A DNA stretch of 64,000 nt from Alkalihalobacillus pseudalcaliphilus (GTDB lineage: Bacteria; Bacillota; Bacilli; Bacillales; Bacillaceae_D). A model generated the notes under the pieces. It saw only the letters and a program-made list of their open reading frames with translations. It searched no databases and had not been told where the DNA came from. Every line of letters starts with the position of its first letter. The first letter of the stretch is position 1. Both the position numbers and the translations under genes were made by a program. This document shows positions 1 to 64,000 of the stretch, in pieces. Location of the stretch: NCBI GenBank assembly GCA_001038565.1, contig LFJO01000005.1, forward strand, positions 924,009 through 988,008, in the 5' to 3' direction.

Positions 1-1
1 A

Positions 2-406
2 TTTAACTATAGTGCAATTAAAGATTATCTAAATCTAATTACCAGTCAATATATATATATATTAATAACGTCATTACCAATATTGATATTAGGGCTTCTT
101 ATAAATAAAGGTAACTTTAATCTTTATGATACTCTAATTATTTTTGGTCAATTAGTTTTAATAATTATACTTGCAACTTTAATTGGAATTTTATTCCCGG
201 CAAAAAAGGACAACCCATTCTCACCGTTTATTGGATTTTTAATAATGGTAATAATTTCAGGGTTTATATCATTAATATTACAATTCTTAGATTTATCAAA
301 TCTGTACAATAGCATATTAATGCTGATTTTATATATTTTCGTTATATATATAAGTTGTTTGGGATTAATAAAACTAAAAGAGGAGTTTTTACATGAAGAA
401 AGTTAA
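2..406 (+). CDS. ABC-2 type transporter permease, C-terminal fragment (cut by window edge)
   Basis: The frame is open from the left edge, so only the last 134 residues of a longer protein are present. They are almost all hydrophobic, with about four predicted membrane segments. A loop reading LFPAKKDNPFS resembles loops in ABC-2 permeases that export peptides or antibiotics; the family call rests on this and on overall character. The stop overlaps the next gene by 14 bases, implying a polycistronic transcript with the two-helix protein, M50 protease and peptide gene that follow. The ATPase partner, if any, would lie outside the window. The substrate is unknown; the neighbours suggest a peptide. 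Confidence 0.6.
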   Translation, partial: FNYSAIKDYLNLITSQYIYILITSLPILILGLLINKGNFNLYDTLIIFGQLVLIIILATLIGILFPAKKDNPFSPFIGFLIMVIISGFISLILQFLDLSNLYNSILMLILYIFVIYISCLGLIKLKEEFLHEES

Positions 407-695
407 TATTATCATTGGAACTCTAGTGATAGCTGTGATAAGTACGATAGTAATTTTAGTATTTAGTTTGATAACGCTGATGTTTACTCAAGATGAAGCT
501 GGATATAAAACTTCATTTTTCAACACAGTGTTTGTGAATGTGGAGGAAAATACCGCAGACTGGGATTTATATACAACTCTAGGGGTGAATACTGATAATT
601 TAGCACCTATTATTTTAACGACTATCTTTTTTTGGATTTTGTATTTAATTTTAACTAAGGTCTATTTAGAAAAAAAAAGAAAAGACAAAACGTAA
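393..695 (+). CDS. Two-helix membrane protein of unknown function
   Basis: This is a 100-residue protein with a hydrophobic segment at about residues 5-29, a polar loop of about 40 residues, a second hydrophobic segment at about 70-90 and a lysine-rich C-terminus (YLEKKRKDKT). The likely topology puts the loop outside the cell and both ends inside. The start follows an AGAGGAG ribosome binding site by about 8 bases and overlaps the upstream permease by 14 bases. I do not recognise the family. Small membrane proteins in this position of a peptide-export operon can be immunity or accessory proteins, but that is inference from context. Confidence 0.65.
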   Translation: MKKVNIIIGTLVIAVISTIVILVFSLITLMFTQDEAGYKTSFFNTVFVNVEENTADWDLYTTLGVNTDNLAPIILTTIFFWILYLILTKVYLEKKRKDKT

Positions 696-706
696 AGTAA
701 AAGATT

Positions 707-1237
707 ATGGTAGATAAAAAAAATGATATTAATGCTATCAAATTTATTGATGTTATTAAGTACGTTCTAATTTATATGAAATGGTGCAATTATTTCTTTA
801 TCTTTTTCTTTATTGCTTCATTATTATTACTTTATATAAAAGTTAACATTATTTTATACACGTTAACCTATCTTTTAGGTGGAATATTATCAATTAGCAT
901 ACATGAGTATATGCATATATTATTTATAAAAAAAATTACAAATAACAGTCATATTAGAATAAAAATTAATTCAAATCATTTTAGTATAATTCCTTGTGAT
1001 AAAGTACATGGCTATAAATCCATTCTTATTGCATGTTCTGGTCCGATAGTATGCTTTCTTATAGCTGTATTTCTATACTTAATTAAACAATGGTTGTCTC
1101 TGGAAAGCTTTTTTATGGATTTACTTATTTTCTCCTATGCATGTCATATTTTCAGTATCCTACCTTTTTTTAAAGATGGGAGTATGATATTAAAAGAAGT
1201 GATTTATTATCTTTTGAAAGGAGGTGAAAAACAATGA
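707..1237 (+). CDS. Small membrane-embedded zinc protease, M50 (site-2 protease) type
   Basis: This 176-residue protein has several membrane segments. It carries HEYMH (HExxH, residues 66-70) inside a hydrophobic helix and a C-terminal LPFFKDG motif (aspartate about 157), the two zinc-binding signatures of M50 intramembrane proteases. Such short M50 proteins occur in peptide operons, for example yydH of the B. subtilis yyd epipeptide locus, where they are thought to process or release the peptide. The start has only a weak upstream purine run, so translation may be coupled to the gene before it. The stop overlaps the peptide gene's ATG by 4 bases (ATGA). The peptide is the obvious candidate substrate; that is inference. 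Confidence 0.7.
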   Translation: MVDKKNDINAIKFIDVIKYVLIYMKWCNYFFIFFFIASLLLLYIKVNIILYTLTYLLGGILSISIHEYMHILFIKKITNNSHIRIKINSNHFSIIPCDKVHGYKSILIACSGPIVCFLIAVFLYLIKQWLSLESFFMDLLIFSYACHIFSILPFFKDGSMILKEVIYYLLKGGEKQ

Positions 1238-1491
1238 ATTATATCATGTCGAATTTATATGTTAAGAAAGAGAGCGCAAAAGATAAGATTATGCAATGGA
1301 TTGAAAATTGGACACAGGGATATAATGGTCCACCATTCTGGTTTATTGTTTCATTAATTGTGTTAGCTGCTATCGCAATAATAGTAATAACAGCAGCAAG
1401 TATTTTCTGTATGCAAAAAGGTTATTCGTACTACGGTGTTGACTGGAAAAAAGGAAATGTAGGGCAAATTGGAGTAGGCTGTCTACGATAG
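1234..1491 (+). CDS. 85-residue single-span peptide precursor, possible bacteriocin or signal peptide
   Basis: The product has a charged N-terminal part (residues 1-34, rich in K, E and W), one very hydrophobic span (about 35-58) and a 27-residue Gly/Tyr-rich tail beginning at Cys59 and holding Cys83, which could form a disulfide. It is preceded by AAAGGAGGTGA, an essentially perfect anti-Shine-Dalgarno match, ending about 6 bases before the ATG, so it should be translated strongly compared with the three genes before it. Last place in an operon with an ABC permease and an M50 protease fits a peptide that is processed and exported. I do not recognise a known bacteriocin family. A small structural membrane protein is the alternative. 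Confidence 0.6.
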   Translation: MNYIMSNLYVKKESAKDKIMQWIENWTQGYNGPPFWFIVSLIVLAAIAIIVITAASIFCMQKGYSYYGVDWKKGNVGQIGVGCLR

Positions 1492-1532
1492 AAAAGTAAA
1501 CTATTTGCTAATTTAATGCTAGTAAAGTTTCG

Positions 1533-1581
1533 TGGACACTTTTCGGTTAAATTCCTACAATTAAATCTAGAAGAGTGTCCA
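1533..1581. repeat. Inverted repeat TGGACACTTTT / AAGAGTGTCCA
   Basis: Two 11-base arms (1533-1543 and 1571-1581) are complementary at 10 positions and separated by 27 bases, 42 bases after the peptide gene. There is no T-run, so it is a poor rho-independent terminator. TGGACAC termini are common in IS3-family elements, and the block could be a minimal remnant of such an element. No transposase coding is visible between the arms. Confidence 0.5.
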
Positions 1582-2029
1582 ATGAAACATAAGTAAACAG
1601 GAATCGATATAAGTGATCACTTTCAAAAAATGAATCGTTCTGTCTATCATTATTGTCAATGAGTAATAAATTTAAGTAGTGATATCCCATATCTGAAATA
1701 ACCATATATAGATAGATTAATGAGAGTTGCTCTAATGTGACAATAACATTACTTAAATTTTCAAACAGCCTACTACGTTCAAATTAACTGATTAATTCAA
1801 TACCCTGATCCACTTTAATTAATCCAATCACTCTTTATTAATATTACCGAAATTCTTACTTTTATACTCTTGAATAGCATCTACATAACTTTTATTATAA
1901 CACTTTTTTTAATTTTATAAAACACATTCTCAAATTGGAGTCTGTCATGTATTTATGGGAGCTCTGTCTTACCTTTGATTTTCCTTCGTTTTTTCGTTCC
2001 AATAAATTTTTTCTATGAGGATTTATCAA
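1582..2029. other. AT-rich gene-free stretch
   Basis: No convincing reading frame, RNA gene or terminator was found here. The sequence is AT-rich and broken by stops on both strands. Next to the IS66 remnant and the TGGACAC inverted repeat, it looks like decayed mobile-element DNA. Confidence 0.5.
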
Positions 2030-2277
2030 ACGTAACTATCTTCCAAGAATGCCTTTAGCTTATCCCACTGATTGCGACAGTACTTAATGTCTTGCCTTGG
2101 CATATCCAAACTGAATAAACATCAAGAATTGGCTTACTTTTTTTATAGACGCATTTCATGACATTCCTCTTACCATTTAATTTTTGTCGTCAGCTCTGCA
2201 TTTTATTGCTCAAATGAAGAAACACGTTGTTCTAACTTTTCAGTTGTTGTCTGTGAAGTCGGTTTAATTGTTTTCAT
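2030..2277 (-). pseudogene. Decayed IS66-family transposase (TnpC) remnant
   Basis: Read on the minus strand from 2277, the frame gives a start resembling IS66 TnpC proteins (MKTIKPTSQ, then LEQRV, then NAELTTKIKW after a stop). It then jumps to QWDKLKAFLED, which matches the C-terminal QWDKLxAFLEDGR region of the same family. Several in-frame stops and a missing middle (hundreds of residues in an intact TnpC) show that it is dead and internally deleted. No intact terminal repeats or companion tnpA/tnpB genes are visible. The assignment rests on motif recall. Confidence 0.6.
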
Positions 2278-2325
2278 TCTTTTTTTATACACCGACCTTA
2301 CTTAAAAAGGTGGAGTGTCTTCTAG

Positions 2326-4089
2326 TTACTCTATTTTATACCAGAGTTTTTCATAATTAAGTCGACTATAGTGGTTTAATTCTATACCTGCTAGTTTGGA
2401 ATCAGCTACTACTTTTGAAGAAATAAGACGTTGGTAAAGAAAAATCATATAATCATGCTCTAATAGAAAGGCCTCTAACTTTCGTATTTCAGCATAGGCG
2501 TCAAAAGTAGAACGACTGGATATAACTTTTTCAACCATTTCGTTTATGACGGTTTGTATATGAGTGGGTAAGGTGTTATAAAGAAATGACCGACGAGCAG
2601 TAAATAAGTTTAAGAGCGAAACTAATCTGTTTTCTCCAACCATTATACCGGAAATGAGAATATCTGTTTGACTAAGCTTTTCCGGGTTTTCTAACTCTTC
2701 AATATTCACAATGTTAGTCTCCAAATGAATTCCTAGTTCTTTAAAAAGTTGTCTAAAAACCTTCAATTCATATTTGAAATAAGCATCATGTGCTAAATTC
2801 GTTGAAGTTAATCGGATAGTCTCTCCGATAAATCCGTTCTCTTTAAACCATTGTTTAGCTTTAGAGTCATTTACCTTTTGTCTAAGTGGTGAAGCATGTT
2901 CATCAATGAGACTATCCGGAAACCAAACGTCATGGCTGGGGTGATTTTGAAAAAGCTGCTGACGGTCAATCGCATAAGAAAGCATTTTTCTAAATTCAGG
3001 CTGCTGATGTTTTCCTTTTTTTTGATGGTTTACAAATAGAAAGGTTCCACCTAACTCTGGTTGATATGTTTCATATGTCGTAGTACTTTTCGTCTCCTCG
3101 CTTGTAATCTGAAAATAAACTTTTCTTTTTTTGTAAGGAGGGGTAGGGAGAGAAAATAAATGAATTTGGTCCAAAGATGGTTGATACCCGTAATAGTTTT
3201 GAAACGCATGTAAGGTAATCTGGTCTTTCAAATGTTTTTTGATTTGGTAAGGCCCCGTACCAATTGGATGCCATTGATAATGTCGTATATCCTGACGATA
3301 GCTTTGAGTATCGATAATCATGGCATTTTTGTCTGAAAATAGGTGTAAGAACAAATAATTGGGCTTTGTTAGCTGGACCGTAAAAGCCGTTTCTGAATGG
3401 ACCTCTATCGATTCGATTTGTTTTAAGAGCTTTTGGTTCCAACCAGACCATTTCAATTGCCAAAGATGAAAATTTTCGATAATCGTTTGAGCTGTCAAAC
3501 GTTTATGATTATGAAAAAGTACGCCTTTCCTTACATAAAAGCGCCATTTTGTCCCATCTTCTAAACACTGCCAATATTGAATGAGTTCAGGGATAAATTC
3601 ATGGGTTCTATGATTGTATCGCACTAATGGGTTGAATATATGTTGAATGAGCTGACCTTCATGTCTAGTGGCCGCTTCAAAAGGTATTAAGGTACGTATG
3701 GGTCGATAATAGGGATAGCTTAGTGAATCTACTCCATTTTTCCTTGACCAAATCATTTGGTTTCCAAGTATCTCCACGATTTGTTTATGATCCCAGCCAT
3801 TGTCTTTAAGATATTTCATTGCTTCATCTGTTTTTCCTTTTTCAATAAGGAATTGAACCTGAATTTGCTGCATGTCCTCTAATGTTTTTACAAGTATAAG
3901 AGTTGATGGCTTTGACCTACCAGCACTAGGTAGCCATTGTAGCCATTGCTTGGCGCCCATTTGCTTTAAAAGTGATTTCGCATAACGTTCTGTACATTGT
4001 AGGATATTCGCAATTTCAGATATATAAATTTTAATCGAAGTTCCTTTTATTGATTGACATAAAGTCACGTAATGCTGAGCTAACCTCAT
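2326..4089 (-). CDS. SgrR-family transcriptional regulator with solute-binding domain
   Basis: This 587-residue protein joins an N-terminal winged-helix SgrR_N-type DNA-binding domain (about residues 1-110) to a periplasmic oligopeptide/sugar-type solute-binding domain (SBP_bac_5, about 115-580), recognised by features such as the IGTGPYQI stretch. There is no signal peptide, so it acts in the cytoplasm, where the binding domain probably senses a small molecule. E. coli SgrR has the same architecture. The start follows GGAGGT about 6 bases upstream. It is transcribed away from an MFS transporter gene across a 125-base gap; this pairing is common in Bacillaceae and suggests it controls that transporter. 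The inducer is unknown. Confidence 0.85.
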   Translation of the reverse strand: MRLAQHYVTLCQSIKGTSIKIYISEIANILQCTERYAKSLLKQMGAKQWLQWLPSAGRSKPSTLILVKTLEDMQQIQVQFLIEKGKTDEAMKYLKDNGWDHKQIVEILGNQMIWSRKNGVDSLSYPYYRPIRTLIPFEAATRHEGQLIQHIFNPLVRYNHRTHEFIPELIQYWQCLEDGTKWRFYVRKGVLFHNHKRLTAQTIIENFHLWQLKWSGWNQKLLKQIESIEVHSETAFTVQLTKPNYLFLHLFSDKNAMIIDTQSYRQDIRHYQWHPIGTGPYQIKKHLKDQITLHAFQNYYGYQPSLDQIHLFSLPTPPYKKRKVYFQITSEETKSTTTYETYQPELGGTFLFVNHQKKGKHQQPEFRKMLSYAIDRQQLFQNHPSHDVWFPDSLIDEHASPLRQKVNDSKAKQWFKENGFIGETIRLTSTNLAHDAYFKYELKVFRQLFKELGIHLETNIVNIEELENPEKLSQTDILISGIMVGENRLVSLLNLFTARRSFLYNTLPTHIQTVINEMVEKVISSRSTFDAYAEIRKLEAFLLEHDYMIFLYQRLISSKVVADSKLAGIELNHYSRLNYEKLWYKIE

Positions 4090-4214
4090 AGTTGTACCTC
4101 CACAAAGAAAAGGTGATATTTTTTCTGCTTAATTTATGCTCTTTTTCTTCCTCTTTTTTATTTGTATCATGAAATAGTGAGAATAGAAAGAAAAAATAAG
4201 GGAGTGACATATTA

Positions 4215-5453
4215 ATGGGGGTCAAACAGCTAGAGAATCGTGTGTTGATTAATGGTAGTGAGCCTACTTTATGGAGAAATAAAAATTTCCTCTTATTATG
4301 GGCCAGTCAAATTTCATCTGGAATTGGATTTCAAATATATAATATTGTGATGCCACTTCTCATTTATTCAATGTCTCAAAGTGCATTGGCTATGAGTGGA
4401 ATGAGAGTGATGGAAATACTTCCAAATGTTTTTTTAGGAATGATTGCTGGGGTCATCGTCGACAGGTTTAAGAGAAAATTAATTATGAGCTGGGCGATTA
4501 TTTTAAAAGGATTTGCTATCGGATTAATCACCTTTTCGCTATTTACGGGTCAATTGCAGCTGTGGTCTTTATTTTTATTAGGCTTTCTTTTTGCGAGTTC
4601 TGGTTATTTTTATGGAAACGCCTTACACTCTATTATCCCACAATTGATGGATAAACGGTTTTTAACTGAAGCCAATGCAAAATTGAGTTTTACGAGTACA
4701 TTTATTAGTATGATTGGACCAGGTGTTGTCGGCATATTTTTGGTCCTTTCAAGCTTCACTGGCTTATTTTTTGTTCAATTATTGCTCGTGTTATTGATGG
4801 GTTTTTTTATATTAAATATGAAGGTATCTGAGCGCCCGAGACAACAAAGCACCTTTTCTTTCTGGAAGGACCTATTGGAGGGCCTTAAAGAGCTATTTGC
4901 AAATAAAACATTACTAACACCAACGATCGCGATTCTCTTTATAAATTTAGCTTCAAGTATGACAATGGGAGTTTTAATCTTTTTTGCTGTAGACACGTTA
5001 GGTACGACTGAGGTAGAAGTTGGATATATGATGAGTTTAGGCGCCATTGGTGGATTAGTTGGAGCTGTTTTGATTAAGAAAGTAGCAACATTTCTTCCAA
5101 GAGGTAAAATGTTCACCTATGCTTTATTGATTGATGTGACAGGTTTTATATTATTATTATTTGCTCAAATCTGGTGGTTTATAGGTATTACGCTCATGTT
5201 ACGCACTTTTGCGGTGACCATTATTAACATCAATTATTTGGCGATTCGACAAGAGTTTACGCCTAATCATTTGTTAGGAAGGGTAGCTGGTACCTCATCC
5301 ACTTTAATGAAACTCGCTATGCCGATCGGTTTTTTACTCGGGGGCTTATGGGTAGAGTGGTTTCAAGTTCAAACCTTATTTATGATGACAGCTTGTATCA
5401 TTTTGGCTATCTTTGTAAGTCTCATTCGGACCACTTTTTATCAGTTGAAATAA
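4215..5453 (+). CDS. MFS transporter (efflux type)
   Basis: This is a 412-residue integral membrane protein with about 12 predicted helices. The loop between helices 2 and 3 has the MFS motif A form GVIVDRFKRK. The type resembles macrolide- or drug-efflux MFS_3 proteins that use the proton gradient. The start is preceded by AAGGGAG about 9 bases upstream. It is divergent from the SgrR-type regulator, whose binding domain probably senses the exported or imported compound. The substrate cannot be told from sequence; efflux is favoured by similarity of type. Confidence 0.85.
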   Translation: MGVKQLENRVLINGSEPTLWRNKNFLLLWASQISSGIGFQIYNIVMPLLIYSMSQSALAMSGMRVMEILPNVFLGMIAGVIVDRFKRKLIMSWAIILKGFAIGLITFSLFTGQLQLWSLFLLGFLFASSGYFYGNALHSIIPQLMDKRFLTEANAKLSFTSTFISMIGPGVVGIFLVLSSFTGLFFVQLLLVLLMGFFILNMKVSERPRQQSTFSFWKDLLEGLKELFANKTLLTPTIAILFINLASSMTMGVLIFFAVDTLGTTEVEVGYMMSLGAIGGLVGAVLIKKVATFLPRGKMFTYALLIDVTGFILLLFAQIWWFIGITLMLRTFAVTIININYLAIRQEFTPNHLLGRVAGTSSTLMKLAMPIGFLLGGLWVEWFQVQTLFMMTACIILAIFVSLIRTTFYQLK

Positions 5454-5534
5454 TGAGCCCCGCATCTATATGGGCACAAAAACTCTGCGATTTACATATG
5501 ATAAGGTGCATAGTAATCATTGTAGGGAGGTTGC

Positions 5535-6038
5535 ATGGCTATGTATCATCATCTCGTAAAGCCAGGAGAGACCTTATGGCAAATTTCTTTAGATTATCGA
5601 ACACCTCTAGAAAACATTATACAAGCTAATTCTGGAATCAATCCCAATTATTTAACGATTGGTCAAGCACTTGTCATACCGGGATTTCCAGATCCTACAA
5701 CATTACCATATGAGATCAAAGTGTCTTTGACGAATCATCGACTATCTTTATTTCAACATGGTTCTTTAGTGAAAGAATACCCGATCGCTGTTGGGAAAAT
5801 GTTGACACGAACCCCGACAGGTCAATTTATCATTCTTAATAAAGCTCCTAACCCGGGTGGACCATATGGTACGATGTGGATGTCATTATCCAAACAAGGC
5901 TATGGTATTCATGGTACGAACAACCCAAGCTCAATCGGCCATTCCGTTTCACATGGGTGTATACGAATGCATAATCATGATGTAGAAGAATTAGCGAGTA
6001 TGGTACCAATTGGAACACGTGTTATCATCGGACATTAA
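5535..6038 (+). CDS. ykuD: LysM L,D-transpeptidase (YkuD type)
   Basis: This 167-residue protein is close in length and layout to B. subtilis YkuD. An N-terminal LysM domain ([10 protein letters not shown] to about residue 50) binds peptidoglycan. A YkuD catalytic domain follows (about 55-166), with the HGTNN motif and the active-site SHGCIRM (catalytic Cys). It forms or exchanges 3-3 crosslinks in peptidoglycan and in Bacillus is associated with the cell wall or spore. There is no N-terminal signal peptide, as in YkuD itself. The start has AGGGAGG 5 bases upstream; a second ATG two codons on is possible. A strong hairpin terminator follows, so it is a single gene. Confidence 0.9.
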
Positions 6039-6044
6039 CCGATA

Positions 6045-6070
6045 AAAAAGGCATGAAATTATGCCTTTTT
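6045..6070. terminator. Bidirectional rho-independent terminator after ykuD
   Basis: AAAAAGGCAT and ATGCCTTTTT form a perfect 10-base stem with a 6-base loop, and the stem arms supply a T-run on either strand. It lies between the convergent ykuD and XRE-regulator genes and overlaps the last codons of the latter. Confidence 0.85.
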
Positions 6071-7285
6071 TTGTTCGGTAAGTTGTTTATATGTTTCGTT
6101 TACAAAGCGGTTGTAGTACTCGATTGGTTTAATAAGTTTTTTCATTTCCACCTGAGCTTTTTTAGCAAGAGTTACTGCCTTTGTATGGTCACCAAGCTTC
6201 TCATAACATAATGCTTGGTAAGAATATCTTGGTACTAACAGTGATTGATCGAGTTCTAATAAACTGCCTAAATCTTTTTGCTCTAAGTCTTTAAAAGAAA
6301 GTAATGCTTTCTCATATTGACCAAGCCCGTACAACGCTTTACCAGTCTCTAATTCTTCAATATACAGAACATCGTCATCAAAGAGCTTTTGTAGTTCGTC
6401 AGTAAAGGTGAGGGCTTTTGTGTAATCGTGATAATACTCGTTGTAAATATGGGCTTTCAAAAAAAGACTAAAACCTATCATATTTTTGTCTTCAAAAAGG
6501 TCACATAACAAATCTAATTTGGTTAAATAGTGAATCATGCGCTCTTCTTGTTGATCAATCATTGAAAAGATAATTGCAATACGATAATATTCATCCATTC
6601 GATAGAAATGCTTATGTTTCGTTTGATATATGATATTCTCATCGACTTTACTGAGCGCTTCCTCAATCTCTCCTACAAAGATTAAACAGCCAACTTCATG
6701 ATAACGAAAGCCTAACTCATGAATAATGTCTAGTTCGATATGAGCATCTTCATATTCTTGTCTTTTCTCACGTAAGTAAGCTAACGATTGATCATATTTC
6801 TTCTCCCACATAAAAATAGCAATTTTAAATAAATCGAGTGGGGCAATCTCATTATATAAATGCATCGATTGAAAATAGCTTTCAGCAAGTTGTAAATAAT
6901 CCTGCCACCCTTTGTCTTTTTCCATATAAAGAGATTTGGCATAAACAGTTGCCAGCGTAGCAAGTTCATAGGAATGGACTTTTTCCACACTTAAATAAGG
7001 TTCAAGTAGTTGAATGACCTCATTAAAAGCCCGATTCTTATAGAGTTCATGTGCATTTAAAATCATTTTTCGTAAATCATAAATGGAGTGTTCTTCTAAT
7101 AAAGTATTAATCTCGACTCCAAGTACTTTTGCGATATGGTGTAAGCTGTCCATCGAAGGTTGTGCTTTATCATTTTCAATCAAACTTAGCATTCCCTTTG
7201 TTAAATGGTTACCAGCGATATCTGTAAGTGTTTTCTTTTGATGCTTTCGTATTTGACGAATTCGACTTCCGAGAGTAGAGCTCAT
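6059..7285 (-). CDS. XRE-type transcriptional regulator with TPR-like sensor region
   Basis: This 408-residue protein has an N-terminal helix-turn-helix of the Cro/CI type (about residues 4-60: LGSRIRQIRKHQKKT, then LSLIENDKAQPS). A long all-helical region of TPR-like repeats (about 70-405) follows, the architecture of Rgg/PlcR-like regulators that can bind peptides or partner proteins. I chose the start at 7285 because GGAAGGA lies 8 bases upstream; an extension to 7363 adds 26 atypical residues without a binding site. The gene is divergent from an MFS transporter. Three copies of an inverted repeat sit between them, so it probably represses or switches that transporter and itself. Confidence 0.85.
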   Translation of the reverse strand: MSSTLGSRIRQIRKHQKKTLTDIAGNHLTKGMLSLIENDKAQPSMDSLHHIAKVLGVEINTLLEEHSIYDLRKMILNAHELYKNRAFNEVIQLLEPYLSVEKVHSYELATLATVYAKSLYMEKDKGWQDYLQLAESYFQSMHLYNEIAPLDLFKIAIFMWEKKYDQSLAYLREKRQEYEDAHIELDIIHELGFRYHEVGCLIFVGEIEEALSKVDENIIYQTKHKHFYRMDEYYRIAIIFSMIDQQEERMIHYLTKLDLLCDLFEDKNMIGFSLFLKAHIYNEYYHDYTKALTFTDELQKLFDDDVLYIEELETGKALYGLGQYEKALLSFKDLEQKDLGSLLELDQSLLVPRYSYQALCYEKLGDHTKAVTLAKKAQVEMKKLIKPIEYYNRFVNETYKQLTEQKKA

Positions 7286-7357
7286 TAAACCATTCCTTCC
7301 ATAAATTGAAACTTTAACCACTCGTTTTCGTAAGTAAGCTGATAGCATAACTGATAA

Positions 7358-7441
7358 GTTCAATTTTATTAAACTTTTGCTTGAATGTGAAGAGGGAATA
7401 TGATAAGTTTAATTTAATTAAAAAGTTTAATTATATTAAAC
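7358..7441. promoter_or_regulatory. Three 17-base operators between the XRE regulator and MFS genes
   Basis: Three copies of GTTTAAT-N3-ATTAAAC are present: 7358-7374 (one mismatch), 7407-7423 (one mismatch) and 7425-7441 (perfect). Sites 2 and 3 start 18 bases apart and lie just downstream of a promoter-like sequence, where a bound protein would block transcription of the MFS gene. Site 1 lies between that promoter and the regulator gene. The neighbouring XRE protein is the obvious binder; this is inference from placement and symmetry. Confidence 0.7.
7377..7404 (+). promoter_or_regulatory. Sigma-A type promoter for the MFS transporter
   Basis: TTGCTT, 16 bases, then TATGAT resembles a vegetative -35/-10 pair. 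It ends 3 bases before the second operator, so the start site would fall inside the operator pair. It has not been tested against other possible promoters in this AT-rich region. Confidence 0.45.
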
Positions 7442-7459
7442 TATAGGGAGTGATTGTAT

Positions 7460-8782
7460 ATGAATGAAGAACAAAAAATCCGTCGAGCTACTTATCATCT
7501 ATGGACGTTTGGTTTTAGTAAGCTCATCTCAACATTTGGAAATAGCATTTATGTGTTTGGGATTAGTCTTTATATTTTGACTTTGACAGGTTCGGCGATG
7601 AATTTTGCTGTCAATATGTTGTGCTCTGTGTTACCAAGAACGATCCTGGCACCCTTTGTTGGTTATATGGCTGACCGTTACTCGAAAAAAGCCCTTATTA
7701 TCATTTCACAATTAAGCTCTTTGCTCATAGTGATTGGTTTACTTATGTATAGTATTTGGTATGGAATTTCATTATTAGCTATTTACATAACGACTGTATT
7801 GTTAACCATTTCTTCTATGTTTACCGGGATTACGTTTACATCATCCATTACGAGATTAATAGATAGAGAGAGGATTCAAAAAGCGATGTCACTCAATCAA
7901 ATGTCTGTTTCCATTTCGGCGATTGGAGGACCTGTAGTAGGGGGAATGTTATTCGCTTTTGCACCGATTGAAGCCTTCCTTACCATATTTATTGCTGCTT
8001 TTATTGTCGCGGTCATATTAGAAGCAACAATGAATTTTCGCTTATTTGAGGTCCAAAATGAGAATCAAATTACAGAAAAAGAATCTTTTTGGCAAGGCAT
8101 GGGTGCCGGTATCAAATATGTGATGAATCAAAGAGTGCTGAAAATCATTTTTACTGTTGCGATATTTATCAATTTCTTTGCCGCAAGCTTGACGATAGGT
8201 TTACCTTATCTACTCATTGAACAATTACAAATTAATGCTGCCCACTTCGGCATGATTGAAGGAATTTTTGCAGGTGGACTATTGGTTGGGGCTTTATATT
8301 TTATGTTCAGAAAAGAAGTGCAATTTCCTCTAATCAGCGTGAAATTTGGTATAATCAGCTATGGACTCCTCATTATATTAATGGTTCTCCCTTTAATGAT
8401 GGTATTTCCTTATTGGCTTCAGGTTTCCTATTATAGTTTATTAGCCTTATCAATTGGTTTTGCCTTAACGTATACAAATACACCAATTGGCGTGATGATG
8501 CAAAAGATGATCGATGAAGATTTAAAGGGAAGAGTTTTCGGAATTTTAGAAACGATCGCCCAGGCTTTGATGCCTATTAGCGTAATCATATATGGCATGT
8601 TATATGACCAAGTCGGTCCGTTTTGGGTATTAATTAGTTCAGGTGTATGTGTAATCCTATTAACGGTATTCCTAATACGTCCATCGATAATCAAATCCAT
8701 TTATCCAGAGAAATACGGACTATCCATCCCTGTACCAGAAATTAGTAAGACAGATGTAGAAAAAAGAGATGCGTTGATTTAG
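7460..8782 (+). CDS. MFS transporter under control of the XRE regulator
   Basis: The product is 440 residues with about 12 membrane helices and a motif A-like GYMADRYSKK in the loop between helices 2 and 3. It is of the same broad MFS_3 efflux type as the transporter at 4215. The start at 7460 is placed 8 bases after AGGGAG; a TTG two codons earlier would be too close to it. It is divergent from the XRE-TPR regulator with shared operators, so its expression is probably switched by a signal sensed through the TPR region. The hydrophilic tail ends just before a 51-base tandem repeat array. The substrate is unknown. Confidence 0.85.
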   Translation: MNEEQKIRRATYHLWTFGFSKLISTFGNSIYVFGISLYILTLTGSAMNFAVNMLCSVLPRTILAPFVGYMADRYSKKALIIISQLSSLLIVIGLLMYSIWYGISLLAIYITTVLLTISSMFTGITFTSSITRLIDRERIQKAMSLNQMSVSISAIGGPVVGGMLFAFAPIEAFLTIFIAAFIVAVILEATMNFRLFEVQNENQITEKESFWQGMGAGIKYVMNQRVLKIIFTVAIFINFFAASLTIGLPYLLIEQLQINAAHFGMIEGIFAGGLLVGALYFMFRKEVQFPLISVKFGIISYGLLIILMVLPLMMVFPYWLQVSYYSLLALSIGFALTYTNTPIGVMMQKMIDEDLKGRVFGILETIAQALMPISVIIYGMLYDQVGPFWVLISSGVCVILLTVFLIRPSIIKSIYPEKYGLSIPVPEISKTDVEKRDALI

Positions 8783-8799
8783 GTGAGGAGAGTCAGATT

Positions 8800-9178
8800 G
8801 AGCAAACGCTGAATCGCGGGGTTGCCGGATAGAAAAAGAGAGAAGAAGCCCGAGCAAACGCTGAACCGCGGGGTTGCAGGCCGGAAAAGAGGAAGAACGC
8901 CCGAACAAACGCTGAATCACGGGGTTGCAGGTGGAAAAAGAGAGAGGAAGCCCGAGCAAACGCCGAATCGCGGGGTTGCAGGTGGAAAAAGAGAGAGAAA
9001 TCCCGAGCAAACGCTGAATCACGGGGTTGCGTGCTGAAAAGTCGAGAGAAAGCCCGAGCAAACGCTGAATCACGGGGTTGCGAGCTGAAAAGTCGAGAGG
9101 AAGCCCGAGCAAACGCTGAATCACGGGGTTGCGTGCTGAAAAGTCGAGAGGAAGCCCGAGCAAACACCGAATCATGAT
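8800..9178. repeat. Tandem array of 51-base GC-rich repeats (seven full units plus a part)
   Basis: Units start at 8800, 8852, 8903, 8954, 9005, 9056 and 9107, with a broken eighth at 9158. Each begins GAGCAAACGCTGAATC and continues to GGGGTTGC. The first unit is 52 bases and the rest 51, so reading frames stay open through the array on both strands. The last three units share a different second half (GCTGAAAAGTCGAGAG) from the earlier ones. It is richer in G and C than the flanks. No ribosome binding site points to a real gene, so I treat it as non-coding. It starts 17 bases after the MFS stop. Confidence 0.85.
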
Positions 9179-9203
9179 TAAAACGCAGGCTATCGTCCTT
9201 AAT

Positions 9204-9308
9204 GAACTTTCACAAAAGCTAAATAACAGAAGCCCGATTCACATCGCCACCAACAAACATGAAAGTAGCGTTCGCCTTCAACTGGTGGCATTTTGTTCAT
9301 ATGCCTTT
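9204..9308 (+). repeat. Dispersed repeat family 1, truncated copy
   Basis: It starts with AACTTTCACAAAA and runs through GAAGCCCGATTCAC, GCCACCAACAAA and CTGGTGGC, closely matching part of the copies at 11793-12016, 35399-35495 and 46625-46705. Only the left part of the unit is present. It is non-coding. Confidence 0.6.
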
Positions 9309-9379
9309 GCTTCTTGGTTAATTAGCTTTTATTACTTTTCATTCATTTATTTTTGTATGTTATGTTGTTACTTCCTCGC

Positions 9380-9530
9380 TTTTCCTACAACATAGCACGG
9401 CTTTTGCTTGGCTTATGTTGTTACTTCCTCACTTTTCCTTACAACTTAACACTACTTTTACTCACCTAAAAGTGGACATTGTTAAAAAATCGTTTTTGAA
9501 CATTCCTAGATTAGCATTTATATGTATGAG
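9380..9530 (+). repeat. Dispersed repeat family 3, copy 1
   Basis: This stretch contains TTGTTACTTCCTCGCTTTTCC twice in similar form, then CACCTAAAAGTG and AATCGTTTTTGAACATTC. The reverse complement of 29640-29800 carries the same blocks in the same order. It has no coding potential that I can support. Confidence 0.6.
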
Positions 9531-9544
9531 TAGTGTACAAGCCA

Positions 9545-9704
9545 AGAAGCCTGCAACAACCCGAGCGGAGGGAATGGGGAGGCCGACTCCTGCAGGAGGA
9601 GAGGGCAGGCTGAGATCCAGCGGTGTAGCCGTTTAGCTCAGCGCCCGCCGGAGGGTGCGTGCCCCCCATTCCCGGAGCGATCTTCGAAGAAGAACACATG
9701 AGCA
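9545..9704. repeat. GC-rich dispersed element (family 2), copy 1
   Basis: This is about 160 bases of GC-rich, self-complementary sequence: CCCGAGCGGAG, GGCCGACTCCTGCAGGAGG, a variable centre, then GCCCGCCGGAGGGTGCGTG and ATTCCCGGAGCG. The reverse complement of 33563-33723 matches it almost throughout except at the apical hairpin. Similar GC-rich elements are scattered in other Bacillaceae genomes in my recollection. Function unknown. Confidence 0.7.
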
Positions 9705-9863
9705 TTAAGCAACTTTCATACAAAAAGTCTCATTACCAATTATCTATTTCAAACATCCATACAATAAATTCCCTTATTCCTGTTTATATTGAACGTTTAA
9801 AGGGAAAAATTCTTTGTACCCTTCATGCAAAAGTTGGGAATAGAGTAAAAGGTGTTGAGGCTT

Positions 9864-11744
9864 ATGCAAGATAATCAAGTTACAGAAAAAAATGGAGCAG
9901 CATTTGTGTTATACGCTTCCGTACTTATTATTGTTTTATTTGTACTATGGGGGATTATCTCACCAACACATCTTGGAGAAACCTTTAATACAGTGCTCGA
10001 TTGGATCATTGTGAACTTCGGTTGGTTTTATATGTTACTGGCCAGTTTATTTGTTTTATTCGGCTTTGTGATTGCGTTATCTCCTTTTGGGAAATTGAAA
10101 TTAGGTAAAGAAGAAGACGAGCCTGAACATTCCTTTATTTCATGGGTCGGTATGTTATTCGCTGCCGGACTAGGTGTTGGTTTTGTGTTCTTTGGTGTAG
10201 CGGAACCAATTATTTATTATCTCGATACACCACCTGGTATTACACCAGGAACAACAGAAGCAGCAGAAGTTGGTTTGCGGTATGGTGTCTTTCATTGGGG
10301 TTTACATGCTTGGGGAGCATTTTCAGTCGTTGGTTTAACATTAGCCTATGTTCAATATCGAAAAAATCGTCCTGCCTTAATTAGTTCAGCTTTTTACCCG
10401 CTTTTAGGTAATAAGGTAAACGGTTGGCTGGGTAAAGGTATCGACTTACTTGCTGTTATTTCAACTTGTGCGGGTGTCGCTACAACATTTGGAATTAGTG
10501 CCATGCAAATTACAGGTGGTATTTCTTTTCTTACGCCACTATCTAACAGTATTCCTGTTCAATTAGCTGTTATTGTGATTATTACTTTCTTATTTTTATT
10601 TTCAGCTGTTGTTGGGATTGATAAAGGAATTAAAAGATTAACAAACTTGAATTTGGTTTTAGCTGGTCTATTATTAATCTTTGTTTTCTTTGCTACTTCA
10701 TCTGTCACGTTATTGGAAAGTATGGTTACGACCTTTGGTGGATATGTCGCTAATATCGTTGATATGTCTTTAACAATGACGCCTTTTATTGAAAGCGAGT
10801 GGTTAGGAGCAAATACGATATTCTTTTGGGCTTGGCATATGTCTTGGTCCCCATTTGTTGGTTTATTTATTGCTAGGATTTCAAAAGGGAGATCGATTCG
10901 TGAATTTATAGCTGGTGTGTTATTAGTTCCGACAGTTCTTGCAGTCATTTGGTTTACTACATTTGGTGGAACGGCATTAGATATTGAAATGTCAGGAGCC
11001 TATCCACTTGCCGATGTTGCAACATCTGAAGTAGAGTTAACATTGTTTTACATGTTAGAGCAATTGCCTTTAACAACAATTTCTAGTATTCTTGCGATTA
11101 TTGTTGTCGGTATTTTCTTTGTTACTTCTGCCGATTCAGCAGCGTTTGTACTTGGATCTATGACCTCTGGAGGAAAGTTAAATCCGAGTTTTAAATTGAA
11201 GATTTTATGGGGCGTTTTAATAGCAGGAACCGCTTCGGTGTTATTAATAAGTGGTGATGGTGGTCTCGATGCCTTACAAACAGCTGCAATATCAGCTGCC
11301 TTGCCATTTGCTTTTATTCTCATATTAATGCTTGTTTCTGTAACAATGATGATGTTTAGAGATTTAGATGCAGATAAGAATCGAAAACGCCGTATTAGAA
11401 CAGATGAACTAAAAGAAATTATGAGAAAAGAAGCATATGATGAGTTAAGAGCAGAATTAACGGAGGAATGGCGTGAAGAATTAAGACGAGAGCTAAAAGC
11501 GATGGGGAGAAATAACGCAGAAATGATTCATTTCCAAACATCGGAGAATAGTGCGATTGTTGGGAAGTCACTTTCTGAAATTTCCTTTCCTCCTCATATT
11601 AATGTTAGTGCGATTGAACGTGGAGAAGAAATGTTGACGCCTTCTGGAAGTACGGAAATTCAAGCTAATGATTTTATGTATATACTTGTTCAAAGTGAGC
11701 AAAAGGATGCTTTATTAGATATTTTAAAAGAAACGAAGGATTGA
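9864..11744 (+). CDS. BCCT-family osmolyte transporter with C-terminal RCK_C-like domain
   Basis: This 626-residue protein has the BCCT core of about 12 helices (roughly residues 10-490), with family signatures GVAEP, FFWAWHMSWSPF and TSADSA. BCCT carriers import betaine, choline or carnitine with Na+ or H+. After the core comes a charged, probably coiled-coil segment (about 495-555, rich in RR, EE and LR). The last 66 residues (561-626) look like an RCK_C/TrkA_C domain (GKSLSEISFP, then SGSTEIQANDFMYILV). That domain binds ligands such as c-di-AMP in K+ channels. The ATG is placed 10 bases after AAAGGTG; GTG at 9852 is the alternative. A terminator follows, so it is monocistronic. Confidence 0.85.
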   Translation: MQDNQVTEKNGAAFVLYASVLIIVLFVLWGIISPTHLGETFNTVLDWIIVNFGWFYMLLASLFVLFGFVIALSPFGKLKLGKEEDEPEHSFISWVGMLFAAGLGVGFVFFGVAEPIIYYLDTPPGITPGTTEAAEVGLRYGVFHWGLHAWGAFSVVGLTLAYVQYRKNRPALISSAFYPLLGNKVNGWLGKGIDLLAVISTCAGVATTFGISAMQITGGISFLTPLSNSIPVQLAVIVIITFLFLFSAVVGIDKGIKRLTNLNLVLAGLLLIFVFFATSSVTLLESMVTTFGGYVANIVDMSLTMTPFIESEWLGANTIFFWAWHMSWSPFVGLFIARISKGRSIREFIAGVLLVPTVLAVIWFTTFGGTALDIEMSGAYPLADVATSEVELTLFYMLEQLPLTTISSILAIIVVGIFFVTSADSAAFVLGSMTSGGKLNPSFKLKILWGVLIAGTASVLLISGDGGLDALQTAAISAALPFAFILILMLVSVTMMMFRDLDADKNRKRRIRTDELKEIMRKEAYDELRAELTEEWREELRRELKAMGRNNAEMIHFQTSENSAIVGKSLSEISFPPHINVSAIERGEEMLTPSGSTEIQANDFMYILVQSEQKDALLDILKETKD

Positions 11745-11758
11745 TTTACTGACATGAA

Positions 11759-11789
11759 CTCTTATTGGTTTTAGCCAATAGGGGTTTTT
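11759..11789 (+). terminator. Rho-independent terminator of the BCCT gene
   Basis: CTCTTATTGG pairs with CCAATAGGGG (two G-U pairs) across a 6-base loop and is followed by TTTTT. It sits 14 bases after the stop codon. Confidence 0.8.
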
Positions 11790-11792
11790 GTG

Positions 11793-12016
11793 TTGTATGA
11801 AAGTTACTTAGGGGCGATGGGTTGTGCCTTGAAGTTAGCTGGTCATCCATCTTGCGATAGATGACCTTAACAGGACAGTGCTCCCTGTTTGTTAGGCTGA
11901 CACCTGATGGTGATCGGGTTGTAAACGTGCCAACAGTTTAAAAAGTCGCCACTACTTTGATCTTTGTTGGTGACGAAGTGAATCGGGCTTCGCCATGTGG
12001 GTTTTATATGAAAGTT
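11793..12016 (-). repeat. Dispersed repeat family 1, full unit
   Basis: Read on the minus strand, this unit runs from ACTTTCATATAAA through CCCACATGGCGAAGCCCG, CACCAACAAAG, a TTTAAACTGTTGGCACG-like block and a hairpin (GGTCATCTATC / GATGGATGACC) to ACTTTCATACAA. The boundary motif therefore occurs at both ends in the same orientation. The same modules in the same order occur at 44642-44833, and partially at 40324-40494. There is no open frame. It points towards the 3' end of the BCCT gene. Confidence 0.7.
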
Positions 12017-12225
12017 AGTGCTAATGCTCATGTATGTTGACCTTTCGGTCTTTGTTTTTGGTCCGTTTTTGAAAATCGAAACTTCACGTGAGCGTGAAGT
12101 AGCCAAGTGAGCTTGGCTAACGGTCCAAAAACACTTGGATATTAGATGCTAATCCTGATGAGTACTCTCTCTTTTTTTGTTGGTTGTGGCTGTTTGTGCG
12201 GTGCGCTGAAATTAGCTTTGAAGCA
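12017..12225 (-). repeat. Repeat block linked to family 1, shared with 35500-35710
   Basis: On the minus strand this contains TTCAGCGCACCGCACAA, a run of AAAAAGAGAGAGTA, CATCAGGATTAG, CCAAGTGTTTTTGG and the hairpin-forming TTAGCCAAG...CTTGGCTACTTCAC. The same string of blocks occurs on the plus strand at 35585-35700. It adjoins a family 1 unit in both places, so a larger composite element of over 400 bases is likely. Confidence 0.65.
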
Positions 12226-12594
12226 CTCTTTGAGGTCTCCCCTAGTTGGGCAAGGTTACAGCTGAATTTGAGAATTCTCAAAACCCGAATTGAATAAAGT
12301 GCAAACTATAAAGGATACCACCACTTTCATATTTGATTGGTGGGTGAGGATGTGGGTTTTGTTTATTTGAGCTTAGTTTGAAAGGGCGTTTGGCTATGGA
12401 GCATTGTTCGTCGTCATCGAACATCACATTTTCCTTCCGATAGACTGGTTGTTGATTTATTTGGCTAAATAAGCTGGACCTTGTCTCTACGACAGTTGTT
12501 CAAAATTCCACTTGGTTACTGTTTTTTCCTGTGTCTATAGGCGATTTTTCTAAATTGTAATTGTAGAAAACAGGATTTTGCCAATCAATCGATT
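12226..12594. other. Gene-free stretch with repeat fragments
   Basis: No gene is supported. It holds a short palindrome TGAGAATTCTCA near 12270, a family 1-like fragment around 12305-12360 (CCACTTTCATAT...GATGTGGGTTTTG) and otherwise unrecognised sequence. No RNA gene was identified. Confidence 0.4.
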
Positions 12595-12628
12595 AAACGC
12601 TCGTTATTTTAATCACTTGAGCGTTTTT
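12595..12628 (+). terminator. Orphan hairpin terminator upstream of the FAD dehydrogenase
   Basis: AAACGCTC pairs with GAGCGTTT around a 16-base loop and is followed by TTT. No plus-strand gene lies just upstream, so it either ends read-through or a non-coding transcript, or is part of a leader for the FAD gene. No riboswitch fold was recognised. Confidence 0.5.
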
Positions 12629-12732
12629 GTTATTCAGGTTTTTTATCGTTAAAAAGAGGGTTTTCGCCTTTTAATCGATAATATCCTTCTATCTGGATTT
12701 TTAGTAATTTGGAGGAGGGAGTGATCGTTAAA

Positions 12733-14376
12733 ATGAAATACGATGCGATTGTTGTGGGAGCAGGTATTGCTGGTTTGGTTGCGTCGACGGAAATTGCTCA
12801 ATCTGGTAAACGTGTATTGTTAGTAGAACAAGAACCTGAAGCCTCTCTAGGTGGACAAGCATGGTGGTCCTTTGGTGGTTTGTTTCTTGTTAATTCACCA
12901 GAGCAGCGTCGATTAGGTATTAAGGATTCTTATGAACTTGCCTGGCAAGATTGGATAGGAACGGCTGGTTTCGATCGTGTTGAAGATGAGTGGGCTAGAA
13001 AATGGGCACAAGCATATGTGGAATTTGCAACCTATCAAAAAAGAGACTGGTTACATGCAATGGGCGTTCGTTTTTTCCCTGTCGTTGGATGGGCAGAAAG
13101 AGGAGGTGGGTTAGCAAGTGGACATGGGAATTCTGTTCCTAGATTCCATATAGTTTGGGGAACAGGTCCGGGAATTTTAGCGCCTTTTGAGAAGAAACTA
13201 AAAGATTTTATCAAAGAAGGGACGATTACCTATTTACCTAGACACCAAGTCAATCATTTACTCAAAGATGTCGACAGAGTGTTTGGTATCGAAGGTAATA
13301 TTTTAAAAGAGAGTCATGTACGACGAGGTGAAGCAAGCAACCGTGAAAAGGTTGGTCATTTTCACTTTGAGGCGGATGCCATTGTCATAGCTAGTGGTGG
13401 GATCGGTGGAAATTTGGAGTTAATAAGGAAATACTGGCCAACACGTCTCGGTGAAGCCCCGAAAAATATGATTATCGGGGTCCCTGCACATGTTGATGGA
13501 AGAATGATAGATGTAGCTGAGCAGTCTGGAGCCCACATCGTAAATAGAGATCGCATGTGGCATTATACGGAAGGCATTCAAAATTGGAACCCAGTTTGGG
13601 AAAAGCATGGTATACGCATTTTACCAGGACCTTCTTCGGTTTGGTTAACAGCAAAAGGTGAGAGAATGGGAGCACCTAATTTTCCAGGCTTTGATACGTT
13701 AAGTACTTTAGAAGCTATTCAAAAAAGTGGTTACGAATATACGTGGTTCATACTTACAGATTCTATTATTGAAAAAGAATTTGCTCTCTCTGGATCCGAG
13801 CAAAATCCAGATTTAACAAATAAAAGTATTCGACAAGTTTTAAAACGAGTTTTGCCTGGTCCTACACTAGCAGTAAAGGCTTTTTTGGAACATGGTGTGG
13901 ATTTTGTGCAGGCTCAATCTTTAGAAGAATTGGTTTCGAAAATGAATGAACGAACAGGGGATTATCTACTTGATATCACATTGGTGAAAGAGCAAATTGA
14001 AGCGAGGGACCGTGAAGTTATGAATAAGTTTTCGAAAGATTTGCAAATACAAGCTATATTAAATGCGAGAAATTATAAAGGAGACCGTCTCGTACGAGTT
14101 GCCAAACCTCATCCCATTTTGAGTGGTGATCGTAAAAGGTTAATTGCTGTTAGATTAAACATTCTTAGTAGAAAAACTTTAGGGGGAATTCAGACAGATT
14201 TAGCTGGTCATGCTCTAAACGAAGATGGAGAGATTATCCAAGGCTTATTTGCCTGTGGGGAAGCTGCTGGGTTTGGCGGAGGAGGCATGCATGGTTATCG
14301 CTCTTTAGAAGGTACCTTTGTTGGGGGCTGTTTATTTACAGGGAAAGTCGTAGGAGAGACTATTTCAAAATTATAA
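12733..14376 (+). CDS. FAD-binding dehydrogenase of the fumarate reductase / ketosteroid dehydrogenase-like family
   Basis: This 547-residue flavoprotein has an N-terminal Rossmann motif (YDAIVVGAGIAG) and a conserved GGQAWWSFGG loop near residue 50. A second nucleotide-binding motif lies at the C-terminus (GLFACGEAAGFGGGGMHGYR), as in flavoprotein oxidoreductases of the succinate dehydrogenase/KSTD fold. Length fits the group annotated only as FAD-binding dehydrogenase in Bacilli; the true substrate is unknown. A GGAGGAGGGAG ribosome binding site precedes it. I place the start at ATG 12733, where the motif usually begins; GTG 12721 is possible. It is followed by a PrpR-type regulator and a sugar-acid cluster, so a role on a hydroxy-acid is conceivable. 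Confidence 0.75.
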   Translation: MKYDAIVVGAGIAGLVASTEIAQSGKRVLLVEQEPEASLGGQAWWSFGGLFLVNSPEQRRLGIKDSYELAWQDWIGTAGFDRVEDEWARKWAQAYVEFATYQKRDWLHAMGVRFFPVVGWAERGGGLASGHGNSVPRFHIVWGTGPGILAPFEKKLKDFIKEGTITYLPRHQVNHLLKDVDRVFGIEGNILKESHVRRGEASNREKVGHFHFEADAIVIASGGIGGNLELIRKYWPTRLGEAPKNMIIGVPAHVDGRMIDVAEQSGAHIVNRDRMWHYTEGIQNWNPVWEKHGIRILPGPSSVWLTAKGERMGAPNFPGFDTLSTLEAIQKSGYEYTWFILTDSIIEKEFALSGSEQNPDLTNKSIRQVLKRVLPGPTLAVKAFLEHGVDFVQAQSLEELVSKMNERTGDYLLDITLVKEQIEARDREVMNKFSKDLQIQAILNARNYKGDRLVRVAKPHPILSGDRKRLIAVRLNILSRKTLGGIQTDLAGHALNEDGEIIQGLFACGEAAGFGGGGMHGYRSLEGTFVGGCLFTGKVVGETISKL

Positions 14377-14438
14377 GAAATGTGCCCTTTCATAAGAAGT
14401 ATCACGGTTATCGCTACCTTTTTCTGTTTGAATATGAT

Positions 14439-14466
14439 TCAATAATGATATGAATTTTATTATTGA
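14439..14466. promoter_or_regulatory. Inverted repeat overlapping the PrpR-type regulator leader
   Basis: TCAATAAT and ATTATTGA (8-base perfect arms, 12-base spacer) end 12 bases before the chosen ATG. The place suits an autoregulatory operator, but the arms are AT-rich and could arise by chance. Confidence 0.35.
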
Positions 14467-14478
14467 ATGGAGAAGGTT

Positions 14479-16149
14479 ATGTTACATATTCACATTATTG
14501 CTCCTTACCAAGCAATGTCACCTATTATAGAAGAATGTCAAACGATATTTGATCAAATTCAAATTACCTATTCCGTTGGGGATTTACAAAGAGGTCTTGA
14601 AATGGCCAAACAAAAGGAGCATGAAGAAATCGATCTATTTATTAGTCGTGGTGGTACGGCAAAATTATTAAGAGAGCATGTAACCATTCCTGTCATCGAT
14701 ATTCATTTATCGGGTTACGATTTAACTCGTTCATTAACTTTAGCTAGTCAAATGAAGGAAAAAACGGCCGTTGTAGGATTTGCGAATATTACGACAGGTG
14801 CTTCATCGATTATTGATTTGTTAAATTTACCTTTAAAAGTATATACAATTGATACATCAGAAGAGGTTGCCCCCCTTCTATTGCAGTTAAAAGAAGAAGG
14901 TTATCAGCACATCCTCGGAGATGTTATCACTGTTCAAACGTCTGAGTTATTAGGGCTAAGAGGCATGCTGTTACAATCAGGGAAAGAATCCATCATTCGA
15001 GCAATTGAAGAGGCTTTATTTTTATGGCAGCAGTTAAATAAACAACAGCTTATTCAACATATATTAAATCAATTACTATTGAAAACCCATCGCAATATCA
15101 TCATATTTAATCAAGAGAATGAAATCATTTATAAAAAAATAGAGGGGGAGTGGAAAGTTCCACTTTCCGATCAAGATTGGTACTTATTACATACTTCTAT
15201 TGATAACACGAGTGATACTTTCTCAAGATATTTTAATAATGAACAAGAACAAATTCGAGTTACTGGATATCGATTTGACGAATATAAGGTATATACTATT
15301 GAAAAATATGCATTAAACCTATTATTAGATAATGGAATAAAATTAAAAACAACACTGATGAAAGAGCCTATTGCAACTAAATCTGAAACAGTCAAGCATC
15401 ATTTTGAACGGATGAAAGCTTTATACGAAAATAATAAACCGATCATGTTAACTGGTGAAAAAGGGACAGGAAAAAAATTTCTAGCGACTCAAGTACATGT
15501 AGAAATGTCGCATTCAGGATTATTGATTGAATTAGACGCTAACATGTATCGTCCCAAAAATAATCATTCATTATTTATTTCTAAACCGACTAGCATTCTT
15601 ATTTATGATGTGGAACCGAATGCTGAGAACTTACTTACTGTGTCAGAATTGCAACAACTATGCCAAGAAAACCAGGTCCAATTATTTATAACCTCTGAAC
15701 AGCCATGGTCACAAGAATGGGTCGAGGACGAAAAACTACATCAAATTCATTTACCGAAATTATCAGAGCGAATGGAAGATTTACATGAGTTAGTTCATTA
15801 TTTTCTTTTTAATTATCATCAAAAATATGGAACCACAGCAATGAAAATATCTGATGATGCTTTGATTTTCTTAAGAAGTTTAATATATGTAAACCATATT
15901 GATAGTTTGCGTGACATTATTAAACAAGCCGTACTTAATGAAAATGACTATATTTTACATGAGAAAACAATTCAATTTGTCATTAAACAAGAAAATGCTC
16001 ACCAAGGATTTCCGATTCATGGGACTTTAAAGGAGATGGAGACGGCTATTATTGAGCAAGTTCTAAAAGAGGAAGATTATAATCAAACAAAAGCAGCTAA
16101 CCGTTTAGGTATTAATCGTGCGACATTATGGAGAAAATTAAAAGGATAG
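14479..16149 (+). CDS. PrpR_N-domain transcriptional regulator with degenerate AAA domain
   Basis: The product is 556 residues. The N-terminal third (to about residue 190) is a PrpR_N sensor domain (LFISRGGTAKLLREH, VVGFANITTG), which in PrpR binds a small organic acid. The middle has a Walker A-like GEKGTGKK near residue 327, but the AAA domain is short and has no GAFTGA loop, which is needed to touch sigma-54. The C-terminus is a Fis-type helix-turn-helix (TKAANRLGINRATLWRKL). It therefore probably acts on sigma-A promoters, as TyrR does. The start at 14479 has GGAGAAGG just upstream; an ATG at 14467 is less well placed. It probably controls the adjoining permease-kinase-dehydrogenase genes. 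Confidence 0.8.
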   Translation: MLHIHIIAPYQAMSPIIEECQTIFDQIQITYSVGDLQRGLEMAKQKEHEEIDLFISRGGTAKLLREHVTIPVIDIHLSGYDLTRSLTLASQMKEKTAVVGFANITTGASSIIDLLNLPLKVYTIDTSEEVAPLLLQLKEEGYQHILGDVITVQTSELLGLRGMLLQSGKESIIRAIEEALFLWQQLNKQQLIQHILNQLLLKTHRNIIIFNQENEIIYKKIEGEWKVPLSDQDWYLLHTSIDNTSDTFSRYFNNEQEQIRVTGYRFDEYKVYTIEKYALNLLLDNGIKLKTTLMKEPIATKSETVKHHFERMKALYENNKPIMLTGEKGTGKKFLATQVHVEMSHSGLLIELDANMYRPKNNHSLFISKPTSILIYDVEPNAENLLTVSELQQLCQENQVQLFITSEQPWSQEWVEDEKLHQIHLPKLSERMEDLHELVHYFLFNYHQKYGTTAMKISDDALIFLRSLIYVNHIDSLRDIIKQAVLNENDYILHEKTIQFVIKQENAHQGFPIHGTLKEMETAIIEQVLKEEDYNQTKAANRLGINRATLWRKLKG

Positions 16150-16156
16150 TTATGGA

Positions 16157-16189
16157 CCTATCACTTCAATTGGAGGTGATAGGTTTTTT
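16157..16189 (+). terminator. Rho-independent terminator after the PrpR-type regulator
   Basis: CCTATCAC pairs with GTGATAGG around an 11-base loop and is followed by TTTTTT. It separates the regulator from the catabolic operon. Confidence 0.85.
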
Positions 16190-16391
16190 GAATGTAAGTG
16201 ACAGGATAAGCCGAATAAGAGCAATAACTATCCTAGAGATTTTGGTAGCGATGAGTAGAACTCCACATACCATTATTAATCAACTTTAATCTAAAATACA
16301 AAGCTATCAGGGAACGTGAAAAAAGCAAGGTCTAGTGAATAGTACCGCATCGAGTTTTAAAGGAATAAATAATTAATTATCCCAATATTAG

Positions 16392-16444
16392 GTGTTGCAA
16401 TATTAAACTAATTAAATAATCTTTATATTTAAGTGTTGCATTAT
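16392..16444 (+). promoter_or_regulatory. Direct repeat GTGTTGCANTAT upstream of the acid-sugar operon
   Basis: GTGTTGCAATAT (16392-16403) and GTGTTGCATTAT (16433-16444) lie 41 bases apart, about four helical turns, on the same face of DNA. The second contains a TTGCAT that could serve as a -35 element. No -24/-12 (GG-N10-GC) promoter was found, which agrees with the regulator's missing GAFTGA. I infer that these are binding sites for the PrpR-type protein. Confidence 0.5.
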
Positions 16445-16517
16445 AGATCTATCTATTTTACTCTAATGATAGAGCAAGACATGAAAACGCTTTATATAAG
16501 GGGAGAGGAAGATAAAA

Positions 16518-17504
16518 ATGAAAATTAAAGCGACTTTAGATCGAATACCTGGTGGAATGATGGTTGTACCTTTATTATTGGCTGCTGCCATTAATACATT
16601 TTTTCCAGACTTATTAAGAATTGGTGGATTTACAGAAGCGTTATTTGTAAACAGTTCCAGTGCACTTATTGCCCTATTTTTACTCATAGCAGGAACGCAA
16701 ATTACGTTTAAAACAGCAGGTACTTCTGTTAAAAAAGGAGTGACATTACTAGCCTTTAAATGGGGGATTGGAGCAGGTATTGGTTTAATTGCGATTTTAT
16801 TAGCAGACTCAAATGGATTATTTATGGGGCTTGCACCGATTGCGATTATTGCAGCCATGACTAATTCAAATGGTGGCCTTTACATCGCATTAGCCGGTCA
16901 ATACGGTAAAGAGGATGACAAAGCGGCTTATCCATTTTTAGCATTAAGTGATGGTCCCTTTTTAACGATGGTAGCATTAGCTATTTTCGGTACAATGGGC
17001 TTTGCAGAAGGAATGTTTTCACCTATTGATTTCGTAGCGGTTCTATTACCTTTATTAGTTGGGGTTGTTATTGGGAACTTAGATAAAGATATGGGCGATT
17101 TTCTTCATAAAGGTAGTGATAAATTAGTACCATTTTTCGCCTTTTCACTAGGGATGGGTATTAATTTCACATCAATTATACAAGGTGGATTAAGTGGAAT
17201 TTTATTAGGAGTAATGACTGTATTATTTACAGGTGGAATTGGCTATTTCATTTTTAAATGGATTGGTTGGAATCCAATCGTTGGTACAGCGGAAGGCTCA
17301 ACGGCCGGAAATGCAGTAGGTACACCAATGGCGATTGCAGCTGCAAACGCATCCTTTATGCCTGTAGCCGAATTAGCAACCGTACAAGTAGCAGCGAGTG
17401 TGGTAACAACGGCCATTCTTTTACCGATATTTATCGGATTTTTAGCTAAACGATTGGAAAAGAAAACAGGAAAAACAGTAAAAGAAATCAATGCAACCAT
17501 GTAA
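16518..17504 (+). CDS. KdgT-family sugar-acid permease
   Basis: This 328-residue protein has about 10 membrane helices and resembles the 2-keto-3-deoxygluconate permease family (start MKIKATLDRIPGGMM, conserved GTPMAIAAANASF region near the C-terminus). Family members import 2-keto-3-deoxygluconate or related sugar acids with protons. Here the neighbours are an acid-sugar kinase and a PdxA2-type dehydrogenase, so D-threonate, D-erythronate or a similar four-carbon acid is the more likely substrate. A GGGAGAGGA ribosome binding site lies upstream. It is the first gene of an operon of at least three, controlled by the upstream PrpR-type regulator. Confidence 0.8.
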   Translation: MKIKATLDRIPGGMMVVPLLLAAAINTFFPDLLRIGGFTEALFVNSSSALIALFLLIAGTQITFKTAGTSVKKGVTLLAFKWGIGAGIGLIAILLADSNGLFMGLAPIAIIAAMTNSNGGLYIALAGQYGKEDDKAAYPFLALSDGPFLTMVALAIFGTMGFAEGMFSPIDFVAVLLPLLVGVVIGNLDKDMGDFLHKGSDKLVPFFAFSLGMGINFTSIIQGGLSGILLGVMTVLFTGGIGYFIFKWIGWNPIVGTAEGSTAGNAVGTPMAIAAANASFMPVAELATVQVAASVVTTAILLPIFIGFLAKRLEKKTGKTVKEINATM

Positions 17505-17525
17505 GGCATCTAAAGGAGAGGTTTG

Positions 17526-18818
17526 ATGAATTTAGCAATCATCGCAGACGACTTAACAGGAGCCAATGACAGTGGGGTTCAGCTAGCAAAGTACGGCCTG
17601 CAAACATCCGTTTTTTTCAAAATGGACCAACGTAATTTACAAGAAAATGATGCGATTGTTTTTGATACAGATAGTCGAGCAATGGCAGCGGAAGAAGCCA
17701 AAAATGTCGTTGCGGATGTGACCCAATTTTTATTAAAAGAAGGGGTAACTAACATCTATAAGAAAATTGATTCAACGATGCGGGGAAGTATCGGTGCTGA
17801 GTTAGTCGGCATGCAACAGGAGTTACAGGCAGATTTTATAATCATCTCACCTGGCTACCCTAAAAACCATCGTCAAGTTATTGATGGCTATCATTATTTA
17901 AAAGGGAAAAAGTTAGCAGAGACAGAGATCGCCCTAGACCCAGTAACACCTGTTCATGAATCTTATTTACCGGATTTGCTAAAAGAACAAATCGGTGAAC
18001 AAGTTGGTTTAATGAATTTACAAGAATTACGAACAGAAGCCAGCTTTCATGAAAAATTAAACTTTTTTGAAAATAATGGGATTTCATACGTGGTAGTTGA
18101 TGCAGAAGTAGAAGAAGATTTACGAATTCTACTTTCAGAATTGAAGAAAACAAGTTTTTCTATTGGACTAGTAGGGTCTGCAGGTTTGGCCAATTATTTA
18201 CCAGATTATTATGACCTAAAACCAAAGGTGCAGAACTACCGTATTACGGATACGAATAAACCTATCTTAACCGTCGTAGGAAGCGTTAATATTAATTCAA
18301 GAAATCAATTAAATAAACTATTAGCAGAAGAAATCTTTGCTGTAAAAATTAATTCATTCAAAGCTGTGGGGAAATTAGAAGACAGAACAGCTGAAATTGA
18401 ACGTGTTTATCGTGAAGTGCAGCAAGTCGCTAAAAGTGGACGAGATGTTGTCGTTTACTCATCTGGAGAACGAGAAGACATCGATTATGCTCGAAAAGTA
18501 GGTGCACAAAACGGTTTTGATTTCATGCAAACAAGCAAAGAGATTGTAGCTATGATTGGTGAAATAGCTGCACGTTTATTACAAGAAGGGTTATTTCAAG
18601 GTATTGTTATGACTGGTGGAGATACAGCTAAGAAAATATGTGAGCAATGGGATATAACGGGGTTCACCTTGTATGATGAACTTGAAGTAGGCGTGCCGAT
18701 ATCAAGCTTTATCGGAGTCGATGGATTATTCGCGATTACGAAGGCTGGCGGATTCGGAAAAGAACGTGTATTTATTGATTCTATTGCTAAGTTAAAGGGA
18801 GTGCATGATAGTGAGTAA
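17526..18818 (+). CDS. dtnK: Four-carbon acid sugar kinase (D-threonate kinase type)
   Basis: This 430-residue protein has the two-domain DUF1537 layout. The N-terminal domain starts with LAIIADDLTGANDSGVQ, the acid-sugar binding loop. The C-terminal nucleotide-binding domain contains GIVMTGGDTA and the glycine-rich end ITKAGGFG. Such kinases phosphorylate O4 of D-threonate, D-erythronate or related acids. The start at ATG 17526 is 5 bases after AAAGGAGAGG. Its end overlaps the PdxA2 gene by 14 bases. In the known pathway (kinase, then PdxA2) the product is oxidised and decarboxylated to dihydroxyacetone phosphate. The exact acid is inferred, not shown. Confidence 0.8.
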   Translation: MNLAIIADDLTGANDSGVQLAKYGLQTSVFFKMDQRNLQENDAIVFDTDSRAMAAEEAKNVVADVTQFLLKEGVTNIYKKIDSTMRGSIGAELVGMQQELQADFIIISPGYPKNHRQVIDGYHYLKGKKLAETEIALDPVTPVHESYLPDLLKEQIGEQVGLMNLQELRTEASFHEKLNFFENNGISYVVVDAEVEEDLRILLSELKKTSFSIGLVGSAGLANYLPDYYDLKPKVQNYRITDTNKPILTVVGSVNINSRNQLNKLLAEEIFAVKINSFKAVGKLEDRTAEIERVYREVQQVAKSGRDVVVYSSGEREDIDYARKVGAQNGFDFMQTSKEIVAMIGEIAARLLQEGLFQGIVMTGGDTAKKICEQWDITGFTLYDELEVGVPISSFIGVDGLFAITKAGGFGKERVFIDSIAKLKGVHDSE

Positions 18819-19809
18819 TAGACCTATTATCGGTATAACAATGGGCGATGCGTGTGGGATTGGACCTGAAATTATCGTGAAAGCATTAGCACATAAAGAG
18901 ATTTATGATGCATGCCGTCCAGTAATTATTGGAGACGCGAAAATTATAAAAAAAGTATTACCTATTGTTGAATCAGGTTTAAAAATTAATCAAGTAAATG
19001 AACCAGAAGAAGCGACATTTAAGTATGGGACCATTGATGTTATTGATATGAACCTACTGCCTGATGAATTACCATTTGGTCAAGTATCAGCGGAGGCAGG
19101 AAATGCTGCTTATGAGTATTTAGCGAAATCAGTTGAATTAGCCAAAGAAAAAAGAATTCATTCGATTTGTACGGCGCCGTTAAATAAGGAAGCACTACAC
19201 AAAGGTGGACATCTATACCCTGGTCATACAGAGATTTTGGCGAAACTAACTGATACAGAAGATTTTTCGATGATGCTTACAACACCGAATCTTCGTGTCA
19301 TTCATTTAACGACTCACGTTGGTTTAATAAAAGCGATTGAAAGCATTACTCCAGAAAGAACGTATAAGGTTGTGAAGTTAGCACATGAGACCTTAAGTAA
19401 TGCAGGAATGGATAATCCACGAATTGCTGTATGTGGTATTAATCCACATGCAGGGGAAAATGGCTTATTTGGCAATGGCGAAGAGGAAGAAAAGCTTTCC
19501 CCAGGAATCCAACAGGCTAAAGAAGAAGGTATAAATGTGACAGGTCCGCTTCCAGCAGACACCTTATTCTTTAGAGCGGGGCGTGGCGATTTTGATATGG
19601 TCGTTGCTTGTTATCATGACCAAGGTCACGCACCGATAAAAGTTATGGGTATTGAAGAAGGGGTTAATATTACCGTCGGGTTAAAAGGTGGAATTGTGAG
19701 AACATCTGTTGATCACGGAACTGCTTTTGATATAGCTGGTAAAAATATTGCAGAAGAGAAAAGTATGATTGCTGCCATTCGCTCGGCTTATGAGTTAGCA
19801 CCTAAATAA
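18805..19809 (+). CDS. pdxA2: PdxA2-type 4-phospho-threonate dehydrogenase
   Basis: This 334-residue PdxA-family enzyme begins PIIGITMGDACGIGPE and keeps the metal-binding histidine regions (HLTTH, NPHAGE, YHDQGHAPIK). PdxA proper makes pyridoxine, but this genome has pdxS/pdxT 12 kb away and the gene is fused into a kinase operon. The PdxA2 role is therefore likelier: NAD-dependent oxidation and decarboxylation of D-threonate 4-phosphate or D-erythronate 4-phosphate to dihydroxyacetone phosphate. It overlaps the kinase gene by 14 bases; GTG 18811 is an alternative start. A terminator closes the operon. Confidence 0.82.
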   Translation: MIVSNRPIIGITMGDACGIGPEIIVKALAHKEIYDACRPVIIGDAKIIKKVLPIVESGLKINQVNEPEEATFKYGTIDVIDMNLLPDELPFGQVSAEAGNAAYEYLAKSVELAKEKRIHSICTAPLNKEALHKGGHLYPGHTEILAKLTDTEDFSMMLTTPNLRVIHLTTHVGLIKAIESITPERTYKVVKLAHETLSNAGMDNPRIAVCGINPHAGENGLFGNGEEEEKLSPGIQQAKEEGINVTGPLPADTLFFRAGRGDFDMVVACYHDQGHAPIKVMGIEEGVNITVGLKGGIVRTSVDHGTAFDIAGKNIAEEKSMIAAIRSAYELAPK

Positions 19810-19821
19810 AATGATTACATG

Positions 19822-19867
19822 AAAACCACCTTGAATGCACAAGCCTTGTGTAAAGGTGGTTTTTTAG
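19822..19867 (+). terminator. Rho-independent terminator of the acid-sugar operon
   Basis: AAAACCACCTT pairs with AAGGTGGTTTT across a loop holding a small inner stem, followed by TTT. It separates pdxA2 from the aldehyde dehydrogenase gene, which must have its own promoter. Confidence 0.85.
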
Positions 19868-19977
19868 TTTTCAACGATGGCCTTCAGTTGATTCGATGTT
19901 TAATCATTTCTAATCGCGGGGATATCCTCACTATACATGATTTAATAGATTAGACTAAATCAAAGGAGCTGGAATTC

Positions 19978-21408
19978 ATGAGAAACTATACAAAACATTA
20001 TATAAATGGTGAATGGGTAGAATCAACAGGAACGGATACGATAGACGTTATAAACCCGGCAACAGAAGAAATAATTGGGCAGATTAGTTCAGGTACAGAA
20101 GAAGATGTTCACCGAGCTGTAATGGCGGCTAAAGAAGCATTTCCATATTTCTCACAAACATCTCGTGAAGAAAGGATCGCTTTGTTAAACAATATCGTTA
20201 AAGAATACGAGAATCGTAAGGATGATTTTGTTCAGATTATTACAGAAGAGTTGGGTTCACCTATAAGTAAAAGTGAGTCGGTACAATATGAAATGGGTTT
20301 ACAACATTTCAAGCAGGCAGCTAAAGAATTAGAAACCTTTACCTTTTTAGAGGATCGTGGTGGACATGTTGTTCAGAAGGATGCCATTGGTGTGGCTGGT
20401 TTAATTACACCTTGGAATTTCCCAACCAATCAAGCAGCAACTAAGCTAGCAAGTGCCTTTGCTGCAGGGGCAACGGTTGTTTTAAAACCAGCTTCGAAGA
20501 CTCCATATGCTGCCATTATTATGGCGGAAATCTTCGAAAAAGCTGGGATGCCAAAAGGCGTCTTTAATTTAGTAAATGGTAGTGGTTCTAGAGTAGGAAA
20601 TGCCATTAGTTCGCATTCGGATGTGGCGTTTGTATCATTCACTGGCTCTGGTGCAGTAGGTGAAAAGATTATGAAAAACGCAGCAGAGGGAATTAAAAAG
20701 GTATCTCTTGAACTAGGAGGTAAATCCCCTTTAGTTATTTTACCGGATGCTAATATTTATAAGGCGGCCCAAACAGCTGTTGAAGGTGTAGCAAATAATG
20801 CAGGTCAAGTTTGTACGGCGGCAACTAGAACGATTATTCCACATTCGATAAAAAATGAGTTTGTCGAAGCGGTTAAAGAGATTGTCGCTAATTATCCTGT
20901 GGGTGACCCTGTTAAAGAATCAACGCAAATGGGACCACAAGTATCAAAAGATCAATGGGAAACCGTACAATCATATATTCAAAAAGGTATTGATGAAGGA
21001 GCAACATTAATTGCAGGTGGTCTTGGGAAACCAGAAGGCTTAGAAACTGGCTACTTTAGTCAGCTTACGGTATTTTCTAATGTGAAAAATGATATGGTGA
21101 TTGCACAAGAAGAAATATTTGGCCCGGTCATGTCGATTATCACCTATGATGATTTAGATGAAGCGATTGAGATTGCTAATGACACTGTGTATGGTCTAGC
21201 AGGTTATGTGTATGGTGAAGAGCCTAAATTACTTGCTCATGTAGCTAAGAGTTTGAAAGCTGGGAGAATTACAATTAATAACGAAGATGGAGATTTCCAA
21301 GCTCCTTTTGGAGGCTTTAAGCAATCAGGAATAGGTCGAGAATGGGGCGACTATGGAATTGAAGAATTTCTTGAGCCTAAATCGATATTAGGGTTACCTA
21401 ACGTATAA
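19978..21408 (+). CDS. NAD(P)-dependent aldehyde dehydrogenase
   Basis: This 476-residue ALDH has the catalytic Cys279 ([12 protein letters not shown]), the general-base Glu245 ([10 protein letters not shown]) and the cofactor motif [11 protein letters not shown]. The length is normal for the family. It oxidises an aldehyde to the acid; the substrate cannot be read from the sequence. AAAGGAG lies 9 bases before the ATG. It is separated from the acid-sugar operon by a terminator but is co-oriented and may feed it by making a sugar acid from the aldehyde. It is followed by a strong terminator. Confidence 0.88.
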
Positions 21409-21428
21409 CGAAATGGATAGATTAGGTT

Positions 21429-21466
21429 AAAAAAGGTTAGGAGAATACGACTCCTAACCTTTTTTG
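21429..21466 (+). terminator. Rho-independent terminator after the aldehyde dehydrogenase
   Basis: AAAAAAGGTTAGGAG pairs with CTCCTAACCTTTTTT around a 7-base loop. It may also work on the minus strand, but the germination operon ends 80 bases away. Confidence 0.9.
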
Positions 21467-21548
21467 TGCTCAAAATATTTCACATGAAATTTCCATTCAA
21501 ATTATAAGCAGCCTCACAATTTGAATAGCCGTGCCACCTACCTATCAT

Positions 21549-22664
21549 TCATATTGATTCTGACCTTGAGGTTGATTTTCTTGGTTCTTTTCTTATATAT
21601 CCTCCAATTACTAAAATAATAGGGAATACGATCCCAAACACCATGGCATAAAAGGGCCAAAAAGATAAAATCTCAATTAAGGAACTAACATCCTTCCAAA
21701 TGATCGTTGCTCCAAACAAGATAAGAAATAAAAGAGGTATAATCATATTTTGGGGCTTATGAAGATGAAGACTAACTCTTAAACCATCTAAGCTAATGTA
21801 TGTTAAAAGTGAGATTCTAAAAAATATCGTAATATACCAAAATACGGCCACCAATACTTCAAATCGTTCAAAAAAGTTCGCTATTGAAATCGTCCTAACG
21901 ACAAAAACACTAGGATAACGTAAATTAGCCGTTATAGCTTCGGACAAGACACCGATCGATAAAAGAGTAACTAAAAAAAACATGAATCCACTTATTACAG
22001 TACTTTTAAGCCATACCTTGATCCATCTATCTGGATGTTTAAATCGATCTTTTAATTGTAAGATAAAGATATTTTCAAAATACGGAAAAGAAAGTAAAGT
22101 GAATGAGCCAGCAATTACAGGTTTAAGACCCTGATCAAAGATGGGTTGTAAGTTAGCAAGCTCGAAATCAAATAGTAAAGGTATGTAACCAATCGCAAAC
22201 AGTAGAACGACGATAAAAAAGAGTAATTCAGCTAACCTACCAATGGTTGATAATCCAGAGCGTATCGCATAATAAACACAAACTAAAAAGATAAAATAGA
22301 AAGCTTCAGGTGGGGTAACGGTTAAATAGGCATTACCTAAAAAATCGCCTAAATCCCTTAAAACCGTCATGGAAATTAAAAGTGGATAACAAATGATATA
22401 GATAAATATAATGAATCGTCCAAGTGGTCGACCAAATAGAAAGAGAATATATGAAGTTAAACTTCTGTTTTGCATCTTTTTAGACAAAAGAATATGAAGT
22501 AATAAAAGAAATAGGGCAAAGAAAAGAGAGAAGCTTATTGAAATCCATGCATCCTGTTTAGCTGTTGTTGCTAAGGATCCAGGCAATAATAAAAAGGCAC
22601 TACCGAGATGGTGCAAGCTAAATAACATCGTTACCTGACGATTTGTTATTTGTTCTAATTTCAT
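21549..22664 (-). CDS. Spore germination protein, GerB family permease
   Basis: This 371-residue protein has about 10 membrane helices of the APC/GerAB spore permease type (start ITNRQVTMLFSLHHLGS, a typical GerB N-terminus). GerB subunits sit in the spore inner membrane and bind the germinant in the GerA-GerB-GerC receptor. A GGGGG ribosome binding site lies upstream. It is the last gene of a minus-strand operon in the order A, C, small D, B, with a 17-base gap to the D gene. The germinant is unknown. Confidence 0.88.
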   Translation of the reverse strand: MKLEQITNRQVTMLFSLHHLGSAFLLLPGSLATTAKQDAWISISFSLFFALFLLLLHILLSKKMQNRSLTSYILFLFGRPLGRFIIFIYIICYPLLISMTVLRDLGDFLGNAYLTVTPPEAFYFIFLVCVYYAIRSGLSTIGRLAELLFFIVVLLFAIGYIPLLFDFELANLQPIFDQGLKPVIAGSFTLLSFPYFENIFILQLKDRFKHPDRWIKVWLKSTVISGFMFFLVTLLSIGVLSEAITANLRYPSVFVVRTISIANFFERFEVLVAVFWYITIFFRISLLTYISLDGLRVSLHLHKPQNMIIPLLFLILFGATIIWKDVSSLIEILSFWPFYAMVFGIVFPIILVIGGYIRKEPRKSTSRSESI

Positions 22665-22681
22665 AAAGGCCCCCTCTTTCT

Positions 22682-22915
22682 TTACGGTGTCAGTAATGCT
22701 TCAATTGTTTGGGCAATAGGTGCAAAGATCGGTTCAATCCACTGAAATGGGCTAGAAAAAGGGATTCCGAGCCATTGCCCTATAAAAAGGCTTAGTCCAA
22801 CTGTGAACACAGCTAGATTTTTAGCTAAGTCTGAACGTTCACCCTTTTTCCAACTGTGTCTAAGTTCTGCTATATAGCTGATTAGGATGAGACAGACAAT
22901 TACTTTAGGAACCAT
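22682..22915 (-). CDS. Small two-helix protein of the germinant receptor operon (D-subunit type)
   Basis: The 77-residue product has two hydrophobic stretches (about residues 1-17 and 35-58) separated by a basic loop (RHSWKKGER). It overlaps gerC by 11 bases and precedes gerB by 17. Small two-span D-subunit genes, such as yfkS of B. subtilis, occur in several ger operons and modulate receptor activity. Size, topology and place fit that group; sequence identity was not tested. Confidence 0.7.
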   Translation of the reverse strand: MVPKVIVCLILISYIAELRHSWKKGERSDLAKNLAVFTVGLSLFIGQWLGIPFSSPFQWIEPIFAPIAQTIEALLTP

Positions 22916-24113
22916 CTATTTTACTCTCCAGTATATCTTGGGAAGGATTTACAAGTGTTCCCAAGCCTTTGATGTTAACAGAAACAGCTGTGTCTGTTGT
23001 TAGGCGTGTTTCGAAATATTGTTCCCAATCCTGTTTAATCTCTTTCCAGTAAGTCGGGTACTCTCTATGGACAAGTTCACCAAAGCCGAAAATATCCGTT
23101 TGGACATTTTTTTGAATATCTTCTACATTTTTTTCGATCATTTCGCTTAAATGTTTGGCAGTTGTTTCATTTAATTCAGTAATACTTGCCGTGTTCTTCA
23201 AGTCAATAGGGCAATGTATTTCGCCTAATTTTGCATCAATATCAACCTTAATAGTGATATTCACCTGTTCATTATTACGTAGACTTGTATCTAATTTAGT
23301 ATTTGAATCAATGATTTCAAGGACAAATTTATCTGAAGTTGAAGGACAGTTAAGCTCTAGAATACCGTTTTCAATTTCTCCTTTAATGAAACTATACGTT
23401 TGACTGTTTTCTTCACTTAACATTTGAACTAATTTACCCTTTTTAAATACGGCTAATTTCTCGATTTTAAAAAATGTGCTTGCGACCGGACTTGACGTAT
23501 TATCTAACGTTTTTCCTTGAACGTGGTCACCTTTGATAGAAATCGCAGTCATTACGGTGCTAGTACCATCTTTGACAAGTGATTTCATAACATCTTTTAT
23601 AGGGTAGTTGACGGTGTTTAATGTGTTTTTTGAAGAATTCTGAATGGAGTGATAAATATCCAGAGCGGGCAGGACTTCTAATGGTGTTATAAGGCTTAAG
23701 ACGTCTAAGGCAGAGTAATCTTGTGCAATGACGATTTGAAAATCAGGACGTACTTCATGATCCCTAATAAGTAAATCAAGGATTGTGTGAATCCCTTCTT
23801 TAGCGGTTTCTTCATCAATGACAATCAGGTGTATATGAGACAAATATATCCGTCTAGCTGTTTGTTGGGTCATTTTTCTAAGAGCTGAAAATATCGTATC
23901 CGCCTGTTCCGATACGACAATGACTGGTGACCTTTCTGAATTTTTCTTTAGAGACATTTGCAAGGGATCGACTACTTGAACGGTAACACGGTAGCTATCT
24001 TCAAGCTTATCAATGCCTAATGCTAAGCTAATGGCAATTTCATTGAGCTCTTGTTTGTTCCAACAGCCACTAAGAATTAAGAGAGTAAGTAAGAGTGAAA
24101 TGAATTTTCTCAT
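22905..24113 (-). CDS. Spore germination lipoprotein, Ger(x)C family
   Basis: This 402-residue lipoprotein starts with a signal peptide and lipobox LSGC (Cys17), then WNKQELNEIAISLALGID, the typical start of GerC proteins. It is the membrane-anchored outer-face subunit of the germinant receptor in the spore inner membrane. Its start overlaps the end of gerA by 4 bases and has GAGGGA about 6 bases upstream. The length is normal for the family. Confidence 0.9.
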   Translation of the reverse strand: MRKFISLLLTLLILSGCWNKQELNEIAISLALGIDKLEDSYRVTVQVVDPLQMSLKKNSERSPVIVVSEQADTIFSALRKMTQQTARRIYLSHIHLIVIDEETAKEGIHTILDLLIRDHEVRPDFQIVIAQDYSALDVLSLITPLEVLPALDIYHSIQNSSKNTLNTVNYPIKDVMKSLVKDGTSTVMTAISIKGDHVQGKTLDNTSSPVASTFFKIEKLAVFKKGKLVQMLSEENSQTYSFIKGEIENGILELNCPSTSDKFVLEIIDSNTKLDTSLRNNEQVNITIKVDIDAKLGEIHCPIDLKNTASITELNETTAKHLSEMIEKNVEDIQKNVQTDIFGFGELVHREYPTYWKEIKQDWEQYFETRLTTDTAVSVNIKGLGTLVNPSQDILESKIDGS

Positions 24114-25561
24114 GGACGTCCCTCTATTTCTTGTTTCTGTTGTTTTCGCTTATTAAACGGAAATCTTAGTATCGTATCTGGACTTTTGTCTTGATCATAT
24201 GGAGCAATTGGGCTCATGTAGGCATTACCAAATGATTCAAGCTGACATAAATGAATACAAAGTAAAAAGAAAGCAACGGTAATCCCAAAAATGCCAAATA
24301 CAGATGCAAAAATCATAAAAATAAATCGTAAAATTCGGATAGGGATGGACATAGAGTATGATGGTATAACAAAGGTTGATATAGCTGTTATCGCAACAAC
24401 AATGACCATAGCTGCCGAAACGATACTTGCCTCTACGGCTGCTTGGCCAATTACAAGTGTTCCTACAATAGATACAGCTTGACCAATCGTTCTTGGCATC
24501 CTTAGTCCGGCTTCTCTTAGAATTTCAAAGGTGATTTCCATTAATAACGCTTCCACAAAAGCAGGAAAGGGAATGCCCTCGCGTTGTGCTGATAAACTTA
24601 ACAGTAAAGCTGTCGGAATCATATCTTGATGATAGGTTGTTAAAGCGATATAAATAGCAGGTGTGAACATGCATATAAATAAGGCGATATAACGTAAAAT
24701 ACGAATTAATGAACTGTAATACGCAGGCTGATAATAATCTTCGGCCGACTTAAAAAAGTCAGTGAATCCTGTGGGGAGTATAATACTAAATGGAGATCCA
24801 TTGATAAGAATGACTACTTTACCATCTGTTAAGCCTGCAACAACAACATCTGGTCTGTCACTAGTAAAAGTAATCGGAAAGATTGTCCATTGATTTTTAT
24901 CATGAATGACCTCCTGGATATACTCGGATTCAAATACGCGATCTATTTTGATCGTACTTAAACGTTTCTCAATTCTATGAACCAGCTTATGATCTGCAAC
25001 ATCGTGTAAATAGAGGAGGACTACATCGGTATTTGTTTTTTCTCCAATCTTAAACTGACTCATACGAAGCTGAGGATTTTTTAATCGTTGTCTAATTAAA
25101 TTGATATTACTAGGAATTAATTCAGTGAATGCTTCTTGTGGTCCTTTGATGACCGTTTCCACTTTAGAATCTGTTACACTTCGTTCTTTATAAAGAGGTA
25201 ATGAGACGGCCAAAGCATCCAACTCTTCTTCTAAAAACAACAAGACAGCACCTTCATAAAAAAGGAAGGAAGCTGATTTTGTATCATTCACATACTGTAT
25301 AACATGGCTATCTAGCACTTGCTGTTCAATATATTTAAGATTCATCAAAACGGATGTGTCATGATGTAATAAAGGAGCGACGACGCTCTCCTGTAATGTT
25401 TTTAAATCAACAGAATTGCTTAAATAAAGTAACGTAGCGGTCTGATTATTTTTTAACTTTAATTCTCTCCGAATAAAATCTGAATTAAACTGAACGGTTT
25501 CTTTGGTTCTTTCCATGTTTTTTTGCCAATCTTGTGTAAAGCTAGATAGGCTATTCTTCAC
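24110..25561 (-). CDS. Spore germination protein, GerA family
   Basis: This 483-residue GerA subunit has a soluble N-terminal region (about 1-270, with DFIRRELKL and ATLLYLSNSVD) and five or so membrane segments from about residue 280, including FPAFVEALLMEITFEILREAGLRMP. It is the first gene of the receptor operon. I prefer the GTG at 25561, 9 bases after GGGGGTG, to a TTG at 25567 that is too close to it. Expression is expected in the forespore under sigma-G. Confidence 0.9.
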   Translation of the reverse strand: MKNSLSSFTQDWQKNMERTKETVQFNSDFIRRELKLKNNQTATLLYLSNSVDLKTLQESVVAPLLHHDTSVLMNLKYIEQQVLDSHVIQYVNDTKSASFLFYEGAVLLFLEEELDALAVSLPLYKERSVTDSKVETVIKGPQEAFTELIPSNINLIRQRLKNPQLRMSQFKIGEKTNTDVVLLYLHDVADHKLVHRIEKRLSTIKIDRVFESEYIQEVIHDKNQWTIFPITFTSDRPDVVVAGLTDGKVVILINGSPFSIILPTGFTDFFKSAEDYYQPAYYSSLIRILRYIALFICMFTPAIYIALTTYHQDMIPTALLLSLSAQREGIPFPAFVEALLMEITFEILREAGLRMPRTIGQAVSIVGTLVIGQAAVEASIVSAAMVIVVAITAISTFVIPSYSMSIPIRILRFIFMIFASVFGIFGITVAFFLLCIHLCQLESFGNAYMSPIAPYDQDKSPDTILRFPFNKRKQQKQEIEGRP

Positions 25562-25618
25562 AAGCAATCACCCCCACACCTTATAGGTAGCTTTTCCAAC
25601 CGCTCAAGAAATATGTAA

Positions 25619-25647
25619 AGTTATGAATGCTTGGTAGAGCATATTCC
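25619..25647 (-). promoter_or_regulatory. Sigma-G type promoter of the germination operon
   Basis: On the minus strand, GGAATA, a 16-base gap and CATAACT resemble the sigma-G consensus (GNATR and CATNNTA), about 60 bases before the gerA start. Ger operons are usually sigma-G dependent, which supports the call. The match is imperfect. Confidence 0.4.
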
Positions 25648-25707
25648 TGTTTATCATGTAAAATAAAAAGAGACAAGTATCTTCCATGGAAGAAAAGGGG
25701 TATAGCT

Positions 25708-27063
25708 TTGGATATTAATCATGCATATATGGATGAAATCTTCGAGATCATTTTTGAAAACGCTTATCACTGTATCGTGATTGTGGATAAAGAGGGAGTC
25801 ATTACAAATATAAATGAGACCTATTGCAAATTTTTGGGGATTGATAAATCGAGAGCATTAGGTCGTCATGTGACAAAAGTGATTGAAAATTCTCGAATGC
25901 ATCATGTTGTCAAAAGTGGTCAGGAGGAAATTGCTGATATTCAATATATTCGAGGCAACCATATGATTGCCAATCGAGTGCCAATTTTTGACGAGAATGA
26001 AGTGGTCGGGGCTGTTGGAACGGTGCTTTATAAAGATACGGAAGAATGGATGAAAATGAATAGCCATATTAAGGATTTATTGCTAGCCCTGGAAAACCAA
26101 CGAAAAGCCCTCAAAGAACAGCATGGGGTGACCTATACATTACATGATATCGTTGGGAGCTCTGAAGCAATCACACACTTAAAAGAAAAAGTAAAACGAG
26201 TCGCTTCGGGTGATGTTTCGGTTTTATTAAGAGGGGAAAGTGGAACTGGTAAAGAGTTGTTTGCTCATAGTATTCATCATTTAAGCGAGCGGAACGAACA
26301 GCCATTTATCAAAGTGAATTGTGCGGCGATTCCTGACCATTTACTAGAGTCAGAACTTTTTGGTTATAAAGAAGGGGCATTTACTGGTGCTAAAAAAGGG
26401 GGGAAATTAGGTAAGTTTCAACTCGCACATCGTGGTACCATTTTCCTCGATGAAATTGGAGATATGCCTTTAAGTGCACAGGTTAAAATATTACGAGTGA
26501 TTCAAACGGGTGAAGTGGAAGCATTAGGGTCAATGACGACTGATAAAGTTGATGTTCGTATTATTGCCGCCACAAATCAACCTTTAGAAGACCTAATTGA
26601 TAAGCAGCAATTCCGTGAAGATCTATTTTATCGGATTAATGTGATTCAATTAGATATTCCGTCACTAAAAGAACGACGTGAGGATATTCGTATTTTGGCC
26701 AAGTACTTATTATTTCAAATTTCGATGAGAGTAGGTAAACGGATTGTTGATTTTAATGAACAGGTGATGAATCAATTTTTGAGTTATTCATGGCCAGGCA
26801 ATGTTAGAGAGCTAGAGAATGTCATCGCGGCAGCGGTACATCTAACTAACTCTGAATGGATACAAGAACATGATTTACCTGCACATTTCGCAAAAATAGA
26901 TGCCACGAAGGATAAAAGTCTTAAAAGTATTATAGAAGAAACGGAGAAAATAGTAATTAAAAAAGCATTAAGTAAATACAATGGTGACAAAAAAGCTGTG
27001 CAGCAAGAATTATGTATCGGCAAAACGAAACTTTATGAAATGATAAGAAAATACAAGTTGTAG
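25708..27063 (+). CDS. Sigma-54-dependent PAS-domain transcriptional activator
   Basis: This 451-residue enhancer-binding protein has an N-terminal PAS sensor (about 15-110). The AAA+ domain (about 145-375) has Walker A GESGTGKE (176-183), the sigma-54 contact loop GAFTGA (223-228) and LDEIGDMP. A Fis-type helix-turn-helix forms the C-terminus. I choose TTG 25708 because AAAAGGGG lies 7 bases upstream; longer forms have no binding site. A terminator and two TTTCCGT...ACGGAAA palindromes follow, then a perfect -24/-12 promoter in front of a hydroxybutyrate dehydrogenase gene. It almost certainly activates that operon. Confidence 0.9.
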   Translation: MDINHAYMDEIFEIIFENAYHCIVIVDKEGVITNINETYCKFLGIDKSRALGRHVTKVIENSRMHHVVKSGQEEIADIQYIRGNHMIANRVPIFDENEVVGAVGTVLYKDTEEWMKMNSHIKDLLLALENQRKALKEQHGVTYTLHDIVGSSEAITHLKEKVKRVASGDVSVLLRGESGTGKELFAHSIHHLSERNEQPFIKVNCAAIPDHLLESELFGYKEGAFTGAKKGGKLGKFQLAHRGTIFLDEIGDMPLSAQVKILRVIQTGEVEALGSMTTDKVDVRIIAATNQPLEDLIDKQQFREDLFYRINVIQLDIPSLKERREDIRILAKYLLFQISMRVGKRIVDFNEQVMNQFLSYSWPGNVRELENVIAAAVHLTNSEWIQEHDLPAHFAKIDATKDKSLKSIIEETEKIVIKKALSKYNGDKKAVQQELCIGKTKLYEMIRKYKL

Positions 27064-27082
27064 TTTCCGTATATACGGAAAC
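27063..27082. promoter_or_regulatory. Upstream activator site 1 (perfect 20-base palindrome)
   Basis: GTTTCCGTATATACGGAAAC is perfectly symmetric and starts at the stop codon of the activator gene, about 150 bases before the sigma-54 promoter. That distance is typical for enhancer sites. Confidence 0.7.
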
Positions 27083-27137
27083 AGGTTCGTGTTTGCGGAA
27101 TTGCACATATCGTGTGTTTGGTTGCTAATTTTAACTC

Positions 27138-27187
27138 AAATGGAGAGAGGTTTTTCCGTTTTTACGGAAAGTCCTCTCTCCATTTTT
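27138..27187. terminator. Terminator hairpin enclosing upstream activator site 2
   Basis: AAATGGAGAGAGG (27138-27150) and CCTCTCTCCATTT (27173-27185) form a perfect 13-base stem ending in a T-run. Inside the loop, TTTCCGTTTTTACGGAAA (27153-27170) repeats the symmetry of site 1 at 27063-27082. One stretch therefore seems to end the activator transcript and bind the activator for the next operon. Confidence 0.75.
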
Positions 27188-27231
27188 GTTGAAGAAGTCG
27201 GAGATTTGAACACTTTGTGGCTTTATAAAAG

Positions 27232-27248
27232 TTGGCACGAATCTTGCT
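27232..27248 (+). promoter_or_regulatory. Sigma-54 (-24/-12) promoter
   Basis: TTGGCAC, 5 bases, then TTGCT matches the sigma-54 consensus TGGCAC-N5-TTGCW at every defined position. It lies about 100 bases before the dehydrogenase start and downstream of the two palindromes. Confidence 0.9.
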
Positions 27249-27349
27249 TATATTAAATTGTAAACATAAAAGGGGGAATTGAAAGGATTTACAATTAATG
27301 TCCATGTATTTGAAAGCGATTTCTAAAAAGTATAAAGGTGGTAGAGGAA

Positions 27350-28126
27350 ATGGTTAAAGATCAAGTTGTTTTTATCACAGGAAGTGCGAGTGGAATTGGC
27401 TTAGAAATAGGTAAATCATTTATTAATCAAGGAGCCAAGGTAGTTTTTACAGATTTAAATGAGGAAAAACTTAATGAGGTTACCAATGAATTTAAAGAAC
27501 AAGGCTTTGAATGCTTAGGCTTTCGTTGTGATGTGACAAAGGAAGAGGAGCTTGCAACAGCGATTGAAAAAACGGTTGAGCATTATGGTCGATTAGATGT
27601 TTTAATCAATAATGCAGGTTTTCAACATGTCGCAAACATTGAAGATTTTCCGACAGAAACATTTGAATTAATTACAAAAGTAATGCTCGTTGCTCCATTT
27701 GTTGCGATTAAGCACGCACTACCTATTATGAAAAAGCAAGGTTTCGGTCGCATTATTAATATGGCTTCCATTAATGGGTTAATTGGTTTTGCAGGAAAAG
27801 CAGGCTACAACAGTGCTAAGCATGGTGTGATTGGACTAACGAAAGTAGCTGCACTTGAGGCGGCCGCACATGGTGTAACGGTTAATGCTTTATGCCCTGG
27901 TTATGTGGATACACCACTTGTTCGTAATCAGCTGAAGGATTTAGCGATAACAAGAGGGGTTACTTTTGATAAGGCGTTAGAAGAGGTTATCTATCCATTA
28001 GTTCCGCAGAAGAGGTTATTAGATGTTCAGGAAATCGCAGACTATGCGATGTTTCTTTCAAGTAATCAAGCAAAAGGTGTTACGGGTCAAGCGATTGTTA
28101 TAGACGGTGGTTATGTTGCTCAATAA
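27350..28126 (+). CDS. 3-hydroxybutyrate dehydrogenase (short-chain dehydrogenase)
   Basis: This 258-residue classical SDR has the NAD motif TGSASGIG, NNAG, the catalytic Tyr-x-x-x-Lys in YNSAKHG with the upstream Ser, and the C-terminal GQAIVIDGGYVAQ. Length and the stretch HVANIEDFPTE resemble 3-hydroxybutyrate dehydrogenases, which interconvert 3-hydroxybutyrate and acetoacetate with NAD. ATG 27350 lies 8 bases after AAAGGTGG. It is transcribed from the sigma-54 promoter with a GntP-family permease gene, which would import the acid. The substrate is inferred from family resemblance. Confidence 0.85.
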   Translation: MVKDQVVFITGSASGIGLEIGKSFINQGAKVVFTDLNEEKLNEVTNEFKEQGFECLGFRCDVTKEEELATAIEKTVEHYGRLDVLINNAGFQHVANIEDFPTETFELITKVMLVAPFVAIKHALPIMKKQGFGRIINMASINGLIGFAGKAGYNSAKHGVIGLTKVAALEAAAHGVTVNALCPGYVDTPLVRNQLKDLAITRGVTFDKALEEVIYPLVPQKRLLDVQEIADYAMFLSSNQAKGVTGQAIVIDGGYVAQ

Positions 28127-28174
28127 ATTGATTTTATGAAAGCGCTTATATCTTTTTGGGGGAGAGTGTTATAA

Positions 28175-29491
28175 ATGATTTTTAGTGCTATTGGTTTAAT
28201 TGGTGGTTTGACATTATTAATTGTGTTAACGATGAGAGGGATGAATTTATTAATTGCCGCCCCACTATCAACGTTATGGTTAGCGGTATTTAGTGGTATC
28301 CCGTTGTTTCCACAACTCGTAGAAGCTGGGGAAGCAAGTATGGTAGGAAGCTACATGACTGGATTTTCAGGTTTTGTTGCGAATTGGTTTATTATGTTCT
28401 TGCTCGGTTCTATTTTTGGGAAAGTGATGGCAGATGCACGGGCAGCAGATAGTGTATCTAAATGGGTCGTAGATAAACTGGGTGTTAAATATGCATTGGC
28501 TGCTGTTGTCGCAGCGTGTGCGATCTTAACTTATGGAGGCGTTAGTTTATTCATTGTAGGTTTCTCTGTATTTCCACTTGCCTTAAGTTTGTTCAAACAA
28601 GCTAATTTACCGAGACGATTTATACCGGCAGCACTTGCTTTTGGTTCTGTAACCTTTACAATGACTTCCGCTGGCTCACCAGAAATTCAAAACTGGATTC
28701 CAATTGAGTTCTTAGGCACAAACGCTTATGCGGCTTGGGAAGTAAGTTTAATTGTTGCTATCTTTATGATCATTTTAGGTTATTGGCTTCTAAAGAAATT
28801 AATCTATCGTGCTGTTGCAAAAGGTGAAAAGTTTGAAGCTCGTGTTGGTGACCCGGTAATTGAAGAAAAAGAACTACCGAATCCATTGTTATCAGCGATT
28901 CCGTTGTTAGTTGTCCTTATTGTTTCTTTCATATTCCACGATACTTTAGGAACGTCTGCATTAATTATTGCATTAACTGGGGGAATTGTTGCAACATGGG
29001 CATTAAATCGTAAATTCCTACCAAATGTATGGGAGTCTGCTTCAAATGGAACGATGGGTGCTTTGTTAGCGATTACGAATACAGCGGCTGTTGTAGGTTT
29101 TGGAGCAGTTGCTCAGAATACAGAAGCTTTTAAAGCGGCGGTAGCTGCGGTGACCGATATCCCAGGGAGTCCATTAATTGGAGCCGCTGTTGCGATTGGA
29201 GTTATTGCTGGATTGACAGGTTCTTCCTCTGGTGGTCAGCAAATCGCCCTACCACTAGTGGCACCGCATTATATGGATATGGGTGTTAATCCAGAAGCGT
29301 TACACCGTGTCGCAGCTATTTCTTCAGGTGCATTAGATACATTACCACATGGAGGTTATGTAGTAACGACAATTCGAGCTATTTGTGGCGAGACACATAA
29401 AGACGCTTACCCAGCCTTTGCGGCGGTAACCGTAGTTGTACCATTACTTGGTGTTGTATTAGCGATTGCTCTATTTGCACTCGGTATGTAA
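28175..29491 (+). CDS. GntP-family organic acid permease
   Basis: This 438-residue protein has about 12 membrane helices and the GntP/citrate-proton type signatures (ASGALDTLPHGG near the C-terminus and GLTGSSSGGQQIALP). GntP relatives import gluconate; close relatives beside hydroxybutyrate dehydrogenases are thought to carry 3-hydroxybutyrate. It starts 48 bases after the dehydrogenase gene with a GGGGGAGAG site. Both depend on the upstream sigma-54 promoter. A terminator follows. Confidence 0.85.
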   Translation: MIFSAIGLIGGLTLLIVLTMRGMNLLIAAPLSTLWLAVFSGIPLFPQLVEAGEASMVGSYMTGFSGFVANWFIMFLLGSIFGKVMADARAADSVSKWVVDKLGVKYALAAVVAACAILTYGGVSLFIVGFSVFPLALSLFKQANLPRRFIPAALAFGSVTFTMTSAGSPEIQNWIPIEFLGTNAYAAWEVSLIVAIFMIILGYWLLKKLIYRAVAKGEKFEARVGDPVIEEKELPNPLLSAIPLLVVLIVSFIFHDTLGTSALIIALTGGIVATWALNRKFLPNVWESASNGTMGALLAITNTAAVVGFGAVAQNTEAFKAAVAAVTDIPGSPLIGAAVAIGVIAGLTGSSSGGQQIALPLVAPHYMDMGVNPEALHRVAAISSGALDTLPHGGYVVTTIRAICGETHKDAYPAFAAVTVVVPLLGVVLAIALFALGM

Positions 29492-29573
29492 TAGAGGAAA
29501 AACAAAGATTCATGTAACCCTTATAAAATGTGAATAGCGAGTAATTTGAAAATGAAAGTTTAATGAAGAAATG

Positions 29574-29624
29574 ACACCTATCTAATTGGCATAAAAATGC
29601 GAATTGGGTAGGTGTATTTTTTTT
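29574..29624 (+). terminator. Rho-independent terminator of the hydroxybutyrate operon
   Basis: ACACCTA...TAATT pairs with AATTGGGTAGGTGT (a few mismatches) and is followed by eight T residues. Confidence 0.8.
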
Positions 29625-29639
29625 GGGGGATGCAGGCCT

Positions 29640-29800
29640 TAAAGAGATCGTGGATTTGTAGGATTTAAATGCTAATCTAAGAATGTTCAAAAACGATTAA
29701 ATAACCATTTACACTTTTAGGTGGGAAAAAGCGTTACTATGTCGTAGGGAAAGCGAAGAAGTAACAACATAGGCCGAGCAAAAGCGAGGGAGTCACGAGA
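29640..29800 (-). repeat. Dispersed repeat family 3, copy 2
   Basis: The reverse complement carries TGTTGTTACTTC, CACCTAAAAGTG, AATCGTTTTTGAACATTC and AGATTAGCATTTA in the same order as 9380-9530. It lies between the hydroxybutyrate operon and pdxR. No gene is supported here. Confidence 0.6.
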
Positions 29801-29903
29801 CAACAGGGGAATAGAGCTGTACTGTTGTACGAAGTTCCGTCGAAATTTAATAATCAAGAGAATTTGTTTAAGTAGATCATGATTTTTTTTATCGATGAGT
29901 AAG

Positions 29904-31304
29904 TTACTTGAAATGCCACGCTTTTAATAATTGATTAATAGCTCTTTCTAATTCGTGTTCAGGGATGTGAGCAAAGCCAAGTAAAAACTGTGGTGCATCT
30001 TGTACGCCTTTTTTTAATGAGTAATTGGATAAAGGGTACACTTTCATGTTTGCTTTAGCAGACAAATCAATAAGCTCGTTTTCGGTGTGGTCATTATTAA
30101 TTTTGAGCACGATATGTAATCCAGAATGCTCTCCAATTAGTTGAATGCTCTCCTCGTAAGTCTTTAATAGTGATAATACCTTTTCTAATTTCTTTCGATA
30201 GATTTTCCTCATGCGATTTAGATGTTTTTCAAAGTCGCCACTTTTCATAAAACTAGCTAAAATCACTTGATCAATTCGTGATACGGTGGAGTGATAATGA
30301 GCAAATTTTTGCTTAAATATATCTAAAAGGTTGTTTGGCAACACCATATAGCTAATACGGATGGATGGCATGAGTGATTTTGAAAAAGTGCCTAAATAAA
30401 TGACCTTTTCAGTTCTGTCCATACTGTGTAAAGACGGTATTGTTTTACCAGAATAGCGAAATTCACTATCGTAATCGTCTTCAATAATATATCGTTCCGT
30501 GTTTTCTTCTGCCCAAGTTAATAACTTATGCCTGCGATTAATTGAAAGTACACTACCATATGGAAAGTGATGTGAGGGGGTTGTATATACAATGTCCACA
30601 TTTAAGTCTTGCAATTGCTCAACTTGCACACCTTCAGCATCAACACTTATAGGTATGGCCTCATTGGGATAATGTTGAATGATTTTAAGCATCATATGAT
30701 AGCCAGGGTCTTCAATTCCGTAAATTTTATCCGAACCAAGTAGCAATACAAGTTGCTGTAAAAGGACCTCAACCCCTGCTCCAACGACAATTTGATCAGG
30801 ATGACATTTTACCCCGCGTGAGTGATATAAATAATGCCGAATTTCTTCTCTTAATTCCATTTCTCCTAACGTATCACCTAATAATAATAAATGGTGATTT
30901 TCAGGGGCTACTACGTTTCTGGCGTGTTTGCGCCATCTGTCGAATGGGAACTCTCTCGGGTCGATTTGACTCGGATGAAAATTATATTGATATTGTTCCT
31001 TTGAGGGAAGGGTCTTGATTTCCTCCTTTGTGTGACGTGGAATGTATTCTAGTTCATCTGATGCTTGAACAAAATAACCTTTTCTAGCTTTGACCTCTAC
31101 ATAACCTTCCGCTTGTAATTGCTCGTAAGCAGTTTCGATGGTATTTTGACTCACTTTTAAGAATTCTGCCATTTTACGCTTGGAAGGAAGTTTTGTTCCA
31201 TAAGGTAACCGTCCTTCAGTAATTTCACTTTTAATATATGTGTAAAGTTGTTCGTATAATGGAACAGAACTATCTCGATGAAGTTCACACCAAAAGCTTT
31301 CCAT
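29904..31304 (-). CDS. pdxR: MocR-type regulator of vitamin B6 synthesis
   Basis: This 466-residue MocR protein has a GntR winged helix (about residues 10-80: PLYEQLYTYIKSEI, LPSKRKMAEFL) fused to a fold-type I aminotransferase domain (about 110-460), with the PLP lysine in YLGTFSKSL. It is divergent from pdxS and pdxT, the setting of PdxR. PdxR proteins sense PLP and control pdxST and themselves. ATG 31304 lies 10 bases after GAGAGGTG; a GTG at 31316 overlaps that site. The function follows from the neighbours. Confidence 0.88.
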   Translation of the reverse strand: MESFWCELHRDSSVPLYEQLYTYIKSEITEGRLPYGTKLPSKRKMAEFLKVSQNTIETAYEQLQAEGYVEVKARKGYFVQASDELEYIPRHTKEEIKTLPSKEQYQYNFHPSQIDPREFPFDRWRKHARNVVAPENHHLLLLGDTLGEMELREEIRHYLYHSRGVKCHPDQIVVGAGVEVLLQQLVLLLGSDKIYGIEDPGYHMMLKIIQHYPNEAIPISVDAEGVQVEQLQDLNVDIVYTTPSHHFPYGSVLSINRRHKLLTWAEENTERYIIEDDYDSEFRYSGKTIPSLHSMDRTEKVIYLGTFSKSLMPSIRISYMVLPNNLLDIFKQKFAHYHSTVSRIDQVILASFMKSGDFEKHLNRMRKIYRKKLEKVLSLLKTYEESIQLIGEHSGLHIVLKINNDHTENELIDLSAKANMKVYPLSNYSLKKGVQDAPQFLLGFAHIPEHELERAINQLLKAWHFK

Positions 31305-31347
31305 AATTGCTCGCACCTCTCATATCTGAACCCATTACTTTTATTAA

Positions 31348-31373
31348 AACTGACACTTTCAATCATATCAGTT
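31348..31373. promoter_or_regulatory. Possible PdxR operator between pdxR and pdxS
   Basis: AACTGA and TCAGTT form an inverted repeat with a 14-base spacer in the 122-base divergent region. A related ATATCTGAAC block lies at 31322-31331. MocR sites are often composite and direct, so exact limits are uncertain. Confidence 0.35.
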
Positions 31374-31426
31374 CATTTCTATACTAATAAACAAATCATT
31401 ATATTTCAAGTATAGGAGTGGATTCG

Positions 31427-32314
31427 ATGGAACGATTACTAGGAACTGACAAAGTGAAGCGCGGTATGGCTGAAATGCAAAAAGGTGGAGTCATTATGGA
31501 TGTTGTTAATGCGGAACAAGCTAGAATTGCCGAGCAAGCGGGTGCTGTGGCGGTGATGGCTTTAGAGCGTGTACCTTCTGATATACGTGCAGCAGGTGGC
31601 GTTGCAAGAATGGCTGATCCAACCATTGTGGAGGAGGTCATGAACGCAGTATCAATACCGGTAATGGCTAAAGCAAGAATAGGTCATATTGTTGAAGCAC
31701 GTATCTTAGAGGCAATGGGTGTTGATTATATTGACGAGAGTGAAGTATTAACGCCTGCAGATGAAGTCTATCACTTACATAAACGCGATTTCACTGTGCC
31801 ATTTGTTTGTGGAGCAAGAGATTTAGGGGAAGCTACAAGACGTATCGGTGAAGGAGCTTCAATGATTCGTACTAAAGGGGAACCAGGAACTGGAAATATA
31901 GTTGAGGCTGTTCGTCACATGAGACAAATGCAAGCCCAAATCAAACACGTTATGGCGATGTCTATCGATGAACTTATGACAGAAGCGAAAAATATCGGTG
32001 CTCCATATGAGCTTTTATTGGAAATTAAACAAAAGGGGAGATTCCCTGTTGTTAATTTTGCTGCGGGAGGTGTAGCAACACCAGCAGATGCGGCATTAAT
32101 GATGCAACTTGGAGCAGATGGTGTTTTTGTAGGGTCTGGAATTTTTAAATCAGAGCATCCAGAAAGATTTGCGAAGGCGATTGTTGAAGCCACTACACAC
32201 TATACAGACTATGAATTAATTGCTCAGTTATCAAAAAATCTTGGCACAGCAATGAAAGGGATTGAAATTGCTACACTTTCGAAAGAAGAAAGAATGCAGG
32301 AGCGCGGCTGGTAA
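31427..32314 (+). CDS. pdxS: Pyridoxal 5'-phosphate synthase, synthase subunit PdxS
   Basis: This 295-residue protein is near-identical in layout to B. subtilis PdxS. It begins [20 protein letters not shown] and has the two catalytic lysine regions ([13 protein letters not shown] and [11 protein letters not shown]). It builds PLP from ribose 5-phosphate, glyceraldehyde 3-phosphate and ammonia supplied by PdxT, in a 12+12 complex. ATG 31427 lies 8 bases after AGGAG. The stop overlaps the pdxT start by one base (TAATG), so the two are coupled. Confidence 0.97.
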
Positions 32315-32889
32315 TGATCACAATTGGCGTGTTAGCTTTGCAAGGGGCTGTTTCGGAGCATAGGCATTTATTACAGCAAAATGGCGTCCGCACGTTGGAG
32401 ATTAAAAAAGCAGAGCAATTAGAAGAAGTGGATGGACTGATCATTCCTGGCGGTGAATCGACTACTATGCTTAAATTAATCAAACAGTATCAATTTTTAG
32501 AGCCGCTAAAAATGTTTAAGAAACCTGTATTCGGAACGTGTGCTGGACTTATTTTAATGGCGAAAAAGGTGAATGGTATAACTGATCAGCATTTAAGTTA
32601 TATCGACATGGACGTGGAAAGAAATGCTTTTGGAAGACAAAGAGAAAGCTTTGAAGCGAACTTGGATGTAAAGGATATTGGCTCTAATATTCATGCTGTT
32701 TTTATACGGGCACCTTTAGTTAAAATGGTTGCACCTAACGTGAAAGTTTTAGCTGAAATAGATGGCGAAATCGTGGCCGTACAACAAGAGCAATATATGG
32801 CTTGCTCATTTCATCCGGAACTAACAAATGATGATCGGTTTCATCAAGCCTTTATTCAAATAATAGCAAGCAGGAAAATGAATGTTTGA
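32314..32889 (+). CDS. pdxT: Pyridoxal 5'-phosphate synthase, glutaminase subunit PdxT
   Basis: This 191-residue class I glutaminase has IGVLALQGAVSEH at the start, PGGEST, the nucleophile in FGTCAGLI (Cys near 79) and the His-Glu pair in SFHPELT. It releases ammonia from glutamine and channels it to PdxS. It is translationally coupled to pdxS by a one-base overlap. Confidence 0.97.
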   Translation: MITIGVLALQGAVSEHRHLLQQNGVRTLEIKKAEQLEEVDGLIIPGGESTTMLKLIKQYQFLEPLKMFKKPVFGTCAGLILMAKKVNGITDQHLSYIDMDVERNAFGRQRESFEANLDVKDIGSNIHAVFIRAPLVKMVAPNVKVLAEIDGEIVAVQQEQYMACSFHPELTNDDRFHQAFIQIIASRKMNV

Positions 32890-33094
32890 TGTTAAAGAGT
32901 AAGTCAGTGAAAAAGTCCTACTCATTATTTTGATATAAATTGTTCGTGGGGGAGATAGGCACTTTTTTTCAGAAGGGATTTATTCGTCGAAGCTTGTCGT
33001 GACAATGATTCGTTACTCCTTTCAGACAAGAAGAAATACAGTATGAATTAGGGATATTGAATTAAAAAGTATATTGGTATAAATATAAAAGTAG

Positions 33095-33116
33095 GATAAT
33101 CGAACGAATATTCGTA
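33095..33116. promoter_or_regulatory. LexA-box-like sequence
   Basis: CGAACGAATATTCG differs from the Bacillus LexA box CGAAC-N4-GTTCG at one base. It lies about 165 bases before the small membrane protein gene at 33277 and just after promoter-like AT-rich sequence. SOS control is a guess from this one site. Confidence 0.3.
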
Positions 33117-33276
33117 TTATTATATCGTGGTCGCTATGGATATGGTAAAATGTAAATAGACATATATTCCATTTGGACAAAGATAACTTGTCCTTAGCTT
33201 ATTGCGATTTAACAGCCTTGCCAGATATGAACGTCTGTGTGAGGCTGATTTTGTAATTAAAAAGGGGGAGATAATC

Positions 33277-33423
33277 GTGTTGGAGTGGCTTGAGCCTGTA
33301 TTACAACTTCTAGTACTCGCTGCCACAATCTTTTCTTCCATCACACTAGGGTTAAAGAACTTAAAAGAGCTCAAAAGAAAATCGAGAGACAAACCTAAAA
33401 AGAAAAATAGACGCTTCATGTAA
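33277..33423 (+). CDS. Small single-span membrane protein, 48 residues
   Basis: A GTG start 6 bases after AAAGGGGGAG opens a 48-residue frame. It has one hydrophobic span (about residues 5-27: PVLQLLVLAATIFSSITLG) and a strongly basic tail ending KPKKKNRRFM. I do not recognise the family. A good ribosome binding site, the compact one-span design and a possible LexA box upstream support a real gene. No partner gene is nearby. Confidence 0.5.
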   Translation: MLEWLEPVLQLLVLAATIFSSITLGLKNLKELKRKSRDKPKKKNRRFM

Positions 33424-33562
33424 GAAACGTCTTAGGGTGTGCTTCCCAATCATTATATTAGTAGCTAAAGAGAAAAATTGCAAGTGAATTTCATAATTTT
33501 CTGATTTATTATTAACTGTGGGATATATGTCTTTTCCATGGTTTTTTGTATGGAAGCTATCT

Positions 33563-33723
33563 GAAGCTCGCGTGCTCTTCTTCGAAGAGCGCTCCGGGAA
33601 TGGGGGCACGCACCCTCCGGCGGGCACCAAACTAACTTGCTATCGCAAGTGGATTTCGGCCTGCCCTTACCTCCTGCAGGAGTCGGCCTCCCCATTCACT
33701 CCGCTCGGGTTGGTGCATGCTTC
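33563..33723. repeat. GC-rich dispersed element (family 2), copy 2
   Basis: It is the reverse complement of the element at 9545-9704, with near-identical arms (ATTCCCGGAGCG, GGAGGGTGCGTG, CCTGCAGGAGTCGGCC, CTCCGCTCGGG). The centre is AACTTGC-TATC-GCAAGT, a hairpin unlike the centre of copy 1, which also pairs. It is non-coding, between the small membrane protein and a terminator. Confidence 0.7.
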
Positions 33724-33767
33724 TTAGTTCATGTGAGTTGGTCTAGGGATTAAATTGTAATACATAT

Positions 33768-33815
33768 AAAACAGCCTAATCCTTAAAAATAGAAGCTTAA
33801 AATTGGCTGTTTTAT
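33768..33815. terminator. Hairpin terminator upstream of nitronate monooxygenase
   Basis: AAAACAGCC and GGCTGTTTT form a 9-base stem with a 28-base loop and T-rich ends on both strands. It may end a transcript from the upstream small gene or element. Confidence 0.6.
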
Positions 33816-34024
33816 TTTCTAATTTCCTTGGCCTACAAGGTTTCCGAAATGTTGGCGGTGCCAAATAAAGAAAGGTGAATTAGTATTAGAATAAGACTCT
33901 TCGTAAGTTAGATACAATAAAAAAGCCACCGACCAAAGTTTATGATTGTTATATAGAGCTATATTGTTCTAATTATTATAATTATTAGTTTAAATTTCTC
34001 TGGATCTATTTTAAAATGGATGTA

Positions 34025-34040
34025 CAGACTGTTTGGTCTG
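34025..34040. promoter_or_regulatory. Palindromic operator-like site before nitronate monooxygenase
   Basis: CAGACTGTTTGGTCTG is a near-perfect 16-base palindrome 22 bases before the start codon. It resembles TetR-family operators (AGAC...GTCT). No TetR gene is adjacent; the nearest is at 43377. Confidence 0.45.
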
Positions 34041-34061
34041 ATTAGCTAGGGGGGATATGTG

Positions 34062-35030
34062 ATGAGCAAAGAGCGTGTTAAGGGTTTACTAGCAACGATG
34101 GAACTACCGGTTATTAATGCTCCGATGTTTTTAGTTTCTGGACCGGAACTTGTTATTGAATCTTGTCGTCAAGGGATCATGGGGTCATTTCCACTTTTAA
34201 ATGCCAGAACATCCGTAGAATTAGAAAACTGGTTGATTGAAATTAAAGAACATTTGAAAGTAATCGAAGAGGAAAATGGTCAAGTCGCTCCTTGGGCAGT
34301 TAATTTAATTGTTCATAAAACGAATAAGCGTTTTGAGAATGATTTGGCACTTATAGCCAAGTACCAACCACCCATTGTTATTACTTCATTAGGAAAGCCT
34401 AATTCTGTTGTTCAAGTAGTTCATGAATATGGTGGACTTGTATTTTCAGATGTGGCTACGCTTACACATGCTAGAAAAGCAGCTGAGACTGGCGTAGACG
34501 GTCTCATTTTAGTTACGAATGGTGCAGGAGGACATGGAGGGTTATTAAATCCAATGGCTTTTATAGCAAGTGTCAAAGAATTTTGGAAAGGAATCACTAT
34601 TTTAGCGGGTAGTATTACAAATGGTAACGATATTTTGGCTGCCCAGGTTTTAGGTGCTGATTTTTCCTATATGGGTACGAGGTTTATCTCTGCAAATGAA
34701 AGTATGGCTAATGAAAGTTACCAAAAAACCTTACTTGATTCTACAGCTGAAGATTTAGTTTATACAGATGCATTTAGTGGTGTACCTGCCAACTATTTAA
34801 GTAAAAGTGTGTTGAAGGCAGGTTATGATATACAAGCATTACAAAGAAAAGAGAAAATCGATGTCGGACAATCAGATGCAAAAGCATGGAAAGATATCTT
34901 CTCTGCTGGCCAAGGTGTCGGTACTATTCATAAGATTCAATCCGTGGAAGAGATTGTTGCCGAACTAAAACAAGAATATACAAACGCATTAGAACAACTT
35001 AATCAAAAATCATTGCTCCCACGTAAATAA
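34062..35030 (+). CDS. Nitronate monooxygenase (2-nitropropane dioxygenase family)
   Basis: This 322-residue FMN-dependent TIM-barrel protein starts with a helical segment and PVINAPMFLVSGPELV. It carries the family motif NGAGGHGG (about residues 160-167) and a phosphate-binding end LAGSITNGNDILAA...GADFSYMGTRF. Members oxidise alkyl nitronates such as propionate 3-nitronate, probably as detoxification. AGGGGGG lies 8 bases before ATG 34062. It is monocistronic with a palindromic operator-like site at its promoter, so it is probably inducible. Confidence 0.85.
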   Translation: MSKERVKGLLATMELPVINAPMFLVSGPELVIESCRQGIMGSFPLLNARTSVELENWLIEIKEHLKVIEEENGQVAPWAVNLIVHKTNKRFENDLALIAKYQPPIVITSLGKPNSVVQVVHEYGGLVFSDVATLTHARKAAETGVDGLILVTNGAGGHGGLLNPMAFIASVKEFWKGITILAGSITNGNDILAAQVLGADFSYMGTRFISANESMANESYQKTLLDSTAEDLVYTDAFSGVPANYLSKSVLKAGYDIQALQRKEKIDVGQSDAKAWKDIFSAGQGVGTIHKIQSVEEIVAELKQEYTNALEQLNQKSLLPRK

Positions 35031-35056
35031 AATTAATATAATCTTCTTATCTAACT

Positions 35057-35093
35057 CTGTTTGGATAATAGCACCGGTCTATTGTCCAAACAG
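35057..35093. repeat. Long hairpin after nitronate monooxygenase
   Basis: CTGTTTGGA-TAATAG and CTATTG-TCCAAACAG pair over about 14 bases around CACCGGT. No T-run follows on the plus strand, so termination is uncertain. The CTGTTTGG half echoes the CTGTTTGG in the operator-like site at 34025-34040. Confidence 0.5.
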
Positions 35094-35187
35094 CAACTTC
35101 ATGAAATCAAATTTCACCTTCAAAAAACAACTCGAAAACACCCCGATAAATCATGTCAAAGCCAATTTTTAAGCAACTTTGGGCAGT

Positions 35188-35757
35188 AAGTCAAGCAAAC
35201 GGACCAAAAACAAATACTAGAAGGTCAGCTTATCTTGAGAAATGAGCGTCGCTCGTTGAACTTTCATACAAAGCTCCCATGATGACTTGTAAAGTATCTC
35301 ATCACCAACAAAAAGAGAGAGTAATAACCCATCAGTATCAGTATCTAAAAACAAAGACCTAAAGATCATGATATCTAGAGAAATAATCACCACCTTTTAA
35401 CTTTCATACAAAACCCACATGGCGAAGCCCCGTTCAATTCGCCACCAACAAAGATGAACGTGGCGTTCGCCTTTTACTGGTGGCTTTTCATTCATATAAA
35501 CGGTTTTTGGGGATGCTCACACTTTGCCGTAGCCCTGCCACTTTTTAGGGGTGAGCTCGCAAGAGCTTTCCTAAAAAGATTCAGCGCACCGCACAACCAG
35601 CCACCACCAATAAAAAAGAGAGAGTAGTAACCCATCAGGATTAGTATCTAAAATCCAAGTGTTTTTGGGCCGTTAGCCAAGCGAGCTTGGCTACTTCACC
35701 CATTGTACTTTCAATGCCACCCCACTTAACCAGCTAACTTTAATGTGCAACCTACTA
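35188..35757 (+). repeat. Composite dispersed repeat (family 1 and linked block)
   Basis: Two ACTTTCATACAAA boundary motifs (35263 and 35399) introduce CCCACATGGCGAAGCCC, CGCCACCAACAAAG and CTGGTGGC. These are followed by the CAGCGCACCGCACAACCAGCC, AGAGAGAGTA and TTAGCCAAG...CTTGGCTACTTCAC blocks found in reverse at 12017-12225. It ends near a CCAGCTAACTTTAATGTGCAACCTAC stretch like the right end of a family 1 unit. No coding frame. It lies directly upstream of the ROK regulator, same orientation. Confidence 0.65.
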
Positions 35758-35764
35758 ACCTAAG

Positions 35765-35793
35765 TTGACAGTATGTACCTTAATGATTACGAT
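35765..35793 (+). promoter_or_regulatory. Sigma-A promoter of the ROK regulator
   Basis: TTGACA, 17 bases, TACGAT is a strong -35 with an acceptable -10. It lies about 60 bases before the start codon and just after the composite repeat ends. Confidence 0.6.
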
Positions 35794-35852
35794 AAAATAT
35801 GATAATCAGCAACTTAGAAGAGTGATTAAAGTAAAAAGAAAGGAAGAGAAGG

Positions 35853-37055
35853 ATGACTGAACAAATTAGTAGTTTTCAACGCATGAGATTAACAAATCGT
35901 GCCAAGGTCCTTAATCAAATTCGATTAAAACAGCCTATTTCTAGAGCCGTTATTGCGAAAGAAACACAACTTACCCCAGCAACAGTGACCAATATCGTTC
36001 AAGACCTACTTGAAGAGAAAATGATTAAAGAAGGAGAAAATGGTTCCTCGCAAGGAGGCAGAAAGCCTATTCTATTATCCATCGATGATCGTAGTAAATA
36101 TATCATCGGAATTGACATCGGTGCCTTTGAAGTGAGAATGGCGATTACTAACCTACAAGCTGTCATTATAAGAAAAAAAGACTTACCCTTATCGGCGAAA
36201 TTAGATAACTCGTTATTTTTATCTTACATAGAAGAATCGATTCAAAACATAATTGAAGAATCTAGGCTTGATAAACAAGCAATAGTTGGTATTGGTATAG
36301 GTATGCATGGAGTTGTGAATGCTGAACTCGGAACAGCCATCTTTGCACCGAATTTCCAATTAGTTGATGTACCAATAAAGTCATATTTAGAAACGAAGGT
36401 TCAAATTCCTGTATATGTAGAAAATGATGTACGAGCTTTCACTTTAGGCGAGAGTTGGTTTGGAGCAGGGAAAGGTATTAACCATTTTATCTGTGTGAAT
36501 GTTGGTGTAGGAATTGGAGCGGGCATTATATATAACGGTGAACTGTACCGTGGAAGTAATCATATTGCCGGAGAGTTCGGTCATACTCTCATTGATATTA
36601 AGGGTGAAAAATGCTCGTGTGGTCGTATTGGCTGCTTAGAAACGGTCGCAAGCGGAAAGGCTTTAGTTGAGTACGTCTTACAGGAAAAAGATAATGATTA
36701 TATCATGCAGCAAGTAAATTCAAGTGAGCAGTTAACGGGTGAGCTCATTTTTCAATGTGCGAACCAAGGTGATCCTTGTGCAATTCGGATCTTAGCAAAG
36801 GTTGGATATTTCTTAGGGGTGGGTGTGACGAACCTTATCAATCTTATTAACCCTGAATGTATTATAGTCGGAGGCGGTGTGGCTAAGGCAGGTGGGTTTG
36901 TATTAGAAGAAATGAGGCGGGTTGTGAAAGATAATGCTTTAACAAATGACGCCCGCAACACGATAATTATTGAATCAGAATTAAAAGATGAAGGAACACT
37001 AATCGGAGCTGTTACATTAGTTTTAAATCATATTTTTTTCTCAAATCATAAATAG
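35853..37055 (+). CDS. ROK-family transcriptional regulator (NagC/XylR type)
   Basis: This 400-residue protein has a MarR-like winged helix (about 10-75: RAVIAKETQLTPATVTNIVQDLL) and a ROK sugar-kinase-like domain with IIGIDIGAFEVR, the GxGAGI region and the zinc motif CSCGRIGCLE near residue 255. Such proteins repress sugar genes and release DNA on binding a sugar. No sugar genes adjoin it, so its targets lie elsewhere or have been lost. A 15-base perfect inverted repeat lies 29 bases after its stop. AGGAAGAGAAGG precedes the ATG. Confidence 0.85.
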   Translation: MTEQISSFQRMRLTNRAKVLNQIRLKQPISRAVIAKETQLTPATVTNIVQDLLEEKMIKEGENGSSQGGRKPILLSIDDRSKYIIGIDIGAFEVRMAITNLQAVIIRKKDLPLSAKLDNSLFLSYIEESIQNIIEESRLDKQAIVGIGIGMHGVVNAELGTAIFAPNFQLVDVPIKSYLETKVQIPVYVENDVRAFTLGESWFGAGKGINHFICVNVGVGIGAGIIYNGELYRGSNHIAGEFGHTLIDIKGEKCSCGRIGCLETVASGKALVEYVLQEKDNDYIMQQVNSSEQLTGELIFQCANQGDPCAIRILAKVGYFLGVGVTNLINLINPECIIVGGGVAKAGGFVLEEMRRVVKDNALTNDARNTIIIESELKDEGTLIGAVTLVLNHIFFSNHK

Positions 37056-37084
37056 ACTCTTTGAGAATTTTCAAACCATGTTAA

Positions 37085-37119
37085 AATAAACTTAATTTAT
37101 TTAATAAATTAAGTTTATT
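37085..37119. promoter_or_regulatory. Perfect 15-base inverted repeat after the ROK gene
   Basis: AATAAACTTAATTTA and TAAATTAAGTTTATT flank TTTAA. The AGTTTATT/AATAAACT ends resemble ROK/XylR operators (TTAGTTT...AAACTAA). It could be an operator for a gene now lost downstream, or a weak AT-rich terminator. Confidence 0.5.
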
Positions 37120-37348
37120 TGCGATCTTTATTAGGAGGACGCCAGTATCTGAAGATCGCTTCACAAATCTTTGTTTTAAAAGCTAAAGAGTGATATAATT
37201 TGGCTGAATATTTCTTTTATTTAAATAAGGAAGAGGTGTTCCTTTTGAAGATGTTGATCTGAATTGTATGAACGTATTCCTATAGCACATGTTAAATTTC
37301 CGAACTCTCATTTTAAAGTAACTATTGAAATAAGAGGAGGAAAAAGCC

Positions 37349-37627
37349 ATGAGTTATATGAATGCACAAGAAGTATTACCCAAAGAGTTAATCGACCAAA
37401 TTCAACATTATGTAGATGGCAAGCCCTTATATATTCCTAGGAAAGAGAATAAGCGAAGTCGTTGGGGCGAAAAAAATGGCACAAGAAAACAACTCGCCAT
37501 TAGGAATCACGAGCTTTATCAAGACTATTTATCTGGCGTTTCAAAACATGACTTAATGGAACGTTATTATTTGTCAGACAAAAGTATCCAGCGGATTATT
37601 AGGGTGCAAGGGCAATTGAATAAATAG
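37349..37627 (+). CDS. CD3324-family small DNA-binding-like protein
   Basis: This 92-residue protein has an invariant-looking middle (YIPRKENKRSRWGEKNGTR) and a C-terminal helix-turn-helix-like part (SGVSKHDLMERYYLSDKSIQRII). It matches in outline the CD3324 family, related to Mor-type activators, of unknown function. GAGGAGG lies 7 bases before the ATG. It is monocistronic, with a terminator after it. Confidence 0.75.
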   Translation: MSYMNAQEVLPKELIDQIQHYVDGKPLYIPRKENKRSRWGEKNGTRKQLAIRNHELYQDYLSGVSKHDLMERYYLSDKSIQRIIRVQGQLNK

Positions 37628-37634
37628 ACTGATT

Positions 37635-37664
37635 GACCTCTGAGCAAATGTTCAGAGGTTTTTA
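37635..37664 (+). terminator. Rho-independent terminator
   Basis: GACCTCTGA and TCAGAGGTT form a 9-base stem with an 8-base loop and trailing T residues, directly after the CD3324-type gene. It also overlaps the end of a DinB fragment on the other strand. Confidence 0.8.
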
Positions 37665-37813
37665 ATCATTTCTACATAATAGAGAGTGAGTCCTATCTCT
37701 CTAGTCCAGACCGATAATTGAACAATATGATGAAATTCGTGGGCGATGACATGGTTCACAATGTCAGCATATATAGGAGTACCAAATGTTAACTTTTGAG
37801 CTGTTAGATACAT
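37652..37813 (-). pseudogene. DinB-family protein fragment
   Basis: A 53-codon minus-strand frame contains NHVIAHEFHHIVQLSVW, which matches the C-terminal metal-binding HxxxHHxxQ region of DinB/YfiT proteins (normally about 150 residues). In-frame stops precede it and there is no ribosome binding site, so it is the stub of a lost gene. Confidence 0.55.
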
Positions 37814-37897
37814 GGCTCAAGTTTCATTCATACAAATTTTAAAGCTATCCCTAATTTATATGAGGATGTTATTGTATCTTTAAGGATGGTGAATAAT

Positions 37898-38968
37898 ATG
37901 AAAAATCAGTTATTGGATCGTGTTCAAAAATATGTGAATACCGATCATTTTTCAGGTGTTGTATATATAAGAAAAGAGAATCAGTTGATACTCCACAAAG
38001 CATTTGGTTATGCACATCGTGGTTTAAAAGTTAGTAATCAAATTCAAACAAAATTTGATACGGCTTCTATTACAAAAGTGTTTACCGCTGTAGGTATTTT
38101 GCAATTAGTAGAAAATTACGGACTTAATCTTCATTCAAAGGTTCATGATTTAATTGATTTAAGCCATACAAACATTGACTCACATGTGACAATTTATCAA
38201 TTACTTACTCATACTTCCGGGATTGGTGACGATGCTGATGAAGAAGCCGGTGAGGATTATGAAGCGATTTGGCAATCAAAACCGAATTATATGATGAAAA
38301 AAACAACGGATTATCTTGAGCAATTTGTTTATAAAGATGCTAACTTTCCACCTGGAGAAGGGTGTCGTTATAATAATTGTGCTTATATTTTACTAGGATT
38401 AATCATTGAGAAGCTTACAAATATGAGTTATCACGACTACATCCGAACCTTTATTTTTGAAAAAGCCTCTATGCAAGATACACAATTTGGTCGTATGGAT
38501 GAGGTGATTGAAGGAGTAGCTGAGCATTATGTTTCCGAATATGATGAGCAAGGTAATGTCACAGGGTATCGTAAAAATATTTATTCATATCCTTTTATTG
38601 GTTCAGCTGATGCAGGAGCTTTAACGACTGCTTCTGATTTAGCTTTATTTCTTCAAGCGTTAGCAGAGGGGAAGCTTTTAAATAAGAAATATACAGAACA
38701 ATTATTCAAGCCTCATGAGTTATATCAAAAATATCAAGATTACTCGAGCTGGATGGGCTATGGCTTTCAATATATGATTCATTATGAGAGCGAGAACATA
38801 TTTTATCGATACAAGGATGGAAATAATGCTGGAGTTAGTTGTACGATGAATGTTTACCCAGAAAATGATGTGACAATAATCATTTTATCCAATCAAGATA
38901 GTGATGTTTGGACCTTAGCAGATGAGTTGCAGGAAATCGTAAAAGAGGGTGAATCCATTGATCACTGA
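37898..38968 (+). CDS. Serine hydrolase of the beta-lactamase (class C / AmpH) fold
   Basis: This 356-residue protein has the catalytic SxxK as SITK (within FDTASITKVF), a Tyr-x-Asn as YNN in GEGCRYNNCAYIL, and a penicillin-binding-protein-like C-terminal domain. There is no signal peptide, so it is probably cytoplasmic; many such proteins are esterases or D-amino peptidases rather than resistance enzymes. I choose ATG 37898 near AAGGATGG; 37886 is possible. It overlaps the following acetyltransferase gene and is co-transcribed with it. Substrate unknown. Confidence 0.8.
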   Translation: MKNQLLDRVQKYVNTDHFSGVVYIRKENQLILHKAFGYAHRGLKVSNQIQTKFDTASITKVFTAVGILQLVENYGLNLHSKVHDLIDLSHTNIDSHVTIYQLLTHTSGIGDDADEEAGEDYEAIWQSKPNYMMKKTTDYLEQFVYKDANFPPGEGCRYNNCAYILLGLIIEKLTNMSYHDYIRTFIFEKASMQDTQFGRMDEVIEGVAEHYVSEYDEQGNVTGYRKNIYSYPFIGSADAGALTTASDLALFLQALAEGKLLNKKYTEQLFKPHELYQKYQDYSSWMGYGFQYMIHYESENIFYRYKDGNNAGVSCTMNVYPENDVTIIILSNQDSDVWTLADELQEIVKEGESIDH

Positions 38969-39812
38969 ATTACATGAAAAGAGCTTCCGGCGGTGCCTTC
39001 CTTTATTAGAGCATGTAAGCGCACTGGAAGCAAAAGCGGTTCTTCAGGGGGTTAATCGTGGCAGAGTCTTTGTTGACGATAGCCAGAAGCCTAGAAGTGG
39101 CTTTGTCTGGCTAGGTAATCATGACGGTTTTCTTTTTTTTGGTGATGCAGCTAACGAAGTTTTCCTTGCTGAACTCCAATCGTTTCTTTTAGAAACCATA
39201 TATCCAAACATGGTCGAACTAGGATTGCAATGGTTTGAAGCTATTTCCAGCCAAGCTAATTGGGAGCCTGTTTTAAAAAATGTCTTCAATAATAGTCCAC
39301 ATTGGCAACAGCATGTGTACCTTAATGATAATTTTCAGAACACGCATGAACAATTAGGGGGACAACTTTCGGGCAAATACGAGCTTTTACAACTCAGTAA
39401 CGAAACAGATAACTACTTCAGCAGCCTCCTCAACTATTCAACAGTGAAAAAAACAATCGAACAATCATGGTATAGCTTAAACGACTTCTATGCTAAAGGA
39501 ATTGGGTATTGTATCGTATTTGAGAGACAGGTTATTAGTTATTGCTATTCAAGTTTTGTCAGTGACCATTATTATATCATCAATATTTGGACAGATGAGA
39601 AATTCAGACGACAGTCTTTGGCACTCGAAACCGCACAGGCTTTTATAAGGTCGTGTCAAGAAAAGCAAGGTCACCCCTATTGGGATTGCACTGATAGTAA
39701 TAGGGCCTCCAATCAATTAGCACAAAAGCTAGGCCTTAAGATTCAGCAGAGTTATACAGGTTATGAATACAAAGTTCCTACAAAGGTAATGAATAGCACC
39801 ATACTAACTTAA
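38958..39812 (+). CDS. GNAT acetyltransferase (GNAT_acetyltran type)
   Basis: The product is 284 residues, with an N-terminal region typical of the group (SGFVWLGNHDGFLFFGD). A C-terminal GNAT core has YIINIWTDEKFRRQSLALETAQAFI and a CTDSNRASNQLAQKLGL end. TTG 38958 is 9 bases after GAGGG; GTG 38949 would lie on the binding site. It overlaps the hydrolase gene by 11 bases, so the two are coupled. The acceptor is unknown. Confidence 0.75.
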   Translation: MITELHEKSFRRCLPLLEHVSALEAKAVLQGVNRGRVFVDDSQKPRSGFVWLGNHDGFLFFGDAANEVFLAELQSFLLETIYPNMVELGLQWFEAISSQANWEPVLKNVFNNSPHWQQHVYLNDNFQNTHEQLGGQLSGKYELLQLSNETDNYFSSLLNYSTVKKTIEQSWYSLNDFYAKGIGYCIVFERQVISYCYSSFVSDHYYIINIWTDEKFRRQSLALETAQAFIRSCQEKQGHPYWDCTDSNRASNQLAQKLGLKIQQSYTGYEYKVPTKVMNSTILT

Positions 39813-39892
39813 ATAAACGGTCACGACGAATGAGATGTTTACTATTGTCGCTCGATTACTTGCGAATTCTTGCGTTGTGTATCAAATCATGC

Positions 39893-39921
39893 AAAAGCAG
39901 CAGTTATTAGCTGCTTTTTTT
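39893..39921 (+). terminator. Rho-independent terminator
   Basis: AAAAGCAGC and GCTGCTTTT form a 9-base stem around AGTTATTA with seven T residues. It ends the hydrolase-acetyltransferase operon and may also serve the minus-strand gene that finishes 34 bases on. Confidence 0.85.
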
Positions 39922-39954
39922 ATGTGGATATCAAAAGGAGAAGTTCCTAACACT

Positions 39955-40257
39955 TTAAACTGGCAATGAACCTAGATTTAACGCTTCACCTATAAAAATA
40001 ATTCCCACTATAATAACAGCAATAATGATTATAAAGATGACTACTCTGAATATAAGGATGCTAGTTGATTTCGGTTCAGACTCCTGTGTCTTTCCTTCTA
40101 ACCATGGTGATGCAAAAATACTAAGTAATAAAACCGTCATAGCTAATACCCCAACACTGAGGGCATCAACACCTAAATCAAACATATAATTTGCTAGTAA
40201 AATTAATAAAGTACCAATTATAAATCCGGTTATTGTTGATAATAAACGATTCTTCAT
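39955..40257 (-). CDS. Three-span membrane protein of unknown function
   Basis: The product is 100 residues, with spans at about 5-25, 33-51 and 67-92 and a polar loop SPWLEGKTQESEPKS between the second and third. GAGGAGG lies 8 bases before the start. I do not recognise the family. The gene stands alone between a terminator and a family 1 repeat. Confidence 0.65.
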   Translation of the reverse strand: MKNRLLSTITGFIIGTLLILLANYMFDLGVDALSVGVLAMTVLLLSIFASPWLEGKTQESEPKSTSILIFRVVIFIIIIAVIIVGIIFIGEALNLGSLPV

Positions 40258-40323
40258 ACATCTTACCTCCTCAGATTGTATTAACTACACTACTCTATTT
40301 ACTTACTTATAAATTCCTAAACA

Positions 40324-40494
40324 GGTGGAGTAATAGCGACTATTTAAACAGTCAGCCCGTTTACAACTCCATCACCATTAGGAGTCGCAGGAACAAAAGG
40401 GGACCACTGTCCTGTTTAGGTCGTCTATCTCAAGATGGATGACTAGCTAAACTTCAAGGTACAACCTATCGCCATAAAGCCACTTTCATACAAA
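40324..40494 (+). repeat. Dispersed repeat family 1, left-truncated copy
   Basis: It starts within the TAGCGACTATTTAAACAGT block and runs through GCCCGTTTACAACTCCATC, GACCACTGTCCTGTT, CTATCTCAAGATGGATGAC and CAAGGTACAACCTATCGCC to ACTTTCATACAAA. It matches 44700-44833 and the reverse of 11793-11945. It ends 76 bases before the next gene, same orientation. Confidence 0.7.
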
Positions 40495-40569
40495 ACTAAT
40501 GAAAACCATGAGATAGTACGATATAATAATCATAAAAGACAGAATATTAAGTATATTAGAGGTGCTATG

Positions 40570-41730
40570 ATGGAACATCCATTCGTAACAACGAAAACAC
40601 CCGAGTTACTTCTTGATTTAGATGCTTTCGAACATAATACTAAAATGATCGCCAAACAAGCTTTTGGAAAGAAAATAAGAATTGCCTCTAAGTCCATTCG
40701 TTCGCTAGAGCTCTTAAGGTATATTCTAGACAGCGATGACGTTTTTCAAGGTGTGATGTGTTATACGGCAGAGGAAGCACTCTTTTTGTATGAGAATAAC
40801 ATTACAGATATCATAATCGGTTATCCGACCACAGACCAATTACGTTTATCAAAAATTGCACAAGTACATGGTGAAGCAAAGATCTTTGTTATGATTGACT
40901 CGATTCACCACGTTAATGAGCTAGAAGATTTGGCTAAGGCAGTCAATGGTCGCTTTTATGTGCTAGTGGATATTGATATGAGTACTCAATTTCCTGCCCT
41001 TCATTTTGGTGTGAGAAGATCTCCATTACAGCAATGCGAGGAAGTTTTAGGTGTAGCCTTTGCGATTAGACAAAGTCAAAATCTGCAGTTTTGTGGAATC
41101 ATGGGATACGAAGCTCAAATAGCTGGTGTTCCTGATTTTGTTAGAGGTAAGAGTCTGACAAACAAACTCATTCAAACATTAAAAAAGGTATCCATGCCCC
41201 AAATCGAGAAGAGAAGAAAACGAATCGTTACTTGCTTAGAAGACCATGGCTTTATCTGTCGTATTGTTAATGGGGGAGGGACAGGTAGTTTGTCACATAC
41301 AGTTTGTGAGGAAGTGATTACAGAAGTTACGGTAGGTTCGGGCTTTTATGCACCTGTTCTTTTTGACCATTATCGCGATTTTCAATATAACCCAGCTCTT
41401 TTTTTCTCATTACCGATAGTTAGACAGGCTGGCAAACATCTTTACACCTGTTTAGGTGGTGGTTATATCGCTTCAGGCAGTGTTGGTGTTGATAAACAGC
41501 CGCTACTCATTTATCCACCTGGTGCGAGTCTTACGAAGCTAGAGGGAGCAGGGGAAGTACAAACACCTATACATTATTTAGGTACATTACACATAGGTGA
41601 CTCGGTTCTTTTTCGGGCTGCTAAAGCAGGTGAAATTTGTGAACGCTTTGACAACATCATTGGCCAAAGGAACGGAGAAGTAGAACAATCATTTTTAACA
41701 TACCGTGGTGAAGGGGTGTGTTTTTTATGA
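40570..41730 (+). CDS. Alanine-racemase-fold PLP enzyme (D-threonine aldolase-like)
   Basis: This 386-residue protein has a fold-type III PLP domain (about 1-270) with the start TPELLLDLDAFEHN and the lysine in RIASKSIRS, and a C-terminal DSD1-type region with GGGYIASG, typical of D-threonine aldolase and D-serine dehydratase relatives. The group is annotated amino acid deaminase/aldolase. ATG 40570 lies 5 bases after GAGGTG. Its stop overlaps the lactone oxidase gene by 4 bases, so the two enzymes should work together; the joint pathway is unknown to me. Confidence 0.75.
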   Translation: MEHPFVTTKTPELLLDLDAFEHNTKMIAKQAFGKKIRIASKSIRSLELLRYILDSDDVFQGVMCYTAEEALFLYENNITDIIIGYPTTDQLRLSKIAQVHGEAKIFVMIDSIHHVNELEDLAKAVNGRFYVLVDIDMSTQFPALHFGVRRSPLQQCEEVLGVAFAIRQSQNLQFCGIMGYEAQIAGVPDFVRGKSLTNKLIQTLKKVSMPQIEKRRKRIVTCLEDHGFICRIVNGGGTGSLSHTVCEEVITEVTVGSGFYAPVLFDHYRDFQYNPALFFSLPIVRQAGKHLYTCLGGGYIASGSVGVDKQPLLIYPPGASLTKLEGAGEVQTPIHYLGTLHIGDSVLFRAAKAGEICERFDNIIGQRNGEVEQSFLTYRGEGVCFL

Positions 41731-43034
41731 AAGTGTTGGAAAATAAACGATGGGTAAACTGGGCTTCTACGAGTAAAAGCATACCAGCTTCAACCTTCTA
41801 TCCTGAATCAATTGAAGATGTAAGGACTGTTATAAAAAAAGCCAAAGCATCAGGAAAAAAAGTAAGAGTAGTTGGCGCGGGTCATTCCTTTACACCTCTT
41901 GCAAACTGTGATGACTATCTCATGTGCCTTGACCGTCTCAAACGAATAGAAAGCATAGATGTAATCAATCAAACCGTAACGGTTCAAGCCGGTATTCGCT
42001 TATCTGAATTAGGTGACGAATTAGCCAAACAAGGATTCGCTCAAGAAAATCTTGGGGATATTAATGTGCAAAGTTTAGCTGGTGCGATTTCAACAGGCAC
42101 ACACGGTACCGGTATTCAATTTGGTAATATACCTAGTCAAGTTGAAGAACTGACATTGGTTACAGCAACTGGAGAGCTTCTTACTTGCTCAAAAGAAAAG
42201 GACCAAGAACTTTTTCAGGCAAGTCTTATCTCTTTAGGTTTGTTTGGTGTTATCGTCAAAGTTAAATTAAGAATCATAAAAGCACCAGTCTATGACTTTC
42301 GAAGTGAGAAAGTCACGTTTGAGCAATTACAAGAACAGTTACCAAAATGGATCGAAGAAAATACTCACTTTGAATTTTTTATGTTTCCATTTTCTGAATA
42401 TATACAAACGAAAAAAATGAAAGTATCTTCTGCTCGTCCTCAAAGTGTTCGTCATTTTCATCGGAAAAATGTTGTTATTGAAAATTATCTTTTTTATCTC
42501 GTATCGGAGGTATGTCGTTTATATCCTAAATCAAGTAAAAGGATGAGCCAATTATCGGCTAAATCAGTGAGTAAGCAAGTGATTACGGCTAATAGTTATG
42601 ATCTATTTACGACACCGAGAAAAGTAAAGTTTGTTGAAATGGAATATGCGATTCCCATTGAAGCATTACAGGATGCTTTAGATGAGATTCAAAAGAAAAT
42701 CAAAAAAGAACAATTTCAAGTGCATTTTCCTATTGAATGTAGAATGGTCGCTGCTGATGAGAGTTGGTTAAGTCCATCTTATCAACGTAAATCTGCTTAC
42801 TTGGCCTTTCACATGTATAAAGGAATGCCGTTTGAGTCCTATTTCTATGCAATGGAAACCATTATGGATAGCTATGCCGGTCGCCCGCATTGGGGGAAAT
42901 GGCACTCCAAAACAAAAAAAGACCTCGAACACTTATATCCAAAGTTTGCGGCTTTCTTAAAGACGAGAAATTCGCTAGACCCCGAGCATATCTTTATAAA
43001 TGATTATCTTCGTCAACTAATACTTGGCCGATAG
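41727..43034 (+). CDS. FAD-linked sugar-lactone oxidase (D-arabinono-1,4-lactone oxidase type)
   Basis: This 435-residue oxidase has an N-terminal VAO-type FAD domain (RVVGAGHSFTPLANCDDYLM, then SLAGAISTGTHGTG, where the flavin-linking histidine can lie) and a C-terminal ALO domain ending FPIECRMVAADESWLSP ... YAGRPHWGKWHSK. HWGK is the family's active-site signature. It oxidises a sugar-1,4-lactone or alditol with oxygen. The start is coupled (ATGA) to the aldolase-like gene, with GAAGGGG 9 bases upstream. A terminator follows. Confidence 0.85.
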   Translation: MKVLENKRWVNWASTSKSIPASTFYPESIEDVRTVIKKAKASGKKVRVVGAGHSFTPLANCDDYLMCLDRLKRIESIDVINQTVTVQAGIRLSELGDELAKQGFAQENLGDINVQSLAGAISTGTHGTGIQFGNIPSQVEELTLVTATGELLTCSKEKDQELFQASLISLGLFGVIVKVKLRIIKAPVYDFRSEKVTFEQLQEQLPKWIEENTHFEFFMFPFSEYIQTKKMKVSSARPQSVRHFHRKNVVIENYLFYLVSEVCRLYPKSSKRMSQLSAKSVSKQVITANSYDLFTTPRKVKFVEMEYAIPIEALQDALDEIQKKIKKEQFQVHFPIECRMVAADESWLSPSYQRKSAYLAFHMYKGMPFESYFYAMETIMDSYAGRPHWGKWHSKTKKDLEHLYPKFAAFLKTRNSLDPEHIFINDYLRQLILGR

Positions 43035-43047
43035 AATTTGAACCTTA

Positions 43048-43078
43048 GACATATTCAAATGGTGAATATGTCTTTTTT
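43048..43078 (+). terminator. Rho-independent terminator
   Basis: GACATATTCA and TGAATATGTC form a perfect 10-base stem with a 5-base loop and six T residues, ending the aldolase-oxidase operon. Confidence 0.9.
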
Positions 43079-43376
43079 CTGTATAGCCAAAGAGCCGATA
43101 GTGAACTTCTGTAAAGGAATAAACAATCAACTTAATGGTGAAGCTACACAAATAAAAAAAGACCATACGTAAAGAATGGTCAATAAATGATGACCCTTCT
43201 TACAGATGCTGACGAGGTTAGCTGACGGATTAGGAGGTGTAAGTCCCCCTTCTTTATAAAAGATTCACCCCATCATAGAGCTCGTTAAAGTCCATGAATT
43301 GGTTCCCCCGTTCAAATAAATGATTAAGCAATCTTAAGGTTTTTTTGAAACAATAATAGAATGAATAAAGAACAAT

Positions 43377-43991
43377 TTACTCCTGTTTGGAAGAAGTGTC
43401 AAGGTTTTTTTTATCATATGTGGATACACCATGTAAAAACAATTCCACAATATCATCAGAAAATTGGTCAAGCTTAATATAACTAGGGTAATGTTTAATA
43501 CCGTTAATCATCATTTTTAAATAAAACATGAGAATTTCGTTGGAAAAATGAGAGTCTATTTCACCCGTTTTTTTGGCATGTTCGAAAAATTGAAGATAAA
43601 ATGCATCTCTTTTCTCCATATAAAATTGACAAATGTCACTTTCAGATGAATTTAATTGATCTCGATAAAAATAAATGAACTCTTGATGAATGTTTTGGTT
43701 CGGATCTTGCAAAAATAAAAGTGAACTGATTTTATCTTTAAAGCTATTTGTTTGGTTGATCACTTGTTCATATTCTTCAAACCGTTGCGAAATATGGTAT
43801 TTAAATGTTTGAATGATTAAATTCTCTTTGGATTGGTAATAGTTAAGTATCGTCGCTTTTGAAACGTTCGATTGTTGTGCTATTTGAGTCAGAGACGTTT
43901 TTTTCATTCCATTTTGTTTGAAGTATTGCAAACTTGTCGCTAATATGGCCAATGATTTCAATTGTTTTCTCTTTTGAAATCCATCCATCAT
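43377..43991 (-). CDS. TetR-family transcriptional regulator
   Basis: This 204-residue protein has a TetR helix-turn-helix at about residues 30-55 (TSLTQIAQQSNVSKATILNYYQSKENLI) and an all-helical ligand domain. GGGGGA lies just upstream of two adjacent ATGs. It is divergent from the bacilliredoxin gene over a 217-base region that holds several GGTTT/AAACC repeats, probably its operators. Ligand unknown. Confidence 0.8.
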   Translation of the reverse strand: MMDGFQKRKQLKSLAILATSLQYFKQNGMKKTSLTQIAQQSNVSKATILNYYQSKENLIIQTFKYHISQRFEEYEQVINQTNSFKDKISSLLFLQDPNQNIHQEFIYFYRDQLNSSESDICQFYMEKRDAFYLQFFEHAKKTGEIDSHFSNEILMFYLKMMINGIKHYPSYIKLDQFSDDIVELFLHGVSTYDKKNLDTSSKQE

Positions 43992-44030
43992 ATTCCCCCT
44001 TTATTTTCACTTCCTATTAAATATAGTCCT

Positions 44031-44066
44031 TGTTTTAGACCATTTCAAATAAATTGGTTTAAAACC
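44031..44066. promoter_or_regulatory. Operator-like repeats upstream of the TetR gene
   Basis: TGTTTTAGACCA (44031-44042) faces TTGGTTTAAAACCA (44055-44068), and GGTTTAAAACC inside the latter is a perfect 11-base palindrome. A further AAACCAAT lies near 44106. The set lies 40-75 bases before the TetR start, suiting autoregulation. Confidence 0.5.
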
Positions 44067-44208
44067 ATTGATTTTTTTTGCAGATGGATATATATTATTG
44101 ACTTGAAACCAATAATAGAATGAATGAACAAGTTAACCCGTAGATGAATATTAGTACACTATGAAAGAAAACTGGGACGACATTATGATTGAAATTTGAG
44201 GTGCTATT

Positions 44209-44556
44209 ATGGCAAAAATTAAAGAAATACAAACAAAAGAACAATGGGATGAGATTTTTAATCATTCACCTGAGAGAAAAGCTTATGTATTAAAATATAA
44301 TCCGCAATGTGTCATTTGTCAGGAAGGTTATGAGCAATATGAAAAGTTCTTTTCACGTTATGAAAAAGACGATGCTGATTTTTATGTTGTTGATGTTGTG
44401 AAAAACAAACCGATTTCCAAAGCGATTGCTAACGACTTGGAAGTGACACATCAGTCTCCACAATTAATCATTGTTAAGGACATGGATTCGGTATGGTGTG
44501 ATAACCATAAAGATATTGAATTAGAAAGTATTCAAGAAGGTTCAAAAGTAGATTAA
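44209..44556 (+). CDS. ytxJ: YtxJ-type bacilliredoxin with a CxxC site
   Basis: This 115-residue thioredoxin-fold protein is of the YtxJ (BrxC) family, which reduces mixed disulfides with bacillithiol. It has the family's cis-Pro loop HQSPQLIIVKD and a final amphipathic helix. Usual members have a single active cysteine (TCPIS); here the loop reads NPQCVICQEGY, giving two cysteines in CxxC spacing. That could make it a dithiol enzyme. GAGGTG precedes the ATG by 6 bases. It is divergent from a TetR regulator that may control it. Confidence 0.8.
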   Translation: MAKIKEIQTKEQWDEIFNHSPERKAYVLKYNPQCVICQEGYEQYEKFFSRYEKDDADFYVVDVVKNKPISKAIANDLEVTHQSPQLIIVKDMDSVWCDNHKDIELESIQEGSKVD

Positions 44557-44641
44557 TGATAGGTACTGAGGATGAATGAGCATGGCTATTTAGTCATGCT
44601 TATTGTTCATTTTGGCTTAAAAAAGTAAGATAGAGATCATG

Positions 44642-44833
44642 ACTGACATGCAAAGTGGCCATGGCACAGCTGAATCACCCCGCCACCAATAAACATGAAA
44701 GTAGTGGCGACTATTTAAACAGTTGGCCCGTTTACAACTCCATCACCATTAGGAGTAGCACGTACAAAAATGGAGCAGTGACCAGCAAACTTCAAGGCAC
44801 AAACTATCGCTCCTAAGTCCACTTACATGCAAA
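44642..44833 (+). repeat. Dispersed repeat family 1, full unit
   Basis: It is bounded by ACTGACATGCAAA and ACTTACATGCAAA. Between them lie GCTGAATCACCCCGCCACCAA, AGTAGTGGCGACTATTTAAAC, CCCGTTTACAACTCC and CTTCAAGGCACAAACTATCGC, as at 40324-40494 and 11793-12016. Both ends share the same CATGCAAA variant, as if changed together. The unit ends 17 bases before the VanR-like start codon. Confidence 0.7.
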
Positions 44834-44850
44834 AGGCAGAAGGGATACTT

Positions 44851-45546
44851 ATGAAGGATATAACGATATTAATTGCAGACGATGAGATAGAAATTTCACA
44901 GCTAGTATCTGTTCACCTGCAAAAAGAAGGCTTTCAAACCGTTGTTGCAGAAAATGGACTAGATGCACTTGAACGTTTGAAAAAACACTCCGTTCAACTT
45001 GTTATTTTAGATATCATGATGCCTGGAATGGATGGGTTTGAAGTAGCCAAGCAAATCAGAGAGACGTATACGATACCGATTATTTTTTTAAGTGCCAAAA
45101 CATCTGAATATGATAAAGTTCAAGGGCTTATCTTGGGTGCTGATGACTATATGACAAAACCATTTTCTCCTATCGAACTTATCGCTCGAGTTCATGCTCA
45201 ATTACGACGTTCTTTAACATTTAATCAGCAGAATCAACAACCATCCAATGACATGGTATATGGTGAGTTAACGATTTCACCTGAGAAACGCATTGTTCAA
45301 ATTTTTGCAGAAACGATTGATTTAACACGTAAAGAATTCGATATTTTATATTTATTAGCAAGAAACCCGAATAAAGTGTTTAGTGTTGAGCATATTTTTC
45401 AAAGTGTTTGGCAGGATGAATTTTATGAAGGGGCTAATACCGTCATGGTACATATTCGAACATTACGTAAGAAGCTGCAGGAAGATAAGCGAAAAAATAA
45501 ATTTATAAAAACAGTATGGGGAGTAGGGTATACATTTAATGGTTAA
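44851..45546 (+). CDS. VanR-like response regulator (OmpR/PhoB family)
   Basis: This 231-residue protein has a receiver domain (ILIADDE; phospho-acceptor Asp near 54 in LVILDIMMPGMDG; Lys in MTKPFSP) and a C-terminal winged helix (LTRKEFDILYLLARNPNKVFS). The start at 44851 has AGAAGGGA upstream; an ATG at 44827 lies inside the family 1 repeat and would add residues foreign to the family. It overlaps the sensor kinase by 8 bases. Resemblance is to VanR of vanB-type systems. Its probable target is the carboxypeptidase at 46990. Confidence 0.88.
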   Translation: MKDITILIADDEIEISQLVSVHLQKEGFQTVVAENGLDALERLKKHSVQLVILDIMMPGMDGFEVAKQIRETYTIPIIFLSAKTSEYDKVQGLILGADDYMTKPFSPIELIARVHAQLRRSLTFNQQNQQPSNDMVYGELTISPEKRIVQIFAETIDLTRKEFDILYLLARNPNKVFSVEHIFQSVWQDEFYEGANTVMVHIRTLRKKLQEDKRKNKFIKTVWGVGYTFNG

Positions 45547-46642
45547 ATATTGGCAAAGCTTCCGTGTGAAAATGATGATTTGGTTAATGCTTAGTCTATT
45601 TTTAGCTGGTGTCGTCACATACATCTTCTATTCGATTTTGCGCTTTATTTATTATAATTACGCCGTACATGGAGATTTCCTCTTTTCTTTCAGGCAATTT
45701 CTCTATAGCTTTAATGAAACAACCATCATTATGATTGTTTTTATCCCTTTATTTATTCTGTTTTATCTTTTATTTATGAATCAATACACCGCTTATTTTA
45801 ATGAGTTGTCGAAGGGTATAAGGGAATTAGCGAAGGGGAATTTCGAGCATCGTGTCAACATTACAAGTCATGATGAATTTAAGTTCGTTGCCAATGATTT
45901 ACATTCGGCGAGTCAGACATTAAAAGAAGCGATTGAAAAAGGGGAGTTTGCTGAAAGTAGTAAGGATTATTTAGTCGTTAATCTTGCACATGATTTGCGA
46001 ACGCCTTTAACATCTGTACTTGGTTATATCGAGCTTATATTGCATGACGAGCAATTGAGTGAAGATGAAAAGAAGCATTACCTCAAAATCGCGTTTAATA
46101 AATCACAACGTTTAGAAAAACTAATTGATCAATTATTTGAAATTACAAAGGTGAACTATGGAAAAAAATCACTAAAAAGAAAAGAGTTACAACTTTCTAA
46201 TTTACTGTATCAGCTTTACGAAGAGATGATTCCACTTTTTGAACAAGCCCAACTCCAAGTACGTATGGAGGTTGAGGAACATGTAATGATCGATGCAGAT
46301 GGAGACTTACTAGCACGAGTATTTGAAAATTTGCTTACCAATGGCATTCGTTATGGCGTAGATGGAGAATATATTGATTTGAAAGCTTATACACTCGAGG
46401 GGTCCGTCATTGTTGAAATGATCAATTATGGTGAGGCCATACCGAGTGATGAAATTCCTTATTTGTTTGATATGTTTTACACAGGCGATAAATCTCGAAC
46501 CCATCAGAAAAACAGCAGTGGCTTAGGTTTATTTATAGCTAAAAACATTATCGAACAACATAATGGCGAGATCGTAGTTGAGAGCAACGTCAAGCGTACG
46601 GTGTTTAAAGTTATCATACCAAACGCACATGGCGAAGCTTGA
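45539..46642 (+). CDS. VanS-like sensor histidine kinase
   Basis: This 367-residue kinase has two membrane spans (about 10-35 and 55-80) and a HAMP-like region. The phospho-accepting His lies in NLAHDLRTPLTSVLGY, and ATPase boxes follow (ENLLTNGIRYG and SSGLGLFIAKNII). The last codons (AHGEA, stop) lie within a copy of the family 1 repeat, so its natural C-terminus may have been replaced. It pairs with the VanR-like regulator. The ligand is probably a cell-wall signal; that is inference from VanS relatives. Confidence 0.85.
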   Translation: MVKYWQSFRVKMMIWLMLSLFLAGVVTYIFYSILRFIYYNYAVHGDFLFSFRQFLYSFNETTIIMIVFIPLFILFYLLFMNQYTAYFNELSKGIRELAKGNFEHRVNITSHDEFKFVANDLHSASQTLKEAIEKGEFAESSKDYLVVNLAHDLRTPLTSVLGYIELILHDEQLSEDEKKHYLKIAFNKSQRLEKLIDQLFEITKVNYGKKSLKRKELQLSNLLYQLYEEMIPLFEQAQLQVRMEVEEHVMIDADGDLLARVFENLLTNGIRYGVDGEYIDLKAYTLEGSVIVEMINYGEAIPSDEIPYLFDMFYTGDKSRTHQKNSSGLGLFIAKNIIEQHNGEIVVESNVKRTVFKVIIPNAHGEA

Positions 46643-46885
46643 TTCACTTTGTCACCAACAAAGATGGAAGTGTGGTTTCGCTCTTTACCTGGTGGAACTT
46701 CATTCAATTTGATTTTTTTCTTTTTCATTTTAAAAGAATAGTGTTGGATTGTTTTTTGAACTTAAGAATTAGTGGTAACCTAGCGGACGAAAATATGCGA
46801 AGACTCCCGCGCCACCCCGCAGGACGCGGAGCATAATTTTCGGTAGCGATGAGCAACGCTCCATGTTCGCACTAACTTTCATACA
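46625..46885 (+). repeat. Family 1 repeat with an inserted GC-rich block
   Basis: It starts CACATGGCGAAGC, continues TCACCAACAAAG and CCTGGTGG, and ends CTAACTTTCATACAAA (46869-46884), the family boundaries. The middle (46780-46860) differs: CGCCACCCCGCAGGACGCGG resembles the GC-rich elements common in Bacillaceae. The first bases encode the last residues of the VanS-like kinase. Confidence 0.6.
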
Positions 46886-46904
46886 AAAAAATACAACTAA
46901 CAAC

Positions 46905-46959
46905 TTAAGAAAAATTTAAGATTTAGCCCACCATCTTTTTAAAAGTTGCCACCTATACT
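46905..46959 (+). promoter_or_regulatory. VanR-type direct repeat and promoter of the carboxypeptidase gene
   Basis: TTAAGA occurs at 46905-46910 and 46916-46921, 11 bases apart, the usual spacing of OmpR/PhoB-type binding sites. A good -10, TATACT (46954-46959), follows with no matching -35, as expected for an activator-dependent promoter. The adjoining VanR-like protein is the likely activator. Confidence 0.6.
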
Positions 46960-46989
46960 GTATGTAATCAGATAGAGGGGGAACAAAAA

Positions 46990-47856
46990 TTGAAAAAGTG
47001 GGCTATTTTATTACTCAGTATCGTGGCGATCATTGCCATTAGTCATTTATTGATAACGTCTTCAGAAATAAACATAGAACCTTTAGCTAGTCCAAAACTA
47101 GCAGAAATTGAGGATTGGGAGGAAATGACGCTTTCCCAGAGTGAAATTTCAAAGGGCGATTTATTATTAGTGAATCATGAACATCCAATTAGTGAATTAG
47201 CACTACCGGAAAATGTCATAAATCTATATGACCAAAATCAATTTGATTTAAACTTTGGTCTAATGAACACAGATTTATGGTTACCTGAACGAATGGTTTT
47301 ACCATTTATAGAGATGATTGAGGAAGCGAATTCTGTCGGAATTCATGATTTCCTAATGACAAGCGGATTTCGTGGATTTGCAAGTCAAGAGCAATTGTAT
47401 GAAGAAAAAGGTAGTGAGTTTGCTCTTCCTGCTGGTTATAGTGAACATCATTTAGGATTAGCGTTAGACGTAGGCTCTAAGAATGGTTTAATGTCTGAAG
47501 CAACTGAAGGGAAATGGTTAGCGAAAAACGCGTGGAAACACGGTTTTATACTGAGGTACCCAGAGCATAAAACAGATATTACCGGCATTTCTTATGAACC
47601 TTGGCATTTTCGCTATGTTGGTTTACCTCACAGTGCGATTATGTACGAGCATGATTTAGTGTTGGAGGAATATATTGAATATGTATCCGGGTATCAAGAA
47701 GGCTTACTGGTCACCGTAAATGCTAAGGATTATCTCATTCTATATTATTCTTTAGATACAGATGAGAAACAGATTCATGTGCCTGTTAATTACCCTTATG
47801 AAATATCAGGGACAAATGTAGAGGGTATTATAGTGACCATTGATCTAAATGTATAA
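46990..47856 (+). CDS. vanY: VanY-like D-alanyl-D-alanine carboxypeptidase (M15B)
   Basis: This 288-residue protein has an N-terminal membrane anchor (AILLLSIVAIIAISHLL) and an extracellular M15B zinc domain. The metal-binding motifs are SEHHLGLALDVG and EPWHFRYVG, and SGFRGFASQ belongs to the same family. It trims the terminal D-Ala of peptidoglycan stems. TTG start with GAGGGGGAAC upstream. It lies after a VanR/VanS-like pair, with a direct-repeat promoter. There is no vanH, vanA/B or vanX, so true glycopeptide resistance is not implied; wall remodelling or low-level tolerance is likelier. Confidence 0.85.
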   Translation: MKKWAILLLSIVAIIAISHLLITSSEINIEPLASPKLAEIEDWEEMTLSQSEISKGDLLLVNHEHPISELALPENVINLYDQNQFDLNFGLMNTDLWLPERMVLPFIEMIEEANSVGIHDFLMTSGFRGFASQEQLYEEKGSEFALPAGYSEHHLGLALDVGSKNGLMSEATEGKWLAKNAWKHGFILRYPEHKTDITGISYEPWHFRYVGLPHSAIMYEHDLVLEEYIEYVSGYQEGLLVTVNAKDYLILYYSLDTDEKQIHVPVNYPYEISGTNVEGIIVTIDLNV

Positions 47857-47935
47857 AGAGGTTAAAGGATGGCCTTCCTTGGTATTTTACAACAAAAATG
47901 ATCAACTTATAGATAATGATTAAACCTATGCTATT

Positions 47936-49134
47936 TTGCAAATGGGGGTAGGTTTATTATTCTGGGCAGTAGCAGAGCCCTTGACGCATTACAAACAGCC
48001 ACCTCCAAGTATTGATGCCGAGACTCAAATGGCTGCTGAGGTTGGGTTGCTTTATAGTGTTTTTCATTGGGGCATTCATCCTTGGGCGGTTTATGCCACG
48101 GTAGCTTTGGGACTAGCTATCGTTAAATTTAAAAAAGAACTTCCTGGATTAATTAGTTCAGTTTTTTATCCTTTGATAGGAAATCGAATTTATGGAGGTT
48201 TAGGTAAAACAATTGATATTATCGCCATTATTGGTACGACTATTGGCGTTGCTACAACGCTCGGTTTAAGTACTATGCAATTAGCAGGTGGTTTTTCAGA
48301 AGTTTTCGATCTCAATAATTCGATAGTGATACAACTCATAATTATTTCAGTTATTACCGTCATTTTTATTACGTCAGTAGTAACAGGCATTAATAAAGGG
48401 ATGCTTTATTTAAGTATTTGTAGTTTGAGCTTAGCAGGTTTAATTATGATCGTCATTTTTTTCGTGGGCCCGACCCAATTTTTAAGTGAATATATCGTTT
48501 CAATGACAGGGGAATATTTATCCAGCTTTCCTTCACTTACATTTGAAACAATGCCTTTTGCTGACAATGAATGGATGGGAGATTGGACATTTTTTTATTG
48601 GGCTTGGCTGATTTCATGGAGTCCTTTTGTTGGAACGTTTATCGCAAGAGTCTCTAAAGGAAGAACCTTGCAAGAGTTCATAATAGGAGTAGTTTTTGTA
48701 CCTGCGTTTGCTTCGCTTATATGGATTGTCATATTCGGAGGAACGGGTATTCATTTTCAACATGTTGAGGGTATTAATCTGACTGAAAATATCATTTCTG
48801 AGCCTGAGGGAAGTCTTTTTCTCATGCTTGACCAGTTACCTATAAGTCTTATCTTGAGTGTAACGACCCTTTTCATTATAACGCTCTTTTTTGTGACATC
48901 TGCTAATTCTGCTACCTATGTTTTAGGTGTTTTTTCAAGTGGCGGTGATTTTAATCCTAAAAATAGAGTACTAGTCACCTGGGGCTATTGATTTCAGCAA
49001 TTGCCGCCTCCTTTCTTTATTCAGGTGGTTTAGATGGTTTAGAGGCTATGGCTATTATCATCGGTTTTCCATTTACATTGATGATATTACTTATGTTCGT
49101 GTCAATCATCAAGTATTTTCGGATGGAAGTTTAG
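47936..49134 (+). pseudogene. Broken BCCT-family osmolyte transporter gene
   Basis: The frame from 47936 starts inside helix 3 of a BCCT carrier (GVGLLFWAVAEPL); the first 90 or so residues are missing, and the preceding MLF codons are in another frame. The core is otherwise intact with FYWAWLISWSPF. At about 48985 a G is missing from a G run, causing a stop at VTWGY; the next frame continues LLISAIAASFLYSGGLDGL to a stop at 49134. Two independent lesions make it a pseudogene. It resembles the intact carrier at 9864 but lacks its C-terminal domain. Confidence 0.8.
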
Positions 49135-49431
49135 TAGCTAGTTTACTTTTGTGAAAAATGAAACAATATATAAATTATTCATATATGTCAGTCATGTCAA
49201 AGGATTAATTGAAAGACTTACAAACGCTCACCAATAAACAAAGGGATATGGCACTTGATAAATGAAGGTGAGTCTTGATTACTTAGTAAATCACATGGTA
49301 TATGAAGTGCCAGAGCAAGATTTAAGCTATAGTATGCTTAGTATACCAAGCATTCCTCAAAGTGAAATTATTCTCCAGTATGTAAAAAGGGCAAGTACCC
49401 TTTAGAGGATATTAACATGTAAACCTTAAAT
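49135..49431. other. Decayed stretch after the BCCT pseudogene
   Basis: A broken plus-strand frame ([21 protein letters not shown] around 49300-49380) suggests the remnant of a cytoplasmic domain, perhaps the lost tail of the transporter. No intact gene or RNA is seen. Confidence 0.4.
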
Positions 49432-49470
49432 CCCTCTTCATCGTTATCCAATTAATAACGGGAAGAGGGT
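49432..49470. terminator. Hairpin terminator between convergent units
   Basis: CCCTCTTC-AT-CGTTAT and ATAACG-GGAAGAGGG pair over about 14 bases around CCAATTA; seven T residues follow a few bases on. It lies between the BCCT pseudogene and the minus-strand HAD gene. Confidence 0.65.
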
Positions 49471-49478
49471 GCATCATT

Positions 49479-50012
49479 CTATTTTTTTAACTGTAAGATT
49501 TGTGGAATAGCTTTTAATAAATCTGAACAAACAAAATCGGCTCCATAATTATCCTCACTTCTTGCATGGACCAATATGGTTTTACAACCGGCATTTTTAC
49601 CAGCGACGATATCTGGCTCACGGTCACCAACCATTATACTTTGCTGTAAGTCAACGTTATATTTTTTGGCTATCTTTTTTAGCAAATATGCTTGAGGTTT
49701 ACGACAATGGCAACCAGCATTGGGTTTATGAGGGCAATAGGCAATCTCATCAATAGTAGCTCCATACTGAAGTAAATCTTCTTTCATTCTCTCATGGATC
49801 ATCGTTAGCATCTTTTCTTTCATAAAACCAAGTCCGACCCCACCTTGATTGGTCACAACAAATACGAGAAATTGAGCATCGTTTAGTTTTTTTACTGCTT
49901 CTCCAACCCCATTTAATAGAAAAAAATCAGAAGGCTTATTTACGTACTTCACCCTCTTTGTTAACACCTCATTAATCACACCATCTCGATCTAAAAAAAC
50001 AGCCTGATTCAT
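49479..50012 (-). CDS. HAD-IIIA phosphatase (GmhB-like)
   Basis: This 177-residue phosphatase has the DxDxV nucleophile motif VFLDRDGVINEV and motif II VVTNQGGV. A zinc-loop-like CPHKPNAGCHCRKP and motif III GDREPDIVAGKNAG complete the D-glycero-D-manno-heptose 1,7-bisphosphate phosphatase type. Start at 50012, 5 bases after GGAGGG. No heptose genes are nearby, so its true sugar-phosphate is unknown; it may be a housekeeping histidinol- or sugar-phosphate phosphatase. Confidence 0.8.
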   Translation of the reverse strand: MNQAVFLDRDGVINEVLTKRVKYVNKPSDFFLLNGVGEAVKKLNDAQFLVFVVTNQGGVGLGFMKEKMLTMIHERMKEDLLQYGATIDEIAYCPHKPNAGCHCRKPQAYLLKKIAKKYNVDLQQSIMVGDREPDIVAGKNAGCKTILVHARSEDNYGADFVCSDLLKAIPQILQLKK

Positions 50013-50109
50013 TATACCCTCCATTTTGAATCAATTTTTAATTCTCTAGTAAGTATAATAACCAAAAAAGGAAAAGAGCTTACACGCATAATGCTATATC
50101 GGAGTGAAA

Positions 50110-50210
50110 TCAAATCTAGTAATTGTAGGAGAAGTCCTGAAGTAACAACACAACCAGTAGAATTAGTACCGAGTGTGGTAGGGAAAACCAAAAAGTAGCA
50201 TCACAAAGTT
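50110..50210. repeat. Weak family 3-like repeat fragment
   Basis: GAAGTAACAACACA and GTGGTAGGGAAAACCAAAAAGTA resemble GAAGTAACAACATA and GTAGGGAAAGCGAAGAAGTA of the 29730-29790 copy. The match is patchy and this is a low-confidence call. Confidence 0.35.
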
Positions 50211-50466
50211 TAATATTGCTCTTTACTGTTGTCATCATCACCAGCAACTCAATTCACAGCCATAAAAAACTAACCAATCTACTCCCGCAAATAGCTTCAA
50301 CCATCTTACTTTTAGCTGCTATTAACCGGCAATACTTCATACCTCTTCAAGAACGAAATAATTATGTAAATATTTCTTATATTCTCTACAGAAATGAACT
50401 TGATTTTGTTATACTAGAAAAGATTTGGAAGCTTTTTAAATGAATAAAACAAAGAGGGGTTACATC

Positions 50467-51552
50467 ATGAAGCAAAAGAACTCATTCCCACACATCATTA
50501 TTATGATGCTTGTTGGTGCCGCTGGTGGCTTTTTAGGCGCGTTATATATGATTGATACGCCTACATCTTGGGTCAACATTATTATTGCAGTTGGTACTTT
50601 AATCCTGTCATTTATTTTCCACTTAATCATCCACGAATTTGGCCATCTACTATTTGGAAAAGCAACGGGGTATCAAGTCTTATCGTTTCGCGTATTTTCT
50701 CATATGTGGGTCAAGAATTCTGATAAAATTGAATATAAAAGACTTTCCGTTCCTGGAACTCTCGGTCAATGTCTGATGATTCCACCGGAAAAAAAGGATG
50801 GTAATTTCCCGTTTAAACTTTACTTATTAGGCGGCGGACTTATGAATATTTTCGCGAGTGTATTGGTTTTAGGAGTTACTCTATCGCTCGATTTCCGTTC
50901 AATACATATACTCGCATTCGTTATGGCGGGTTTATTAGCAGCTGGACTTAACCTCACCCCTTTTTCATTTAATGATGGCATGATGTTGAAAAATTCCATA
51001 AAAAAAGTAGAAGTTCGCCAATTTTTGTATAATCAACTTAAGGTAAATAGCTTAACTTCAACGGGTACAGCTTACCTGGAATTACCGCAAGAACTTATCG
51101 AAAAACCTGAGCTACTCAATTATCAAGACTTATTCCATATTTGGGTGATGCTCGTCCACTATAATCGAGCACTTGAGGGACAGAGATTTATTGAAGCACG
51201 GGAAATCATCGACGAAGTATGGACAAACATCGATAAGACTAATTTTTATCGTCAAGAAGTTGCTAAGGAATGGATGTTTATCCATTTGTATTTAAATGAA
51301 CAGCTAGAGGTAGTTGAGAATATGTGGAAGCAGAAGGAACTGCAAGTGAGTATATCAGCTAAAATGATCTCACATTCACGTTTGAAGGCGATGTTCGCGT
51401 GGAGAATGGAAGGAAATGAAGAAAAAGCTAGTCAATTTTTTGCTGAAGCGATCGAGTATGGTAAAAGACACCCTAATGAAGGGGACGCACAAATGGAATA
51501 TAATCTAATCAAACATTGTCAACAGCAGTTAAAAGAACGTCAGCATGCTTAA
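50467..51552 (+). CDS. M50 family membrane metalloprotease with C-terminal helical domain
   Basis: This 361-residue protein has about five membrane spans (1-180). HEFGH (residues 56-60) and a downstream NDG motif are the zinc ligands of an intramembrane protease. Residues about 185-361 form a soluble helical region that looks TPR-like. ATG 50467 is 9 bases after AGAGGGG; an ATG at 50440 lacks a site. It is the first gene of an operon with an acetyltransferase, a TPR protein and a SHOCT-type protein. The substrate is unknown. Confidence 0.78.
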   Translation: MKQKNSFPHIIIMMLVGAAGGFLGALYMIDTPTSWVNIIIAVGTLILSFIFHLIIHEFGHLLFGKATGYQVLSFRVFSHMWVKNSDKIEYKRLSVPGTLGQCLMIPPEKKDGNFPFKLYLLGGGLMNIFASVLVLGVTLSLDFRSIHILAFVMAGLLAAGLNLTPFSFNDGMMLKNSIKKVEVRQFLYNQLKVNSLTSTGTAYLELPQELIEKPELLNYQDLFHIWVMLVHYNRALEGQRFIEAREIIDEVWTNIDKTNFYRQEVAKEWMFIHLYLNEQLEVVENMWKQKELQVSISAKMISHSRLKAMFAWRMEGNEEKASQFFAEAIEYGKRHPNEGDAQMEYNLIKHCQQQLKERQHA

Positions 51553-51587
51553 AATAAGACTTACGATTCAAAGCAGGGGGAGAAACA

Positions 51588-52436
51588 ATGGAATTTAGAG
51601 AATTAACTCAGAATGATAAACAGTTATTTGCATCGATGGATACAGGCATTGACGATGATTATGTTTTACATATTTATGATTATTTAGTGCAAGGAGAAAA
51701 CCGACTATTTGGGCTATTTGTCGAAAATAAGTTAGTTAGTTTAGGAGGTTTCTCCATTTTTGCGAATGAATATGCGATGTTAGGTAGGCTAAGAAGTGAC
51801 CGTAGTATTCGCGGCAAAAATTATGCGACTACATTAATGAAACAAATAATCGAGGAAGCTTTTACCTCACTAAACATTCAATGGGTCGGTGGAAATACAC
51901 AGGAAGAAAATATACCAGCAAGACGTGTATTGAAGAAAATTGGATTAGAAGAAGGGTTTAAATTATACAACGCGACAACGACGGATATTTCTTTTTTACA
52001 GAATGGAGCGAACGTTTGGAAGGAAGTTAGTCTATTACAAGAAAAAAAGAAATGGTTAGAGCAAAGTTATCTCAAAGAGCAACTTATATTCCCCTATGAG
52101 TGTTACTATCCATTTCCTGCTTCAGAAGCTTTATTCACTGAAGAGGATCTTCAAGCGTGGTCATTTTTTGAGAACGAGGATCAGTCAAAGTTTGTTATTT
52201 TAAAAAACGATCGTAAAGGTTATCAATATGTGCATGTTTTGTACCCTTATGATAATGTGTTTTCAGAGCCTGGTTTATGGGAAACCGTTGATTACTATTA
52301 TGCTAGACAGTTACAAGAACAAGAAAATGAAACGAGAGTTTGGGTTGATTTAACAGAAGAACAAGTGGCTCAGTTAGTCCCTGAGCATACCTTTGAATGG
52401 CCATCACCATGGATTTTGCACGGGAAGCGTCGTTAA
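51588..52436 (+). CDS. GNAT-type acetyltransferase
   Basis: This 282-residue protein has a GNAT core in the first half (RSDRSIRGKNYATTLMKQIIEEA, then NIPARRVLKKIGL) and a C-terminal region of unknown type. GGGGGAG lies 7 bases before the ATG. It is 35 bases after the M50 gene and 6 bases before the TPR gene in one operon. The acceptor is unknown. Confidence 0.72.
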   Translation: MEFRELTQNDKQLFASMDTGIDDDYVLHIYDYLVQGENRLFGLFVENKLVSLGGFSIFANEYAMLGRLRSDRSIRGKNYATTLMKQIIEEAFTSLNIQWVGGNTQEENIPARRVLKKIGLEEGFKLYNATTTDISFLQNGANVWKEVSLLQEKKKWLEQSYLKEQLIFPYECYYPFPASEALFTEEDLQAWSFFENEDQSKFVILKNDRKGYQYVHVLYPYDNVFSEPGLWETVDYYYARQLQEQENETRVWVDLTEEQVAQLVPEHTFEWPSPWILHGKRR

Positions 52437-52442
52437 CTGAAC

Positions 52443-53369
52443 ATGAATACGAATCAAAAAGCCATTCAAGCACTAGAAAATAATGATTATAATCAAGCAA
52501 TGGGTTTATTTACATTAGCTTTGAAAGAGTCGAGAGATGTTCAATCCTTAACCAATTTAGCGTGGTTATATTACTATGATGACACAGACAGTCAGTCGGC
52601 CATACAATTATTAGTAGAAGCGATTCAATTAAAACCTACTTCGCATTTTCCCTACAGTTTATTAGGTGAAATCTATGTTACATCCAAAAGGTGGAAGCAA
52701 GCAAAAGAAGTTTTACAATGTTCCATACAAATAACGGAATCTGAAGTAAGCCTTCATAATTTAGCTGCTGCCTCCTATCATTTGCAGGAAGTTGAAGAAG
52801 CGTCAAGACTTTTTCAAAAATCAGCAATAAAAGGTTCGAATGTTTCGTTGTATGCCTATACGAAATGTTTAATTGATTTAGGTAGGGATAAGGAAGCGAA
52901 AGAGCAAGTGAAAATAATCTCACTAAATGAAGACGATTTTGTTGGAGAACTAGAAGTGGCTGATTTATACTATGAACTGTGCAGCTATGATTTAGCAAAT
53001 CAGTGGTATCAACAATCTTGGGATGATTATTATAAAGAGCCTGATTGGATTCAAAGATACGCTTATTCATTATTGCAGTCAGGAGATAACAAAAAAGCAA
53101 CAGATATCGTTAATCAAGCTATGAGTGAAAAAGAAGACGAAATAGAAGATGCTTTCAATGAAGAATGTGATGAAGATTGGTCAGTTTTAGAAAAGGATGA
53201 ATTCATTCAGACACTAGATGAGCAACGACAAGAATATAAACAAATGATGGAAAAGCTAATGACGGGTTACAGGCCTTGTGTGAAATTCGAAGCAGCTGCA
53301 TTAACAGCATGTTACTTGTTTGGATGCCAACGACACCATCATCGAGAATATTCTTTTGAATCTAAATAA
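52443..53369 (+). CDS. TPR-repeat protein
   Basis: The product is 308 residues, with several 34-residue TPR-like helical pairs (about 1-220), for example NDYNQAMGLFTLALKESRD and WKQAKEVLQCSIQI. An acidic stretch (EKEDEIEDAFNEECDEDW) and a His-rich end (QRHHHREYS) follow. There is no signal peptide, so it is cytoplasmic. The ribosome binding site is weak, so translation is probably coupled to the gene 6 bases upstream. A scaffold role is likely for TPR proteins; partners are unknown. Confidence 0.72.
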   Translation: MNTNQKAIQALENNDYNQAMGLFTLALKESRDVQSLTNLAWLYYYDDTDSQSAIQLLVEAIQLKPTSHFPYSLLGEIYVTSKRWKQAKEVLQCSIQITESEVSLHNLAAASYHLQEVEEASRLFQKSAIKGSNVSLYAYTKCLIDLGRDKEAKEQVKIISLNEDDFVGELEVADLYYELCSYDLANQWYQQSWDDYYKEPDWIQRYAYSLLQSGDNKKATDIVNQAMSEKEDEIEDAFNEECDEDWSVLEKDEFIQTLDEQRQEYKQMMEKLMTGYRPCVKFEAAALTACYLFGCQRHHHREYSFESK

Positions 53370-53394
53370 GGCATAGCTAGAGAGGAGGGCTATT

Positions 53395-54180
53395 TTGAAT
53401 CATTTACGTGCGAAAGGGTGGAATGGTGAGATCGAGTTATCTCCAGACGGTATTCTATACACGTATTCTACAAAACACCAAGTAGCGAAAATCAAACAAA
53501 GTCATTTTTTCCCTTATGACCAAATCCAAGACATGATTCTCAAGAAACCAAAAGGCTTTTCACCTGGCTATTTTTATGTAGCTTTATCTGAGAGTGATAA
53601 AAAAAAGAAGTCCTTTTTTACTCTGAGTAATCATGAACAAGCGATTGTCATTAATTCTGTCAAAGATTACGAGCAGTTTTTTGAAGTGAAACAATACTTA
53701 GAACAAAATTATCTTGTTGAATATACGAAGGAAAAGCTTTATAAAGGAGATGATGCCTCCTTAATTGTTTCACCGGAAAAGGTGATCATTCAATATCATC
53801 GAAATCACCCTTGTAAAACGGGTCAGAAAGTCATCTATATAGATGAGATTTTACAAATTAACAAAAGCGCTCCTAAATGGATGACAATTGGAACAATGGT
53901 TTTTTACTTAGAGAACGAGTATGAGCGTCGATTTGATGCCCATCTTGACGATATTGATATCGAAAATACGATTAAGCTTAGTACCCCTAAGCAATACGAT
54001 ATATTTATGGACGCTATCCAACAAATTCAGACGTATAGTGAACAATATACGGAAGCTGCTAATCCTACTCACTTAAGTGATATTGACCAATTAAGAGAAT
54101 ATAAGATGATGCTTGAAGAAGGATTAATTACAGAAGAAGAATATGAGGAAAAAAAGAACGATATATTATTTAAAGAATAA
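53395..54180 (+). CDS. Unknown protein with C-terminal SHOCT-type motif
   Basis: This 261-residue protein is probably cytoplasmic. The last 30 residues (LREYKMMLEEGLITEEEYEEKK) match the short C-terminal SHOCT motif found in many bacterial proteins, often linked to oligomerisation. The rest resembles two PH-like beta-rich repeats (about 1-100 and 105-225), judged by alternating hydrophobic strands only. The TTG start follows GAGGAGGGC by 5 bases. Last gene of the M50 operon. Confidence 0.6.
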   Translation: MNHLRAKGWNGEIELSPDGILYTYSTKHQVAKIKQSHFFPYDQIQDMILKKPKGFSPGYFYVALSESDKKKKSFFTLSNHEQAIVINSVKDYEQFFEVKQYLEQNYLVEYTKEKLYKGDDASLIVSPEKVIIQYHRNHPCKTGQKVIYIDEILQINKSAPKWMTIGTMVFYLENEYERRFDAHLDDIDIENTIKLSTPKQYDIFMDAIQQIQTYSEQYTEAANPTHLSDIDQLREYKMMLEEGLITEEEYEEKKNDILFKE

Positions 54181-54348
54181 TTTTTGTTTACGGGGAATTG
54201 GGCTTTATGGAAAGCACTGATAACCTTTGATGCATCTAAACATAGTAATCAAAAGATAGCTGATGAACAATCTATTATCATTAAAAAGTCATGCAAGATC
54301 ACGAACTTTCAAAGCAGTAGTCATTGAGGTTGGTTACTTTCTCTTTTT

Positions 54349-54390
54349 AAAAGGATAGGGAGCAAACCGTACATGTGCACCTATCCTTTT
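54349..54390. terminator. Hairpin terminator of the M50 operon
   Basis: AAAAGGATAG and CTATCCTTTT pair over 10 bases. The loop and the downstream flank each contain ACATGTGCAC. The T-run is supplied by the arm on both strands, so it may serve the convergent SCO gene too. Confidence 0.6.
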
Positions 54391-54443
54391 ACATGTGCAC
54401 GGAAGTAGCTAATCTGATGACTAGGTGATCCTATTGTGTTTCA

Positions 54444-55037
54444 TTAATCTTCAATTACATTTAGTAAATCCTCTTGAATAGGGCTTTGATCAACAGCTAA
54501 TCCATCGTATAAGCGAATAACATCACCGTTACGGTCGATTAGAAAGAATCGAGTACTATGCATGATATCATCGTTATCTTCTAACGGTTGCACAGGAGCC
54601 AAAAACGCCTCCTCCGAAAATGCGGCTATTTCTTCTTGACTATAACCGGTTGCAAAGTCCCAGGTGTCAAAATTCACACCCATATTTTCCCCGTATTTTT
54701 TTAATCTTTCTGGGGCATCTGCATCTGGATCCACAGTAAAAGAAATATATTGAACCGGCAAATTTTCTTCCATTGTAAAATCCTGCAACGCCTGCATATT
54801 AGGTGTCATCATCGGGCAAACAGAAGGGCATTCTGTAAAAATAAAATTGGCGATCCAATATGTATCTGATAATGTGCCCGTTGTCATTTCTTCCCCGTGC
54901 TGCGTAATAAAATGAAAGTCATTAGGAATGGATGAATTCCCTTCTAAAACGCCTTCAGGTGGACCGCCTACTTGATACACCCAATTACAACCTGTTAGTA
55001 ATAATGTAGAAGCTAGTAATAGCCATATGTATCTCAT
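54444..55037 (-). CDS. SCO1/SenC-family copper-binding lipoprotein
   Basis: This 197-residue lipoprotein has a lipobox LTGC (Cys17). The thioredoxin-like SCO domain has CPSVC (Cys70, Cys74) and the conserved histidine (His160 in MHSTRFFLID), the copper ligands. SCO proteins deliver copper to the CuA site of cytochrome c oxidase on the outer face of the membrane. It is a single gene here; the oxidase genes are not in the window. The length fits BsSCO (YpmQ). Confidence 0.88.
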   Translation of the reverse strand: MRYIWLLLASTLLLTGCNWVYQVGGPPEGVLEGNSSIPNDFHFITQHGEEMTTGTLSDTYWIANFIFTECPSVCPMMTPNMQALQDFTMEENLPVQYISFTVDPDADAPERLKKYGENMGVNFDTWDFATGYSQEEIAAFSEEAFLAPVQPLEDNDDIMHSTRFFLIDRNGDVIRLYDGLAVDQSPIQEDLLNVIED

Positions 55038-55125
55038 CTTCTATTTCCTCCTATCTAATCAAAGCATAGCAGAATCATGTTAAATCCTTGTGAAGTTTTG
55101 ATTGTTCATTTTATCTTCACAAAGA

Positions 55126-55153
55126 AACATCACCTCGTTTGTAAGGTGATGTT
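55126..55153 (-). terminator. Rho-independent terminator of the racemase gene
   Basis: AACATCACCT and AGGTGATGTT form a perfect 10-base stem with an 8-base loop. On the minus strand it is followed by TTTCTTT, 23 bases after the racemase stop. Confidence 0.7.
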
Positions 55154-55175
55154 AGCTGAAAAGTTATTTCACAGC

Positions 55176-55886
55176 TTAGGATACCTGTTCTTTTGGTAGT
55201 AGGGCAAGTTTTGTTGCATATTCCGCATGGAGTTTTGTGGAGTCAAATAATGGAATCAAGGTGTCGTGCTCTGAAATGAGTAATGGAATTTCCGTACATC
55301 CTAAAATAACACCTTCCGCTCCACGAGAAGCTAATCGTTCAATAATCGCTTGATAGGATGCTTTTGAATTTGGACATACGATTCCTTGACACAACTCGTC
55401 ATAGATAACATGATGCACAATGGCTCGGTCTTCCTCAGTAGGAATGATCGTTTCAATTCCATGTTCTTCAAGCTTTTCTTTATAAAAATCCTTTTCCATC
55501 GTAAATCGAGTTCCTAATAATCCTATCTTCGAAAAGCCATGACTTTTGATTGACTCAGCAATGACATCAACGATATGGATGAGAGGAATAGAGATCGCTT
55601 CTTGGACTTCCTTTGCCATTAAATGCATCGTATTTGTGCAGATAATGACGAGCTCGGCCCCCGCTTTTTCTAATGATTGAGCAGCTGTAATCATTTCTTC
55701 TGTTGCTTCCTGCCAACGTCCGTTATTTTGCAATTCTACAACTTCATGAAAATTGAATGAATAAACGAGACATTTTGCTGAGTGAAGCCCTCCGTATTGA
55801 TTTTTAACGTATTCGTTAATTCTTTTGTAGTAGTCAGCCGTCGATTCCCAGCTTAATCCACCGATTAGACCTATTTTTTTCATCAT
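55176..55886 (-). CDS. Aspartate/glutamate racemase family protein
   Basis: This 236-residue cofactor-free racemase has the two catalytic cysteine motifs CTNTMH and GCTEIPLL and the start KIGLIGGLSWES, typical of the Asp/Glu/hydantoin racemase superfamily (YgeA/RacD type). It interconverts L- and D-forms of an acidic amino acid. It is divergent from a MocR regulator over a 121-base gap, so it is probably controlled by it. Confidence 0.85.
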   Translation of the reverse strand: MMKKIGLIGGLSWESTADYYKRINEYVKNQYGGLHSAKCLVYSFNFHEVVELQNNGRWQEATEEMITAAQSLEKAGAELVIICTNTMHLMAKEVQEAISIPLIHIVDVIAESIKSHGFSKIGLLGTRFTMEKDFYKEKLEEHGIETIIPTEEDRAIVHHVIYDELCQGIVCPNSKASYQAIIERLASRGAEGVILGCTEIPLLISEHDTLIPLFDSTKLHAEYATKLALLPKEQVS

Positions 55887-55918
55887 GATTCCATCACCAT
55901 CTTATTATTGTATTTGAT

Positions 55919-55943
55919 CTATCATAAATGTATCATGATATAC
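55919..55943. promoter_or_regulatory. Possible MocR operator between racemase and regulator
   Basis: TATCATAAATG and TATCATGATATA form near direct repeats in the divergent region, and GTATCATGATATAC is nearly palindromic. Limits and binding protein are inferred. Confidence 0.35.
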
Positions 55944-56007
55944 TGGTCTTACATAGAACCAATAAATGAACAAATATATGGTACCAGATCAAAAGGGGTT
56001 CGATACG

Positions 56008-57405
56008 ATGTTATGGTTTGAAGTGAACAGAAAGAGTCAAGTTAGCTTAACGAAACAAGTATATCAGCATATTCGAGAACTTATTTTGGACGAGCAATTA
56101 ATTGAACATACGAGACTTCCTTCTTCTCGTGAAATGGCAGACCAAATCGGTGTATCAAGAAATACGGTGCTAGCCGCTTATGAACAGCTTTTATATGAGG
56201 GTTATATCTACATGAAAGAGAAATCAGGCAGCTATGTTGCACCGGGTGTTGCTCTTCAGGTGGGCATAACGACTGATTTTAGACAGACAAAAAGCCATCA
56301 GCCAAAAATAGAAAAGATGATTGATTTTAGGGCGGCTCACCCAGCGATCGATCATTTTCCGCGAAAGGTTTGGGGCAAGCTTATTAAAGACATTTGTTAT
56401 GATATTGATAACGAAATTTTTGGTTATGGAACGTCAAATGGTGAGGAAAAGTTAAGAGCGAGTTTGGCCAATTATTTAGGAAGGACTCGTAGTGTGAAAT
56501 GTCACCGGGACCAAATCGTCATTACTTCAGGGGCTACACAAGCTTTATACTTAATAACGAGACTCTTAGCAAGTCAAAAAGGTAGAATAGCTGTTGAGGA
56601 CCCTGTTACCGATGAAATGAGAGGTATTTTTGTGCAAGCCGGGGCGAATCTATTGCCGATTTCTATGGATAATGAAGGAATTATTCCGAGGGAGTTACCG
56701 ACAGACACAGCTCCGAGCTTTGTTTTTGTGATACCGTCACACCAGTTTCCTACCGGCATTACATTAAGTATTCAAAGGCGAATTCAACTTGTTGAGTATG
56801 CAAGGAAAATGAATACGTTTATTGTTGAAGATGATTATGATAGTGAATTTACATATGAAGGAACGGCTGTATCATCGATGCAAAGTCTCGATCCGAATAC
56901 AGTGATCTATGTCGGAACGTTTAGTAAAATTCTATCGCCGGCGATTAGAATTGGTTATGTTGTATTACCACCAGCTTTAATTGAACCCTTTCAAGCATTA
57001 AAATGGTATGCAGATCGTCATACGAGCACTATGGAACAATTAGCGATGGCAAGATTTATTGAAGAAGGTTATTTAGAACAACATATTAGAAAGATGAAAC
57101 GAATTTATCAAAAAAGAAGGGCTACGTTAGTTGATGAGCTCGCTAAATATTTCCCGAGTTGTAAACTAATTGGGGAGGCAGCTGGTATGCATTTGGTTGT
57201 AGAAATGCACAATATTATTTTCGAAAAGAGCTTATTAAAGAAGCTTCAAGAAGCAGATGTTCAAGTGTATCCTGTTGAACATTATGCGATGAAAAAAGGG
57301 CATCACTTAAACCAAATCGTTCTCGGTTATGGCAGTTTAACGGAAGATCAAATAAAAGAAGGGGTTTTACGGATTGCGACGGTCATCAACCAGCTTCATT
57401 TGTAA
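56008..57405 (+). CDS. MocR-type PLP-dependent transcriptional regulator
   Basis: This 465-residue protein has a GntR winged helix (SLTKQVYQHIRELI; LPSSREMADQIGVSRNTV) followed by an aminotransferase-fold domain, with the PLP lysine in YVGTFSKIL and the FVIPSHQFPTG region. The start at 56008 (MLWFEV) fits family N-termini and has AAAGGGG upstream; an ATG at 55966 has no good site. It is divergent from an Asp/Glu racemase. MocR proteins sense PLP-amino acid adducts, so a D- or L-amino acid signal is plausible. Confidence 0.85.
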   Translation: MLWFEVNRKSQVSLTKQVYQHIRELILDEQLIEHTRLPSSREMADQIGVSRNTVLAAYEQLLYEGYIYMKEKSGSYVAPGVALQVGITTDFRQTKSHQPKIEKMIDFRAAHPAIDHFPRKVWGKLIKDICYDIDNEIFGYGTSNGEEKLRASLANYLGRTRSVKCHRDQIVITSGATQALYLITRLLASQKGRIAVEDPVTDEMRGIFVQAGANLLPISMDNEGIIPRELPTDTAPSFVFVIPSHQFPTGITLSIQRRIQLVEYARKMNTFIVEDDYDSEFTYEGTAVSSMQSLDPNTVIYVGTFSKILSPAIRIGYVVLPPALIEPFQALKWYADRHTSTMEQLAMARFIEEGYLEQHIRKMKRIYQKRRATLVDELAKYFPSCKLIGEAAGMHLVVEMHNIIFEKSLLKKLQEADVQVYPVEHYAMKKGHHLNQIVLGYGSLTEDQIKEGVLRIATVINQLHL

Positions 57406-57527
57406 AAGTATTAAGGGCTGACAGCGAGGACCATCATTCTTTCTTCTTGCTATTTGAATAAAGGTTAATTTCAATAGAGCAGGGGTATGATATACATGAA
57501 TATGAAAGATTAAATGGTGGTGTTAAA

Positions 57528-58205
57528 ATGTTAGAATTAAAAAGTCAAAGAAATCATGAAAAGGTGCTCGTTTTTCTCGAATTTGATATGTATAGTCCTA
57601 CGACTATATTACGTGGGGCGAAGGTAGCCAAAGCTTTTGAATGTGATTTTGAAGTGTTGTTTTTACATGAAGCAGAAAATACATATCATGATGGACCTGA
57701 AGTAGAATTGATGAATACAGAGAGTAAAAAGCTTAGTGAAGATTTAGGAGCCAAGCACTTTCAAATCAAAGAGTTTCCTACTTACAATAAGGCCTTTAAA
57801 CATTTAGTATCCTATATTAAAGAAGGTGGCTTTACCCAAATTGTTTTAACACATGTCGCTGAAAGCCGCTTTGAAGAAATGCTGCACGGTTCTTTTCCAA
57901 ACTTATTAATGAAGGAAATGCCTCAAGTCGATCTTCATTTCGTCTCACAAAAAGTGGCTTTTCCTTATGAACATTGGAATTATGACCGTGGCGTTTATGC
58001 CTATTTAGAACCGACAAATAAAGAGGGTGAATTTATGATCACCTACAAAAAATCAGAACAAACTATTGAAGATGGTGTATTTTTTAAAGAATCTGCTACC
58101 GACTTTGATAACGGCATCTTTTTGTCGTTTACAAATGGGAAAAAATTCGATTCCTATCATGTACATGGGTTAAAGGCTAAATTGGTGGCTGACAATGATT
58201 CGTAA
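57528..58205 (+). CDS. Universal-stress-protein-like protein with extra C-terminal domain
   Basis: The product is 225 residues. The first 145 look like a USP/Rossmann fold (EKVLVFLEFDMYSPTTILRGAKVAKAF; TQIVLTHVAESRFEEMLHGS), similar to the USP part of KdpD-type proteins, without the ATP-binding G-x-x-G-x9-G seen in full. The C-terminal 75 residues are unassigned. GGTGGTG precedes the ATG. A strong terminator follows. Single gene, function unknown. Confidence 0.6.
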   Translation: MLELKSQRNHEKVLVFLEFDMYSPTTILRGAKVAKAFECDFEVLFLHEAENTYHDGPEVELMNTESKKLSEDLGAKHFQIKEFPTYNKAFKHLVSYIKEGGFTQIVLTHVAESRFEEMLHGSFPNLLMKEMPQVDLHFVSQKVAFPYEHWNYDRGVYAYLEPTNKEGEFMITYKKSEQTIEDGVFFKESATDFDNGIFLSFTNGKKFDSYHVHGLKAKLVADNDS

Positions 58206-58219
58206 ATAAATAGACACCG

Positions 58220-58254
58220 AAACACTTACGATTAAATATCGTAAGTGTTTTTTT
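58220..58254 (+). terminator. Rho-independent terminator
   Basis: AAACACTTACGAT and ATCGTAAGTGTTT form a perfect 13-base stem with a 5-base loop and a T-run. Confidence 0.9.
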
Positions 58255-58385
58255 GCTATGTGTTCTAATATATCTGTTAGGATGTACGTTTTAAAAAAAA
58301 GGATGAAAAAGACAGAATAATCATATAAAATATAAGTCGTGGTATAATGATGGTATTGTATTTCCAACTAAGAAAGGTTGATTTT

Positions 58386-59276
58386 ATGAACAGAGTACTA
58401 ACAGCTCCAACGAATATAAGAGAACTTGCTGTTTTTTTAGAAAAGATGAACAATCAAAAGGAATTTCACATTGGGTTTTGCGGAGAGGACCGCGAGGAAA
58501 TTTTCGACACATTAATGAATGATTTTTCTGATTTGACAGTAGAAGAATCTTTTATCGTAGCTTACCATGATTCAGTAATCATGGGTGCAATTGGCTTTGA
58601 TGTAGATATTGAAGGACAATATGCTGAGGTATGGGGACCATTTGTTGTCAATCATGATCATTCATTAGCTCAAGAATTATGGAATCAATTAACCGAAAGA
58701 ATGCCAAATGAAATAAGCTGCTTCTCATTTTTCATTAATCAAGAAAATCAATTCGTACAAGACTTTGTTCGAGAAAACGGCGGGGTAGATGAAGGTTCTC
58801 ATATGGTCCTTGATTTAAATAGAGATACATATAAAAATGACAAAAACTCTGATTATGAAGTCTATGCAGAGGATTATCAAAACTCTTTTAGCCAACTACA
58901 TAATGAAGCATTCCCTAAAACATATTATGACGCTAAAACGATACTCTCTCGTTTACATGAAAACCATCATTTATATGTCGTTAAAGAGAACGAGAAAGAA
59001 ATAAAAGGTTATGTTTATATAGAAGCTAACCCTAAGCACCAGGAAGCAAATATTGAATATGTAGCTGTAAATTCAAAATACAGAAGGCAAGGTGTTGGAA
59101 GAATTCTCATTGCTGCTGCCTTAAAACAAATATTTTCCTATGCTAGTATCGAAGAAATAACTATTTGTGTAAGTAGCGACAATACAGCCGCTATTAACTT
59201 ATATCGCTCTCTTGGTTTTCGCGTAAAATATGAATTAGTCAGTTATGAAAGCCGTATAAAATCTCCATCATCGTAA
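58386..59276 (+). CDS. GNAT-family acetyltransferase
   Basis: The product is 296 residues, with a clear GNAT core at about 200-290: IEYVAVNSKYRRQGVGRILI is the acetyl-CoA site (R-x-x-G-x-G) and TAAINLYRSLGF the C-terminal strand. The first half looks like a second, degenerate GNAT domain. The start at 58386 lies 8 bases after AAGAAAGG; an upstream ATG at 58347 adds residues with no site. Substrate unknown. Confidence 0.8.
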   Translation: MNRVLTAPTNIRELAVFLEKMNNQKEFHIGFCGEDREEIFDTLMNDFSDLTVEESFIVAYHDSVIMGAIGFDVDIEGQYAEVWGPFVVNHDHSLAQELWNQLTERMPNEISCFSFFINQENQFVQDFVRENGGVDEGSHMVLDLNRDTYKNDKNSDYEVYAEDYQNSFSQLHNEAFPKTYYDAKTILSRLHENHHLYVVKENEKEIKGYVYIEANPKHQEANIEYVAVNSKYRRQGVGRILIAAALKQIFSYASIEEITICVSSDNTAAINLYRSLGFRVKYELVSYESRIKSPSS

Positions 59277-59351
59277 ATTCCGTATACATTTTGGACATAC
59301 ATGGTTTAATCTCAAAAAATCGCTAAAGACTCTCTAAAAATAGTATTCCTA

Positions 59352-59376
59352 GTTTTATGAAGAGCTCCTTGGGTAT
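59352..59376 (+). promoter_or_regulatory. Sigma-B promoter
   Basis: GTTTTA, 13 bases, GGGTAT is close to the sigma-B consensus GTTTAA-N13/15-GGGTAT. It lies about 24 bases before the general stress protein gene. Confidence 0.75.
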
Positions 59377-59399
59377 ACATACACTAGGAGGCGATACAA

Positions 59400-59744
59400 A
59401 TGAAACCAACACATAAGGAATTCACAAATGACGAAGAAGTAATAACGGTCGTTAATCAATTAAAAACTCAAAACATCTCCGAAGATGATATTTATGTGAT
59501 TACCCATGATGATGACAGAACGAATCGTGTAGCAGACCAAGCCGATGCCAACAAGGTATCCGTATCTGAAACAGGACTTGGCACGAGCATAAAAAATGTA
59601 TTCCGAAAAAAAGGTGATGAATTACGAGCGAAATTTGAAGAGCTTGGTTACTCATCTGTAGAAGCAGAAGCGTTAGAAGAAAGATTGGACCAAGGTAAAA
59701 TTATCGTGATTGTCACAAACCAAGAGCAACTTGTTCGTTTTTAA
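59400..59744 (+). CDS. General stress protein of the 17M (YflT) type
   Basis: This 114-residue soluble protein has the layout of the general stress protein 17M family: an N-terminal VVNQLKTQNISEDDIYVITHDDDRT and a C-terminal acidic amphipathic part. In B. subtilis such genes belong to the sigma-B regulon, and a matching sigma-B promoter lies upstream here. The molecular role is unknown. AGGAGG lies 7 bases before the ATG. Confidence 0.85.
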   Translation: MKPTHKEFTNDEEVITVVNQLKTQNISEDDIYVITHDDDRTNRVADQADANKVSVSETGLGTSIKNVFRKKGDELRAKFEELGYSSVEAEALEERLDQGKIIVIVTNQEQLVRF

Positions 59745-59754
59745 TAATCGTATT

Positions 59755-59793
59755 AGAACCCTATGACTCTCGATGAGTACTAGGGTTCTTTTT
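59755..59793 (+). terminator. Rho-independent terminator
   Basis: AGAACCCTATGACTC and GAGTACTAGGGTTCT pair with few mismatches around TCGA and are followed by TTTTT. Confidence 0.85.
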
Positions 59794-60160
59794 GATTTTG
59801 TTCAAGAATCGGACTGAACAGCAATCATGACGTAACGTTTCATGATAAAATAAGTGGTGAATGATTATGATTTAGTGAAGGATGTTAGAGTGCTCATGTA
59901 AGGTAATGTTTTCACTGTCTAGTAACAGTGTTTTGAAATTGAGGAGGTATGATTTTACGACTTGGAAGCAGAATTTAAAGTCACATATATTTTAGAAAAG
60001 GTCCTTTTATGCAGCAATCCATCACTTAAGAAAATATAAGCAAACCTTAAAGGAGATTTATCGTGAACTGCTTTTAGATGGTATGAAATGATTGTTTTTT
60101 AAGTGAGCTAAACAGGAGATTGGTAATGTATTATACAGTATGACCAGTTATATGAATGGT
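59794..60160. other. Gene-free stretch with a decayed frame
   Basis: A plus-strand frame around 59995-60090 (FYAAIHHLRKYKQTLKEI, stop after LLLDGMK) is open but lacks a start and is preceded by stops. AGGAGGTATG at 59942 suggests a former start. It looks like the end of a lost small gene; the family is not recognised. Confidence 0.4.
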
Positions 60161-60183
60161 CAAGAAAAAGGAGCCAATGGAGT

Positions 60184-61224
60184 GTGAAAAAATTGCATTT
60201 AAAAAATACCGATAAAACCTTGTTTAATGAAGTACGTACCCATGTCAAAAATAGTGCTAATAGATTGGGTAGTGGAGCAGCTCTGTGTATGATTCATAAC
60301 GATAAAATCATTACGGAATCTTATTTTGGTAAACAGTCAAATGCAAAAGATGCACGAGATGTTCAAGCGGACACACAATTTCATATTGCATCTGTTAGGA
60401 AGACGTATATAGGGTTTGCGGCTGCCTACGCCGTATATCATGATTACTTTTCGATTGATGATCCAATAAGTATATATATGGAAGATGCTAATTTAGCGGT
60501 CTATGAAGGAATCACCGTTCGTCACTTATTAACCCATACTCATGGGCTTAAAATAGTTAATGGAGAGTTAGTTCGTGAATATAACCCAGGTGAATCATGG
60601 GCATATAGAGGACCCAGTATCGAATTACTAACGGCGATTATAAAAAAAACAACGGGAAAGTCTGTGGCTGACATTTTAAGAGAGCAGGTCTATGAACCTT
60701 TAGGCTTTATATCAACAGAGTGGATAAAGATGAGTGAGCCACATTTAAAGATTGCTGATACGATTCGAGATGCAAACAATCCTTTTTGGGTAGAGACAGA
60801 TAACATCGACGGCTCAGATATGAATATGTATGTGTCGGCAAGAGAGCTTGCCTTATGGGGGTATCTTCATTTAAGGGAAGGGGAATGGGAAGGAAAACAG
60901 GTAATCCCTAGAGACATTATAAAAATGGCTACAGCTATTCAAACACCAAACGAAAGACTTCCAATCGAAAAGAATGGATTTTTGTGGTTTGTGAAAGGTT
61001 CAAACCAGCCTTTTAGCCAAATAGGCGATGCCGTTCCAAAAGGCTCTTTTCAATTACTTGGATACACCAATGTAGCACTTCTTGTAATTCCAGAGGAAAA
61101 CGTAGTAGCAGTCAGAACGTTTAACCGTTATGGCTCACCTGAGAATTACGATTACTTGAGTGACATTCGTTCCTTTGGAGATGTGGTTTCTAAATGTTCG
61201 ATTAAGGCAAGGACGGAAGAATGA
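60184..61224 (+). CDS. Serine hydrolase of the beta-lactamase fold
   Basis: This 346-residue protein has the catalytic SVRK in HIASVRKTYIGF, a Tyr site in AYRGPSIELL and the HTHG loop of class C-type hydrolases. There is no signal peptide. A GTG start lies about 10 bases after AAGGAG. It is related in fold to the hydrolase at 37898 but not closely similar. Esterase or peptidase activity is likelier than antibiotic resistance. Confidence 0.8.
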   Translation: MKKLHLKNTDKTLFNEVRTHVKNSANRLGSGAALCMIHNDKIITESYFGKQSNAKDARDVQADTQFHIASVRKTYIGFAAAYAVYHDYFSIDDPISIYMEDANLAVYEGITVRHLLTHTHGLKIVNGELVREYNPGESWAYRGPSIELLTAIIKKTTGKSVADILREQVYEPLGFISTEWIKMSEPHLKIADTIRDANNPFWVETDNIDGSDMNMYVSARELALWGYLHLREGEWEGKQVIPRDIIKMATAIQTPNERLPIEKNGFLWFVKGSNQPFSQIGDAVPKGSFQLLGYTNVALLVIPEENVVAVRTFNRYGSPENYDYLSDIRSFGDVVSKCSIKARTEE

Positions 61225-61283
61225 TAGGTTAGAATAGGTGGATTTTTAAGGTGAGATAGTCATTACACCTAGGAGGTTTTTAA

Positions 61284-61556
61284 ATGAGAAAGTACACATG
61301 CCCTTGTTGTGGTTATAAGACGCTTGCTGAAGCAGTACGGGATAGTTATGACATATGTGAGGTTTGTTATTGGGAAGATGATTTCGTTCAAAATGAAGAT
61401 CCAGACTATGGAGGTGGAGCTAATCAAGTTTCTTTGAGACAAGCACAAAGGAATTTCCTCACCTTTGGAGCAAGTGAGCTAACATATAAAGAGCTTGTAG
61501 TGGAACCAGGTTCAAAAGGTTATGAAAAAGATCGAGATTTTAAGGTGTTTTCATAA
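61284..61556 (+). CDS. CPCC-family cysteine-rich protein
   Basis: This 90-residue protein has two Cys pairs, TCPCCGY and ICEVCYWEDD, that make a probable zinc site, followed by DPDYGGGANQVSLRQAQRNF. This is the CPCC family signature. Function unknown; such proteins are found singly and sometimes as immunity-like proteins. AGGAGG precedes the ATG by 8 bases. Confidence 0.85.
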   Translation: MRKYTCPCCGYKTLAEAVRDSYDICEVCYWEDDFVQNEDPDYGGGANQVSLRQAQRNFLTFGASELTYKELVVEPGSKGYEKDRDFKVFS

Positions 61557-61703
61557 AAGAAACGGAACTTTCACCTCAATGAGAGCTCATTAAGAATTCT
61601 CTTAAAATGATGTGATGAAATCTAACTTAATTAAAGATGGCTTTAAAAGTAAAGTATACAATATATCAATTAGAATGATTTTTACAAAAGCGAGGGATTT
61701 GCA

Positions 61704-62237
61704 TTGTCAAAACAAATTAGTATAGAAGAGATAAAAGAGCTTAGCTCTGTTCAAATCAATGAATTGTGTGACTTGTTAATAAAAGTAGTAGAAGACGATG
61801 CGTCGATAGGCTTTTTAGCACCTTTAAAGAAAGACGTCGCAACCGAATATATTAAATCGGTTATAACTCCTTCGAATTTATTACTTGTAGCAAAAATAAA
61901 TGAAAAAATAGTTGGAAGTGTCCAATTGGAACTAGCGACCAAACAAAATGCTACACATAGAAGTGAGATTGCGAAGTTGATGACACATCCAGATTACAGA
62001 CGAAAGGGTATTGGACGTCAATTGATGGTAAAAGCAGAAGAAATCGCTCGTGAACATAATCGCTCTTTAATGATATTAGATACAAGGAAGGGTGACGCTT
62101 CAAATTATCTATATCAGTCACTAGGTTATCTAGAAGCCGGGCAAATACCTAATTATGCTTTATCCAGTACAGGCAAACTAGACACAACCGTTTATTACTA
62201 CAAGGTATTGGACCAAAACTATTTACATACTTTTTAA
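61704..62237 (+). CDS. GNAT-family acetyltransferase
   Basis: The product is 177 residues, with the GNAT acetyl-CoA motif in LMTHPDYRRKGIGRQLM and the end DASNYLYQSLGYLEAGQIP. TTG start 8 bases after GAGGGA. The start region (ISIEEIKELSSVQINELCDLLIKVVEDDASIGFL) resembles acetyltransferases near beta-lactam or stress genes, but no substrate can be given. Confidence 0.82.
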   Translation: MSKQISIEEIKELSSVQINELCDLLIKVVEDDASIGFLAPLKKDVATEYIKSVITPSNLLLVAKINEKIVGSVQLELATKQNATHRSEIAKLMTHPDYRRKGIGRQLMVKAEEIAREHNRSLMILDTRKGDASNYLYQSLGYLEAGQIPNYALSSTGKLDTTVYYYKVLDQNYLHTF

Positions 62238-62494
62238 ATAGCCCATTTAGTAAGACGGCAAGATTGTTAGATAATTACACTGAGCGTTGTTGTAAATAGA
62301 AAAGTAACAATTAATTCATAATATTTTAAATATTGATACCTGTTTGAATGTGACTTGTTGTAGTAACAATCCTTATTTTTTTACTATCAATATTTTCATG
62401 AATGTTCAGTCAGGGGTTTATTAAACGTAACATAAAAAGAACAAATGGAATGTTGTTCACGGATTGAGGCAAATCTATAGGAAAATCATAAATG

Positions 62495-62551
62495 ATAGCA
62501 CTTGTGATCATATTCGCATCCCATGTTCATGCTAGTACCCACAAGTGCTAT
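62495..62551. repeat. 12-base inverted repeat, possible terminator for the minus-strand permease
   Basis: ATAGCACTTGTG and CACAAGTGCTAT are perfect complements with a 33-base loop. On the minus strand ATCATTTATGATTTT follows. The long loop makes it a weak terminator. Nothing else is seen in 62238-62494, which is AT-rich without genes. Confidence 0.5.
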
Positions 62552-62613
62552 ACTCTTAATAATCCCGGATAATGTTAGAGTAATAATTGTACAAAAAATA
62601 GTAAGAACTTAAA

Positions 62614-63999
62614 TCAAGTTCTTGATACAATATTTGATAAAATATCTTTTCTAGAGGCCCAAATAGAAGGGGCTAAAAAGGCACTCATACCAATTATTGG
62701 TGATAATAGTAAAATTGTAAAAGACGCATTAATTGGTAAAGTAATAATTTTGCTATTAAAAGACAAGTTCAGGTGAATAGAAATCCATAAGGATATCATA
62801 ACGGCAATACTACCACAAATAGTCGATAATACTGCACCCTCTATTATTAAAGAGTAGGTTTGTCTTTTTTTACTTAAGCCAATGGCTCTTAAGGTAGATA
62901 GCTCTGGTAGTCTTTCTTTGATACTACTAATTGAGTTATTCATTAAACCAATAATAGATAAACCTATCATGAAGGCAGCAGCTAAAACTAAAATAATCAA
63001 CCGTTGGTTATATTGTTCTAAAAATTCATTTACTGACTCATACCGGTTATAAATGGCAACTTCTTTCTGAAGACTCAGCTCATTAATTATAGACTCTAAT
63101 ATCTTTTGATCAATTATCTCACTCTCACTAGAATTAATTAGTAATTCTGAATGACTCACAATTCCAAATATATCTTCCATCTGAAAAGAACTTAATAAAA
63201 GTGTAAAATCAGTTTCTTCCCCTAGCATACTACTATTATCAATAATCATCCCAATTCTAATTTGATAAGTATCATTACTTACTTCATCGAGTACTTCTAC
63301 TACATCTCCAATGGTGTAACCCGTAATATTCGCTGTCCTTAAAGTAATGATAGCCTCATCAGCTTCTAGTGCATTTATATCTTTTCGCCCTTCTATGGTA
63401 TGTGTGGTGTTCATTAACGTTTCTATATCAGTACCGACTACCCTAACCAAGGCTTGCCGTGTATTAGATTCTTCAATTGAATAAAGCCCAGCTTCCTGAT
63501 TTGGTAAATTTAAAGTCAGCCCCATTACTGGCTTAGTAAAAAACAATGAATGCTTATCAACATTGTCTAATTCAATTAATCGATTAAATAACTCTGAAGT
63601 AAATCCTTCAGAATTTATCCTTTCATTTCCGTAAGCCATTTCTGTGACTTTATAATCAGTTGGATTGAGGTTAAATAACTGGTTTATTGATGTTTTCTTC
63701 ATACTTTCTAAAGTAGTAAAACCTATAATGCTAATTGAAATACTTATCAATAAAATGACCGCGATTTGCTTGTTTTTTTGTATCTGTTTTAATGCATTAA
63801 GTGGTGTCAACTTCAAATAATTGTCAACCTTGAATTTATCCATAAAAAAGATACATGTCTTAAAACCGTAATGTAAAAAATAAGTAGTAGAAAGTATCAT
63901 TAAACTAAATAGAGCAATAATAGAAAGGATATGCAAAGTTGGATGATTGATAAGAATACTAGACAGAGATATAAAAATACACAGTATGAATCCTGTCAT
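62614..63999 (-). CDS. FtsX-type ABC transporter permease, C-terminal part (cut by window edge)
   Basis: The frame is open to the right edge, so only the last 461 residues are seen and the true start lies beyond the window. It shows a MacB/FtsX-like periplasmic domain between membrane spans. The C-terminal FtsX domain has SSIKERLPELSTLRAIGLSKKRQ and three further helices. Such permeases export lipids, peptides or antibiotics, or act as sensors. The ATPase gene would lie upstream, outside the window. Substrate unknown. Confidence 0.8.
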   Translation of the reverse strand: MTGFILCIFISLSSILINHPTLHILSIIALFSLMILSTTYFLHYGFKTCIFFMDKFKVDNYLKLTPLNALKQIQKNKQIAVILLISISISIIGFTTLESMKKTSINQLFNLNPTDYKVTEMAYGNERINSEGFTSELFNRLIELDNVDKHSLFFTKPVMGLTLNLPNQEAGLYSIEESNTRQALVRVVGTDIETLMNTTHTIEGRKDINALEADEAIITLRTANITGYTIGDVVEVLDEVSNDTYQIRIGMIIDNSSMLGEETDFTLLLSSFQMEDIFGIVSHSELLINSSESEIIDQKILESIINELSLQKEVAIYNRYESVNEFLEQYNQRLIILVLAAAFMIGLSIIGLMNNSISSIKERLPELSTLRAIGLSKKRQTYSLIIEGAVLSTICGSIAVMISLWISIHLNLSFNSKIITLPINASFTILLLSPIIGMSAFLAPSIWASRKDILSNIVSRT

Positions 64000-64000
64000 G

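Follow-up and report, generated by a model that had tools for sequence, protein, structure and literature searches.

Our analysis indicates that the operon at the left end of a 64,000-nucleotide stretch of Alkalihalobacillus pseudalcaliphilus DNA (hereafter the window) is very likely a biosynthetic cluster for a TMcin, a pore-forming bacteriocin. Judged by its sequence, it is a divergent chromosomal addition to the TMcin class, which has been known since 2025. TMcins are pore-forming antibacterial peptides published in that year with one characterised producer. TMcin-G1905, from Staphylococcus aureus plasmid pCT545, is a 5.8-kDa peptide with a membrane-helix N-terminal half and a disulfide-closed tail, and forms large pores (PMC12328743, Nat Commun, August 2025, available text). 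The available text of the same paper describes TMcin-homologous operons in three gene arrangements in Bacillota and Actinomycetota, with a DsbA gene and an HTH pair accompanying mostly Staphylococcus clusters. According to a bioRxiv study of June 2026 (PMC13252029), which includes mutation data, the leader is removed in the membrane by TmcP, a DUF3267 site-2 protease with H68EYMH and D158; the two-helix protein TmcE is required for this step, TmcBC exports the peptide, and the DsbA-like TmcD makes the disulfide on which activity depends. That study gives the core operon order as tmcB-C-E-P-A and says that tmcD is missing outside staphylococci; as far as the available text of the two papers goes, neither the DsbA gene nor the HTH pair is required there (PMC12328743, PMC13252029).

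Our assignment builds on observed gene content and order, homology, conserved residues and protease fold. Four open reading frames lie on the + strand at positions 2-406 (open at the window edge), 393-695, 707-1237 and 1234-1491, and neighbours either overlap or have 11 bases between them. Extending the contig upstream, as the original prediction had proposed, revealed an ABC ATPase gene and the start of the permease gene, giving five genes that encode an ABC ATPase, a long permease, a two-helix protein, a site-2-type protease and an 85-residue one-span peptide. The overlapping genes, the HEYMH and DG motifs in a 176-residue protein, the ribosome-binding site and the one-span peptide of that prediction were all confirmed at their coordinates:

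L002:13539-14273, upstream of the window: ABC ATPase, TmcB-like, overlapped by the permease gene
2-406, + strand: C-terminal 134 residues of the long ABC permease, TmcC-like, whose start lies upstream at L002:14251
393-695, + strand: two-helix membrane protein of 100 aa, TmcE-like escort, 30% identical over 100 aa to its counterpart on plasmid pHOB2 (E 8e-15)
707-1237, + strand: site-2-type intramembrane metalloprotease of 176 aa, TmcP-like, without a RiPP recognition element (RRE) domain
902-916, + strand: HEYMH zinc/catalytic motif, protease residues 66-70; H, E and H invariant in 20 of 20 aligned proteases
1175-1180, + strand: distal Asp-Gly of the active site, protease residues 157-158; P, D and G invariant in 20 of 20
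1217-1227, + strand: ribosome-binding site AAAGGAGGTGA of the precursor gene, six bases before the ATG at 1234
1234-1491, + strand: TMcin-type precursor of 85 aa, TmcA-like
1336-1488, + strand: predicted mature peptide of helix and tail, residues 35-85 (51 aa), its cut site extrapolated from Cys25 of TMcin-G1905
1339-1407, + strand: membrane helix, residues 36-58 (35-61 in the AF2 model)
1408-1410, + strand: Cys59, first tail cysteine
1480-1482, + strand: Cys83, second tail cysteine

Only parts of the permease gene are readable, and because 345 of its bases are N, an intact gene is not proven. The 85-residue precursor is presumably strongly translated. At 26.3% G+C the cassette lies below every 3-kb stretch measured across window positions 2000-64000 (33.6 to 40.4%, median 36.4%), a difference consistent with its having been acquired from elsewhere. 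The region at 1492-2325 has no second copy in the same genome. Among the open reading frames adjoining the cassette, inspected by eye, we saw no tmcD-like or DsbA gene and no regulator or HTH pair; an adjacent pair of Thioredoxin_4 and DsbB family genes is located about 80 kb downstream (C22:1005134-1006079).

The protease has the fold as well as the motifs of a site-2 protease. The four best PDB matches of its AF2 model (mean pLDDT 83) are site-2 proteases, including mjS2P of M. jannaschii (3b4r) and SpoIVFB (8vjl, 8vjm), with Foldseek E-values of 0.002-0.02 and a probability of 1.00. At E 0.01 the window protease matched no Pfam family, its sole match being Peptidase_M50 at E 0.065, and at the same threshold 15 of 20 family proteases matched DUF3267 (PF11667, ‘putative zincin peptidase’) and 7 of 20 matched Peptidase_M50. 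Its HExxH is preceded by 65 residues with no PqqD match. One relative outside the 20-protease alignment, in locus L120, has DS instead of DG and extends 219 residues beyond HExxH, compared with 96-122 in 44 others measured. The C-terminal extension weakly matches the two-helix profile (12 bits), and the locus has no separate two-helix gene. From its sequence, this protein has the appearance of a natural fusion of TmcP with TmcE, which would agree with the common six-helix ancestor suggested in PMC13252029.

The window precursor, the sole match of profile A1 in its genome, combines the membrane helix with the 27-residue, two-cysteine tail that had been described originally, running from Cys59 to Arg85. 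Both cysteines are kept by homologues, as the original prediction anticipated: they are invariant in 28 of 28 aligned precursors, and in all 48 loci that we surveyed the last two precursor cysteines span 23-27 residues, both counted. Using Cys25 of TMcin-G1905 as a ruler yields 51 residues, starting one residue before a Trp, for 11 of 11 precursors placed in the window’s group, to which L128, L149 and L151 were assigned by eye. The residue before the first tail cysteine is Phe in the window and Trp in the ten others listed for the group. In the AF2 model (mean pLDDT 74), helix 35-61 is followed by a short strand pair (65-67/82-84), with low to middling confidence in the tail (block pLDDT 61-76); as modelled, the peptide appears to resemble the published TMcin fold. 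A fold search with this model gave no match. None of four precursors tested reached a Pfam family cut-off and none of 28 reached a curated NCBIfam cut-off (three weak single-member matches to unrelated families, E 0.003-0.009), so no match to a known structural membrane protein arose to count against the original prediction.

To place the cluster within the class we used pHOB2 (L149, NZ_CP018844.1), a 9.3-kb mobilizable plasmid of S. epidermidis 14.1.R1, as a proxy for TMcin-G1905. Its cassette, whose product is putative, combines the five TMcin-type genes with a Thioredoxin_4 gene and an HTH gene plus partner, an arrangement that matches the description of staphylococcal TMcin clusters. Pairwise BLAST, run without composition correction, gave 39% identity for the ATPase (E 1e-58), 31% and 35% for the permease pieces (E 2e-22 over 136 aa for positions 2-406, and E 2e-26), 28% for the protease (E 7e-18) and 20% for the precursor (E 5e-9). 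An ATPase tree built on 37 cassettes and 4 other rows (41 in all) places the window in one group with L025, L026, L104, L105, L123, L124 and L126 at 100/99 support; six of these seven partners share its gene order, and L126 has E-P-A before B-C. The window thus holds a peptide with one membrane helix and then a tail with two conserved cysteines, a site-2-type protease with HExxH and a distal P..D, an ABC ATPase and a long, partly unread permease, and a two-helix TmcE-like protein, in the order tmcB-C-E-P-A. On gene content, gene order, homology to pHOB2 and ATPase grouping, we therefore file it under the TMcin class. The original prediction had been of an intramembrane cut that frees a disulfide-closed bacteriocin or signal of an unrecognised type. 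Cleavage in the membrane, the disulfide and release have been shown for the homologous TMcin-G1905, and that proposal is therefore supported, with the modification that the predicted product keeps the helix and has about 51 residues, rather than being only the 27-residue tail. The type itself had been published in August 2025 (PMC12328743).

The family was entered through one weak match. Searching 41 genomes of the window’s taxonomic family with its peptide returned six weak matches besides itself; one of them, L005, a 72-residue peptide beside an ABC ATPase, opened the whole family, and a protease search found matches in 11 of 397 genomes, the window’s own included. Profiles built from the L005 peptide and the protease matches were then searched against the order (397 genomes), class (398) and phylum (378). 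Weak order and class matches (E 0.001-0.1), many of them by chance, were kept only with fitting neighbours (G072, G134). Seven loci came from named genomes (Gracilibacillus, Lentibacillus, Rummeliibacillus, Caldalkalibacillus, Paenisporosarcina, and Lachnospiraceae and Haloplasmataceae assemblies), three of which duplicate L026, L104 and L105. Searches of IMG/VR and plasmids with the window peptide, of phages with the L026 peptide and of plasmids with the L107 peptide gave no match; the L057 and L026 peptides matched five plasmid records, three of which were used. The final counts cover 48 loci with a homologous precursor, the window included; these contain near-copies, and 35 are less than 80% identical by greedy ungapped comparison of the last 55 residues. 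L068 (G203), a precursor at a contig end with no other genes, is excluded from all counts of 48.

Neighbours are conserved along with the peptide, as originally anticipated. All five gene kinds were recognised by profiles in 41 of 48 loci (38 of 45 and the three plasmid loci). Of the seven not complete by profile, L120 has no two-helix gene of its own, L069 has its ATPase on the opposite strand, L118, L121 and L148 have an unrecognised open reading frame of 452-465 residues at the permease position, L147 has frames of 465 and 90 residues at the permease and two-helix positions, and L128 is a short contig without ABC genes. Five permeases compared with Pfam had no match at E 0.1. Because homologous cassettes recur, with invariant precursor cysteines and protease motif residues, the operon is not a chance arrangement, and the family comparison provides a simple search rule for such clusters.

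Thioredoxin- or DsbA-type genes lie in or adjoin seven loci. Those in L057, L064, L128, L149 and L150 exceed Pfam cut-offs and that in L126 falls below; L025 has thioredoxin and DsbB genes 1.4 kb away. The genes were spotted by eye and then checked in Pfam, so the seven are neither a systematic count nor set against a background rate. Six of the loci are not staphylococcal and, if counted as TMcin clusters, are possible counter-examples to the remark on tmcD in PMC13252029.

The comparison also separated two kinds of protease. In 20 of the 48 cassettes, the window’s not among them, the protease has a long N-terminus: at least 175 residues precede HExxH in the 19 measured, compared with at most 78 in the measured RRE-less proteases, and the twentieth, from P. 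bifermentans, is annotated ‘PqqD family peptide modification chaperone’. All six of the 20 that we tested in Pfam match PqqD/RRE, five over the curated cut-off and L069 just under it; the label was given to seven more by alignment with these six and to six by length alone. The precursors divide in the same way. A motif, [YWF]xxPx[LVIFA], stands 37-42 residues before the first tail cysteine in 20 of 20 RRE-type and 0 of 28 RRE-less loci (Fisher p 6e-14, which, like the p-values below, overstates independence because the sequences are related; well-supported ATPase-tree branches force at least two changes of RRE label). Two choices in this count were made after the data were seen: F at position one, needed by L070 only, and a distance limit of at least 34, which drops one RRE-less precursor, that of the window. 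The window precursor has YNGPPF at residues 30-35, which matches the motif by its letters but lies directly against the helix, 29 residues ahead of Cys59.

The association holds under several variations: 17 of 17 versus 0 of 18 with near-copies removed (p 2e-10), 9 of 9 versus 0 of 20 among loci found after the link was written down (p 1e-7), and 19 of 20 versus 1 of 28 (p 3e-11) for the lasso-type RRE leader motif [Y/W]xxPx[L/V/I/F/A], as given in the available text of PMC13381572, with no distance limit. Shuffled leaders would be expected to carry the motif in 0.8 of 20 cases. When 377 genomes were searched with the protease first, 12 matches were obtained at E 1e-15; one is the RRE-less window, and a motif-type precursor adjoins each of the other 11. 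One of these 11, at L147 (G351), had been missed by the peptide search: its precursor matches the profile only at E 0.003, and a second precursor next to it was spotted by eye.

These data suggest that TMcin maturation probably has two modes. In one branch, the RRE of the protease would grip the YxxPx[VILFA]-type leader and deliver the membrane-embedded precursor to the active site at a fixed distance; the branch of the window, which has neither a PqqD/RRE domain nor a leader at that distance, would mature its peptide without an RRE. The RRE branch spans several Bacilli families and a Clostridia plasmid. Our literature searches brought up no case of an intramembrane protease steered by an RRE; the available main texts of PMC12328743 and PMC13252029 contain neither ‘PqqD’ nor ‘recognition element’, and the available text of two RRE surveys does not contain ‘M50’. 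The RRE branch goes beyond the main texts of the TMcin papers, and some of these cassettes may already be part of the published TMcin tree. If correct, it provides a testable model for an RRE that feeds an intramembrane protease.

For the window, we propose that the 85-residue precursor inserts into the producer membrane with its N-terminus inside, where the two-helix protein would hold it and present it to the site-2 protease. The protease would cut at the inner helix edge, predicted between residues 34 and 35, and remove the leader. Outside, Cys59 and Cys83 would be joined, probably by general host disulfide enzymes such as those of the Thioredoxin_4 and DsbB families about 80 kb away, closing the tail as a hairpin beside the helix. 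The ABC transporter would then pull the peptide of about 51 residues out of the membrane, and the exported peptide would insert into neighbouring Gram-positive cells and form pores. Leader removal, disulfide, export, the two-helix protein requirement and pores have been demonstrated for the S. aureus homologue in the available text of PMC12328743 and PMC13252029. We infer that the window copy is expressed, active and provided with self-protection, and we likewise infer its topology and exact cut site.

Other readings of the operon account for parts of these data. The window cassette could be a decaying or silent copy, which we consider unlikely: it is an AT-rich insert adjoining stretches without convincing genes, 345 permease bases are unread, and protease remnants with a stop in two other genomes and the split permease of L104 show that such cassettes decay, but every gene that is fully readable here is intact, gene starts overlap or lie close to the gene before, and the ribosome-binding site is near-perfect. 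A lower probability attaches to a pheromone-like signal, which the site-2 protease would cut and the ABC transporter would export for neighbours to sense. Eep and PptAB show that a protease and an ABC transporter can yield signals, response regulators lie beside L024, L057 and L065 and LytTR-type regulators beside L069 and L071 (both kinds identified by eye), and an HTH gene beside some related cassettes. Against this, no receptor gene was seen adjoining the window operon, the mature product, at about 51 residues and with a complete membrane helix, would be unlike short pheromones, and the homologous product kills and forms pores (PMC12328743, available text).

Since the peptide is a one-span protein encoded within a transporter operon, it might instead be a small structural or regulatory transporter subunit that is not released. 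The two invariant cysteines, the tandem precursor genes of L025 and L104, the two different copies in L147, the RiPP-type leader motif of one branch and the experimental TMcin work make this very improbable. We give the least credence, next to none, to an epipeptide system of the yyd type, which shares the M50-type protease and ABC genes; the radical SAM epimerase gene was not seen by eye in the operon or its flanks, and the EPE product is an epimerised peptide of 17 residues (PMC7026026, available text). We set aside both the EPE/yyd and the Eep-type pathways for this operon and retain the TMcin reading.

The pHOB2 cassette offers a candidate for a described antimicrobial. S. epidermidis 14.1.R1 inhibited every P. 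acnes strain tested, with a type VII secretion island suspected (PMC5347227), and the agent is proteinaceous and heat-labile (PMC5347227, PMC4770681, available text). We hypothesize that the putative TMcin of pHOB2 is the source of this activity. Two observations speak against the link: one would not first expect a small disulfide peptide to be heat-labile, and in the active extract mass spectrometry detected PSM-beta peptides, EsxA and an HU-like protein; the available text of PMC5347227 and PMC4770681 does not name the cassette product. S. epidermidis is not mentioned in the available main texts of PMC12328743 and PMC13252029. We consider the RRE branch and pHOB2 the parts most worth following.

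Among known systems, the general enzymes Eep/RasP and PptAB/EcsAB also pair a site-2 protease with an ABC transporter acting on membrane-borne peptides, and are not encoded with one dedicated peptide. The yydFGHIJ (EPE) locus of B. subtilis, cited in the original prediction as a known example, also has a membrane metalloprotease and an ABC transporter adjoining a small peptide gene, but it is not the nearest relative, having a radical SAM epimerase and a 17-residue epimerised product (PMC7026026, available text). RRE-type cassettes (L057, L059 and the Paraclostridium bifermentans plasmid L150) share the five gene kinds and the two-cysteine one-span precursor, and differ in the N-terminal PqqD/RRE of the protease, the YxxPx[VILFA]-type leader and the precursor gene standing first in the operon. 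The TMcin-G1905 cluster tmcBCEPA, compared through the text of its papers only, differs in its plasmid location (pCT545 versus chromosome), its 297-bp tmcA (versus an 85-residue precursor) and its DsbA gene and HTH pair, absent beside the window cassette; it has the same five gene kinds in identical order, an HEYMH protease with a distal Asp, and a one-span precursor whose two cysteines are Cys25 and Cys50 once it is mature. On pHOB2, which also carries a Thioredoxin_4 gene and an HTH gene adjoining a 149-residue protein without a Pfam match, all five genes are homologous to those of the window (E 1e-58 to 5e-9) and stand in identical order.

We identified a group of TMcin-like cassettes in which the site-2-type protease has a PqqD/RRE domain at its N-terminus, or a long N-terminal stretch that aligns with one. 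This RRE-type set includes loci L057, L059, L064, L069-L071, L102, L103, L106, L115-L117, L120, L147 and L150, plus others. Across the 48 precursor-bearing loci, a YxxPx[VILFA]-type leader motif is present at a fixed distance (37-42 residues) ahead of the first tail cysteine in 20 of 20 RRE-type precursors, versus 0 of the 28 remaining cassettes. The L150 cassette lies at 7495-12466 on the P. bifermentans plasmid pHD0315_2-3 and is followed there by genes for a thioredoxin and for a second protein of the DUF3267 family.

At L120 (3446-4702), the protease has a C-terminal extension with a weak match to the profile of the two-helix protein (TmcE-like), and its DG motif is replaced by DS. From this match, the protease and a TmcE-like protein appear as if fused. 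In L104, two ORFs (7813-9256) make up a split permease, suggesting that this cluster may be broken. Precursor genes occur in tandem at three loci:

L025, 6544-7125: two identical copies
L104, 6405-7042: two near-identical copies
L147, 9390-9827: two different copies

Short protease remnants containing a stop were found at small-contig edges in two genomes other than that of the window (L022, about 283-384; L023, G060:C51:7921-8010). They correspond to residues 4-37 of the protease in the window, with which they share 76-80% identity. Within the window, the 834 bases that separate the cassette from the SgrR-like gene (1492-2325) contain no convincing gene, and a search of its own genome found no second copy of this stretch. 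An inverted pair resembling insertion-sequence ends was noted by eye near 1530-1580.

The host of plasmid pHOB2, S. epidermidis 14.1.R1, has antimicrobial activity of unexplained origin. This 9.3-kb plasmid (L149, NZ_CP018844.1) bears a TMcin-type cluster together with a Thioredoxin_4 gene, which is absent from the PLSDB gene table and extends past the record start.
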